DNA of 45,001 nucleotides from Archaeoglobaceae archaeon (lineage in GTDB: Archaea; Halobacteriota; Archaeoglobi; Archaeoglobales; Archaeoglobaceae). Shown one piece after another: positions 1 to 45,001 of the stretch. Each line of letters opens with the position of its first letter. The stretch's first letter is position 1. Position numbers and translations under genes: made by a program. The notes under the pieces are model-generated. The model ran no database searches and had not been told where the DNA came from. It saw only the letters and a program-made list of their open reading frames with translations. Location: NCBI GenBank assembly GCA_026988525.1, contig JALSLC010000027.1:1-45001 (forward strand), written 5' to 3'.

Positions 1-2
1 TA

Positions 3-131
3 ATGTTAGAACCAGAGAGAGTTAAGTTAGTTGAATTGGCTATCTCGGACTATGACAAGATACCTGAAATAATTAACAGTTTTGTAGAGGAGGTAAAGAA
101 GGTTGGACCTAATCCGTATAAGGGATTTTAG
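3..131 (+). CDS. MvhD/FlpD-like iron-sulfur subunit, C-terminal 42 residues only
   Basis: The frame is open from the left edge to TAG at 129-131, so only the tail of the protein is visible. The tail reads LEPERVKLVELAIS and ends GPNPYKGF, which matches the C-terminal end of MvhD/FlpD, the small [2Fe-2S] electron-transfer subunit that hands electrons to heterodisulfide reductase HdrA. It lies 13 nt upstream of an HdrC/HdrB-like gene in the same operon, which fits. The methionine at position 3 is probably internal, because the family is about 130-140 residues long. The cysteines that would bind the cluster are outside the window. Confidence 0.75.
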   Translation: MLEPERVKLVELAISDYDKIPEIINSFVEEVKKVGPNPYKGF

Positions 132-144
132 GAGGTGATTTATT

Positions 145-1329
145 TTGGATGTAGAAGAAATGTTAGAAACTTATTTTGAAAGAATAAATGAAATTCCGAA
201 TTCAGATAAATTTATTCAGTGCATACAGTGTGGCACATGTGGAGGTTCCTGCCCGTATGGAATGGGTACTCTCTTCACTCCAAGAAGGATGATTCTTGCA
301 GTTAGAGCTGGAATAGTTGATGAAGTTTTACAAAGTGGAGCTCAATGGCTTTGCACATCTTGTTTTACATGTAGTTTGAGATGCCCCAGCCAAATACCAA
401 TAACAGATGCAGTAATCCCAGCTTTAAGAGAACTATCCCTACTTGAAGGCAATCCACCTGAGGAGTTAGCCGCAGCTTTAATGAATATAACAAGGTATGG
501 AAATTCATTTAGAGAATCACCCAGAAAAAGAGATAGATGGATAAAAGAGGTGGATTTTGAAGTACCTTTAATTTCAAAGAAAAAGAAAGCAGAATACTTG
601 TTTATAACTGAATGTTTTGGAGCTTATCATAGGAGATGTAAGGAAATAACAAAGGCTTTTGCAAAGTTAATGGATTTGCTTGGAACAGACTATGCAATTC
701 TTGGTAATGAAGAGAGATGCATTGGAGACTTAGTCAGACTTTGCGGTGAATTTGGTTTGTTTGAAGATTTGGCTGAAAAGAATATTAGGGTGTTTGAAAA
801 GTATGAATTCAGTAAAATAGTAACACACGATGCTCATGCCTACAATGCACTACTTAGAGAGTATCCAAGATTTGGATTTAAAAAAGAAGTGGTTCATCAT
901 ACTCAGTTTCTATACAACAACCTTGAAAAACTGAAAGAAATGTTTGGTAAGCTCGATTACACAGTTACTTACCATGATTCCTGTTATGTCGGTAGAAGAA
1001 ACGGTATTTACGAAGAACCTAGGGCAGTTATAAAGGCTATACCGGGAGTAAAATTTGTTGAAATGAAGAGAATAAAGGAGAATGCACTGTGCTGTGGTGG
1101 TGGAGGCGGAGGAGTTTGGCTCGATTCCTTTATAAAAGATCACATAAAAGAGAGGCCGGCTGAGAGTAGAGTTAAAGAGGCAGCATCTGTTGGGGCCGAC
1201 GTTCTCGTTACTGCTTGCACTCTTGATGTTCCAATGTTTGAGGATGCTTTAAAAGTTACTGGTTTAGAAGGGCAGCTTGAAGTTAAAGACATTTCTGAAA
1301 TTATTCTTGAGGCTATAGAAAATAGTTAG
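145..1329 (+). CDS. HdrC/HdrB-like (HdrD-type) Fe-S oxidoreductase, 394 aa
   Basis: A cytoplasmic Fe-S protein fusing an HdrC-like ferredoxin domain to an HdrB-like CCG region. Residues about 26-37 (CIQCGTCGGSCP) and 70-81 (CTSCFTCSLRCP) give two [4Fe-4S] sites. The second CCG repeat is intact: DSCYVGRR, then ALCCGGGG, then VTACTLDV. The first CCG repeat has lost its ligands: the expected CCG position reads ERCIGD and the expected CPxC position reads THDAHA. It should therefore hold one non-cubane-type site, not two. The start is TTG at 145, with GGAGGTGA at 131-138 at good spacing; the next methionine is further in. It sits in one operon with MvhD-like, EtfBA and HdrA, so it is probably the Fe-S electron exit or entry module of an ETF-linked complex. 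The exact substrate is unknown. Confidence 0.85.
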   Translation: MDVEEMLETYFERINEIPNSDKFIQCIQCGTCGGSCPYGMGTLFTPRRMILAVRAGIVDEVLQSGAQWLCTSCFTCSLRCPSQIPITDAVIPALRELSLLEGNPPEELAAALMNITRYGNSFRESPRKRDRWIKEVDFEVPLISKKKKAEYLFITECFGAYHRRCKEITKAFAKLMDLLGTDYAILGNEERCIGDLVRLCGEFGLFEDLAEKNIRVFEKYEFSKIVTHDAHAYNALLREYPRFGFKKEVVHHTQFLYNNLEKLKEMFGKLDYTVTYHDSCYVGRRNGIYEEPRAVIKAIPGVKFVEMKRIKENALCCGGGGGGVWLDSFIKDHIKERPAESRVKEAASVGADVLVTACTLDVPMFEDALKVTGLEGQLEVKDISEIILEAIENS

Positions 1330-1340
1330 GGGGTGTTGCA

Positions 1341-2096
1341 ATGAAAATTTGTGCTATACTCAGGTTGGTTCCAGATCTCGTTGAAGAAATTGAAGTTGAG
1401 GAAAATGAGATAATTCCTTTCAGATACATGCCAAATGAAAGAGATGAACACGCTGTAGAAGAAGCAATAATTTTGAAAGAAAAAACTGGTGCAGAAGTAG
1501 AAGTTATCGGAATAGCTGATTCAGAAAACGAAGCTGATTTGGATGAAGGACTTGGTATGGCAGCTGCTAAGGGAGCTGATAAACTTTACAAAGTTGTACT
1601 GGATAGACCAACGTATAAAAGATGTGAAATTGCAAAAGCTTTAGCTGATTTTTTGTCAGATAAAAATTACGACTTGATATTGACAGGTATCCAAGCAATA
1701 GACTCGTATGCTGGCAATCTTGGAGGCATTCTTGCGAGATATATGGATTTACCCTACATAGGTGGTGTAGTCGAAGTTAATGTTTCCAATGGAAATACTA
1801 TCGTTAAAAAAGAACTTGGTGGTGGTTTACTCGCAGAATACAAACTACCCTTACCAGCAGTAGTAAGCGTAGTTTCTGCAGAAAGGCCTTTGAAGTTTGT
1901 TCCATTCACAAAATTAAGACAAGCAATGAAGAAAGCGAACATAGAGGAAGTAGAGCTTGAATTACCCGAAATAGAGGGTGTAGAAGTATTAAAGTATGAA
2001 GTACCTCCAGAACCAGAAATAACACTTATTGAAGGAGATGTTGAAGAAGTTGCTGATAAGCTTATTGAAGCTCTAAAAGAGTTATCTATACTGTGA
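1341..2096 (+). CDS. etfB: Electron transfer flavoprotein beta subunit (EtfB)
   Basis: 251 residues, the usual length for EtfB. It opens with the family pattern MKICAILRLVPDL and has the central AIDSYAGNLGGILARYMDLPY segment (the equivalent of the QxIDxDxxQ region), followed by the VVSVVSAERPLKF strand. EtfB pairs with EtfA to form a flavin heterodimer that moves electrons between dehydrogenases and a quinone, ferredoxin or Hdr partner. The gene follows the Fe-S oxidoreductase by 11 nt and precedes etfA by 10 nt, so the four genes are surely co-transcribed. GGGGGTG lies just before the ATG. Whether this ETF bifurcates, which needs a second FAD in EtfB, cannot be decided by eye. Confidence 0.92.
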   Translation: MKICAILRLVPDLVEEIEVEENEIIPFRYMPNERDEHAVEEAIILKEKTGAEVEVIGIADSENEADLDEGLGMAAAKGADKLYKVVLDRPTYKRCEIAKALADFLSDKNYDLILTGIQAIDSYAGNLGGILARYMDLPYIGGVVEVNVSNGNTIVKKELGGGLLAEYKLPLPAVVSVVSAERPLKFVPFTKLRQAMKKANIEEVELELPEIEGVEVLKYEVPPEPEITLIEGDVEEVADKLIEALKELSIL

Positions 2097-2106
2097 GGTG
2101 ATCAAA

Positions 2107-3021
2107 ATGAAAGTTTTAGTTTTTGGAGAAGTTGTAGATGGCACAATTCAAAATATAACTTATGAACTTGTTGCATGTGCAAAAAAGCTTGGAGAGTACT
2201 TAACCTTGGTAACATCAGATGCTGACGTCAGCTCAATTGATGGAAGAGTTATAAAAGTAAATGCGGGAGAAACTAATCCTTGGCACTACAAAATAGTTGA
2301 AAAAGTAATAGAAAGAGAAAACCCTGATTTAATTTTATTCGGTAACACCTCAAGCAGTGTAGATATAGCTTCTCAACTCTCTGCTAAATTGCCTGTAGCA
2401 ACTTCTGTTTATGAAGTAAGTGCTGAAAATGGAGAAGTCATTGTAAAATCTCTGTCATATGGTGGTAAGATTATAGTTGAATTAAAACTTACTACTCCAG
2501 CAATAGCTGTTGTAAATGTAGGTAGCTATAACGCTGAGGATGGCAAAGGTACTGCAAGTGTTGAAGAAATTGAAATAGATGAACTGGGTGTTAGGGATGG
2601 AATAGAGTTCTTGGGATACATAAAACCAGAGGAAGAGGACGTCGATATATCTAAGGCTGAAGTTGTCGTTTCAGTTGGAAGGGGCATAGGTGATGAGACA
2701 AACATAGAAATGGCTGAAGAATTGGCAGAACTTCTTGGAGGAGTAGTTGCTGGTTCAAGACCCATAATTGATCAGGGATGGCTACCAAAAACGAGACAAG
2801 TTGGAAGAAGTGGTAAAACAGTTACCGGTAAACTTTACTTAGCTCTTGGTATAAGTGGTGCTACCGAGCATGTTGAAGGTGTTAAAGCTAAGAATGTTAT
2901 AGCTGTAAACACGGATAAAACAGCTCCTATTTTTAGAGTATCCAGATTGGGTATTGTGGCTGATGTAAACGAGCTATTACCAACTCTCGTAGATAAAATA
3001 CGAGAGATCAAGGAGGGATAA
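2107..3021 (+). CDS. etfA: Electron transfer flavoprotein alpha subunit (EtfA)
   Basis: About 304 residues. The C-terminal FAD-binding domain is clear: VVSVGRGIG near residue 190, RPIIDQGWLPKTRQVG, then LALGISGATEHVEGVK and IAVNTDKTAPIF, which together form the ETF-alpha signature. The upstream frame also offers GTG at 2098, but that codon lies inside the GAGGTGAT ribosome-binding site at 2095-2102, so ATG 2107 is the better start. Partner of EtfB. The gene ends 3 nt before hdrA, so the ETF is translated together with an HdrA rather than with an ETF:quinone oxidoreductase. That suggests electrons pass between ETF and the Hdr-type Fe-S/flavin proteins in this operon. Confidence 0.93.
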   Translation: MKVLVFGEVVDGTIQNITYELVACAKKLGEYLTLVTSDADVSSIDGRVIKVNAGETNPWHYKIVEKVIERENPDLILFGNTSSSVDIASQLSAKLPVATSVYEVSAENGEVIVKSLSYGGKIIVELKLTTPAIAVVNVGSYNAEDGKGTASVEEIEIDELGVRDGIEFLGYIKPEEEDVDISKAEVVVSVGRGIGDETNIEMAEELAELLGGVVAGSRPIIDQGWLPKTRQVGRSGKTVTGKLYLALGISGATEHVEGVKAKNVIAVNTDKTAPIFRVSRLGIVADVNELLPTLVDKIREIKEG

Positions 3022-3024
3022 AAT

Positions 3025-5019
3025 TTGCTCAGAATAGGTGTTTATATCTGTCATTGCGGACGAAACATTGCAGACAAAATTGATGTTAAGGAAGTTGTGG
3101 AGTTTGCAAAATCTCTTGATGGAGTAGTTGTGGCAAGAGACTACAAATACATGTGCTCTGATCCCGGACAAGACTTAATAGTCAAAGACATAAAAGAGTA
3201 TGGACTTAATAGGATCGTAGTAGCTGCTTGTAGCCCAAATCTTCATGAAAGAACTTTTAGAAACGCCTGCAAAAGAGCCGGATTAAATCCCTTTCTTTTT
3301 TATATGGCTAACATAAGAGAGCTTGATGCATGGGTAACTGAAGATAGAAAAAAAGCAACAGAAAAAGCAAAAAGATTTGTGAGGGCGGTTGTAAATAGAG
3401 TTAAATTACAGAAAGAGCTTGAAGTCGGTAAAACAAAGATAAATCCAAATGTTTTAATAATTGGGGGGGGCATAGCTGGAATATCTGCTGCTTTAACTCT
3501 TGCAGATGCGGGAGTTCATGTATATCTTGTTGAAAAAAGCCCAAGTATTGGAGGGAATATGGCTAAATTTGATAAAACTTTTCCAACTCTCGATTGTTCT
3601 GCTTGTATTTTAACTCCTAAGATGACTTCAGTAAAGGCTCATCCAAATATAACTCTTCTTACATACAGCGAGGTTGAGAGTATTGAAGGATACGTAGGCA
3701 ATTTCCACGTTAAAGTTGGAAGACTACCGAGGTATGTTAGAGAGGATAAATGTACTGGATGTTATCAATGCATAGAAGATTGTCTGTATACAGAACCCAT
3801 TTTCCCTTCAGAATTTGATGAAGGAATAGGTAAAAGAAAACCAATACATATTCCCTTTCCTCAAGCGGTACCTCTTGTCCCTCAGATAGATGGAAATTTG
3901 TGCATGTGGCTTTCATCAAGGAAATGTCCCCGCTACTGTATGGAAGTTTGTGAGCCTAAGGCTATAGACTTTAAAATGAAGTATGAAACTTTTGAATTTG
4001 ATGTTGGAGCAATAATTGTTGCTACAGGTTACAAACCTTTTGACCCATCAAAGATACCTCAGTATGGTTATGGAATTTATGATAATGTTTACACTTCACT
4101 GCAAATAGAGAGAATGCTCAGCTCAACTGGACCCACTGGCGGAGAAGTTTTGCTTAAAGATGGGAGAAAACCAAAAAGAGTAGCAATAATTCACTGTGTG
4201 GGTAGTAGAGATGAAAACTACAACAGATATTGTTCCAAAGTTTGTTGCATGTATTCAATAAAATTAGCTCATCTCATAAAAGAAAGAAGTGGGGCTGAAG
4301 TGTTTAACTTTTATATAGATATTAGAGCGGCTGGAAAAGCTTATGAAGAGTTTTATAGAAGAGTTCTTAGCGAAGGAGTTTATTTTGTAAGAGGTAGAGT
4401 TGCATACGTTACAGATATACCTGAAAACGAAAAAGAGGAAAAAGAAGTTGAAAAAGGCAGATTGATAGTAGTTGTAGAGGATACATTGCTTGGCAAAATT
4501 AGAAGAATTCCTGTAGATATGGTTGTTCTTTCTGTGGGACTTGAACCATCAGATGGTGCTGAGCAGATAAAAAGAGTTTTAAAACTTTCTTGTTCGGCGG
4601 ATGGATGGTTTGCAGAGAGACATCCAAAGTTAGCTCCAGTTTCGACAAATACGGAAGGTATATTCATAGCCGGATGTGCTCAAGGTCCAAAGGACATACC
4701 GGAAACCGTAGCTCAAGCTCAGGCTGCTGCGGGTGAAGTACTCTCCCTTATACAGAGGGGTGAGATTGAGCTTGAACCAAGTATAGCTTACGTTGACAAA
4801 GAGAAGTGTAGTGGTTGTGGAGTTTGTGTTCCTCTCTGTCCATTCAATGCAATAAGTTTGAAGATGGATGAAAATGGAAAACTTAGATCTGAGATAAATC
4901 CAGCATTGTGTCAAGGATGTGGAACTTGCGTTGCAGCCTGCCCAAGCAAAGCAATCAATCAAAACTTATTCAGTAGAGAGGAAATTCTTGCTGAAATTGA
5001 AGGTTTAATAAAAGATTGA
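3025..5019 (+). CDS. hdrA: HdrA-type flavin/iron-sulfur subunit, 664 aa
   Basis: A heterodisulfide reductase A homologue of normal length. The order is: N-terminal ICHCGRNI domain; a Rossmann FAD site (IIGGGIAGISAA, about residues 146-157); the HdrA insertion with LDCSACILTPKM; an Fe-S segment (CTGCYQCIEDC, then CPRYCMEVCEPKA); a second flavin-domain half; and a C-terminal 2x[4Fe-4S] ferredoxin (CSGCGVCVPLCP and CQGCGTCVAACP, about residues 598-645). HdrA is the flavin-based electron-bifurcating or confurcating centre of Hdr complexes. The TTG start at 3025 follows AGGAGGGA at 3011-3018. Its neighbours (MvhD-like, HdrC/B-like, EtfBA) suggest a complex exchanging electrons among ETF, ferredoxin and a thiol/disulfide or other acceptor. 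That stoichiometry is inference. Confidence 0.93.
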   Translation: MLRIGVYICHCGRNIADKIDVKEVVEFAKSLDGVVVARDYKYMCSDPGQDLIVKDIKEYGLNRIVVAACSPNLHERTFRNACKRAGLNPFLFYMANIRELDAWVTEDRKKATEKAKRFVRAVVNRVKLQKELEVGKTKINPNVLIIGGGIAGISAALTLADAGVHVYLVEKSPSIGGNMAKFDKTFPTLDCSACILTPKMTSVKAHPNITLLTYSEVESIEGYVGNFHVKVGRLPRYVREDKCTGCYQCIEDCLYTEPIFPSEFDEGIGKRKPIHIPFPQAVPLVPQIDGNLCMWLSSRKCPRYCMEVCEPKAIDFKMKYETFEFDVGAIIVATGYKPFDPSKIPQYGYGIYDNVYTSLQIERMLSSTGPTGGEVLLKDGRKPKRVAIIHCVGSRDENYNRYCSKVCCMYSIKLAHLIKERSGAEVFNFYIDIRAAGKAYEEFYRRVLSEGVYFVRGRVAYVTDIPENEKEEKEVEKGRLIVVVEDTLLGKIRRIPVDMVVLSVGLEPSDGAEQIKRVLKLSCSADGWFAERHPKLAPVSTNTEGIFIAGCAQGPKDIPETVAQAQAAAGEVLSLIQRGEIELEPSIAYVDKEKCSGCGVCVPLCPFNAISLKMDENGKLRSEINPALCQGCGTCVAACPSKAINQNLFSREEILAEIEGLIKD

Positions 5020-5020
5020 A

Positions 5021-5068
5021 ATTTTTTATTGTTTTTATTCTATTGATATTTTTATGATATTTTTATTG
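5021..5068 (+). terminator. T-rich termination region after hdrA
   Basis: Several runs of five to six T occur just after the hdrA stop (ATTTTTTATTG, GTTTTTATT, ATTTTTATG, ATTTTTATTG). No stable hairpin is visible. Archaeal RNA polymerase commonly stops at such oligo-T runs, so this is the likely end of the ETF/Hdr transcript before the separately regulated MFS gene. Confidence 0.5.
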
Positions 5069-5092
5069 ATTGCTTAAGTGATACCTGGGCAA

Positions 5093-5127
5093 TAAATATA
5101 TATACTGTTCGGTTACCGAACAATCTA
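5093..5127 (+). promoter_or_regulatory. TATA box and palindromic operator of the MFS exporter gene
   Basis: A TATA-like stretch AAATATATATAC (5094-5105) is followed directly by an inverted repeat TGTTCGGT-T-ACCGAACA (5106-5122). Its arms are perfect 8-bp repeats around one base. The ATG at 5128 is only 5 nt further on, so the transcript must start within or next to the palindrome. A dimeric repressor bound here would block initiation, as is common for drug-exporter genes. The regulator is unknown; the winged-helix gene just downstream (6681) is one candidate. Confidence 0.7.
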
Positions 5128-6573
5128 ATGAATTCTACGAAGAACAGTTGGTTGGCTTTAATCCCTGTTGGAATGGGACTATTTATGGTATTATTAGATG
5201 CGAGTGTTTTAAGAGTTGCTCTTCCAAAGATAACTCAAGATTTTCATGCTACAATGTCGGATGTGCAGTGGATATCCAATTCATATACTTTGACTATGGT
5301 TTCTTTACTTGTTTTAGCTGGAAGGATTGGAGATATAGTTAGAAGAGATAAGTACTTTATCTCCGCTATGGCTATATTTACAATTAGCAGTTTTTTATGT
5401 GCTCAGGCATGGAATGTACCTTCTTTAATTGTTTTTAGAGCTTTACAAGCAGTGGGTGGAGCCATGCTTAGTAGCAACGTTTTAGCTATAATTACTGAGC
5501 TTTTTCCACCTGGGCAAAGAGGAACTGCTATGGGTCTAAATTCTGTAATGACAGCTTCCAGCTTTACATTGGGCCCAATAATTGGAGGGTGGCTTACAAC
5601 CAATCTTAGCTGGCACTGGGTTTTCTATCTCAATGTACCAGTTGGTATTATCTCTATTTTACTGGCCTCTACACTCCTACCACCGTTAGAGCCAAAAGAA
5701 AAAGTACCTATTGACGTTTCTGGGGCTATAATGCTTGGAATATTTTTAGCTCTTGTAACTCTCGGAATAACTAACGGGAGAGTCTGGGGTTGGTGGAGCA
5801 GGAAAACTATTGCGTGTTTTTTAGTTTCAATACCGTATATTGTTGCTTTTATTGAGAGAGAGCTAAGTGTTGATTATCCAATATTGGATTTGAGCTTATT
5901 CAGAGTAAAGAACTTTAGTGTTAGTATTTTAGCAATATCTATATTGTTTTTCGGTTTATCTGCTTCCCTATTTGTTCTACCATACTTCTTGCAGGGTATA
6001 AAAATGTTAACTGCAGAGGAGTCTGGATACTGGATGGTGTCAATACCTTTATTAAACACAATTTTTGCACCCTTAGCGGGTAGGCTTAGTGATAAAATAA
6101 ATCCAAAGTACTTAATGTGCTTAGGACCTTTATTTTTCGCTTTAAGTCTTCATTACTTAACCAATGTGAGCATCGATGTTACTTACTGGACTTTTTTTAT
6201 AGAGTTAATACCCATGGGTATTGGAATGGGTTTGCTAATGTCCCCATCCTACAATGTAATTATGAACTCAGTACCAAGAGAAAAAGTTGGTATGGCCAAT
6301 GGAACTGTTAGATCTATAAATACCTTATCTCAAGCTATGGGTGTTGCTGTGGGTGGTGTTTTAATTGCAAACAGAATGGATGAACTTACTGGATTAGGTA
6401 GCTTTTTACCAGATCCCGGAACTATGAACTTGCTCAAAATCATGGCTAAAAACAATCCCTTGCCTTTTATATCTCTTGTTAATGGTTTTGTTGACAGTAT
6501 GCACTATGTTTTTTCACTTGTTGTCTGGTTGCCTATTTTGAGTTCTTTAATAATCTTTTTGTTCATCGATTAG
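5128..6573 (+). CDS. MFS drug/proton antiporter, DHA2 (14-TM) type
   Basis: 481 residues, very hydrophobic and consistent with about 14 membrane helices. Family motifs are visible: LLDASVLRVALPKI in the first helix (DHA2 motif D1), GRIGDIVRRDKYF (motif A in the loop after TM2), FRALQAVGGAMLSS (motif B) and TLGPIIGGWLT (motif C, typical of antiporters). It probably exports a toxic organic compound in exchange for protons across the cytoplasmic membrane; the substrate cannot be read from sequence. There is no Shine-Dalgarno site and the ATG is within a few bases of the expected transcription start, so the mRNA is likely leaderless. It stands alone, with its own operator, and is followed 107 nt later by a possible regulator. 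Confidence 0.9.
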   Translation: MNSTKNSWLALIPVGMGLFMVLLDASVLRVALPKITQDFHATMSDVQWISNSYTLTMVSLLVLAGRIGDIVRRDKYFISAMAIFTISSFLCAQAWNVPSLIVFRALQAVGGAMLSSNVLAIITELFPPGQRGTAMGLNSVMTASSFTLGPIIGGWLTTNLSWHWVFYLNVPVGIISILLASTLLPPLEPKEKVPIDVSGAIMLGIFLALVTLGITNGRVWGWWSRKTIACFLVSIPYIVAFIERELSVDYPILDLSLFRVKNFSVSILAISILFFGLSASLFVLPYFLQGIKMLTAEESGYWMVSIPLLNTIFAPLAGRLSDKINPKYLMCLGPLFFALSLHYLTNVSIDVTYWTFFIELIPMGIGMGLLMSPSYNVIMNSVPREKVGMANGTVRSINTLSQAMGVAVGGVLIANRMDELTGLGSFLPDPGTMNLLKIMAKNNPLPFISLVNGFVDSMHYVFSLVVWLPILSSLIIFLFID

Positions 6574-6680
6574 ACAGATTAATAAAACTACATACTTACT
6601 ATACATTCATTATGAAAGACTATGGAAAAGTAAAAATATCTTAGTGGGACAGCAATAATCTGTTAAAAAGGTGATGAAGC

Positions 6681-7196
6681 ATGGTCAAACGAGCAAAACT
6701 TGTCAGCGATATAGTTGAAATCGTGCCAATATTATACCTTTTCTCCACTAAGTTGTATAGAGACGTTTATGAAGCTTTACTCAGCGAATGGCTTACCTTA
6801 GACGAGCTTGTTGATAGATTTGGTGAAGGGGCTGAAGAAGCTTTAAAAATACTAAAGAGTGCTGGAATGCTACAAATGAAATGGAGAATGCCCTCTTCTC
6901 CATCAGAGTCTCCTAAGAAGGAATATCACGTTAGCTATACTCATCTAAGTGCAAACTTTTACATATCTTTAAAAGATTTTAATAGAATACTTGAAGTTGT
7001 ATTTATGCCCGAAGATGAATTTGAAAAAATAGTTTCGAATATAATAAATGAAATAAAAGCTGGTAGAATGTCTGTACCTCACATAAGTAGAAGCTTGGGT
7101 ATGGAGGGTTTAGTAATAAGGGCTGTTGCTAAGAGGTCTTTAAAATTGAATGTTAAAGGTCAACTCGTTGAGCTTGCCAAAAATGAAGAAATTTAG
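6681..7196 (+). CDS. Winged-helix (ArsR-like) transcription regulator, 171 aa
   Basis: A cytoplasmic protein whose N-terminal half reads as a winged helix: RDVYEALLSEWLTLDELVDRFGEGAEEALKILKSAGML, then a charged wing ending KKEYHVSYTHL. The C-terminal half (about residues 90-170) is unfamiliar and may be a dimer or sensor part. The start is well set by AAAAAGGTGATG ahead of ATG 6681. Its position after the MFS exporter suggests it could control that gene, but it overlaps the DUF504 gene downstream and may instead belong with the RNA-modification genes. I recognise the general fold, not a named family. Confidence 0.7.
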   Translation: MVKRAKLVSDIVEIVPILYLFSTKLYRDVYEALLSEWLTLDELVDRFGEGAEEALKILKSAGMLQMKWRMPSSPSESPKKEYHVSYTHLSANFYISLKDFNRILEVVFMPEDEFEKIVSNIINEIKAGRMSVPHISRSLGMEGLVIRAVAKRSLKLNVKGQLVELAKNEEI

Positions 7197-7446
7197 TAAA
7201 GAGAAATCCATACGGGATATTTTAAACAGATTGAAGTGGGATAATTCCTTTGATTTTTCAAAGGTAGAAGTAGTTTACATTGATAGAGCCAAAAACTCAG
7301 GATTATCTAGTGTATCTGGAGAGGAAATAGAAGATGTAGGGCATAAATTTTTATTTTTAATTGGGGATGTAATGATTCCAATGCACAGAATTGTAGAAAT
7401 AAAGTACTCAGGTAAAACAATCTGGAGTAAGTTTAAAGAGGATTAA
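7183..7446 (+). CDS. DUF504 / UPF0248 family protein, 87 aa
   Basis: Small conserved archaeal protein: SIRDILNRLKWDNSFD near the start, VEVVYIDRA in the middle and IPMHRIVEIKYSGKTIW at the end match the DUF504 (MJ1316-type) pattern. ATG 7183 gives the normal family length; the frame could be extended to 7150, but those 11 residues do not look conserved and would overlap the upstream gene more. It overlaps the end of the regulator gene by 14 nt and stops 1 nt before the methylthiotransferase, so it is translationally linked to both. Members are thought to act in RNA metabolism, but no reaction is known to me. Confidence 0.85.
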   Translation: MKKFSKEKSIRDILNRLKWDNSFDFSKVEVVYIDRAKNSGLSSVSGEEIEDVGHKFLFLIGDVMIPMHRIVEIKYSGKTIWSKFKED

Positions 7447-7447
7447 C

Positions 7448-8776
7448 ATGATAGGTGTAGCAATAGAAACTTACGGCTGTACGATGAATCAATCTGACTC
7501 TGATATAATGAGATACGAGCTGTTTAAATTAGGATTTGAAATAGTACCAGTTGAAGAAGCGGAAGTCGTTATTTTGAACTCTTGTGGAGTTATCGATTAC
7601 ACTGAAAAAAAGATAATTAAAAGAGCAGTAGAGCTAAGAAAAAGCGGAAAAAAAGTAGTTATTGCAGGTTGTCTTCCCAGAATATCAAGTAGAAAAGTTA
7701 GAGCAATTGCAGATTCTGCTATAAGTCCTGATAACTTACTAAAAATAGGTGAAGCTGTTAAAGCAGCATTGGATGGTAGAAAATATTTTGAAATATCTAA
7801 GAATTACGTCGAAAAATCGAACTTATGTAAATGTAGATTAAGAATAGATAGTAGTGGAAACATTTCAGGAATAGCTGTCGTTTCTATAGCAGAAGGTTGT
7901 ACTGGTAGATGTTCTTTTTGTGCGACTCGTTTTGCAAGAGGTAGTTTAAGATCATTCAGTATAGATTCCATAGTTAGAGAAGTTGAAAAAGCAGTTAAAC
8001 AAGGTTTTGTGGAAATCCAGCTAACATCTCAAGATACGGGAGCTTATGGATTAGATAAATATGGTAAATACGCTTTACCAGAGTTACTCGAAAAGATAAC
8101 TACTATAGATGGTAATTTTAAAGTTAGAGTGGGGATGATGAATCCTCGCCATGCCTATGAAATGCTTGACGATTTGATAAATGCCTATGCGAGTGATAAG
8201 ATCTACAAATTTATGCATGTACCAGTACAAAGTGGTGATGAGAAAATATTGGAGGCTATGAACAGAAGTCATGGAGTAGAAGAATACTTTGAAGTTGTCT
8301 CTGCATTTAGAAAAGAATTTGATAGCGATGATTCTCTTATATCTACTGACATAATTGTTGGATTTCCGGGAGAGGATATAGAGTCGTTTTATAAAAGTCT
8401 AAGTCTTATCAAAGAAAGTAAACCTGATCTTGTAAATATTACAAGATATTCACCTAGGAAAGGTACTCCTGCGTATAAATTAAAAGATATGCCAGACTGG
8501 ATAAAAAAAGATAGATCAAGAGCTATTACGAGGTTGGCCAATAAAATTAAAGAGAAAAGAAACAAAAGACTTGTTGGTAAAGTTTTGAATGTAATTATAA
8601 CAAAGAGGAAAGATAGTGGCTCTCTCTCAAGATATATATCCTATCGTCCAGTAGTAGTTAACTGCAAATGTAGAATTGGTGAAACATTAAAAGTAAAGGT
8701 TGTAGATTGTACACCCACACATTTGAGAGGTGAAATTCTTGAAAGTAACGTTTCTGGGTACAGGAACTGCGGATAG
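7448..8776 (+). CDS. tRNA methylthiotransferase (e-MtaB/CDKAL1 type), radical SAM
   Basis: 442 residues in the MiaB/RimO/MtaB order. The N-terminal UPF0004 domain has the cluster cysteines in TYGCTMNQSDSD, NSCGVID and AGCLPR. The radical-SAM core carries CTGRCSFC (CxxxCxxC), and a C-terminal TRAM domain starts about KRLVGKVLNV. The archaeal form adds a methylthio group to threonylcarbamoyladenosine-37 of ANN-decoding tRNAs, using SAM and two [4Fe-4S] clusters. ATG 7448 follows the DUF504 stop by 1 nt, and the 3' end overlaps the next gene by 38 nt, so this is a tight operon. The e-MtaB assignment rather than MiaB or RimO rests on the archaeal context and the overall look. Confidence 0.9.
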   Translation: MIGVAIETYGCTMNQSDSDIMRYELFKLGFEIVPVEEAEVVILNSCGVIDYTEKKIIKRAVELRKSGKKVVIAGCLPRISSRKVRAIADSAISPDNLLKIGEAVKAALDGRKYFEISKNYVEKSNLCKCRLRIDSSGNISGIAVVSIAEGCTGRCSFCATRFARGSLRSFSIDSIVREVEKAVKQGFVEIQLTSQDTGAYGLDKYGKYALPELLEKITTIDGNFKVRVGMMNPRHAYEMLDDLINAYASDKIYKFMHVPVQSGDEKILEAMNRSHGVEEYFEVVSAFRKEFDSDDSLISTDIIVGFPGEDIESFYKSLSLIKESKPDLVNITRYSPRKGTPAYKLKDMPDWIKKDRSRAITRLANKIKEKRNKRLVGKVLNVIITKRKDSGSLSRYISYRPVVVNCKCRIGETLKVKVVDCTPTHLRGEILESNVSGYRNCG

Positions 8777-9443
8777 TTTTGAAAGAGCTCAAAGTAGCAT
8801 ACTGTTTGAGAAAGAATTCTCAATACTGATTGATGTAGGAAATGGTGCACTACTTAGATTAGGGCAGTTAAATAAAAAACCCTGTGATATTAAAGCTGTG
8901 TTAATTACTCATATACATCTTGATCATACCGGTGATTTGCTACCTCTTTTAAAAGCAAGGTGGCTTTCAGGGGTAAAAGAAGAATTAATCATGTTTGCTC
9001 CCTACGGTTTTAAAAACTGGTTCCAGTCCCAACTTGAATCGAGTCCGTACTTAAGGGGAAAGTTGAAATACGAGATAATCGAAGTCGGAGAAGAAAAATT
9101 TGAAGTTTGCGGGTTTAAAGTAGAGAGCGTTACCACTAAGCACTCTGTCGAGAGTAGAGGATACATAGTAGATGGAGTTCTCGTTACTGGAGATACTTCT
9201 CCCTTCAAAGAACTCTACGAAAAGGACTTTGAAGTTATAATTCACGAGCTTTCCCTTCCTTCAGGATTTTCTACATCTCACACAACTCCTGACAACTTGG
9301 TGCAGTTTTCAGATGTGTTGGAGAATAAAGTGGTTTACTTTACACACATTTATTCCCAAACTCTCGAAAGAATAGATGAAGTTATGGAAAAAATTGGATT
9401 TGGAAAAGTCGTTTCTGACTTAGAGTGGTTTGTAAGGGAGTAG
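8739..9443 (+). CDS. RNase Z-like metallo-beta-lactamase-fold hydrolase, 234 aa
   Basis: The metal-binding HxHxDH motif is intact in LITHIHLDHTGDLLPLL. The N-terminal FLGTGTADSFERAQSS strand-loop, the later TTKHSVESRGYIVDG, the VTGDTSPF aspartate and a C-terminal FTHIYSQ histidine are all typical of the ElaC/RNase Z branch. At 234 residues it is shorter than a canonical tRNase Z (about 300), and I see no long exosite arm, so it may be a related phosphodiesterase and not the tRNA 3'-processing enzyme. I chose TTG 8739 over GTG 8730 because GAGAGGTGA (8725-8733) overlaps the latter and sits 5 nt from the former. It overlaps the methylthiotransferase gene by 38 nt. Confidence 0.82.
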   Translation: MKVTFLGTGTADSFERAQSSILFEKEFSILIDVGNGALLRLGQLNKKPCDIKAVLITHIHLDHTGDLLPLLKARWLSGVKEELIMFAPYGFKNWFQSQLESSPYLRGKLKYEIIEVGEEKFEVCGFKVESVTTKHSVESRGYIVDGVLVTGDTSPFKELYEKDFEVIIHELSLPSGFSTSHTTPDNLVQFSDVLENKVVYFTHIYSQTLERIDEVMEKIGFGKVVSDLEWFVRE

Positions 9444-9447
9444 AAAA

Positions 9448-9732
9448 ATGAATGATACGTTTAGCAATACGTTTTATGTTTATATTGCTTTCGCTCTATT
9501 TATTGTTTGTCCGAGAATGGCAGGTATGATTAATATCATAATTGCTGTAATGGCTTTAATTTTTAAATACTACGGATTAATTGCAGCTCCCGGATTTTCC
9601 GTAATAACAGATTTTGGTGCTGCACTAGTAATGAGACAAATTAGCTTTAAAGCGGGCTTAGAGACTCTAATAATCGCAGTTTTTCTAATTATTGGTGTTA
9701 AAGTGACATCTTTAATTTCAAATTTAATTTGA
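9448..9732 (+). CDS. Small membrane protein of unknown function, 94 aa
   Basis: I do not recognise this protein. It is almost wholly hydrophobic, with probable membrane helices at about residues 8-24, 26-46 and 70-92 separated by short loops (CPRMAG, APGFSVITDFG, MRQISFKAG). Both ends look short. The ATG at 9448 is 4 nt after the stop of the metallohydrolase gene, with GGGAG nearby, which favours real translation in the same operon. No cofactor or catalytic motif is visible. The gene is followed by an AT-rich promoter region for the next gene. Confidence 0.65.
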   Translation: MNDTFSNTFYVYIAFALFIVCPRMAGMINIIIAVMALIFKYYGLIAAPGFSVITDFGAALVMRQISFKAGLETLIIAVFLIIGVKVTSLISNLI

Positions 9733-9799
9733 GAATCTTACAATGATATAAATAAATTACAATTTACGAATAAATTAAATAATATATAAATATATAGTG

Positions 9800-9836
9800 A
9801 AAAAATTTATATATTATTGACAACTATAAAAATAAC
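9800..9836 (+). promoter_or_regulatory. TATA box for the methyltransferase gene
   Basis: The stretch AATTTATATATTATTG (about 9804-9819) has its TATA element some 25 bases before ATG 9837, and there is no Shine-Dalgarno site, so a leaderless transcript is likely. The 100 bp upstream (9733-9836) is nearly pure A/T and contains no other feature I can name. Confidence 0.55.
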
Positions 9837-10643
9837 ATGGAGAAAATAGACTTCTCAAAAATTGCCATAGAATACGAAAAGTTAGCTACTGTTCAAAAAT
9901 CAGCTTCGGAAGTACTGTTAAAACTTTTGAAAATTAGAAATAGCGAAGATGTCTTAGATTTGGGGTGTGGAACTGGTCATTTAACGAGGGAGATAAGGAG
10001 TTTGACAAATGGGAAGGTTGTAGGCGTAGATCCTTCTGAAGGAATGATAAGAGAAGCAATTGAAAAAAGTAAAGGGCTAAACATAATATACGAAGTTAAA
10101 AGTGCAGAAAACATGGATTATGAAGAAAGTTTTGATGTCATTCTTTGCAACTCAGCCTTTCAGTGGTTTAAAGAGCCAGAGAAAGCGATAAAGAATTGCT
10201 ACAGAGCATTGAGGAGATATGGTAGAATTGGTATCCAAGCACCTGCGAAGAAAACATACTGCCCCAATTTTATAGAAGCCATTGAGCTTGTGAAGAGAGA
10301 CGAGAGGACGAAAGATACGTTTGCCCATTTTAAGGAGCCGTGGTTCTTCCTCGAAACTGCAGAAGAATATAAATCTCTATTTGAAAAATGTGGTTTTAAA
10401 GTTGTGTTTTCAAAAATTAAAGAAATTACGACGAAACATACACCTGACGAAGTATTCAGGATATTTTCCTCTGGAGCGATAGCTGGATATCTAAACCAAG
10501 ATTACTACGATGTAAAGCTAACAGAAGAATACATATCAGCATTCAAAGAAATGGTGAAAAAAGCATTCAAAAAACAAGCTAAAAAAGGATTTGTAGAGTT
10601 AAAGTTTAATAGAGTTTTTTTAATAGCGGTCAAACAAACATAA
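9837..10643 (+). CDS. SAM-dependent methyltransferase (class I, type 11), 268 aa
   Basis: Motif I is clear ([15 protein letters not shown], about residues 40-54), followed by an acidic residue at the end of strand 2 ([11 protein letters not shown]) and motif IV ([20 protein letters not shown]). The FQWF segment resembles BioC and trans-aconitate methyltransferases. The substrate is probably a small acid or thioester, but I cannot name it. The C-terminal 100 residues form a helical cap. It is a stand-alone gene with its own promoter and overlaps the 3' end of the convergent PAN gene by 14 nt. Confidence 0.85.
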
Positions 10644-11862
10644 CCCCTTTCAACTCAAATGGTTTGTTTTGTTTTTTCATTACTTTTTCTACAGCTTTAA
10701 TAAAATCGTCCATTTTTACGACTGTTCTTCCATTTCTTATAGCCAGCATTCCTGCCTCAGTAACTATTGCTTTTATGTCCGCTCCACTTGCCCCCTCAGT
10801 TATACTCGCCAACTCGTTAAGATTTACGTCTTTATCCACTTTCATATTTCTTGTGTGAATCTTAAATATAGCCAATCTTCCTTCGTGATTTGGTAACGGA
10901 GTTTCTATTATTCTATCAAATCTCCCCGGCCTAAGTATTGCTGGATCGAGTATGTCAATTCTGTTTGTTGCACCTATTATTTTTATATCACCTCTTGGAT
11001 CAAATCCATCCATTTCTGCTAACAACTGCATAAGAGTTCTTTGCACTTCTCTATCGCCACTTGTATCGCTGTTAGTCCTTTTTGCAGCTATAGCATCTAT
11101 TTCGTCAATGAATATTATAGATGGGGCTTTCTCTTTTGCTAACTGGAATACTTCTCTAACAAGTCTCGCCCCCTCACCAATGTACTTTTGAACGAATTCG
11201 CTACCTACAACTCTAATAAACGTAGCATTCGTCTGATTTGCAACAGCTTTTGCAAGCAAAGTTTTACCAGTTCCCGGTGGCCCATAAAGCAAAACACCTT
11301 TTGGAGGTTCAATTCCAATTTCTTTAAATAACTCTGGTTTTAGCAACGGTAATTCGACAGCTTCTCTTATTTCTTCTATTTGAGTTTCAAGTCCACCTAT
11401 ATCATTGTATGTAACATTTGGTTTTTCTTCCACTTCAAATCCATAAACTGCCGGATCCTTAGGGGAGGGAAGAACACTTACAACAGCAAGGGTTTGTTGA
11501 TTCATAGCCACTCTTACACCCGGTTTTAACTCTCCAACATTACTTGATGTGTGTACTAAAAACTTTGGACCAGTAGATGATTTCACTATAACTTTTCCAT
11601 CTTCCAGAACATCGGATACTACACCAACTAACAGAGGAGGAGATCTTAGTCTTTCTATTTCACTCCTCAATCTTCTAACTTCTCTTTCATATCTTATTCT
11701 TTCGGATTCCACAAATCTTTTTTCATCTTCAAGTTTTCTATAAAGTTCTTTAAGCCTGAGATACTCTTCTTCTAACTGTTTTAGTCTATCCAGCAAGTAT
11801 TCTGAAATATTAACGTCCTTAGGATATTCCTTAATTACCTCATCATCACTATCCACGCTCAT
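10630..11862 (-). CDS. pan: Proteasome-activating nucleotidase (PAN)
   Basis: About 410 residues, the normal length. It has an N-terminal coiled coil (residues about 15-75, [14 protein letters not shown] onward), an OB domain ([15 protein letters not shown] to LPSPKDP) and one AAA+ module with Walker A GPPGTGKT, Walker [15 protein letters not shown], sensor 1 GATNR and arginine fingers in RPGRFDR. The C-terminus MFV fits a relaxed HbYX motif that docks into the 20S proteasome. PAN unfolds substrates with ATP and feeds them to the proteasome. Starts compete: ATG 11862 touches the GGGAGGT ribosome site, so GTG 11856 with 6-nt spacing is equally likely. It is convergent with the methyltransferase gene and divergent from MBF1. 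Confidence 0.97.
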
Positions 11863-11994
11863 ACCTCCCAATTAATCAGGTATTTTATCTTTTTTAAATC
11901 TTCTCTTCTATTAAAACTTTATTCTGGAAATTTTATTAACCTCAAAATATATGTAACCTTCTATCTACTTGGATGCCGTAGGGAGATGAATACT

Positions 11995-12459
11995 ATGGAG
12001 TGTGAGATATGCGGTAAGGAAATCAAAGGCAGAAGTTATACAATACTTGTTGAAGGTAGTGAGATGATTGTTTGCTCGAAATGTAAAGAATTCGGTTCTG
12101 AAAAACCAATTACTGAAATAAAGAAAATAAAGCTAAAAAAGAAGGTAAATCAAACTCAAAAACCAATAGAATTTGTGGAGGAATTAGTTGAAAACTTCAG
12201 TCAAATTATAAGAAGAGAAAGAGAAAAGAGAGGCTGGAGTCAGGCTGAATTGGCTAAAAAAATTCAGGAAAAAGAGTCTTTAATTAGAAAAATAGAAAAC
12301 GGCGAAATTACTCCGGAACCAGAGGTAGTTGAAAAGTTAGAAAAGCTGTTTGACATTAAACTTAGAGAAAAGGTACCTGAAGTCAAATTAGAAATGAAAA
12401 AAAGCAATTTTACTCCAACCCTCGGCGATGTTGTTGTAATAAAAAAGAAAAAAAAGTAA
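11995..12459 (+). CDS. Archaeal MBF1-type zinc-ribbon/HTH protein
   Basis: About 154 residues in the archaeal multiprotein bridging factor 1 layout: an N-terminal zinc ribbon (CEICGKEIKG, then VCSKCKEF), a basic linker, and a Cro-like helix-turn-helix (IRREREKRGWSQAELAKKI, then SLIRKIENGEITPEPEVVEKLEKLF). It ends in a lysine run. Archaeal MBF1 binds TBP or the small ribosomal subunit and acts in transcription-translation coupling. GGGAG at 11981-11985 favours ATG 11995 over ATG 11986. TATA-like AAATATATG lies about 45 nt upstream. It is divergent from PAN and followed 24 nt later by the THUMP-like methyltransferase. Confidence 0.92.
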   Translation: MECEICGKEIKGRSYTILVEGSEMIVCSKCKEFGSEKPITEIKKIKLKKKVNQTQKPIEFVEELVENFSQIIRREREKRGWSQAELAKKIQEKESLIRKIENGEITPEPEVVEKLEKLFDIKLREKVPEVKLEMKKSNFTPTLGDVVVIKKKKK

Positions 12460-12483
12460 AAAGTAGTAAAAAGTTAAAATAAA

Positions 12484-13653
12484 ATGGCTGAAGTTGTTGA
12501 AGTTAACGTAAAAGATATAGAAATCGCAAACAACGCAGTTAAATTAGCTCAAGAAATGGTTAAAAGAGGATATCAGGCAAAACAAATAATGCCTAAGGTT
12601 AAAAAAGTTTTAAAAAAAATTAATTTACCTTTTTCTGCAAAAGATGCATACGTAGCAGCGAGAATTAGATTAAAAGCAAGAGATAAATTTGGACCTCTCG
12701 CAGAAAAATTGTTTTTTGATGAAAGTGGATATAGATATTCTACTCCATCTATAATTGCAGATTATAGGGCTAAAAGATTAAAAGATTATTATGTAGCTGA
12801 TGTTAGTTGTGGTGCTGGTATGCAACTTGCATTTTTTGGATTTAGATGTAAAAGAGCAGAAGGGGTTGAGATAAACAAAAAAAGAGCATTTCTTGCAGCT
12901 ATGAATATTGTTTCTCTAAATTCCAATTCAACAGTCTATTGGGGTGATGCTTTTAAGTTTGAAACTTCAGCTGAAGTTATATTTTCTGACCCGGCTAGGC
13001 CTGAAAGCGAAAAATTTAGAAGTTTTAGTACTCTTCAACCAAATCCAATAAATATTATGAAAAAATTTGAAGGCAAGATTTTTGTATTTGAATTGCCACC
13101 CCAAATGCCTCCAGAGAGAGTTACAATAAAAGGTGAAAAGGAGTACACGTCTTTAAATTTTAAATTAAACAGATTGGCACTATACACAGGTAATCTCAGT
13201 ACATGTAACGTTTCTGCTATTTCACTACCTTCTTGTGAGAGAGTAACTGATTTAGATGAAAGAGCTAAACTTGAAAAAGGAGAACTAAAGGATCTTATAG
13301 CTGAAGTTGATAGAACAGTTGTTCACTCTAATTTACTTGAAAATTTGGTGGGTAAATTAGGATTGGATGCAAAAATTGTTTATATGGATGGCAGAAGGAC
13401 ATTACTTTCAGTAAATGAATTAAAAAACTCAGCTTTTTTGAGATACTACAGAGTTCTATCAATAGCTAAGAGTTTTTCAGAGTGTAAAGAAAAGTTAAAA
13501 GAAGTTGGAGCAAAAAAAGTAACTCTTAGATTTGAAATACCTCCAGATAAATACTGGAGTGTAAGAAAAGAGCTTGAGAAAGAGCTAAATGGTGAAAAAA
13601 GAGTTGATTTGTTTAAAATAAATGAAAAATTCGTTATATGTTCTAAATTATAA
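12484..13653 (+). CDS. THUMP-like class I methyltransferase, 389 aa
   Basis: The central SAM domain shows VADVSCGAGMQLAFFGFRCKR (motif I, about residues 100-120), GVEINKKRA (motif II) and FSDPARP (motif IV, DPxRP as in RNA methyltransferases). The C-terminal part (KSFSECKEKLKEVGAKKVTLRFEIPP) resembles the THUMP-like domain of a widespread, poorly characterised family. The target is probably tRNA or rRNA; I cannot say which base. ATG 12484 has no clear ribosome site and follows MBF1 by 24 nt of A-rich sequence. It overlaps the end of the convergent DUF35 gene by 6 nt. Confidence 0.8.
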   Translation: MAEVVEVNVKDIEIANNAVKLAQEMVKRGYQAKQIMPKVKKVLKKINLPFSAKDAYVAARIRLKARDKFGPLAEKLFFDESGYRYSTPSIIADYRAKRLKDYYVADVSCGAGMQLAFFGFRCKRAEGVEINKKRAFLAAMNIVSLNSNSTVYWGDAFKFETSAEVIFSDPARPESEKFRSFSTLQPNPINIMKKFEGKIFVFELPPQMPPERVTIKGEKEYTSLNFKLNRLALYTGNLSTCNVSAISLPSCERVTDLDERAKLEKGELKDLIAEVDRTVVHSNLLENLVGKLGLDAKIVYMDGRRTLLSVNELKNSAFLRYYRVLSIAKSFSECKEKLKEVGAKKVTLRFEIPPDKYWSVRKELEKELNGEKRVDLFKINEKFVICSKL

Positions 13654-14040
13654 ATTTTCAGGAACGAATTTTGTACAGTAGTATATCACTCCAGCACTAC
13701 CTTCCTCACCACATTTCCTAAAAACAGCTTTTACTTTCATACCCTTTTTTACCTCTGAGCTATCACAAACAAGTTGTGCCGTAATTATTGGTCCTTCTTC
13801 AAGTTTTATTAGTGCAACTATGTATGGTTTTTGATCTTTCATGTTTTCGGGTGCTTCATGTATAACGGAGTAACTTAACACTTCTCCTTTTCCACTAAAC
13901 TTTACTTCTACAATTTTACTTTTTCTCCTACATTTTGGGCATAGATTTCTTGGAGGATAGTAGTATGTATTGCAGTTTTCACACTTTGTACCGATAAGAT
14001 TGTATCTATACTTTATTTTTCTCCAAAACCTTGGTAGCAA
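13648..14040 (-). CDS. DUF35 zinc-ribbon/OB-fold acyl-CoA-binding protein
   Basis: About 130 residues: an N-terminal zinc ribbon (CENCNTYYYPPRNLCPKC), then an OB fold (GKGEVLSYSVIHEAPE, VALIKLEEGPIITAQLV). In archaea this protein joins acetoacetyl-CoA thiolase and HMG-CoA synthase in one complex and holds the shared CoA-binding site, channelling acetoacetyl-CoA. TTG 14040 is favoured because AGGAGGTGA (14047-14055) overlaps the upstream GTG 14049 and lies 6 nt before the TTG. Its position right after thiolase and HMG-CoA synthase confirms the role. Confidence 0.93.
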   Translation of the reverse strand: MLPRFWRKIKYRYNLIGTKCENCNTYYYPPRNLCPKCRRKSKIVEVKFSGKGEVLSYSVIHEAPENMKDQKPYIVALIKLEEGPIITAQLVCDSSEVKKGMKVKAVFRKCGEEGSAGVIYYCTKFVPENL

Positions 14041-14045
14041 AACGT

Positions 14046-15203
14046 TCACCTCCTAAAAATAGTAACTACAGCAGTAGCACCAGTACCACCTATATTCATT
14101 GTTAGTCCAGTCTCAGCATCTACCTGCCTTCCCTTAGCCTCCCCTCTAAGCTGTAGAGTTATTTCTACAGCTTGTCTTATGCCTGTAGCACCAGCTGCGT
14201 GTCCACATGCTTTTAGACCACCAGATGGGTTTACTGGTAACTCACCGTCTAATTCCGTTACACCCTCTCTAATTAACTCGGCACCTTTACCTTTTTCAAC
14301 AAATCCGAGGTCTTCGTAAGCAAGTAATTCAGCTATGGTGAATGAATCGTGCACTTCAGCAACATCAATATCTTTTGGTTCTATCCCCGCTTTTTTATAA
14401 GCTTCTCTTGCTGCAAATACTACTGCATCCATTGTTGTAAAGTCCCTTCTACTACTTAGAGCTATGTAGTCTGTAGCTTGAGCACTGGCAGATATGTATA
14501 TTGGAGTATCTGTATATTTTCTGGCAACTTCCTCACTGGCAAGCACTATAACTGCCGCACCATCTGAAACTGGAGCACAATCAAACACTCTCAACGGCTC
14601 GGCTACATAGGGGGAACTTAATGCAACATCTATACTTATCTCACGTTTAAATTGTGCTTTTGGATTCCTTACTGCATTCTTATGGTTTTTTACACTAATC
14701 ATTGCAAGATCTTCAGCTCTTGTACCATATTTATCCATATGTAGCCTTGCAATAATTGCAAAAAGTGATGCAAGGGTTACACCATTAAAAACTTCCCATT
14801 CTCTATCTAATCCAGAAGAAAGAATTTCTACTGCTTTTTCACCCACATCAGTAACTTTTTCAGCTCCAGCAGCTATCACTATATCGTGTAAACCTGATGC
14901 AACAGCAAGATATGCCTGTCTTAAAGCCAACCCACCACTCGCATCAGCCCCCTCCACTCTTGTACTTGGTATGTGTAATTCGGCTAAACCCGAATAATCT
15001 GCAATTAAAGCTGCAATATGTTCTTGAGCAAGAAACCTTCCACCACTCATATTACCTATGTACATAGCTTCTATTTCCCTTCCTTCCAATCCTGCATCTT
15101 CTATAGCTTCAATACCGGCTGAAAGAACGATATCTCTGAAACTATAATCCCAAAGTTCACCAAATTTACTTTGGCCAACTCCAATTACTGCAACTTTTCT
15201 CAT
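14046..15203 (-). CDS. Acetoacetyl-CoA thiolase, archaeal mevalonate pathway
   Basis: About 385 residues of the archaeal thiolase type. It starts KVAVIGVGQSKFGEL, has a nucleophile-region segment ASGGLALRQAYLAVASG (with S/A in place of the canonical Cys, as is usual for this archaeal branch) and keeps the C-terminal VAEVHDSFTIAELLAYEDLG, NPSGGLKACGHAAGATG and INIGGTG-like blocks. It condenses two acetyl-CoA and passes the product to HMG-CoA synthase in the DUF35-bridged complex, the first step to isoprenoid lipids. ATG 15203 (with GGGTGAT before it) is preferred to GTG 15212, which overlaps the preceding gene. Confidence 0.93.
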   Translation of the reverse strand: MRKVAVIGVGQSKFGELWDYSFRDIVLSAGIEAIEDAGLEGREIEAMYIGNMSGGRFLAQEHIAALIADYSGLAELHIPSTRVEGADASGGLALRQAYLAVASGLHDIVIAAGAEKVTDVGEKAVEILSSGLDREWEVFNGVTLASLFAIIARLHMDKYGTRAEDLAMISVKNHKNAVRNPKAQFKREISIDVALSSPYVAEPLRVFDCAPVSDGAAVIVLASEEVARKYTDTPIYISASAQATDYIALSSRRDFTTMDAVVFAAREAYKKAGIEPKDIDVAEVHDSFTIAELLAYEDLGFVEKGKGAELIREGVTELDGELPVNPSGGLKACGHAAGATGIRQAVEITLQLRGEAKGRQVDAETGLTMNIGGTGATAVVTIFRR

Positions 15204-15204
15204 T

Positions 15205-16245
15205 TTAATCACCCATTTTTATCTTTCTTCTAAGTTTGACGTACATTCCATAATCTACAAATACGCCTTTCTCAATTTTCTCCCAAACTCCCGGCTTTCT
15301 TTCAAAATTTTCTATTTCATCAGTAACTCTTAAAACAAAAGCATCACTTCCAGCTCCTGAACCAAAAGATACAAGCAGAATCAACTCATCCGTTTTTGCA
15401 ATATCGAGTGTAGCTGCAAGCCCAATTAGGGATGAGCCTGAATACGTATTTCCAATGTAAGGCACAACTAATCCGGGGGATATTTGTTCTTTCGAAAAAC
15501 CAAGCATTTTTGCAACTCTAACTGGGAATTTACCATTGGGTTGGTGAAAAACAGCATAATTAAAATCTGAAGGTTTTAAATCTAATTCTTCCATTATTTT
15601 CTCTGCAGCAGAAGTTATATGCCTAAAATAGGCTGGCTGTCCTGTGAATCTGCCCCCATGTTTTGGATACGGTTTTCCTTCTCTCCTCCAGAAATCTGGT
15701 GTGTCAGATGTGAAAGAAACAGTTTTTATTATTTCAGCAATAACACCTTTTTTACCTATGATGTAAGCAGCACCGCCTGCAGAAGCAGAATATTCAAGAG
15801 CATCCCCCGGAGCACCTTGACTCGTATCAGCACCTATCGCAACACCATATCTAATCATATCTGATTTAACCATCGAATAGCAGATTTGTATTCCGGCTGT
15901 TCCGGCTTTACATGCAAATTCGAGGTCTGCAGCAAAGTAGTAGTTTCCGACTTCGAGTGCTTCACCTACTATAGTTGCAGTTGGTTTTACGGCGTAGGGA
16001 TGACTTTCACTTCCAACGTATATAGCATCTATGTGTGTGGGATCTATTTTAGCTCTGTAAACAGCTTCTCTTGCTGCTTCTACAGCTATAGTTGCTGTAT
16101 CCTCATCCAAATTTGGAATAGATTTTTGTTTAACACCCAAGCCTTTTGATATAGTTTCTCCATTTTCACCCCATATTCGTGCGATTTCTTCAGTTTTTAT
16201 TCTGTATATAGGAATATACGTCCCATATGAAACAATTCCGACCAT
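15205..16245 (-). CDS. Hydroxymethylglutaryl-CoA synthase
   Basis: About 346 residues, archaeal form. It opens [24 protein letters not shown], carries the nucleophile cysteine in [13 protein letters not shown] (about residue 112), the HQPNGKFP histidine segment and the C-terminal [11 protein letters not shown] loop. It makes HMG-CoA from acetoacetyl-CoA and acetyl-CoA for the mevalonate pathway. AGGTGGTG precedes ATG 16245; the frame could run to GTG 16254, which lies in that ribosome site. It lies 9 nt after the HTH regulator and 1 nt before thiolase, giving a four-gene operon. Confidence 0.95.
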
Positions 16246-16254
16246 ATTCACCAC

Positions 16255-16956
16255 CTACTTAAAATTTTTTCTCAAAACTTTGATCATTTCGTTTGTATTC
16301 ATTTCAGTTGCTATTAAATGTATTTTTTCTATTTCAGCTATTTTTGCAGCTATCTTATCGACTTTATCTGCACTTATACTATTTAGGACTACTACTGCTG
16401 GTTTAAGATTTGCAACTCTAACTGCAATCATGGGAGATCTACCAGAACTAACCTTAGTAAATATTAAAGCCCTTTCAGTTGTAAAACCGTACAATCTATA
16501 AAAATCGTAGGAGTTTAAAGTTAGTATTGCTTTTATACTATCTATTACAGTGTGACCGTTCACATACCTATCATTGTAAACTACGTCTTCTCCCTCAATC
16601 AAATCTCTAAACTCCAATGAATTTACAGGTAAATCATATTCTTTCATGTCAAGAATAATATCGACTTGGAAACTATCTATTAGATCCCTATATTTAGATA
16701 CGGTTTTGTAGCCTCTTTCCTTATCCAATTCAATTAAAGCTTCTATAAACTTCCTTATAAATGCTATACCCGGTGATTTTCTTCTATCCCCCTCATAATC
16801 GCTTATTACTGAGGGTGATACATTCAACTTATTAGCAAGTTCTTTCTGAGAAATCTCAAAAATTTGTCTCCATTTTTTTAGAGTTTTTCCGGGATATTCT
16901 GCAAAAACAACATCACCGCAAATTTTGTTGGCTAAGGCTCTTGCAGCAGGATCCAT
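16255..16956 (-). CDS. Cro/XRE-type HTH regulator leading the HMG-CoA synthase operon
   Basis: About 233 residues: an N-terminal helix-turn-helix (EISQKELANKLNVSPSVISDYEGDRRKSPGIAFIRKFI), then an alpha/beta domain of unknown ligand (residues about 90-230). The frame is open to 17043, but I choose ATG 16956 because a TTTTATAAG box lies about 30 nt upstream, which suits a leaderless start, and the extra 29 residues have no visible pattern. It is followed at 9 nt by HMG-CoA synthase, so it probably controls its own isoprenoid operon. The C-terminal domain may sense an intermediate such as a CoA ester; that is inference. Confidence 0.85.
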   Translation of the reverse strand: MDPAARALANKICGDVVFAEYPGKTLKKWRQIFEISQKELANKLNVSPSVISDYEGDRRKSPGIAFIRKFIEALIELDKERGYKTVSKYRDLIDSFQVDIILDMKEYDLPVNSLEFRDLIEGEDVVYNDRYVNGHTVIDSIKAILTLNSYDFYRLYGFTTERALIFTKVSSGRSPMIAVRVANLKPAVVVLNSISADKVDKIAAKIAEIEKIHLIATEMNTNEMIKVLRKNFK

Positions 16957-17106
16957 GTATATTGCGTTAGACTGTTGACTTATAAAATTTGTGGATTGAC
17001 GGATTATAAGTCGATTTTTGACGTTAGACGAGCCTAATATCAAATTTAAATTTTAATATATATTTTATAATTTAATTTTCATTTTGTTAGCAAATATTCT
17101 ACAAAA

Positions 17107-17174
17107 AAGTTATATAACCTAAGTTTAGTAAACTTAATTAAGTAACTAAATATAAAATACAGGAGGTGATATTA
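17107..17174 (+). promoter_or_regulatory. Prefoldin promoter with palindrome and strong ribosome site
   Basis: A TATA box TTATATAA (about 17109-17116) is followed by the inverted repeat TAAGTTTA-G-TAAACTTA (17120-17136, perfect 8-bp arms around one base), placed between TATA and the expected transcription start. AGGAGGTGA (17161-17169) then precedes ATG 17175. A repressor bound to the palindrome would block RNA polymerase. Prefoldin is often heat-induced, so a heat-shock-type repressor site is a reasonable guess, but the site does not spell a motif I can name with confidence. Confidence 0.6.
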
Positions 17175-17606
17175 ATGGAGAAAGCTCAAGAAAATGGAAA
17201 AAGAATGGAGGAATTGCAGGATGAAATAAGAAGTATTTTAGGTGAGATAGAATACCTAAGAGAGCAAGTATCCACTATAGACGTTATGATTTCTGAATTG
17301 AGAAGTGTGGACGCAACCCTAACATACATCAAGGAAAAAGGAGAAGGTAGAAGCGTCTATATCCCCCTTGGAGCTGGAATATCTATAAGGGGTAAAATAG
17401 AAAACGTAAACGATTTAATAATGGATGTTGGAGCTGGAGTTATTATAGGGGCTAACATTGACGAAGTAAAAGAAGAAATTGAAAGAAAAATCGAGAAACT
17501 AATGAACTTAAGATTGACACTTCTAAGGAACATAGAAGAAGACAGTAGGAAAGTAAACAAATTATTGGAGGAAATAAAGAAAGTAGGTGGGCAGGTGAAA
17601 ACATGA
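17175..17606 (+). CDS. pfdA: Prefoldin alpha subunit
   Basis: About 143 residues with the alpha-prefoldin architecture: an N-terminal coiled coil (ENGKRMEELQDEIRSILGEIEYLREQV), a central beta-hairpin region (VYIPLGAGISIRGKI, then DLIMDVGAGVIIGANIDEV) and a C-terminal coiled coil. Two alpha and four beta subunits form the jellyfish-shaped chaperone that captures unfolded proteins for the thermosome. ATG 17175 follows AGGAGGTGA; the upstream GTG 17166 is inside that site. The 3' end overlaps the beta-like gene by 4 nt (ATGA), so the two are co-translated. Confidence 0.93.
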   Translation: MEKAQENGKRMEELQDEIRSILGEIEYLREQVSTIDVMISELRSVDATLTYIKEKGEGRSVYIPLGAGISIRGKIENVNDLIMDVGAGVIIGANIDEVKEEIERKIEKLMNLRLTLLRNIEEDSRKVNKLLEEIKKVGGQVKT

Positions 17607-17899
17607 ACAAAGAAGTTTACAAATTTTTAGAACTTAAAGATAAATTAAATTTTTTGAAAAATGTATTTTCTAAGTATGAGGTTAAATTGATTGAATTGGC
17701 TAATGCTAAGGAAGCGTTAAACAAGAATTCAAGAAAAGTCTATAGAGTATTTAACGATCTGATTGTTGAAATAAGCAAAGATGAAGCTATAGAATACATT
17801 GAAAAAAGTGAAAAACTGCTTACAGCTCAATTAGATAAGTTGAAAAAAGAAATTTTACAACTTGAAAAAGAACTTAATAAGGTGATTAAATGTTCTTAA
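17603..17899 (+). CDS. Prefoldin beta-like coiled-coil protein, 98 aa
   Basis: Two long helices (residues about 8-50 and 60-95) flank a short strand segment KVYRVFNDLIVEISKDEAIEYIEKS, which follows the prefoldin beta pattern (VYK.xGNLLV..KxEAxxxL). It is shorter and more divergent than typical archaeal prefoldin beta (about 115 residues). It is translationally coupled to prefoldin alpha by an ATGA overlap and overlaps the DUF505-like gene by 10 nt. It may be the only beta partner here, or a paralogue that forms an alternative complex; a canonical beta gene may exist elsewhere in the genome. Confidence 0.7.
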   Translation: MNKEVYKFLELKDKLNFLKNVFSKYEVKLIELANAKEALNKNSRKVYRVFNDLIVEISKDEAIEYIEKSEKLLTAQLDKLKKEILQLEKELNKVIKCS

Positions 17900-19572
17900 A
17901 AAGGAGACATCTGGAAATTTTAGTGTACATGGCGAAAGAAAAAAGTAAAAGTGAAACTGAAGAAAAATATCCAGAAGAGTTTAACACGCGTTTACTTGAA
18001 TTATACATACTTGGATTTGTGGATGATGGCTTTAAGCTGAACAAAAGTGGTAAAAAATTGGTAGAACTTATAGAAAAAATATCTAAGAATATTGAAAGTT
18101 TACCTGATGTGTTTGCAGATAGTGAGATAATAAAAATGTTAGAGCTTGGTGTGAAAACAGGTTATTTACTTGATAGCTGGAAAGAAATCCTTGAAGAGAG
18201 ATGTTTAATTAAAGATGGTGAAGTGAATGAATTTGGAAGAGAGCTACTAAAAATATACAGAGAAACACATCCAAGATTGTACATTAACGAAGAAATAATA
18301 AAATTTTTGAATATATTGCCTGAAGTTGGTGAATATAGAGAATTGGTGGCTTGCAGTTCTGGATTTAAAAACGTAGTTAATGCTCTTCAAGCAATGCGAA
18401 TGATTTTAATATCACCTATAACGATTGGAAAAGCCTTTTCTAAGACAGAATCAGCGAAATTAGCAATTAAACTCTCTAAGTTTATTGATAAAGGGCCAGT
18501 AGTTCTCTCAGCAAATGAGGCAACACTTCTTAGAATAGGTAAAGGTGAAAAGGACGTCGAAAAAACTTTAATTGAAAAAGGGATGTGGAACGGTGAAATA
18601 ACTGAGTTTGGAAAATTAGCATTAGATACTTACGATGCCATGGGTGTTGAAAAAAATAAAATTGCTCCTACCTATCTACTTGATGATGAAATAGAAGTTG
18701 TCAATACGCTAAAGGAAATAGAAAGAATACATAAAAACACACCGTCAATTTTGCCTACATACAATGAATTAGAAAAAAGAACTAAGGTTAGAGATCTTGG
18801 AGAAGTACTTCATTTGCTTGAGTCAAAAGAAATAGTAAGGAGAGAGTACATAAATGGAAAAGACACTTACTGGCTGACAAAATGGAAAACAATTGCTTCA
18901 ATGGGTACTTTTACAAGTGATGGTGTAAAAGCTTTGACATTTGCGTTGAGCAACGACGTTCCAGCAGTAGAGTGGGTTAAAAAAGCTAAGGAAGAAGGAT
19001 TAATAAGAAATGGCATAACTAACAAAGGTAGAGAAATCTTAAAGTTTGTAGAGAACTTAAAAAGAAAACCTTACTTAACTAAATACGATGTAGCTATACT
19101 CGCAAAAATTCCAAGAAATTACATTCATAGAGACGAAATGATAAATCTTGTTGAAGATTACATTGGAGGTGACGAAAATTCTATACGTAGAGCTATTGGC
19201 GAGTGTGAAGCTAAGGGTTTCATAGAAGAACTACAGAATAACATGATTGGCTTAACTGAACTGGGTAAAGGTATGAAAAAAGTTGTAGAGTTAGCAAAGA
19301 CAGAAGATCTACTTAAAGTAAAGTTTGCAATAACACCTACAACTTTCAACGTTTTGAAAGTTATACACGACCACATAAACGTTTTCAACAAAATATGGAA
19401 AGAAAGTTCGGAAATTAGAAATTATAAGCAAGATGAGATAGATTTTATTAAAAGTAAGTTGAGTTTAAGTGAGGATGAAATAAAGAAGGCTTTAACTTTA
19501 CTTAGAGTTGTTGGACTACTTGGCAGGAAAAGTATAACTGAAGCTGGAAAAGTATTGGTCAGTCTTTATTAA
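17890..19572 (+). CDS. DUF505-like archaeal protein with repeated winged-helix segments, 560 aa
   Basis: A soluble protein made of several alike winged-helix-sized units. Repeating endings such as ELYILGFVDDGFKLNKSGKKLVELI, ERCLIKDGEVNEFGRELLKIY, KGMWNGEITEFGKLALDTY, EEGLIRNGITNKGREILKFV, AKGFIEELQNNMIGLTELGKGM and VVGLLGRKSITEAGKVLV all fit 'helix, L..G.I..G.IT..G..L'. That layout resembles the archaeal family DUF505. Function is unknown; a DNA- or RNA-binding scaffold is plausible. AAGGTGAT precedes ATG 17890, which overlaps the prefoldin beta-like gene, so all three genes form one operon. Confidence 0.7.
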   Translation: MFLKRRHLEILVYMAKEKSKSETEEKYPEEFNTRLLELYILGFVDDGFKLNKSGKKLVELIEKISKNIESLPDVFADSEIIKMLELGVKTGYLLDSWKEILEERCLIKDGEVNEFGRELLKIYRETHPRLYINEEIIKFLNILPEVGEYRELVACSSGFKNVVNALQAMRMILISPITIGKAFSKTESAKLAIKLSKFIDKGPVVLSANEATLLRIGKGEKDVEKTLIEKGMWNGEITEFGKLALDTYDAMGVEKNKIAPTYLLDDEIEVVNTLKEIERIHKNTPSILPTYNELEKRTKVRDLGEVLHLLESKEIVRREYINGKDTYWLTKWKTIASMGTFTSDGVKALTFALSNDVPAVEWVKKAKEEGLIRNGITNKGREILKFVENLKRKPYLTKYDVAILAKIPRNYIHRDEMINLVEDYIGGDENSIRRAIGECEAKGFIEELQNNMIGLTELGKGMKKVVELAKTEDLLKVKFAITPTTFNVLKVIHDHINVFNKIWKESSEIRNYKQDEIDFIKSKLSLSEDEIKKALTLLRVVGLLGRKSITEAGKVLVSLY

Positions 19573-19643
19573 GTTTTTATTTTTTATTTAAAATTTTAAT
19601 TTTATACGGTAAATCTTTAAAACTTTATCGTCTAATTCCGCCG

Positions 19644-22316
19644 ATGCTCGAGGAAGAATACTTAGACATAGATTACTTAAAAGAGAGGGGTTTTGTAAGA
19701 AAGAAATGCTCAAAATGTGGTAAGTACTTCTGGACTCTTGATGAGGAAAGAGATGTATGTGGAGATCCACCATGCGGAAGTTACGAATTCATAAACAACC
19801 CCATTTTTAAGAGAAAATTTAATTTGGATGAAATGAGGGAAAAGTATCTTTCATTCTTTGAGAGTAGAGGTCATAAGAGGATAGACAGATATCCTGTTGT
19901 TGCCAGATGGAGAGATGATATATATTTAACGATAGCATCTATCGCCGATTTTCAGCCGTTTGTTACGTCTGGCGTAGTTCCACCGCCTGCAAATCCTCTG
20001 ACAATATCTCAACCTTGTATTAGGATGGATGACTTAGACTCTGTTGGTAGAACTGGGAGACATCTGACACTATTTGAAATGATGGCTCATCATGCGTTCA
20101 ATAGTAAAGAAAAGTTTGTTTACTGGAAAAGTGAAACAGTTAAATTATGTACGGAGTTGCTTGAAGAATTGGGTGTAAAAGCTGAAAATATAGTTTACAA
20201 AGAAGAGCCTTGGGCAGGCGGAGGTAATGCTGGACCGTGTTTAGAAGCAATAGTTGGTGGTATAGAGTTAGCAACACTCGTTTTTATGAACCTTGTAGCT
20301 GATGAGAATGGAAATATTGTTATAAAAGGTGAAAGATACAAAAAAATGGATAGATATATAGTGGATACAGGATATGGTTTAGAAAGGTTTGTATGGGCTA
20401 GTCAGGGGACACCTACTGTTTACGATGCCATTTTTCCAGCAATTTTAGATAAAATTGAAGAGAACAGTGGTATTGAGCTTAAAAGATGTGGTGATGTAGC
20501 TAAGATAGTAGCTGAAAGCTCCAAGCTTGCAGGTGTTATGGGTTCTTTGAAAGGTAAAGCACTTGAAGAATTCAGGAAAAAAACAGCTAAAAAAATAGGG
20601 ATAAGTTTAGAAGAATTAATTAAAATAGTTACACCCTTAGAAAAAATGTATGCTCTTGCAGATCACACAAGGGCTATTCTATTTATGCTTGGAGATGGGT
20701 TGGTTCCATCTAATGCGGGAGGAGGTTATCTTGCAAGGCTTATGATTAGAAGGTCCCTTAGGCTGGCAGAAGAGCTGGATTTATCTTTATCTCTCTTTGA
20801 TCTTGTTGAACTTCACAGGAAAAGTATGAAAAATTTTGAGTTTGAAGTTTCGATGAATACAATTCAAGAAATTCTTGAGTTAGAGGAAAAAAGATATAGA
20901 TCGACTTTAAATAAAGGATTGAAGATTGTTGAAAGATTAATATCAAGAAAGTCAAAAATTGAAATAGATGATTTAGTAGAATTGTACGACTCCCATGGAA
21001 TTCCTCCTGAATTTGTTGTTAAAATTGCAAAAAATAAGAACATTGAATATGAAAACTTTTATTCAAAATTGGCAGAAAGACACTCTAAGGCACTAAGGAA
21101 AGAAAAAATAAAGAGAATTAAAGGAAAATATCCTAAAACAGAGAAACTATATTATGATCCTGTATTCGAATTTAAGGCTAAAATCTTAGGTGTTGAAAAA
21201 GGAGACCACGGATTCTACGTAATCTTAGACAGAACTGCATTTTATCCTGAGAGTGGTGGGCAGGAATATGATACTGGATATCTAGTATTAAAAGATAAAA
21301 AATATGAGGTTAAGGAAGTTTTTATAGAAGATGAGGTAATAGCACATGTAGTAAATAAATTTGATGGTGAGATAGGGGAGACAGTTAAAGGTGTAGTAAA
21401 TATAGAAAGAAGAATGAGATTAACAAGACATCATTCAGCAACACATATTCTACTATACTCAATTAGAAGTGTTCTTGGCAACCATATTTGGCAAGCTGGT
21501 GCTAAAAAAGAGTTTGACAAAGCAAGGTTGGATGTAACACACTACAAAAAGTTGAGTGATGAGCAACTAAGAGAAATAGAGCTAATTGCAAATAGAGAAG
21601 TTTTTGCAAACAAACCTATAACTTGTGAGTGGATGAACAGAATAGAAGCTGAGAAGAAGTACGGTTTTAGATTGTATCAGGGTGGAGTGCCACCCGGTGA
21701 AAAAATAAGAGTTGTGAAAGTCGGAGATGATGTACAGGCTTGTGCTGGAACACACTGCAATTACACAGGCGAAATAGGTGTTATAAAAATACTTAAAGTT
21801 GAATCTATACAGGATGGGGTTGTAAGATTTGAGTTTGCGGCAGGAGAATCAGCATTAGAACATATAGCTGAAAAAGAGAGATTGCTGAAAGAGGCGAGCT
21901 CGATATTGAGAGTTGAGGAGAAACTTCTACCTAAGACTGTAAAAAGATTCTTTGAAGAATGGAAAGACCAGAAAAAGACAATAGATAAACTCTTAGATGA
22001 ATTAGCTACACTCAAAGCAGAAAAATTGGCAGAAAAATCTAAGGATGGTATAGTTGTGGAAGTAGTTGACAAAAGTGATGATATGCAAAAAATTGCGTTG
22101 AAATTGGTAGAAAAAGGATTGATTGGAGTAATTATATGCGATAATAGATTTGTGTGCTTCTCTGGAAACGATAAAGTAGATGCAAAAACAATAGCTAAAA
22201 TCATTACAGAGAAGTATGGAGGTAGAGGAGGAGGTAAAAAAGACATAGCTCAGGGAATTTTAAATACTATTCCCAGAAAAGAAGAGCTAATAAACGAAAT
22301 TTTAAAAATTTCTTAA
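19644..22316 (+). CDS. alaS: Alanyl-tRNA synthetase, archaeal type
   Basis: 890 residues, normal for the archaeal enzyme. It begins with the archaeal N-terminal extension and zinc site (CSKCGKYFWTLDEERDVCGDPPC), continues with the class II catalytic core (motif 2 region DSVGRTGRHLTLFEMMAHHAF; motif 3 region NAGGGYLARLMIRR), and ends with an editing domain (RLTRHHSATHILLYSI, HxxxH zinc site, with QACAGTHCNYTGEIG-type cysteine and histidine) and the C-terminal DHHA1-like domain (KYGGRGGGKKDIAQG). It charges tRNA-Ala. There is no Shine-Dalgarno site; CTTTAAAAC (about 19615-19623) sits about 25 nt before ATG 19644, so a leaderless mRNA is likely. Confidence 0.97.
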   Translation: MLEEEYLDIDYLKERGFVRKKCSKCGKYFWTLDEERDVCGDPPCGSYEFINNPIFKRKFNLDEMREKYLSFFESRGHKRIDRYPVVARWRDDIYLTIASIADFQPFVTSGVVPPPANPLTISQPCIRMDDLDSVGRTGRHLTLFEMMAHHAFNSKEKFVYWKSETVKLCTELLEELGVKAENIVYKEEPWAGGGNAGPCLEAIVGGIELATLVFMNLVADENGNIVIKGERYKKMDRYIVDTGYGLERFVWASQGTPTVYDAIFPAILDKIEENSGIELKRCGDVAKIVAESSKLAGVMGSLKGKALEEFRKKTAKKIGISLEELIKIVTPLEKMYALADHTRAILFMLGDGLVPSNAGGGYLARLMIRRSLRLAEELDLSLSLFDLVELHRKSMKNFEFEVSMNTIQEILELEEKRYRSTLNKGLKIVERLISRKSKIEIDDLVELYDSHGIPPEFVVKIAKNKNIEYENFYSKLAERHSKALRKEKIKRIKGKYPKTEKLYYDPVFEFKAKILGVEKGDHGFYVILDRTAFYPESGGQEYDTGYLVLKDKKYEVKEVFIEDEVIAHVVNKFDGEIGETVKGVVNIERRMRLTRHHSATHILLYSIRSVLGNHIWQAGAKKEFDKARLDVTHYKKLSDEQLREIELIANREVFANKPITCEWMNRIEAEKKYGFRLYQGGVPPGEKIRVVKVGDDVQACAGTHCNYTGEIGVIKILKVESIQDGVVRFEFAAGESALEHIAEKERLLKEASSILRVEEKLLPKTVKRFFEEWKDQKKTIDKLLDELATLKAEKLAEKSKDGIVVEVVDKSDDMQKIALKLVEKGLIGVIICDNRFVCFSGNDKVDAKTIAKIITEKYGGRGGGKKDIAQGILNTIPRKEELINEILKIS

Positions 22317-22349
22317 ATATTTTTACTAACCAAAACAGTTATCGCCAGT

Positions 22350-23138
22350 ATGAGTTTGTTAATATTTGTGAAAGTAGAGGTAATTCCCATAAAATTTCCA
22401 GTTGTTAGAGAAACAAAAATAGATGAAATAGCAAAATTTCTAAGTAATTACATAGAGAATGGAGATATAGTTGCCGTTTGTTCATCTTTAATTTCGAGGG
22501 CTGAAGGAAGAGTAAAAAAACTTGATGAATTCACTCCAACAAAAAAGGCAATAGAAATTGCAAAAAAGATTGGAGAGGATGCGAGATTTGTACAGGCAGT
22601 TTTAGACGAAAGCGAAGAAATTTTAATTGAGTATCCATTCCTACTTGTTAAATCAAAATCTGGTAACATTTGTGTAAACGCTGGAATAGATAGATCCAAT
22701 GTTGAAAGCGGATTTATACTACTTTTACCAAAAGATCCGGATAAAAGTGCAGAAAAACTTAGGAGAATTTTTGAAAAAATGGGTTTTAAAGTTGGAGTTG
22801 TAATTACAGATACAAATGGTAGATGTTTTAGAAAGGGGGTTACTGGTTTTGCAGTGGGAGCATCTGGTTTAATTACTGTGAGAAATTGGATTAATTCAAA
22901 AGACTTATTTGATAACACTCTAAAAAAGACTCAGGAATGTATAGTAGATGAAATTGCAGCTTTTGCAAATCTAATTATGGGGGAAGGTGGAGATTCAATA
23001 CCTGCAGTCGTGTTCAGAGGTTTAGATTTTGTATTAAGTACACGTTCTGAAGGTGTAAAATCAATATACAGGAATGATGGTGAAGATATAATAAGGAGGA
23101 TTATCAGAGAATGGAGAGAATCGTTGTTGCAGGAGTAA
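22350..23138 (+). CDS. cofE: Coenzyme F420-0:L-glutamate ligase CofE
   Basis: 262 residues in the CofE pattern: VEVIPIKFPVVR near the start, GDIVAVCSSLISRAEGR (metal/GTP-site region), VNAGIDRSNVESG, VVITDTNGRCFRKGVTGFAVGASGL and the final MGEGGDSIPAVVFRGLDF. The enzyme adds one or two L-glutamates to F420-0 using GTP, with divalent and monovalent cations, making the mature deazaflavin F420. ATG 22350 fits a leaderless start, with AAATATTTTT about 30 nt upstream; GTG 22368 is a shorter alternative. It overlaps the ATP-grasp gene by 28 nt. The F420-type formate dehydrogenase at the right end of the window would use this cofactor. Confidence 0.93.
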   Translation: MSLLIFVKVEVIPIKFPVVRETKIDEIAKFLSNYIENGDIVAVCSSLISRAEGRVKKLDEFTPTKKAIEIAKKIGEDARFVQAVLDESEEILIEYPFLLVKSKSGNICVNAGIDRSNVESGFILLLPKDPDKSAEKLRRIFEKMGFKVGVVITDTNGRCFRKGVTGFAVGASGLITVRNWINSKDLFDNTLKKTQECIVDEIAAFANLIMGEGGDSIPAVVFRGLDFVLSTRSEGVKSIYRNDGEDIIRRIIREWRESLLQE

Positions 23139-24211
23139 ATGCAAGAAATATAGTTAGATCCGCAAGAATTTCCGGTTTTGAAGTTTACAGTATTGCTAAG
23201 TACTGTGATGAAGATCTTAAACTATATTCTAAAAGTGCAATTAAATACGAGGATATAGAGGAGGGTATTGAGAAATTAAAGTGTTTATGCGAATCGTACA
23301 ATTTACAAGCAGTGTGCTCTACTGGTTTTGAACGTTTTGCTAAGAAATTAAGTAAAAAAATAAACTTAATAGGCAGTTATGACTATTCTTGTTTAGATAA
23401 ATTAAAATTTTACAAAAAACTTAAAAAATCTGGAATAAATTGCCCTGAATTACTTAAAAAAGGGGAAGACAAAACTAAACTAATTTTAAAACCTAGATTT
23501 GGTGGAGGAGGAGTTGGAACAAAATTGTTGTATAATTTGAATAATAAAATCTATACAAAAGATTATATTTTACAAGAATTTATTGAAGGAGTTACAGTTT
23601 CTGCAATCGTTGTTTGTAGTGAGGGGAAATCTAAATGTTTAACGTTGAACCTTTTACTCTCAGGATATAGAAGTATGAATGCTTATGACTTTTTGTATTC
23701 TGGAAATATAACACCACTACACAGAAAACAAGTTGAAAAAATCTTTTCCTGTAAGTTGGATAATAATTTAATAGAAAAAGCAAAAAAAATGGCTGAAGAA
23801 ACAGCATTGCTTTTTGAAACTCAGGGATGTGCTGGAATAGACATGATAATTTCTTCGAAAGATGTTTATGTCATTGAAATGAATCCAAGAATTCCTGGCA
23901 GTCTTGACAGTTTTGAAATTAGTTTTGAAAAAAGCCTCTTTAAAATACATTACAATGCCTTTTATGGAAAAATGGAGCAGTCCATTAAACCAAAAAGATT
24001 TGGACTAAGAATGATATACTATGCTCCTCGTAAACTTAAGGCATACATACCGATATGCAATCCATTCTTTTCAGATATACCTTCAAAAGGTGAAATATTT
24101 TATTGTCAGCAGCCAGTAACCTCAATTCTTGCAAGTGGACAATCAATTTTAAAAAAGCTTTATGATAGAAAAAAACTGTTAGAAGAGAATTTTTTGAGGT
24201 GGTTGAATTGA
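23111..24211 (+). CDS. ATP-grasp ligase (COG2232-like) in the F420 operon
   Basis: 366 residues: an N-terminal pre-grasp domain (RIVVAGVNARNIVRSARISG), then an ATP-grasp fold with KLILKPRFGGGGVGTKLL (lysine plus glycine loop, about residues 123-140), ILQEFIEGVTVSAIVV (hinge) and GIDMIISSKDVYVIEMNPRIPGS (metal ligands E and N). It should join a carboxylate to an amine or thiol using ATP. It resembles the archaeal 'ATP-dependent carboligase' group COG2232, whose substrate I do not know. It is not CofF (RimK type). It overlaps cofE by 28 nt and ends within the start of the aldolase gene, so a role in F420 or a related cofactor is implied by position only. Confidence 0.8.
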   Translation: MERIVVAGVNARNIVRSARISGFEVYSIAKYCDEDLKLYSKSAIKYEDIEEGIEKLKCLCESYNLQAVCSTGFERFAKKLSKKINLIGSYDYSCLDKLKFYKKLKKSGINCPELLKKGEDKTKLILKPRFGGGGVGTKLLYNLNNKIYTKDYILQEFIEGVTVSAIVVCSEGKSKCLTLNLLLSGYRSMNAYDFLYSGNITPLHRKQVEKIFSCKLDNNLIEKAKKMAEETALLFETQGCAGIDMIISSKDVYVIEMNPRIPGSLDSFEISFEKSLFKIHYNAFYGKMEQSIKPKRFGLRMIYYAPRKLKAYIPICNPFFSDIPSKGEIFYCQQPVTSILASGQSILKKLYDRKKLLEENFLRWLN

Positions 24212-24759
24212 TTTTAAAAGAGATTGAAAGGGCGAAAAAAATAGGAAAAAAACTGATGCTACAGAGGTTGATAGACGGTGCTAGTGGAAATATCAGTTTT
24301 AGAGACGGGGAGATATTCTACATAACTAAAACGGGGGTTATGCTCGATGAACTTGATGAAACTTCTTTTGTTAAACTAAGTATAAACAGCAATGATTACA
24401 ATCCTATAGCTTCAAGTGATCAGCTCGTTCATAGAGAAATTTACAAAAATACAGATTACAATGCTGTTTTGCACTGTCATGGTGTATATGGTGTTACTCT
24501 TTCATTCAAAAAAACAGCAATATATCCTATGGATTTAGAAGGTAGGTATTTTCTTGGAGAAATTGAAGTTATAAATGCTCCTTTCGGTAAGTTTGATGGT
24601 GCAAAGTTGATAAGTAAAGCTCTAAAAAAGAACAAAGTAGTATTGGTTAGAGGACATGGAATTTACGCTTGCGGTAAAAATATTGATGAAGCATATAGAT
24701 TGGCAAGCTACTTAGAACATTCTTGCGAAATTATCTATAGGCTATCCAGAAAATATTAA
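24208..24759 (+). CDS. Class II (FucA-type) aldolase, probable lactaldehyde source for F420
   Basis: About 183 residues. Class II aldolase motifs are present: LIDGASGNISFR, IYITKTGVMLDEL, SSDQLVHREIYKN, LHCHGVYGVTLS (HxH-type zinc ligands), PMDLEGRYFLGE and VVLVRGHGIYACG (third zinc histidine). In methanogens a FucA homologue makes lactaldehyde, the precursor of the lactate part of F420; the operon with cofE supports the same job here. I place the start at TTG 24208 because GAGGTG (24196-24201) is 6 nt before it; GTG 24199 overlaps that site. The start overlaps the end of the ATP-grasp gene. Confidence 0.85.
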   Translation: MILKEIERAKKIGKKLMLQRLIDGASGNISFRDGEIFYITKTGVMLDELDETSFVKLSINSNDYNPIASSDQLVHREIYKNTDYNAVLHCHGVYGVTLSFKKTAIYPMDLEGRYFLGEIEVINAPFGKFDGAKLISKALKKNKVVLVRGHGIYACGKNIDEAYRLASYLEHSCEIIYRLSRKY

Positions 24760-24782
24760 TATTTGAAGTTAATACTTTAAAT

Positions 24783-25093
24783 GGTGGGCTAGGCCGGGGG
24801 GTTCGGCGTCCCCTGTAACCCGAAACCGTCGATATGCGGGGGCCGAAGCCGAGGGAAGGCCCGTTGAGCGGGGGGTTTAACCCTGCTCAGCCCCGTAGAA
24901 TCCCCGTCCTGAAGGGCCGACGGTTACGGCAGGGCTGTCCGGAGGGACTGTCCGCCGTATTTGTCGGGGGAATCGGCCCAGGCCCGGAAGGGAGCAGGCT
25001 AACCCCGGACGTTCGGCGCTTTCAGGGTTGCGGGGAGGAGGGGTTGAGCAGGGCGCCCTCCCGTAAGGCGGGTCGACCCGAGGCGTGCCCACC
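24783..25093 (+). ncRNA. Signal recognition particle 7S RNA, archaeal type
   Basis: An abruptly GC-rich stretch of 311 nt in an AT-rich neighbourhood. The ends pair (GGTGGGC at 24783 with GCCCACC at 25087). The Alu-domain UGUAAC motif is at 24814-24819. The SRP54-binding helix 8 core is clear at 24976-25000 (CAGGCCCGGAAGGGAGCAGG closely matches the conserved CAGGUCCGGAAGGAAGCAGCC core). The length is typical of archaeal SRP RNA. It scaffolds SRP19 and SRP54 for membrane-protein targeting. The reading frames over it on both strands are by-products of its lack of stop codons. A run of five T at 25094 follows. Confidence 0.96.
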
Positions 25094-25098
25094 TTTTT
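25094..25098 (+). terminator. Oligo-T terminator of SRP RNA
   Basis: TTTTT follows directly after the closing stem of the 7S RNA, which is the usual archaeal stop signal for a stable RNA gene. Confidence 0.6.
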
Positions 25099-25122
25099 AA
25101 AATAAATTCTTCTGCAAAAAAC

Positions 25123-26391
25123 TTAAAAAATACATGTTTTTGTAAACTCTCTTAACAGTACTGTAGCATAACATCCTTTTGGTAATTTGAATTTAAATTC
25201 AACCGATTTCTCGTATGTTTTGTAGTTAAACTGTGTGTATGGTATTTCAGCCAATCTGTAGTTGCCTCTTGAAGAAAATTCAGCGTGTTCATGTCTAAAA
25301 TCTTCAAGAGAAATATTATCTTCATCTAAAATATCTTTTAACATTTTCCCAGTCCAACCCCTAAGTTCAGTTTCATATCCTGGGAGGGGTATGGCTAAGC
25401 CAGCTCTTTTAACTTTTATAAGATAATTTACTCTCCTATATCTCCACTCTACTGGATAATACTCATCTCTAATGACATTTATATCATTCTCTTCTTTAAA
25501 AAACCCTACATAATCATCTTTATCTAAGATTTTAAGATTGCCAAATTCTTTAATTCTCTCACTAAGAACTCTGTTAAAAACATAAGACTGATAAGCATGA
25601 ACAAACATGAGTTTAAGATTCTTAGGTAGTCTGAGTAAAGCTTGTTCTTCAGTCTTTCCTTCTCTTAATGCTTGTAAAAGTATTCTTTCATATCTGAGAT
25701 ATGCGGGATATTCTTTTAGTCCAATCACAGGATTTCTACTTTCCCATAATTCTTCTCTTATTTTTCTTATTTCTAGATTTTCTCCTTCAAACGGCATTGC
25801 TACGTATATCCAGAAGGCTTCTTCGTAGTTCCTCCTTAAAATTTCCAAACCCACTTTATGAGTTATGTAACGCATAGTTCCAAATCTCTGAAGGCCAAAA
25901 AAGTTAGGGCAACCTTTTTCATTTATCTCTACCAGTATATCTTCAATTTTATCTTCGTTAGACGTATTTTTAACTAAAATTCTAAATTTATTTCCTAACA
26001 AATTACCCAAGCTTATTCTATTTTTTGATTTACCTAAAACTGTTATTTCCGCATCTTTGATCTTTACGTTTTTTAGTTTTTTTAGTTGTTCTTCATTTAA
26101 TCCATATATTGTAAAATATTGAATACTTACAGCTCTCTTATCCTTCGTTCCGGCGTACTCAATTCTTTTTTGACTTATCTTTAGCTTTTTTGCGAGAACT
26201 CTAACAAAATTAAGTGTGTCCCAATTTATCTTTTTCACTTTTATTACTGTAAACTGACCCTCATCACTAAGCTTAATTTTTAAGATTTCCTCAACAGTAA
26301 AATCCTCCGGTTTTTCTTTAATAGTTCCACCTATACCTTCAGTTTTCGTAATGTACGTGTTTATTCCAACATTACTTTCTGCATCAAACAT
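25123..26391 (-). CDS. truD: tRNA pseudouridine synthase TruD
   Basis: 422 residues, archaeal TruD length. The catalytic aspartate is D84 in RIEYAGTKDKRAVSIQYFTI. Other family blocks are GGTIKEKPEDFTVEEI near the N-terminus, NFFGLQRFGTMRYITHKVG in the middle and the C-terminal PLPGYETELRGW. The inserted TruD domain lies between about residues 165 and 340. It makes pseudouridine-13 in tRNAs. The ATG at 26391 has no strong ribosome site. It is convergent with the SRP RNA gene, with 29 nt between them. Confidence 0.94.
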   Translation of the reverse strand: MFDAESNVGINTYITKTEGIGGTIKEKPEDFTVEEILKIKLSDEGQFTVIKVKKINWDTLNFVRVLAKKLKISQKRIEYAGTKDKRAVSIQYFTIYGLNEEQLKKLKNVKIKDAEITVLGKSKNRISLGNLLGNKFRILVKNTSNEDKIEDILVEINEKGCPNFFGLQRFGTMRYITHKVGLEILRRNYEEAFWIYVAMPFEGENLEIRKIREELWESRNPVIGLKEYPAYLRYERILLQALREGKTEEQALLRLPKNLKLMFVHAYQSYVFNRVLSERIKEFGNLKILDKDDYVGFFKEENDINVIRDEYYPVEWRYRRVNYLIKVKRAGLAIPLPGYETELRGWTGKMLKDILDEDNISLEDFRHEHAEFSSRGNYRLAEIPYTQFNYKTYEKSVEFKFKLPKGCYATVLLREFTKTCIF

Positions 26392-26487
26392 CCTTGAAAA
26401 CTAAGGGTTCAAATGTTATTAATTTTAATCAATATCACAAACAAAATAAGCAAAAACAATAAAAAGATTTAAAAATGCTAAATAAAC

Positions 26488-27441
26488 ATGGACAGGCTGA
26501 AAGTTTTACTGTGTGCAATAGTGGTATCTATACTCTCTTTATCGTTCTACATCGTTTACGAGTTTGGCTTTATATTCCTTATTAGATTAGCGTTAGGCTT
26601 GTTCTTTCTATGTGTTTTTCTAATTACTACCACTTTTACAGGAGTCTTGGCTTATGCAAAATCAAAATACTTCCCCTTAGCTCTGATTTATTCTCTAATT
26701 TCAGCATTTGGTGTTTACTATTGCTACTATTGGGAACCAACTAAGGTCGTTTTTATAATTCTGTTTTATGTTTTATCTCTAGTCGTCTTTATTTTTTGGA
26801 TTTCAGAACCGGATTTAAGCTTATACGAGAGAATTAGAAGTGCTAAGGCGTTGGAAAAGAGTGGTAATTATAGAGCTGCAGCAATAAAGTATGAAAAATC
26901 TAAAAATTTAACTAAAGCAGGAGAATGCTACTTGAGAGCGGGATTATTGGAGAGTGCTGCATGGTGTTTTGAAAGAGCTGGAGACTATTCAAAAGCAGCA
27001 AAAATTTATGAAAACTTAGCTAAGAAAGATAGCTATTACTGGAAAGAATGTTATGAGTTGTACAAAAAAGCTGGAAATATAAAAGATGCTGCTAAGTGTC
27101 TTGAAAAATATGCTGAGGAGGAGCCATGGTTTTGGGAAGATGTTGCAAAAATGTATGAAGAATGTAAGGAACATGAAAAAGCAAAAAAAGCTTGGATAAG
27201 GGCTTTAGAATACTACACTATGGAAGCAAAAGAGGAAGGTGTATTCTGGGAGGATGTTGCAAAAATTTATGAGAGATTGAATGAAAAAGAGAAAGCAAAA
27301 GAGTGTTGGATAAAGTTCTTAGAATACTGTATTAAAGAGGCTGAGAAAGATCCAGCTTGGTGGAAGCATGTTGCAGAAACTTACGAAAGAATTGGTGAAA
27401 AAGAGAAAGCAGAAGAAATAAAAAAGAAATATAGAATATGA
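26488..27441 (+). CDS. Membrane protein with C-terminal TPR-like repeats, 317 aa
   Basis: The N-terminal 110 residues hold about four hydrophobic helices (near 6-24, 30-54, 60-79 and 86-105). The rest is a chain of helical hairpins of TPR/SNAP type, for example NYRAAAIKYEKSKNLTKAGECYLRAG, AAWCFERAGDYSKAAKIYENLAK and GNIKDAAKCLEKYAEEEPWF, then three near copies beginning with FWEDVAKMYE, FWEDVAKIYE and WWKHVAETYE. It probably scaffolds protein contacts at the membrane. No enzyme motif is seen. The stop overlaps the next start as ATGA, so it is made together with the secreted transglutaminase-fold protein. I do not recognise a named family. Confidence 0.75.
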   Translation: MDRLKVLLCAIVVSILSLSFYIVYEFGFIFLIRLALGLFFLCVFLITTTFTGVLAYAKSKYFPLALIYSLISAFGVYYCYYWEPTKVVFIILFYVLSLVVFIFWISEPDLSLYERIRSAKALEKSGNYRAAAIKYEKSKNLTKAGECYLRAGLLESAAWCFERAGDYSKAAKIYENLAKKDSYYWKECYELYKKAGNIKDAAKCLEKYAEEEPWFWEDVAKMYEECKEHEKAKKAWIRALEYYTMEAKEEGVFWEDVAKIYERLNEKEKAKECWIKFLEYCIKEAEKDPAWWKHVAETYERIGEKEKAEEIKKKYRI

Positions 27442-28589
27442 GGAAGATAATAATTTTGTTCACATCCATTTTAATTTTGTCTATGATACTATATAGTACT
27501 AATCTGTCTGTTAACTTATCAAATTTTACTTTACAAAAAAATTTAAAAAATCCAAATTTTAATAAGATTGTAAACTACTCAATTAACAAAATACCAGCCA
27601 AAAACGTACTTATTAAAAAAAATAAATCTAATCTGGAAAGTTTAGATCGTTGTAAGGTGTTGTGGAGATATAGCTTTGAATGTGCACTATGTTATGCTTT
27701 AAACAAAACGAACCTTGAAAAAGTAGAAAATTTAGCTAAGAAACTGGATGGTAGTAATGAAGAACAAAAAGTTTGGAATGTTTTAAAATGGGAAGGAAAA
27801 AATTTGAAATATAATTGGAGTAAAGCAACTTTACCTCCTACTGTAGTTGAATACTATGGAAATAAAGTTAAAATTATTAGAAAGGGAATATGGTATCAAA
27901 CGCCAGAAGAAACTATAAAAAAAGGAAACGGGATATGTGGTGATTATGCAATTTTAACTTCAGCTTTACTAATTGATATGAATTTAACTCCGTATCCAAG
28001 CATAGTAAACTTCACTTCCGGAACAGGCCATGCTGCTACCTTAGTTAGAATAAACGGTTGGTATTTTGTGCTTGATCAGCATTTACCTCCAATGGATCTT
28101 GGAACTTACTACAAAGAATGGTTATTTTATAGAGTTAGATTTGGAACGAGAAAAATAGTCAGTATTCATCTTTACAAAGTCGTGCCCGGAAAAGTGTCTA
28201 AGGTTATGGATGTTGGGGAAATATTAGCTAAAGATATGATAAAAGAAGACTATAAATTGAAAAAAGATGATCTAAAACTTTTAGCCTATGGGCTTGCCAA
28301 GAAATTTGAAAAAACTGGTTTAAAAGAAGACCCTAATTTAAAAGGCTTGAAACCTAACAGTTATCTACCACCGGGTTACACTTCTGGACTTTTTTGGACG
28401 TTTAATTTTCCGCACTATGCAGATTACTACAACCCTGTTTTTTATAAACAGTATGTAAATTACTTCTTTTCACAGATATACAAGGGAGCTTTTAAAGTTG
28501 ATGCTGAAAGTAGTAACTCTATCTGGATCAACGTTTCAAAAAATAACTCGGATATTGTTTTTCATATAATATTGGCTAAAAAATATTAA
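27438..28589 (+). CDS. Secreted or anchored transglutaminase-like (papain-fold) protein, 383 aa
   Basis: An N-terminal signal or anchor helix (residues 3-20, IIILFTSILILSMILYS) is followed by several potential N-glycosylation sites, as expected outside the cell. The transglutaminase-like core has a full Cys-His-Asp triad pattern: C167 in GNGICGDYAILTSALL, H198 in GTGHAATLVRI and D213 in YFVLDQHLPP. Such folds act as proteases or amidases, or crosslink proteins. The C-terminal 130 residues are unknown. It is coupled by a 4-nt overlap to the membrane TPR protein, suggesting one surface complex. Substrate unknown. Confidence 0.8.
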   Translation: MRKIIILFTSILILSMILYSTNLSVNLSNFTLQKNLKNPNFNKIVNYSINKIPAKNVLIKKNKSNLESLDRCKVLWRYSFECALCYALNKTNLEKVENLAKKLDGSNEEQKVWNVLKWEGKNLKYNWSKATLPPTVVEYYGNKVKIIRKGIWYQTPEETIKKGNGICGDYAILTSALLIDMNLTPYPSIVNFTSGTGHAATLVRINGWYFVLDQHLPPMDLGTYYKEWLFYRVRFGTRKIVSIHLYKVVPGKVSKVMDVGEILAKDMIKEDYKLKKDDLKLLAYGLAKKFEKTGLKEDPNLKGLKPNSYLPPGYTSGLFWTFNFPHYADYYNPVFYKQYVNYFFSQIYKGAFKVDAESSNSIWINVSKNNSDIVFHIILAKKY

Positions 28590-28594
28590 AAAAT

Positions 28595-29245
28595 TCAGGC
28601 TAACTTCTGAAGGATTTTATCGATTTCCTGAAATACTTCATCTATGCTCTTGGTGCCGTCTATGTTGTACAATATACCCTTTTTGGCGTAGTATTCTACA
28701 AGCGGTTCAGTTTGTTCTTTGTAAACTTTGTATCTCTTTCTAACAGTCTCTTCTTTATCATCATCTCTTTGATATAGTTCTCCACCACACTTGTCACATT
28801 TGTTATCTTCCTTTGGTGGGTTGTATATCAGATGGTAAACAGCTCCACAGTTCTTGCAAGTCCTTCTATACACTATTCTTTTTACAACTTCTTCCTCTGG
28901 TACTTGAATGTTTATTACCGCATCTATTTTTTTACCCATTTCTTCAAGTATTTTATCCAATGCTTCTGCCTGTGCAATCGTTCTTGGAAAACCATCAAGA
29001 ATAAATCCTTTTTCACAATCTGGTTGTTGAAGTCTTTCTTTTACAATACCAATTACTACTTCGTCTGGAACCAATTGCCCCGCATCCATGTACTTTTTAG
29101 CCTCTTTACCCAACTCTGTCCCTTTGGCTACAGCCTCTCTTAACATGTCTCCCGTAGAAATCTGAGGAATTCCATATTTTTCCACTATCTTTTTTGCCTG
29201 AGTTCCTTTTCCTGAACCGGGTGGTCCAAGTAAAATCAAGTTCAT
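28595..29245 (-). CDS. adk: Adenylate kinase, zinc-LID type
   Basis: 216 residues of the long, bacterial-type adenylate kinase. P-loop [10 protein letters not shown] (residues 7-16), NMP-binding [21 protein letters not shown], and a zinc-binding LID with CKNC and CDKC (about residues 130-156). It converts ATP and AMP to two ADP. This form is present in Archaeoglobales, while many other archaea carry a short unrelated type, so it is a mild taxonomic hint. The gene follows DUF1464 by 24 nt on the same strand, which could be one transcript. Confidence 0.95.
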
Positions 29246-29269
29246 AGGCTTTCGTTAGCTTTAGAATGT

Positions 29270-30235
29270 TTAAAACTTTCTATTTTTCAGTAGCTTTTTT
29301 ATTACAATCTCTCTAACTTTGTCGGGTAAATAATCCAAAACAGTACCTTGTGCAGAAAAAACACCTGCTCTTTCTGTAAGCTCTCTTATTTTTCTAATCT
29401 TTTTGGATATTGCACATGCTACAATTGCAGCTCCAAATGCTGAAGCAAATTTATTTTTTTCATAAATTTTATAATTGGTGGCATCTCCTATTTTCTTAGC
29501 AAACCTACCGGATACAATTATGTTATCAATATCTTTTATGGATACTTTAATTGCATTAACTCCTTTAAGCACATTTTCAATATATGCTTTGAATGCAACA
29601 TCTTCTTCAAAAAAATTTCTAAGACCAGTTTTAATTAAATCTTTTTCAAACTTCCCCAACAAATAAGCAACTTCTGCATCAATACAGCCAGAAGATCTAT
29701 AGGTGGGTAAAAAAGAAGTCCCTCCAAAACCATCTACAATACATCCGTTTTCAATAGCCATAAATGCTGTGTATCCATATCCAGCATCCACTACCACCAT
29801 ATTTTTCATACCGTAGTCATATACTATGGATAGAGCAGTACATAACTTGTCGTATGTACCCATATCTATCCTAAAAAATTTTCTATATGCTGGTACAGTA
29901 TTTAAATGAATTACTGCAGGAATAGTATAAAAATTTAATTCCGATTTAGATATTAAATTTACTAATTTTCTTAGACCAACTGATTCTTTTTTCTCAAAAG
30001 TTAAAGTCATTAATTTAATTTCAAATTCAGTTATCTCAGAAAAATGCTTAATAGGTAAACCATACCCGGATAATCCAGCATAGACATCAGCGTTTAAATC
30101 TTCAAGTTTTTTTACAAACAATTCAGGACTTTTTTTAACGTTTTCAGTGGGCAATTCCTCAAATCTAAGTTTATCTGGGCTCTCAAACCATACAATTTTG
30201 TATGATTTTGTTCCAGCATCTACTCCTGCAAACAC
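29270..30235 (-). CDS. DUF1464 family protein (ASKHA/actin-fold kinase-like)
   Basis: About 321 residues. An actin/hexokinase-type phosphate-1 motif opens it (FAGVDAGTKSYKIVWF), a second phosphate motif is MVVVDAGYGYTAFMAI and the adenosine motif region is IIVSGRFAKKIG. That order and length match archaeal DUF1464, which is annotated as a predicted acetate/butyrate-kinase-like family with no proven reaction. The frame continues upstream to 30382, but that part reads back through the tRNA-Cys gene, so I start at GTG 30235, just before the conserved FAGVDAG strand. No clear ribosome site is seen. Confidence 0.8.
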   Translation of the reverse strand: MFAGVDAGTKSYKIVWFESPDKLRFEELPTENVKKSPELFVKKLEDLNADVYAGLSGYGLPIKHFSEITEFEIKLMTLTFEKKESVGLRKLVNLISKSELNFYTIPAVIHLNTVPAYRKFFRIDMGTYDKLCTALSIVYDYGMKNMVVVDAGYGYTAFMAIENGCIVDGFGGTSFLPTYRSSGCIDAEVAYLLGKFEKDLIKTGLRNFFEEDVAFKAYIENVLKGVNAIKVSIKDIDNIIVSGRFAKKIGDATNYKIYEKNKFASAFGAAIVACAISKKIRKIRELTERAGVFSAQGTVLDYLPDKVREIVIKKLLKNRKF

Positions 30236-30287
30236 AACTTCAATACCACAAGCGTTAAATATCAAATTTTCTGAAAAAAACAATGTT

Positions 30288-30358
30288 GCCAGGGTGGCAG
30301 AGGGGCTATGCGGCGGACTGCAGATCCGCTGACCCCGGTTCAAATCCGGGCCCTGGCT
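30288..30358 (+). tRNA. tRNA-Cys (anticodon GCA)
   Basis: A full cloverleaf: acceptor arms GCCAGGG / CCCTGGC, anticodon stem GCGGA / TCCGC around the loop CTGCAGA with anticodon GCA at 30320-30322, T-arm CCCGG-TTCAAAT-CCGGG and discriminator T at 30358, as expected for Cys. CCA is not encoded. It is divergent from the DUF1464 gene, and a GC-rich integrase cassette begins about 40 bp downstream, so it is a natural suspect as the integration site. Confidence 0.97.
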
Positions 30359-30491
30359 CTCTTTATTCTGGTTCCAATCCATAAATTTAAATGATCGCTT
30401 TTCGGCGTTACCACCCCAGCTACTTGTTCCAGCGTGCGACCACTATCGGATTACCGTGTCGGGTTTTATTCTGCTCAGGGGTGCATATTCT

Positions 30492-31709
30492 ATGAGCGAC
30501 TTCTATCCGAGCCAGAGAGTATCCAAGGCTCTCAAGCGTTTCAAGCAAAGGCATCCTGAGAACTACGATCTCATCGAAACTTTCGCCATGGACCTGCTGG
30601 CTCAAGGAATTTCTGAGCTGAGAGTTACAGGTTATTTAACATATATCTCCAACATCCTGAAGATTGTGAACAAGGATTTCAGAAAGTACACGAAAGATGA
30701 CGTTCGAAAGGTCATCGCCCACTACCAGACAAGAGCAAACCGCGGTGAAATAAGCCCGAATACCGTTTTTGAGGTCAGGAAGACCTTAAAACGCTTCTTT
30801 AAATGGCTCGGGAAGGAAGAACTCGTTAACTGGTTTGTAGCTGGCAAATGCGAATCCAATCTTTCTCCGCAGGATCTGATAACTCATGAAGAGTTTGAGG
30901 CCATGCTGAAAGCATGCCAGAATTCCCGTGATAGAGCTATGCTGAGCTTGCTGTACGAGACCGGAGCAAGAATAGGGGAAATTGCAGCTATGAGGATAAA
31001 AGACGTAATTTTTGATGACTACGGTGCAGTTATTTGGCTTCCGAGGTCAAAAACACAGAGAAGAAAGTTGAGAGTGGTGTTTTCGACGAAATATCTTGCC
31101 GAATGGTTGTCGGATCATCCCTCAGCGAACGATCCCGAAGCGCCGCTCTGGATTAAGCTCAGTCACAAGAATTACCTGAAACCTCTGGAATACAAAGACA
31201 TACAGCTGCAGCTGAAAAAGATAGCGAAGAGGGCTGGAATAAAGAAGAGAATCTACGCACACCTCTTCAGACACACCCGAGCGACGAAATTACTGCAGCA
31301 GGTGTCAGAAGTAGTAGGAGCAAAATACATGGGCTGGGTCCCCGGAACGAAGATGGTCAAGGTGTACATACATCTGGCCGACCAAGATGTTGAGCGGGCA
31401 ATTCTGGAGATGTATGGGATAAAGCCCGCTGAGGAGGATGGCGATATCAAGGTGCTGCAGTGTCCGCGCTGCTCGTTTATCAATCCGGGAAACGCAAAGT
31501 TCTGCTCTCGCTGCGGATTGCCGCTGACCGAAGACGCTGTCAGAGAGATCGAACGGTGGGAGGAAAAGAAAGCAAAGCTGCTCGAAGCCATGACCAGGCC
31601 GGAAATACTTCAGCTGATTATGAGCTTGCGCGACGAAATAGAGAAGCTTAAGAGGCTGGTCGAAGAAAGGAAAACGAGGGGTCGAGATGGAGATACTCTG
31701 GGGCGATGA
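30492..31709 (+). CDS. Tyrosine recombinase/integrase with C-terminal zinc ribbon
   Basis: About 405 residues. An N-terminal SAM-like core-binding domain (about 1-125) is followed by the catalytic domain: R in ETGARIGEIAAMRIKDV, K in RSKTQRRKLRVV, HLFRHTRATKLL (HxxR), GWVPGTKMVKVYIHL with the tyrosine nucleophile in VYIHL. A zinc ribbon (CPRCSFINPGNAKFCSRCG) and a coiled-coil tail follow. It cuts and joins DNA at attachment sites. ATG 30492 has AGGGGTG 8 nt upstream; an in-frame start at 30456 has none. The end overlaps the Cdc6-like gene by 23 nt. Confidence 0.92.
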   Translation: MSDFYPSQRVSKALKRFKQRHPENYDLIETFAMDLLAQGISELRVTGYLTYISNILKIVNKDFRKYTKDDVRKVIAHYQTRANRGEISPNTVFEVRKTLKRFFKWLGKEELVNWFVAGKCESNLSPQDLITHEEFEAMLKACQNSRDRAMLSLLYETGARIGEIAAMRIKDVIFDDYGAVIWLPRSKTQRRKLRVVFSTKYLAEWLSDHPSANDPEAPLWIKLSHKNYLKPLEYKDIQLQLKKIAKRAGIKKRIYAHLFRHTRATKLLQQVSEVVGAKYMGWVPGTKMVKVYIHLADQDVERAILEMYGIKPAEEDGDIKVLQCPRCSFINPGNAKFCSRCGLPLTEDAVREIERWEEKKAKLLEAMTRPEILQLIMSLRDEIEKLKRLVEERKTRGRDGDTLGR

Positions 31710-32780
31710 GACCCTCTTCAGGAATGAGGAAGTCTTCGATCCCGAATACCTCCCACAAGCCATTCTTCATAGGGATACGCAGATTAACGACCTCGCCCTA
31801 TCGCTGAGACCGGCTTTAAACGGTATCTCTCCCGGTCACATCCTTTGTGTGGGCCCACCTTCGACTGGTAAGACTACTGTGGTGAAGTACGTGCTTGAGA
31901 AGCTTGAGGAGTACGATGTTGCTACCGTATATCTCAGATGCCCGATCCTCCGGACGTCTTACAACGTATTCTCTAAAATTTTCGAGGAGATAGGCGGAAA
32001 GGTGCCGCCTCAGAGAGGAGTGCCGCTGTTCAAGCTCCTGAGTGAGATCGGAGATCAGCTGGGCCAACGTGTTCTCATCGTTGCCCTTGACGATATTAAC
32101 TTTTCCTACCGGAAAACGTGCTGAACGAGGTTCTGATGACACTGGTGAAAAGTGCTGAGTTTAAGGTCGGAGTAATAGCGATATCCTCAAGCAAGAGTTT
32201 CATCGCCAGACTTGAACCGTATCTCGGTTCCATCTTGCATTTCCACGAAGTTGCCTTTCCGCTGTACACGAGAGAGGAGATCAAGGAAATACTGCACTGG
32301 AGGGTGCAGCACGGCTTTTATCCCGGCGTGATGACTGAGGAGGCTTTTGAGATGATCGTGGATCTAGTTGCAAGGAACGGAGACATTCGTTATGGATTGT
32401 ACCTGTTACGTCGAGCTGGAATAACTGCAGAAAAGAGGGCAAGCAGAAAGATAGAAGTTGAGGATGTAATCGCGGCGGGAGAAGGTGAAGAGATAACGCT
32501 GCTCGCAAAGAGTCTTTCAGCTCTCAACAGCGATGAGAAAGAGGCCTTAAAGATAATTTACTCGCTCGATGAGGAGGAAATCACGACCGGCGACATATAT
32601 GGCATAATGAAGGCCGAAGTCGGATTGTACTACGAGAGGTTCTACGAGATCATCAACAAGCTTGAGAGATTGAGGTTCATCGATCTCGTATTCGGCAGAA
32701 AGGGTAAGGGTAGGACGAGGTACATAGTGAGGCGGTACGATCCCAAAGTTGTGCTTGAAGCTATCAGGAACTACGGGTAA
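31687..32780 (+). pseudogene. Orc1/Cdc6-like AAA+ ATPase, split by a frameshift
   Basis: Two frames form one protein. 31687-32124 holds the N-terminal AAA+ half (Walker A GPPSTGKTT, Walker B VLIVALDDIN), and 32118-32780 holds the lid and a winged-helix C-terminal domain (EEITTGDIYGIM, YERFYEIINKLERLRFIDLV). The break is at the T run 32101-32104: one extra T, or two fewer, would join DDIN to FLPENVLNEVLM. The intact protein would have about 364 residues, close to Orc1/Cdc6 family ATPases. These bind origins and load helicase on archaeal replicons, so this is probably the initiator of the integrated element. It may be a true pseudogene, a homopolymer sequencing error or, less likely, a programmed frameshift. 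Confidence 0.82.
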
Positions 32781-32967
32781 AACAAAAACGGGATATAGTT
32801 GAAGGTTCGAATGAAACTAGAGTGAAGCTCTTGAAGGTAGAATGAAAGAATTAGCAAGCTTAGTATAGTAAATAATTTTAAAAATTTATTTATTAACTTT
32901 AGGAATTTTTTGTTTACTGAAAATTATGAAAGAAACTATATATAATTTCAATCTTAAATACAGTTAT

Positions 32968-33963
32968 TCAAGTTCTTATTCTATCTCTCTCTTCCTCTCG
33001 TATTCGTTCTATCATAATTTTTAGGTATTCGTTAAAATCCTTGTGAATTATAAATTCACCACTTTCTTCATTAATATCCTCTATCAATTTTGCGTGACCA
33101 TCTTTGATTCCAGTTATATTGACATAAAATCTATTCTTTGCTAATTGTGATCCTAGAATTTTCATCAAAACTTCTAACTCTAAATCAAGCAAACTAAATG
33201 TATCAACTTCAACGAGCTCAGTTTTATCTAGTTCTTTATATTTCTGAATTATTTTTGACAAGATTTTAAATACAAGAAGTACTACTCTAGGTAATTTTCC
33301 TTCTTCTTCGACGTACTTCTGCAACATCTTTTCAGAAACACCTAGAATAAAAATTGATTGAACAGCAGAAGTGTACAGTTTCCAGTTTACAGATGCAAAA
33401 TTATCACCATATATTTTCTTAAGATCTAACAATGGTTGTAGTATTTTTCCTGGATAAATTCTTCTGTCAGTAGTAATATCTATTATCTCCATTTCATATA
33501 GATCTCTTATAATTCTTTCTCTACTTGTGTGGGTGTGTATCAATGATGTGATTTCATCTATTTCAATACCATTAAGATTTACGTCGTCGTCTAATATGCA
33601 ATACCAGACTACTTCAGAAACTACATTCTTATACGCAGCAAATAGTGGATAATCTGCTAGTATCTCACAAATTTTTTCTGCAGCTTTTAGTGCCCATTCC
33701 TCTGGAGTTCTGCGACTTTTCAATGAATTTATTAAGTGATTTTTTAATTCTTTTATTTGAAAAAGAGAATATTGGCAATTTTCGCAAAGATCATGCGAAT
33801 ACGTAGGTAAATTGCAAAGTGTGCATTTTTTAACGATCTTTCCTTTTACGGACTGATATTTACTTTTTTCTTCACTTTTACCAGTGTTTTCGATAAATAC
33901 AATGTTTTTGGTTTTATCCTCCTTAATCTCAGTATTTTTTACACTTTCATAATTTTTTTCCAT
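32968..33963 (-). CDS. Zinc-ribbon plus winged-helix protein, last gene of the SMC-like operon, 331 aa
   Basis: I do not recognise a named family. An N-terminal disordered stretch rich in K, E and S (1-45) leads to a zinc ribbon (CTLCNLPTYSHDLCENC). Then comes a helical region with a winged-helix-like part (IEIDEITSLIHTHTSRERIIRDLYEMEIIDITTDRRIYPG) and a C-terminal alpha/beta part. Its layout repeats that of the first gene of the operon (37164-38048), so the two are probably paralogues. ATG 33963 follows GAGAGGTG; the frame extends to GTG 33972 inside that site. It follows the SMC-like gene by 12 nt. A DNA-binding adaptor for the ATPase is a reasonable guess. Confidence 0.75.
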   Translation of the reverse strand: MEKNYESVKNTEIKEDKTKNIVFIENTGKSEEKSKYQSVKGKIVKKCTLCNLPTYSHDLCENCQYSLFQIKELKNHLINSLKSRRTPEEWALKAAEKICEILADYPLFAAYKNVVSEVVWYCILDDDVNLNGIEIDEITSLIHTHTSRERIIRDLYEMEIIDITTDRRIYPGKILQPLLDLKKIYGDNFASVNWKLYTSAVQSIFILGVSEKMLQKYVEEEGKLPRVVLLVFKILSKIIQKYKELDKTELVEVDTFSLLDLELEVLMKILGSQLAKNRFYVNITGIKDGHAKLIEDINEESGEFIIHKDFNEYLKIMIERIREEERDRIRT

Positions 33964-33975
33964 TAATAGCACCTC

Positions 33976-35940
33976 TCACTCTACGACTCTAACTTTCAAG
34001 TCGCTATCTTCGAAAGTCGTTTTCGTCAGCAGTACTGTAACGTTTTCTTGTTTTGCATATTCTAGTAGCACTTTTAATATCTCCTCAGTTCTATACTCAT
34101 CAAAGTATTCATACATATTATCTATTACGATGTAATTGATGCCTTCTCTGTAAACTTTATTGAGTGCGAGCATAAGAACTAAAGCTACAGACACTCTTTC
34201 AGACTCACTGAGTGCGTGCGGTTGTATTACTTTAATTTCTCCCTCCGGAGAAACATATTGAACATTCAAGATGTAATTCCTGTCAAGATAAATTCTCTTG
34301 AATTCGCTAAAGCCAATTCTTTTAAGAACATCCTGAACCATATTGTTGAATTGTTTTACAGCCTCTCTTCTTATTTTTTCAGCCATATCAAGAGAATACT
34401 TTTTAGCACTATTTATTCCATTAAGAGCTTGCTCTATTAAGTTAATAGCATTGTCTAGTTCCAACGATAGCCCATATATATTTACATATCCAGCAGTAGT
34501 GTATTCGGATATCTTCCTCCTCAATAATTGCTGTTTTTCTTCAAGAAGCTTTGCAATTTTGTCTATTTCTTCGATTAATTCTGGGTTTTCTTTTCTTAGG
34601 ATGTCGTTGATCTCCTTGATCTTTTTAGATACTTCGTCAAGCTCGACTTTTTTATTTTTCAAATCTGTTAAAAGATTGCTAACTTCTGACTTAAGGTTAT
34701 CTATTTTTGTTTGAATATAACCGCGCTGTCCTCTAATATCGTGTAGCCTCTTTTTAATCTCATCTTGCTCCCTTTCCAAACTCTTTCTGTAATTTTCTGC
34801 ATCCTCTTTTAATTTTGCGAGCTTCCTTAATTCATCTTCAATTTTAGAAATATTCTCTTTAATTGCTTTTAAGTGAATTTCAAGCCTCTTTTTTGTTATA
34901 TTTCCCGTTTCACATAGTGGACATTTTGTCTCCCCCTCACTTACGTTGTCTAGAGCGATGTAATATAAATCTGCTAATGCTTGCAATCGTAATCTTTGAT
35001 CTTGTAAAAGCCTTATCTTTTTGTCGAACTCAGAAAAATCAAAAGGTTTAGCTAGTTCAGATTTTATAATTTTTTCTTTATTCTTAAGTTTTTCTTCTTC
35101 TTCTTGTAATTCTTTTATTTTATTTTCGAAGTGTACAAGTTCATTTTCTTTATTATTTATATGTTTTTCATATTCTTGTATTTGTTTTTGCAATTTTCTT
35201 TTATCATCTTCTAATTTAGTTAATTGACTTTTGAGCTCTGAAATCTTTTGCTTCTTTTGTTTACTGTCAGCTTTAATCATATTTATTAGTTCATCTTTTT
35301 TCTTTTCTAGCCTCTCAATTTCTTTTTCCAATTGCTGTATTTCTTTTTTTAGGCTTGGAATCAGAGCCTTTTTCCTTTTAAGCTCGTTCAGCTTCTGAAA
35401 CAAAGTTGAGTAGTACTCTTGTAGTAATTCACTAGCTCTCTCATACTTGTCAGCCTTCGCTGATAACTTAGTTATGTAGTTTTTGAAAATTGACTCGTTT
35501 TTCATTTCATTTGGGCTGCTGATAGCCCTATATATCCACGAATTTGGTGTCAGAACACCAATTAACAAGAAATTAGAGTTAGCACGCTCATCTGGCTCGA
35601 TTCTACCGCTTTTCTCAATTATTACCCTTCTCTCGACGTTTCCTTCCTTCAATTTAACTTCAGCTTGCATAGCATTTGCGTGGACAATTCCCGCTCTGTG
35701 TCCTCCCCTCTCCGGCAGTATGCCTAGATTAATTGCTTCCAATCGCCAGATATTACTATATCCTTCACGCAAGACTCTATGATCTATACCAAGTACAGCT
35801 ACAAGAGCTTTGACTACACTACTTTTTCCTTTTGCATTAGCCCCTTCTAATATATTTAGAGCACTCTTAGAAAATGTAAATGTTCTTCCTCCTTCAAGGC
35901 CACCAACATTGGAAATTTCAAGGATTGCATATTCATTCAT
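33976..35940 (-). CDS. SMC/Rad50-like ATPase, archaea-specific SMC-related (ASRP) type, 654 aa
   Basis: N-terminal ATPase half: ILEISNVGGLEGG and Walker A GANAKGKSS (residues 33-41). Long coiled coils run from about 155-300 and 345-475, broken by a zinc-hook-like CPLC at 340-343. The C-terminal half has the ABC signature LSESER (577-582) and Walker B YIVIDN (603-608), where the usual catalytic E is N. The NVGG start and LSESER signature resemble the archaea-specific SMC-related proteins of the Sph/coalescin kind, not true Rad50 (no mre11 neighbour) or SMC (half the length). It probably dimerises through the hook and holds DNA. ATG 35940 overlaps the small upstream gene by ATGA. Confidence 0.85.
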   Translation of the reverse strand: MNEYAILEISNVGGLEGGRTFTFSKSALNILEGANAKGKSSVVKALVAVLGIDHRVLREGYSNIWRLEAINLGILPERGGHRAGIVHANAMQAEVKLKEGNVERRVIIEKSGRIEPDERANSNFLLIGVLTPNSWIYRAISSPNEMKNESIFKNYITKLSAKADKYERASELLQEYYSTLFQKLNELKRKKALIPSLKKEIQQLEKEIERLEKKKDELINMIKADSKQKKQKISELKSQLTKLEDDKRKLQKQIQEYEKHINNKENELVHFENKIKELQEEEEKLKNKEKIIKSELAKPFDFSEFDKKIRLLQDQRLRLQALADLYYIALDNVSEGETKCPLCETGNITKKRLEIHLKAIKENISKIEDELRKLAKLKEDAENYRKSLEREQDEIKKRLHDIRGQRGYIQTKIDNLKSEVSNLLTDLKNKKVELDEVSKKIKEINDILRKENPELIEEIDKIAKLLEEKQQLLRRKISEYTTAGYVNIYGLSLELDNAINLIEQALNGINSAKKYSLDMAEKIRREAVKQFNNMVQDVLKRIGFSEFKRIYLDRNYILNVQYVSPEGEIKVIQPHALSESERVSVALVLMLALNKVYREGINYIVIDNMYEYFDEYRTEEILKVLLEYAKQENVTVLLTKTTFEDSDLKVRVVE

Positions 35941-36071
35941 AACTCTACACCTCTTTCTAGTAGCTTCTTAATCTCTTCCTCGACCTCTTTCCTCATTTGT
36001 GCGTCGTTGATATCTCCTTTTACAAACTTATCAACTAACTCTTTTAAAGTATCCACAAACTCATTCTTCAT
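35937..36071 (-). CDS. 44-residue peptide gene inside the SMC-like operon
   Basis: A short frame, MKNEFVDTLKELVDKFVKG followed by DINDAQMRKEVEEEIKKLLERGVEL, which would form one or two amphipathic helices. Three observations favour it being real: its ATG overlaps the upstream gene by 11 nt with GGAGGTGAT just before it, its stop overlaps the SMC-like start as ATGA, and it fills what would otherwise be the only gap in a tightly packed operon. It resembles small kleisin-like or regulatory helices only in a general way. No function can be assigned. Confidence 0.75.
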   Translation of the reverse strand: MKNEFVDTLKELVDKFVKGDINDAQMRKEVEEEIKKLLERGVEL

Positions 36072-36459
36072 CTAAAATCACCTCCTTTATTAATCTTTTC
36101 GAAACTAAAACATAATAGTCCCCAAACCATTCGGGTTTTCCACTTTTCTTCTTTTCTTCCAGTATTTCAAACAACTTTCTGTAAAATTCAGGAGTTGCAT
36201 TTCTTATTAGATATTTATACTCCCCTCCTTTTGCTTTCCCAGCTCTACCTTTTATCTTGGTATGAGAAACATATCTCGTAAGTGCATATTCTAGTGGATC
36301 AATTTCGTCAACGTAGTCCTTTAATTTCTTGCATAGAGTATCTTTCAGCCATATCCTAGCCTCATTCTGAACGTAATCTTTGAGTGTTTTAAAATATATT
36401 CCTACAATTAAAATCCCATCCTTTAAGCTCTCGTCAAACCATTCTGGCGTTTCACTCAT
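36061..36459 (-). CDS. Unknown basic protein of the SMC-like operon, 132 aa
   Basis: I do not recognise this family. The protein starts MSETPEWFDESLKDGILIVGIYFKTLKDYV and has two lysine-rich stretches, SHTKIKGRAGKAKGGEYKYLI in the middle and ILEEKKKSGKPEWFGDYYVLVSKRLI near the end; a PEWF motif occurs in both halves. It is basic and could contact DNA. Start: ATG 36459, 6 nt after GGAGGGAG and overlapping the AAA+ gene by 8 nt; the frame reaches 36492, but that part lies fully within the AAA+ gene. It is coupled to the AAA+ gene before it and to the 44-residue gene after it. Confidence 0.75.
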   Translation of the reverse strand: MSETPEWFDESLKDGILIVGIYFKTLKDYVQNEARIWLKDTLCKKLKDYVDEIDPLEYALTRYVSHTKIKGRAGKAKGGEYKYLIRNATPEFYRKLFEILEEKKKSGKPEWFGDYYVLVSKRLIKEVILDEE

Positions 36460-37177
36460 GCACTTCTCCCTCCGAGATGTAATTGAAAACAAAAAGTGCT
36501 ATCTCGTACATGACTCCTCTGAGATCTCTTATCTTCATTGAATTTATCTTCTCCCGAATTTTTGACGCAATCTCTCTCTTTACACTTACAGGAATCTCAA
36601 TTTTATCTAATGTTCTATCTAAGAACTTGTATAACTCTTCCTTTGGCACTCCTGGAATCTCGATTAGATATAGCCTCGACTTGAGAGCTTCGTCCACAAG
36701 ATCTATTCTATTCGTAGTGGAAAGGACAATACACTTACTTGGATCAAGAAAATCGAGAGCATGGAAAAGAACGGAGTTTATGGAGTAATGCCATTCTTTA
36801 GCTATGTCAGCTCCTCTACTCATTAGCAGACTCTCAATATCATCAAAGATAATTATTCTTTTCTCGTAGTCTGACATTTCAAATACATTCTGTAGCTTTT
36901 TCTCTGCCTCCCCCCATTTTGGCGATGCTATGTCAGCTCCATCAATGAATAAAATTTTGACATTCGGATAAGCCTCCGCTACTTTTTTGCTCACTTGTTT
37001 TACTATTTCACTTTTTCCTGTTCCTGGAACTCCATAAAGTAAGAATCCTTTAAACGGTAGAAAACTATACTCCCCGCTAAATAGCCATGTAATTACGTTG
37101 TAAATCTTTTTAAATACTTTCTTTTGGTAATCAAGAAGCTCAACCTCTTTTATAGTAAATGGATCAAGCTCTGTCAA
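36452..37177 (-). CDS. Minimal AAA+ ATPase of the SMC-like operon, 241 aa
   Basis: A single AAA+ module and almost nothing else: Walker A GVPGTGKS (49-56), KWGEAEKKLQNVFEMS (the region after the pore loop typical of classic AAA proteins), Walker B IIIFDDIES (108-116, DD instead of DE), sensor 1 STTNR (153-157), arginine finger region ALKSRLY (164-170) and a small helical lid with LRGVMYEIA. It probably remodels or loads the SMC-like ATPase or its partners. The start is TTG 37177, which overlaps the first gene by 14 nt and follows GAGAGGGTGAG. Alternative internal starts would remove conserved lead residues. Confidence 0.85.
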   Translation of the reverse strand: MTELDPFTIKEVELLDYQKKVFKKIYNVITWLFSGEYSFLPFKGFLLYGVPGTGKSEIVKQVSKKVAEAYPNVKILFIDGADIASPKWGEAEKKLQNVFEMSDYEKRIIIFDDIESLLMSRGADIAKEWHYSINSVLFHALDFLDPSKCIVLSTTNRIDLVDEALKSRLYLIEIPGVPKEELYKFLDRTLDKIEIPVSVKREIASKIREKINSMKIRDLRGVMYEIALFVFNYISEGEVHE

Positions 37178-38048
37178 CTTCTCTCACCCTCTCGCCATAT
37201 ATTCTCTCCAAAGTCCTTATCATCTCTTCTCCGATAATAAATCTAACATTATCTCTCCCAATAGGTTGTATGTTTTCAATGTATTGTTGCAGTGAATGTG
37301 GACTTGTTGCTTTTAACGCAGCAATATAGTTTGAAATAGTTGTTGGAGAGAGATTTCTTTTTGTAAAGAATTTTCTTATTTCCTCTTCATTAAACTCATT
37401 TTTGACTGAACTACCTCTAACCCTTTCAGTCCAGAGAAACATTGTAGCTACCCATGGTGCTTTTGGAGTATGTGATCCAAATTGACGAAGAATTTCGTCT
37501 TGTGAGTTGGCGTTTGCTAATACATACATTTCGTGCAAGATTGCATACATTGTTAAAACGGCAGCAACACGTATTTTTGCTTGTTCCTGTGTTCTATACG
37601 GCCTATACGCTTCTTCTATAAACCTCTTAAGGATTATATTTGGTTTTATTATTCTCTTTATTTTATCAGGAGATTCAATTTTGACAATTCCTGCATTTTC
37701 CATAGATTGCAGTATCTTTAAGATGTTTCTGGATGATTTTGTTCGTCTCCAAAGTTCATCATAATCAATCTCGCTTTTACCTTTAACAGCGAACTCTTCC
37801 AAGAGCTCTTTGACGATCGCTGAATAAACAGAAAGTTTAGGGTTTTTCTGAACTATGAAATATGTATTTTTCAACAATTCAAAAATATCTGTACTTTCTA
37901 TCGACTTTGAGTTATCAGAAAATGTATTTCTTGCTTCTTCATATAGAATTTTAATAGCTTCTGAATGTACCCTGCAATCTTCACATATATAATTATCTAC
38001 TGCTCTTTTCCTACTACTACTTACCATCCCACACTTTATACATTTCAT
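37164..38048 (-). CDS. Zinc-ribbon plus winged-helix protein, first gene of the SMC-like operon, 294 aa
   Basis: It opens with a zinc ribbon (CIKCGMVSSSRKRAVDNYICEDC), then a helical region and a winged helix (EIDYDELWRRTKSSRNILKILQSMENAGIVKIESPDK), followed by a helical C-terminal half that contains FTKRNLSPTTISNYIAALKATSP, which looks like a second helix-turn-helix. It resembles the last operon gene in order of parts (zinc ribbon, then 'YxxIVxELL', then winged helix, then a lysine/proline segment). It may sense DNA or control the operon. ATG 38048 follows GGGGTG, and a TATA box lies upstream on the minus strand near 38080-38093. Confidence 0.75.
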   Translation of the reverse strand: MKCIKCGMVSSSRKRAVDNYICEDCRVHSEAIKILYEEARNTFSDNSKSIESTDIFELLKNTYFIVQKNPKLSVYSAIVKELLEEFAVKGKSEIDYDELWRRTKSSRNILKILQSMENAGIVKIESPDKIKRIIKPNIILKRFIEEAYRPYRTQEQAKIRVAAVLTMYAILHEMYVLANANSQDEILRQFGSHTPKAPWVATMFLWTERVRGSSVKNEFNEEEIRKFFTKRNLSPTTISNYIAALKATSPHSLQQYIENIQPIGRDNVRFIIGEEMIRTLERIYGERVREVDRA

Positions 38049-38077
38049 CTTTTACACCCCACTTTTTACTTCTCCAC

Positions 38078-38149
38078 TATTACTCTATATAAATTTTTTC
38101 TTTCCTTGAATCAAGGAAAAAATTTTAACAATGTTGCCCAAATACAACT
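38078..38149. promoter_or_regulatory. Divergent promoter region with a 9-bp-arm palindrome
   Basis: Between the minus-strand SMC-like operon and the plus-strand PAPS-reductase gene lies TTTCCTTGA-A-TCAAGGAAA (38101-38119), a perfect inverted repeat with 9-bp arms around one base. On the minus strand ATTTATATAG (about 38084-38093) is the TATA box for the operon. On the plus strand AAATTTTAAC (about 38120-38129) may serve the reductase gene, whose ATG 38150 has no ribosome site. A dimer bound to the palindrome could regulate both genes at once. Confidence 0.65.
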
Positions 38150-39223
38150 ATGCTTCTTAAAGAAAAGGAGATCGAGGCTTTGTATTTTTTAAGACAATTT
38201 CCAAGATCAAAAGTAGCTGTTAGCTTTTCTGGTGGTAAAGATAGCTTGGTTGCATTACATCTCGCATACAGAGCAGGAATACGAAGAGCTGTATTTAGTG
38301 ATACTACAATTGAGTCCCAAAAAGTAATTGAGTTTGTGAAAGAAGTTGGAACACTATTTGGGATCAGGATTGATATTGTCAGGCCAAGAAAATCTTTCTG
38401 GGAGTTAATACCTTTTTTAGGGATACCCTCTGTTCACAACAGATGGTGTTGTCCAACTATAAAGTTTCAACAGCTGAATGAGTATGCAAAAAAGTATGGA
38501 ATTAAATATTACATTACTGGACTTAGAAAAGATGAAAGTTTATTTAGAAAAGAATACGAAAAAATAGGAACCAATCCAATGCTTCCCTACATTATTCAAT
38601 TGAATCCAATAATCGACTGGAGTGAAAAAGAAGTATGGGAATATATCAAAAAATACGAGCTTCCTGTACCTCCAGGATATAAAAATGGATTGTTGAGAAA
38701 TGGTTGTGTCATTTGTCCATATAAATCTCCAAAAGAGCTTGAAAAAGTCAAAAAACTTGAACCAGAGATATGGAAAAAGTTTGAAGATTTCCTTAATCTC
38801 TATGCACATGTCTTTGGAATACCAAACAAGGAAGAATTTGTTAGAAGCGGATGGAGATCTTGGAGACCACCAACAAGGCGAAAGGTTGTTGGAAAAATAA
38901 AAATAATAAATAACAAAAATAAGATAGAGCTAACTAATGGGCTTGAAAAAAGAGATTTTAAGCTTTTAAAAATCATTAATAAAGAAAAGCTAAATGATCT
39001 CAAAAAAATAAAAATTTTGATAGAAAAAGAATTGAATTGCATTGGATGCGGAGCGTGTCTATCATTATGTCCTGCAGATGCGTTACATATCAATGAAATG
39101 GGTGTAATTGATGTAGATATAAAGAAATGTACACATTGTTATGAGTGTTTGAATTCGTCGAAATTGAGAGGTGGGTGCGTCGGACGAAATTATGGGTTAG
39201 AAATTTTTGTTGTAGAGTATTAA
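38150..39223 (+). CDS. PAPS-reductase-family protein fused to a ferredoxin domain, 357 aa
   Basis: The N-terminal adenine-nucleotide alpha hydrolase domain has the PP-loop SFSGGKDS (25-32), then SDTTIES, CCPTIKFQQL (paired cysteines near 104-105), GLRKDES and a CVICPYK pair typical of archaeal PAPS-reductase-like proteins. The C-terminal ferredoxin has C297, C300, C303, C307 and a second set C327, C330, C333 with C343. Such proteins activate a substrate with ATP and act on sulfur, using internal electrons; the exact substrate is unknown. It is not a standard assimilatory PAPS reductase, because neighbouring sulfate-activation genes are absent here. It is divergent from the SMC-like operon and shares its palindrome. 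Confidence 0.85.
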   Translation: MLLKEKEIEALYFLRQFPRSKVAVSFSGGKDSLVALHLAYRAGIRRAVFSDTTIESQKVIEFVKEVGTLFGIRIDIVRPRKSFWELIPFLGIPSVHNRWCCPTIKFQQLNEYAKKYGIKYYITGLRKDESLFRKEYEKIGTNPMLPYIIQLNPIIDWSEKEVWEYIKKYELPVPPGYKNGLLRNGCVICPYKSPKELEKVKKLEPEIWKKFEDFLNLYAHVFGIPNKEEFVRSGWRSWRPPTRRKVVGKIKIINNKNKIELTNGLEKRDFKLLKIINKEKLNDLKKIKILIEKELNCIGCGACLSLCPADALHINEMGVIDVDIKKCTHCYECLNSSKLRGGCVGRNYGLEIFVVEY

Positions 39224-39269
39224 CGTATAATTATAAAAAATTAAGAAACAATTTTAAATGCTAAAATTG

Positions 39270-39707
39270 TTACCACTTCTTGTAGGGCAAAAACTTCCCG
39301 TTAAAAGTTATTATAACTCTATCTCCTTTTGGATCTTCCTGCTTCTTTATATCTATCGTGAAGTCTATCGCACTCATTATTCCATCTCCAAACATTTCGT
39401 GAATTATTTCTTTTATTGCTATTCCGTAAACCTGAATTATCTCGTACAGCCTGTAAATTGTCGGATCTCTTGGAATGTCTTCTAAAATCTTTCCTCTATA
39501 TGGGGGTTTTGTGAGCTCTTTTACTATATTTTCATCAAGGTCTAACAGTTCTTTGAGTTTTTCTGCCTCCTCCTTAGATGCTGTCGCTTGCCTGTAAAAT
39601 AGTGCAGCAACCCACACAGGATTTCTATCCAACTCTTTTGCAATTTGTTCGAATGTCAGACTTTTCTTTTCCTTTGCCTCAAACAGTTTTTCTATTACAT
39701 TGTTCAT
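39270..39707 (-). CDS. cynS: Cyanate hydratase (cyanase)
   Basis: 145 residues. An N-terminal HTH-like helical domain (SLTFEQIAKELDRNPVWVAALFYRQATAS) leads to the cyanase catalytic domain. The catalytic residues align with E. coli R96, E99 and S122 at identical spacing: R86 and E89 in DPTIYRLYEI and S112 in DGIMSAIDF. The FNGKFLPYKKW end is also family-typical. It converts cyanate and bicarbonate to ammonia and CO2 and works as a decamer. ATG 39707 follows TGGGAG. Cyanase is uncommon in archaea, so horizontal transfer is possible, though codon use looks like the neighbours. It is divergent from the formate dehydrogenase operon. Confidence 0.95.
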   Translation of the reverse strand: MNNVIEKLFEAKEKKSLTFEQIAKELDRNPVWVAALFYRQATASKEEAEKLKELLDLDENIVKELTKPPYRGKILEDIPRDPTIYRLYEIIQVYGIAIKEIIHEMFGDGIMSAIDFTIDIKKQEDPKGDRVIITFNGKFLPYKKW

Positions 39708-39757
39708 ACTCCCATATAAATGAGTTAGACTATATCTCTTTTTAGGATTAGTTCAGA

Positions 39758-39820
39758 AAATTTATGATTAAATTTATGATTCCACATACCAATCTCCTAT
39801 GCTTACACAAGGTATAAATG
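39758..39820 (+). promoter_or_regulatory. 12-bp tandem repeat and TATA box upstream of fdhA
   Basis: AAATTTATGATT occurs twice in direct tandem (39758-39769 and 39770-39781). A TATA box GTATAAAT follows at 39812-39819, which would place the transcript start near 39840. The repeats lie upstream of the TATA element for fdhA and also upstream of cynS on the other strand, so an activator or a shared regulator could bind here. Confidence 0.55.
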
Positions 39821-39867
39821 CACTACAGACCTTTTAGTCATTGTTGAAGTTTTGTGGAGGTGAAGTT

Positions 39868-41877
39868 TTGAAAATCGTTGATACTGTCTGCCCGTATTGT
39901 GGCGTTGGTTGTGGTGTTGGTCTAATTGTTGTAGATAATAGAATAGTAGATGTAGAGCCAACAAAATTTCATCCTGTAAACGAAGGTAAATTGTGTATAA
40001 AGGGTAGATATTGTTTTGAGTTTGTTCATAATGAAAACAGGCTAAAAAAGCCTTTAATAAGAAAAAATGATGAATTTCAAGAAATTGCATGGAATAAAGC
40101 AATTTCAATAATTGCTAAGATGATTAAAGAATATAAGGACGAAATTGGATTTTTAGCTTCTGCAAAATGTACAAATGAAGAAAACTATGTTCTTCAAAAG
40201 TTTGCGAGAGTTTTAGGCACTAACAACATTGATCACTGCGCAAGACTTTGTCACGCTCCTACTGTTGTAGGCTTAGGAGAAGCATTTGGTTCTGGAGCTA
40301 TGACCAATTCAATAGAAGACATTGAAGAGTCTAAGTGTATATTGTTGATTGGTTCAAATACTTTTGAACAACACCCTTTAATAGCAAGGAGAATATTGAA
40401 GGCTAAAGAGAACAACTCTAAAATTATAGTGGTTGATCCAAGAAAAACACATACAGCAAGGTTTGCAGATGTATTTCTTCAGATATATCCCGGAACGAAT
40501 GTTGCCCTCTTAAACGGGATTATGAATGTAATCTTGAGAGAAGAATTATACGATTATGAATTCATTAAAAAACGAACTAAGGGATTTGAAGAATTTGCAA
40601 AATCTATAGAAAAATATACGCCTGAATTTGTTTCAAAAATTTGTGGTATTAAATCTGAATTGATTGAAAAAGTTGCAAGAATGTATGTTGAGTCAGATAA
40701 GTCTTCAATAATCTATTGTATGGGCGTAACTCAGTTTAGTCATGGTTCAGATAATGTTAAAGCTTGTTGCAACCTTGCATTACTAACTGGAAACGTAGGA
40801 AAACCCGGAACAGGTGTTAATCCGTTAAGAGGGCAAAATAACGTTCAAGGAGCGTGTGACATGGGAGCTTTACCAAACGTTTTTCCGGGCTATCAGAAAG
40901 TTAATGATGATAAGCTTAGAAAGAAATTTGAAGAAATTTGGAAGTACAAATTGAATGGTGATGTTGGTTTAACAGTTACTGAAATGATTAACGAAGCTGG
41001 AAAGAATATAAAATTCCTATACGTAATGGGTGAGAATCCAGCAGTTTCAGATCCGGATGTAAATCATGTTAAAAAGTGTCTGAAGAAATTGGATTTCTTA
41101 GTTGTTCAAGATATATTTCTTAGTGATACTGCGGAGTTTGCAGATATATTATTACCAGCTTGCTGTTGGGCTGAAAAGGATGGAACTTTTACGAATACTG
41201 AAAGGAGAGTTCAATTGATAAGAAAAGCTGTTGAGTTACCTGATGCTTTACCGGATTGGGAAATAATAAAAATGGTTGCTAAGGAAGTTGGGCTAAGAGG
41301 TTTTAATTATTCATGTGCTGAAGAAATATTCAACGAAATTAGAAAAGTCACACCTCAGTATGCGGGTATTACTTACAAAAAATTAGAAATAAATGGAATA
41401 CAATGGCCTTGCCCTACAGAAGATCATCCTGGAACGCCAATTTTACATACTGATAAGTTCGCAACATCCGATGGTTTGGGTAAGTTTACTATAGCAGAAT
41501 ACAAAGAGCCTTTTGAAAAGCCAGATGAAGAATATCCTTTTATTTTAACAACTGGTAGAATAATATTTCACTATCATACTGGAACTATGACAAGAAAAAG
41601 TGAGCATTTAAAAGGAGAGATTAACGAATGTTTTGTTGAGGTAAATCCGGAAAATGCAAAGGAATTAAGTATAAAGGATGGGGATCTCGTTAAAGTAAAG
41701 TCAAAGAGGGGGGAAATTTTTGCAAAAGTTAGAATTAGTAATATAAAAAAGGGAGTAGTTTTCATTCCTTTCCATTTCGCAGAATCTTCAGCAAATAAAC
41801 TTACAGTTTGTGCTTTAGATGAAAAGTCCAAGATTCCTGAACTTAAGTTATGTGCAGTTAAAATAGAGGTGGTTTGA
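39868..41877 (+). CDS. fdhA: Formate dehydrogenase alpha subunit (molybdopterin, F420-type)
   Basis: About 669 residues. The N-terminal [4Fe-4S] site is CPYCGVGCGVGLIV with LCIKGRYCFEFVH. The active-site region reads DHCARLCHAPTVVGL, where the LC cysteine stands at the Mo/W-ligand (Sec/Cys) position, followed by the conserved His. The molybdopterin domains show LLIGSNTFEQHPL, VDPRKTHTARFAD, GTNVALLNG, LRGQNNVQGACDMG and the C-terminal TTGRIIFHYHTGTMTRKS. It oxidises formate to CO2 or runs in reverse. TTG 39868 follows GGAGGTGA (39856-39863); the frame extends to 39841, but that part contains the ribosome site. It ends 1 nt into fdhB. Confidence 0.95.
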   Translation: MKIVDTVCPYCGVGCGVGLIVVDNRIVDVEPTKFHPVNEGKLCIKGRYCFEFVHNENRLKKPLIRKNDEFQEIAWNKAISIIAKMIKEYKDEIGFLASAKCTNEENYVLQKFARVLGTNNIDHCARLCHAPTVVGLGEAFGSGAMTNSIEDIEESKCILLIGSNTFEQHPLIARRILKAKENNSKIIVVDPRKTHTARFADVFLQIYPGTNVALLNGIMNVILREELYDYEFIKKRTKGFEEFAKSIEKYTPEFVSKICGIKSELIEKVARMYVESDKSSIIYCMGVTQFSHGSDNVKACCNLALLTGNVGKPGTGVNPLRGQNNVQGACDMGALPNVFPGYQKVNDDKLRKKFEEIWKYKLNGDVGLTVTEMINEAGKNIKFLYVMGENPAVSDPDVNHVKKCLKKLDFLVVQDIFLSDTAEFADILLPACCWAEKDGTFTNTERRVQLIRKAVELPDALPDWEIIKMVAKEVGLRGFNYSCAEEIFNEIRKVTPQYAGITYKKLEINGIQWPCPTEDHPGTPILHTDKFATSDGLGKFTIAEYKEPFEKPDEEYPFILTTGRIIFHYHTGTMTRKSEHLKGEINECFVEVNPENAKELSIKDGDLVKVKSKRGEIFAKVRISNIKKGVVFIPFHFAESSANKLTVCALDEKSKIPELKLCAVKIEVV

Positions 41878-43007
41878 TGAACAACTACTTTTTAGCTTGG
41901 GTAAAAGATGAAAAAATAAGGGAAAAAGGGAGATGTGGTGGATTTATAACAGCCTTATTGAAATTTATGCTTGAAAAAAATATTGTTGATTACGTTTTAA
42001 CTGTAAAGAAAGGTGAAAATTTTAAATATACTCCAATATTAACTTCTAATCCCGAAGAAGTCGTAGAATGTTCTGGATATATAATATATGCTACACCAAA
42101 TATCGCTAAGCTTGTAATGAATGTTAAAGAAAAAATTGCTATCGTTTGTAAATCTTGCGATGCAAGAGCGATAATAGAATTAGCAAAAAGAAATCAAATA
42201 GATATAGAAAATGTATTTATGATTGGATTAGAGTGCAAAGGAACGTTTTTACCGACGATTCTTGAAAAAATTCTTAAAAATTTGAAAATACAAAAAGAAG
42301 ATGTTAGAAATATTGAGATATTAAAAGACGAACTTTTAGTATTTTTAAAAAATGGAGATACAATCAAAACAAAGTTAGAAGAGCTTGAAAAAATGGGGCT
42401 AAGTATAAGAGAAAATTGTAAACGTTGTGAATTTATAATTCCAAGAATGTGTGATTTGGCTTGTGGTAGAAGTACTGAAGACAAAACTACATTCATTGAA
42501 GTATGCTCTAAAAAAGGAGAAGAGATAATTAAAAAAGCACTTGAACATAAGATAATAGAACTTAAAGAAGTGAGCGAAGCAGAAATAAAAGCGAAAAAAG
42601 AAGAGGAAAAATTTGCCAAAGATATGGCCAAAAAATGGCAGGATTACTACTTTAAAAATGAATCTCTTGAAGAGAGAAGAGATTTTTGGTTTGGAATGTT
42701 TAATAGATGTATAAAATGTTATGCATGTAGAGACGTTTGCCCGATATGTTACTGTATTGACTGTATATTAAATCCGTGGAGACCATTAATAGAGGGTGGA
42801 AAAGTACCACCAAGTCCATCTTTCCACATAACGAGAATTATACACGTAGCAGAATCATGTGTAAATTGCGGTCAGTGTCAAGACGTTTGTCCAGTTGAAA
42901 TACCAATATCCAGAATTATGCACAAGTTGAATAAAGCTGTTCAGGAAAAGTGGGGATACATACCCGGAATAAGCTTGGATGATAAACCCCCAACATTGCA
43001 AGAGTAG
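41877..43007 (+). CDS. fdhB: Formate dehydrogenase beta subunit (FrhB/FdhB family)
   Basis: About 376 residues. The N-terminal FrhB-like F420/FAD domain starts FLAWVKDEKIREKGRCGGFITALLKFML and includes IAIVCKSCDARAIIELAKRNQI and GLECKGTF. A Cys-rich segment (ENCKRCEFIIPRMCDLACG) follows. The C-terminal part holds two [4Fe-4S] sets: CIKCYACRDVCPICYC and CVNCGQCQDVCP. FdhB carries electrons from FdhA to coenzyme F420 (or to Hdr in some archaea). ATG 41877 overlaps the fdhA stop by one base, with AGAGGTGG before it. Cofactor supply by CofE and a link to the Hdr operon are possible within this window. Confidence 0.93.
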   Translation: MNNYFLAWVKDEKIREKGRCGGFITALLKFMLEKNIVDYVLTVKKGENFKYTPILTSNPEEVVECSGYIIYATPNIAKLVMNVKEKIAIVCKSCDARAIIELAKRNQIDIENVFMIGLECKGTFLPTILEKILKNLKIQKEDVRNIEILKDELLVFLKNGDTIKTKLEELEKMGLSIRENCKRCEFIIPRMCDLACGRSTEDKTTFIEVCSKKGEEIIKKALEHKIIELKEVSEAEIKAKKEEEKFAKDMAKKWQDYYFKNESLEERRDFWFGMFNRCIKCYACRDVCPICYCIDCILNPWRPLIEGGKVPPSPSFHITRIIHVAESCVNCGQCQDVCPVEIPISRIMHKLNKAVQEKWGYIPGISLDDKPPTLQE

Positions 43008-43069
43008 AACACGCTAAGCTAAAATACAACCAAAAATTAAAAATACCCTTCAGTTAAAATTAACAACGA

Positions 43070-43146
43070 GCCCGGGTAGCTCAGCTCGGGAGAGCGTGCG
43101 GCTGAAGACCGCATGGTCGCCGGTTCAAATCCGGCTCCGGGCACCA
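43070..43146 (+). tRNA. tRNA-Phe (anticodon GAA), CCA encoded
   Basis: Acceptor stem GCCCGGG with TCCGGGC (the last pair is G-T), D-arm GCTC...GAGC, anticodon stem TGCGG / CCGCA around CTGAAGA with anticodon GAA at 43104-43106, T-arm GCCGG-TTCAAAT-CCGGC, discriminator A at 43143 and genomic CCA at 43144-43146. It is GC-rich in an AT-rich setting, as in hyperthermophiles. It lies 25 nt before the IPCT/DIPPS start. Confidence 0.97.
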
Positions 43147-43171
43147 TTTTACACTCTTTTGAGGTGGTACA

Positions 43172-44449
43172 ATGAAAGCTGTGATTCTCGCATCGGGTCA
43201 GGGTTCAAGGATTGGCTATAAAACTAAACCTCTTCTAAAAGTTGCGGGAAGGAGAATTGTTGACAGAACAATAATACTGTTAAAACAGCACGTCGAAGAG
43301 TTTATTTTCGTAGTTAGAAAGGATAACGACGAGTTAGAAAAACATCTGGAAAAGAATTGGAAAGGTAAAATAAATTACAAAGTAGTAAAAAATCCAGTTC
43401 CAGAAAGAGGAAACGGATATTCTTTTTTTCTCGCCAAAAATGCAGTAGGAAATTCAAAGTTTGTGCTTACCATGGGTGATCACGTTTACTCAAAGGAATT
43501 CGTGGAAAAAGCAGTAAAACTCGAAGGATTGATAGGTGATTTCAAACCGAAATACGTTGATGTGAGTGAGGCCACAAAGGTAAAAGTCGAAAAGAAAAGG
43601 TTGAAAGATATAGGAAAAAATCTAAAAGACTTCGATTGCGTAGATACCGGATTTTTTGTTTTAGATAACAAAGCTTTTGAAGCGGCAGAAAAAGTTGCAG
43701 AGAGAAAAGAAGTAGTAGAATTGTCTGAAGTTATGAAGGAATTAAAGCCCGTTGTAAGCGAAGTTTCAGGCGAGTTCTGGATGGATGTGGATACCTTAGA
43801 TGATTTAAAAAAAGCAAAGAAGTTGCTGGTAAAACTGAGCGTTAAGGGTAAGGGGGATGGTTTAATTTCGAGAACGATAAATAGAAAGATATCTACTAAA
43901 ATTTCGGAATTTCTTGTTGATTACGTAACACCAAATAAAGCCACACTCTTAGCTTTTTTCGTTGGAATTCTATCTGCTTTTTTAGTCTTTTTGAACATAG
44001 GTTTAGCAGGAGTAGTTTATCAGTTTAGCTCAATATTGGATGGGATAGATGGAGAAATAGCGAGAGCATCTTTAAGAACTTCGAAATTTGGGGAATGGAT
44101 TGATTCGATACTTGATAGGTATGTGGACTTTGCTTTTTTGCTTGCTATTGCTATTTACGCTTGTAGAGAGGCAATTTCAACGAAACTTCTGATAATAACC
44201 ATGTTTGCTTTAATTGGATGCGTTATGGTCAGTTATTCGACCGAAAAATTTAAAGCTGCTTATGGTTTTAGTGCTTACGTTTTGAAAGAAATGAAGTATT
44301 TATTTGGAAAGAGGGACGAAAGAATATTTATTGAAATGATTTTTTGTTTGCTTAACATGCCAGTAATCTTGTTATTGGCAATAGCCCTAATAGGAAATAT
44401 TAGAGTTGCATCTACTATTGCAATAGTTTATAAAAAATTAAAATTTTAA
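43172..44449 (+). CDS. Bifunctional inositol-1-phosphate cytidylyltransferase / DIPP synthase
   Basis: 425 residues joining two enzymes. The N-terminal nucleotidyltransferase (residues 1-225) has AVILASGQGSRIGYKTKPLL and the metal site TMGDHVYS. The C-terminal membrane CDP-alcohol phosphotransferase has the DG(x2)AR(x8)G(x3)D(x3)D motif in DGIDGEIARASLRTSKFGEWIDSILD and about five or six membrane helices. It makes CDP-inositol and then couples it to inositol-1-phosphate to give di-myo-inositol-phosphate phosphate, the precursor of the thermolyte di-myo-inositol phosphate. The fused form is known from Archaeoglobus and other hyperthermophiles. GAGGTGGT precedes ATG 43172. Confidence 0.95.
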   Translation: MKAVILASGQGSRIGYKTKPLLKVAGRRIVDRTIILLKQHVEEFIFVVRKDNDELEKHLEKNWKGKINYKVVKNPVPERGNGYSFFLAKNAVGNSKFVLTMGDHVYSKEFVEKAVKLEGLIGDFKPKYVDVSEATKVKVEKKRLKDIGKNLKDFDCVDTGFFVLDNKAFEAAEKVAERKEVVELSEVMKELKPVVSEVSGEFWMDVDTLDDLKKAKKLLVKLSVKGKGDGLISRTINRKISTKISEFLVDYVTPNKATLLAFFVGILSAFLVFLNIGLAGVVYQFSSILDGIDGEIARASLRTSKFGEWIDSILDRYVDFAFLLAIAIYACREAISTKLLIITMFALIGCVMVSYSTEKFKAAYGFSAYVLKEMKYLFGKRDERIFIEMIFCLLNMPVILLLAIALIGNIRVASTIAIVYKKLKF

Positions 44450-45001
44450 TATTTAATTAATATTTAATTTAATTTAGGCTATATAATCTTCTTAATTTTC
44501 GATTTGTGCATGTAGATAAATGAAAATTATTTCAATAAAAAATGAAGTACAAAAATTTAGTAGAGATGAAAGAAAGTTTTAGCGACTTAAGATATTGAAG
44601 TTATAGAAAGATATACATTTTTTAAATTAAAATACTGCCTTTCAATATAGAGATTGTTGAGGAGTCGAACAACATAACAGTGAAAAAATGGTTTTAGGTA
44701 AAGGTATGAACGTCCTTATATCGGGAACAGACATCGTAAACAGGGCGGATAATAACAAAAATCTACTTCGAGACAATAGCAAATATGGGTAACAATTTTT
44801 TAATCGTATCCTCAGGGCAGGATTCTGTATAGGATCAGTATATAGGATCAGCACATTCCCACCCACGCAATCTCGAACATCTACATAAACCAATACTATA
44901 ATTATGCACCTATAATTTCTTATTGGTTTTTATTTCTAATTTTGTTAAATTTTTAGAATAATTTGTGTTTATGTTTTAGATTATATCTTGAACTCAGTAG
45001 A
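44450..45001. other. Gene-free tail, nothing recognised
   Basis: No convincing coding region in 552 bases. One minus-strand frame (44642-44893) has an unlikely composition and no ribosome site. A short plus-strand frame from ATG 44688 (MVLGKGMNVLISGTDIVN, ending TAA after about 34 codons) is richer in ordinary residues and could be a scrap of a decayed gene. TATAGGATCAG occurs twice, 14 bases apart, near 44827-44851. The middle part (about 44640-44890) is less AT-rich than its flanks, which also hints at an old, decayed insertion. Confidence 0.5.

Follow-up and report, generated by a model that had tools for sequence, protein, structure and literature searches.

The window analysed here is a 45,001-nucleotide stretch of an Archaeoglobaceae archaeon (GCA_026988525.1, contig JALSLC010000027.1, positions 1 to 45,001). 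It carries a tightly packed minus-strand operon of six genes, here named A to F, together with a divergent plus-strand gene, G, and a palindrome in the gap between A and G:

37164..38048, minus strand: A, 294 aa, N-terminal CxxC..CxxC zinc ribbon, winged helix, second winged-helix-like domain (domains from a predicted model) and a charged RE-rich tail; paralogue of F
36452..37177, minus strand: B, 241 aa, small CDC48/p97-like AAA ATPase with Walker B DDIES and the family signature WHxSxN..FHxLD
36061..36459, minus strand: C, 132 aa from ATG (143 aa from a TTG start, extending to 36492), predicted ferredoxin-like (beta-alpha-beta-beta-alpha-beta) protein of unknown role
35937..36071, minus strand: D, 44-residue peptide, found only in the Archaeoglobaceae-like loci
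33976..35940, minus strand: E, 654 aa, ASRP (archaea-specific SMC-related) ABC ATPase with Walker A GANAKGKS, CPLC zinc hook, signature LSESER and Walker B VIDN (catalytic Glu replaced by Asn)
32968..33972, minus strand (or from ATG 33963): F, 334 aa, zinc-ribbon/winged-helix paralogue of A
38101..38119: perfect 19-bp palindrome TTTCCTTGAATCAAGGAAA, putative operator
38150..39223, plus strand: G, PAPS_reduct PP-loop domain (SGGKDS, WCC..K, GC..CP) with a C-terminal dicluster ferredoxin

The initial annotation had described the six minus-strand genes, with overlaps of 4 to 14 nt or a 12-nt gap, and this description is confirmed. The overlaps are 14, 8, 11 and 4 nt, and the 12-nt gap results when F starts at the ATG at 33963. 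Zinc-ribbon Cys pairs are present in A and F, and A has a winged helix in a confident AlphaFold model (AF2 pLDDT 88), so that the earlier assignment as zinc-ribbon/winged-helix holds. The same model shows a helical linker followed by the second winged-helix-like domain; fold searches gave MarR-like matches over the winged helix only and no global fold match for A. A and F are paralogues of each other (hhalign 99.2%). The model of C (pLDDT 86) matches the generic ferredoxin-like or S6-like fold. To ask whether the ORFs are real genes, we compared them with a relative (G016) and found all six under purifying selection (dN/dS A 0.07, B 0.03, C 0.07, D 0.24, E 0.07 and F 0.15), showing that even the 44-residue peptide is a real gene. 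What the initial annotation missed were G and the palindrome, the loss of the catalytic glutamate of E in G-linked copies, and the paralogy of A and F.

We next searched relatives with the operon and its neighbours by tblastn, which showed that G travels with the operon; the operon is one half of a divergent seven-gene unit. In a locus of the same family (L017), the order is F-E-D-C-B-A|G. In a relative from another family of the phylum (L018) and in Hydrothermarchaeum (L060), it is A-B-C-E-F-G, and in a Lokiarchaeon (L067) G-B-C-E-F, with the C position held by a 334-aa protein. In 2 Thermoplasmata (L059 and L061), a degenerate G, lacking the WCC cysteines and the ferredoxin, lies divergent to A. 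D is present in L017 and L058. Overall, G is next to the operon in 8 of 10 clade loci with both flanks, in 3 arrangements (divergent, downstream and upstream). By contrast, 2 Chloroflexota-labelled loci of the clade (L066 and L069) have B, E and F but no G. Among 388 genomes of the phylum, a close G orthologue (260 bits or more) occurs in 3, exactly those that carry the operon in the form seen in the window and its clade (type I); the next best match scores 142 bits. Conservation of gene order had been named beforehand as a test of the unit, and the order is indeed conserved in Archaeoglobaceae, Thermoplasmata, Hydrothermarchaeota, Lokiarchaeota and a complete-genome relative (L017, L018 and L058 to L062).

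The 101-bp gap between A and G holds the perfect palindrome TTTCCTTGAATCAAGGAAA, which occurs only once in the whole genome at up to 3 mismatches. Its core, CCTTGANTCAAGG, is at the same place in all 5 divergent loci, across 2 phyla, exact in 4 and with one mismatch in L058, and 0 of 300 shuffles of each region did as well. The core is absent from the upstream regions of the other arrangements scanned. The Thermoplasmata A and B proteins are only about 25% and 47% identical to those of the window. We infer autoregulation by a conserved component, with A or F as the candidates.

To obtain more information on the wider family, we scanned a collection of 84,980 genomes with the B profile, which gave 29 loci. 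Most carry an ASRP 2 genes downstream of B with a small protein in between, and B has an invariant W-H...F-H signature. In the phylum, 7 of 393 genomes have B of this family (over 130 bits), 6 of them adjacent to an ASRP. In 349 Thermoproteota genomes, only the query genome has B, while 17 others have full-length ClsN-like ASRPs. B accompanies ASRPs on several branches of the family, but not coalescins (ClsN) or Sphs, although the names ClsN-like and Sph-like are given here by phylum and clade and not by matching the named proteins. In a tree of ASRPs only, without an outgroup, the B-linked members do not form one clade: one clade holds the window and the other type-I loci, a second holds most short operons, and the pair L074/L075 is sister to the ClsN clade (84/90). 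The ClsN-like group is a single 100/100 clade that does not include the window protein. The B-E pairing is therefore old or repeatedly assembled, with the direction being an inference. Homology of C between type I and type II operons is not supported (probability under 1%), and the match of A to its counterpart A' is only weak (23%). In L053 (4170-4424) and L078 (397-651), an 84-aa histone-fold-like gene, judged by eye, overlaps the start of an A'-B-C'-E operon. L069, on a 139-kb contig, and L066 carry the B-E-F operon on Chloroflexota-labelled contigs, with DnaA- and Obg-like genes (by eye), which is evidence that ASRPs do occur in bacteria, a point left open in PMC9389158 for lack of long contigs.

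The active site of E differs between G-linked and other ASRPs. All 9 G-linked E proteins, including that of L080 (Nanoarchaeota) on a separate branch, have lost the Walker-B glutamate (VIDN, DD, DG or DA), whereas the 12 other B-linked or related ASRPs and 17 ClsN-like ones, i.e., all 29 non-G, non-Sph proteins compared, keep DE. However, only 2 to 3 contrasts are phylogenetically independent, all in the same direction, and since some non-G contigs are short, a more distant G could be unseen. If causal, the loss fits a clamp that binds but barely hydrolyses ATP and depends on B for turnover. Sph-like ASRPs (L118, L121, L122, L124, L125, L126 and L129) have the Walker A lysine changed to arginine (NATNRTS) and DS instead of DE in Walker B, and so may not be normal ATPases.

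The distribution of the operon is patchy, which together with a deletion scar, ParA- and Orc1-like genes on the L017 contig and an integrase beside L066 speaks for mobility. E is absent from all 5 congeners searched apart from a 37-residue remnant in one of them (G005). There, a deletion scar beside tRNA-Ala (L021, 8740-9171) leaves the last 50 residues of G 3 bp from residues 39-81 of E, with everything between gone. In the window, synteny with genome G004 ends at the 3' end of tRNA-Cys (30359) and synteny with genome G001 stops 39 bp after G, but a search for an att-site duplication of tRNA-Cys around the island found none. The L017 contig carries 2 ParA-like genes plus Orc1-like and toxin-antitoxin-like genes (judged by eye), L066 has an integrase next door and L061 a transposase. 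A XerC/D-type recombinase and an Orc1/Cdc6 gene lie beside the operon in the window (30456-32780, 97 bp after tRNA-Cys). We considered this pair as part of the system but rejected it, since it recurs as a separate two-gene module without the operon (G000, contig C14, 698-2956, L163; G005, contig C9, L164); the window copy has its Orc1 split by a frameshift while the second copy is intact. Searches of plasmid and phage collections returned no close B. However, an IMG/VR contig with terminase- and portal-like genes (L086, 9827-10804) encodes the C-terminal half of B with a Cys/His-rich stretch in place of the Walker A region, followed by a full C'-like protein, possibly a decoy or an acquired inhibitor of the system.

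What could the system do? Known phosphorothioation systems combine a PAPS-reductase-like sulfurtransferase with an ATPase that scans DNA: DndC with the ABC ATPase DndD, SspD with the Orc/Cdc6-clade AAA+ protein SspC, and BrxP in BREX-4, whose PAPS reductase also carries a ferredoxin-like region (PMC10853773; PMC12839542, on which the BREX-4 statement rests rather than on the BREX-4 phosphorothioate paper, PMC12914056). The best defence-library match of G is BrxP, with 149-182 bits for type-I proteins with a ferredoxin and 273 bits for L080. As a control, we scored methanogen PRK13795-type proteins, present in many genomes and presumably housekeeping, with the same profile and obtained 121-178 bits. 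The BrxP similarity is therefore not specific, and we rejected it as proof of phosphorothioation. Two of the 6 methanogen proteins tested are fused to DndA/SspA-like desulfurases, supporting sulfur transfer as the activity of the wider family, and relatives of G in the phylum (L168, L171, L173, L175 and L176) are fused to a cysteine-desulfurase-like domain, giving a self-contained sulfur-transfer enzyme of a function unknown to us. The cluster itself encodes no cysteine desulfurase, while 3 Aminotran_5 proteins above cut-off are present elsewhere in the genome. Nuclease or restriction-like genes lie near L058 (McrB-like AAA_5 protein, HNH), L062 (Nmad3-NucS_C) and L080. In L080 (13055-17251), an ASRP, a BrxP-like G, a NucS_C-like nuclease and a BrxC/D-like ATPase lie in a row, a hybrid between this system and BREX/Ssp-type systems.

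Our best reading, which remains tentative (probability roughly 0.4), is a mobile, ASRP-based DNA sulfur-modification or defence system that works like Dnd, Ssp and BREX-4 but is not a member of them. What the comparisons establish is that A-B-C-(D)-E-F and G are conserved together across archaeal phyla and that, in the subclade with divergent A and G, they share a conserved palindrome. The remainder is inferred, including the clamp and loader roles and the modification chemistry, for which there is no physical or chemical evidence. In this view, E would form an ATP-locked SMC-like DNA clamp with slow or absent hydrolysis, owing to the replaced glutamate, and B would supply the ATP-driven step that loads, resets or removes E. 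A and F would position the complex on DNA, with one of them probably repressing the unit through the palindrome. G would take sulfur from a housekeeping cysteine desulfurase and transfer it, via its PP-loop and Fe-S centres, to DNA held by the clamp (phosphorothioate or a similar mark), which would protect or label the host or mobile element against foreign DNA. Against this reading stand the non-specific BrxP similarity, the weak DndC and SspD scores, the degenerate G in Thermoplasmata, the 2 clade loci without G, the few independent contrasts behind the glutamate correlation, and the absence of DndE, DndB, SspB, PglZ or a restriction gene from the window cluster. A further-reaching version, which we consider unlikely but which the data allow, is that a DNA-sulfur system unrelated in its ATPases to Dnd, Ssp and BREX-4 is built on an ASRP locked in its ATP-bound clamp form and recycled by a dedicated AAA+ ATPase; the chromosome-folding protein coalescin would then be a derivative of this mobile two-ATPase family that lost its AAA+ partner.

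The strongest alternative, although less likely, is a two-ATPase DNA-sensing defence system with Lamassu- or Wadjet-like logic, in which E and B sense foreign DNA and G supplies a redox or PP-loop effector or regulatory function rather than DNA modification. E also resembles LmuB (79 bits) and PbeC, many B-E operons show no G nearby (L053, L054, L071, L073, L074 and L075), the distribution is patchy, some loci have defence-type neighbours, and the viral B fragment without its Walker A region could be a decoy. However, no nuclease or toxic effector is encoded in the operon, the LmuB match is mostly coiled coil and ABC fold, and G is closely tied to one clade, with which it shares the putative operator.

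The initial annotation had proposed a self-contained DNA-handling machine (a loading ATPase, a loop or clamp ATPase and 2 DNA-binding adaptors) for segregation, compaction or defence, and this interpretation is only partly supported. The family of E, the status of the operon as a unit and the apparent lack of a described counterpart hold up. A chromosome-organising or segregation role, with B loading E onto chromatin as for coalescin or Sph, appears doubtful: E is in the same family as coalescin, L074/L075 is sister to the ClsN clade and a histone-like gene sits upstream in L053/L078, but the operon is absent from most close relatives, with a deletion scar in a congener, ClsN and Sph themselves lack B, the genome already has a full-length SMC and a Rad50-like protein, and G is left unexplained. 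A maintenance or partition cassette of an integrated plasmid, with G and the operon as accessory cargo, is the least likely, since despite the ParA-, Orc1- and toxin-antitoxin-like genes of L017 and the neighbouring Xer and Orc1, the Xer-Orc1 pair occurs without the operon, plasmid and phage collections hold no close B, and L060, L018 and L069 sit in long contigs of 139 kb to 2.2 Mb.

Literature searches of open-access papers found none on an ASRP operon, on B, or on an ASRP with a PAPS reductase, although prior mention in the ABC-ATPase classification of Krishnan 2020 cannot be excluded. Like Dnd (DndABCDE), the locus combines a PAPS-reductase-like protein with a coiled-coil ABC ATPase and small DNA-binding proteins, and its sulfur donor may be in trans. 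However, G scores 31.8 bits against a cut-off of 290.4 for DndC (TIGR03183), E is an ASRP rather than DndD, and neither DndE (no match among the 6 proteins) nor DndB is present. With BREX type 4 and SspABCD, it shares an AAA+ ATPase partner and a PAPS reductase plus ferredoxin, as in BrxP and some SspD. It differs in that an SMC-like ATPase is central, PglZ, BrxL, BrxC and DUF4007/SspB were not found among the operon proteins, the SspD match of G is weak (60 bits), and there is no SspB or SspC match in the operon. With Lamassu and Wadjet (JetABCD), it shares an SMC/Rad50-like ATPase in a mobile operon, but it has extra AAA+ and PAPS-reductase genes, no LmuA or LmuC was found among the 6 proteins, and matches to Wadjet are limited to weak coiled-coil JetC-type hits and a 14.7-bit JetB hit of the 44-aa peptide, without JetA, JetB or JetD. 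By these comparisons, the system is not a member of Dnd, Ssp, BREX-4, Lamassu or Wadjet. If G modifies DNA, the locus is another route to DNA sulfuration.

The closest relatives are the known ASRPs (Sph and coalescin/ClsN; NCBIfam NF045487; PMC9389158). E matches this model over residues 11-635 with 288 bits, just under the curated cut-off of 300, which L018 (355 bits) and L074 (346 bits) pass, and it has the zinc hook and ABC motifs of the family. While ASRPs have been described as lone proteins, and no operon, AAA+ partner or G was found in that paper, here they have a recurrent AAA+ partner on several branches and, in one branch, a putative sulfur-transfer enzyme, a shared putative operator and loss of the catalytic glutamate. 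This makes the function of ASRPs directly testable, links an SMC-like clamp, as inferred, to DNA sulfur chemistry or defence, and raises the possibility that coalescin came from a mobile DNA-handling system.
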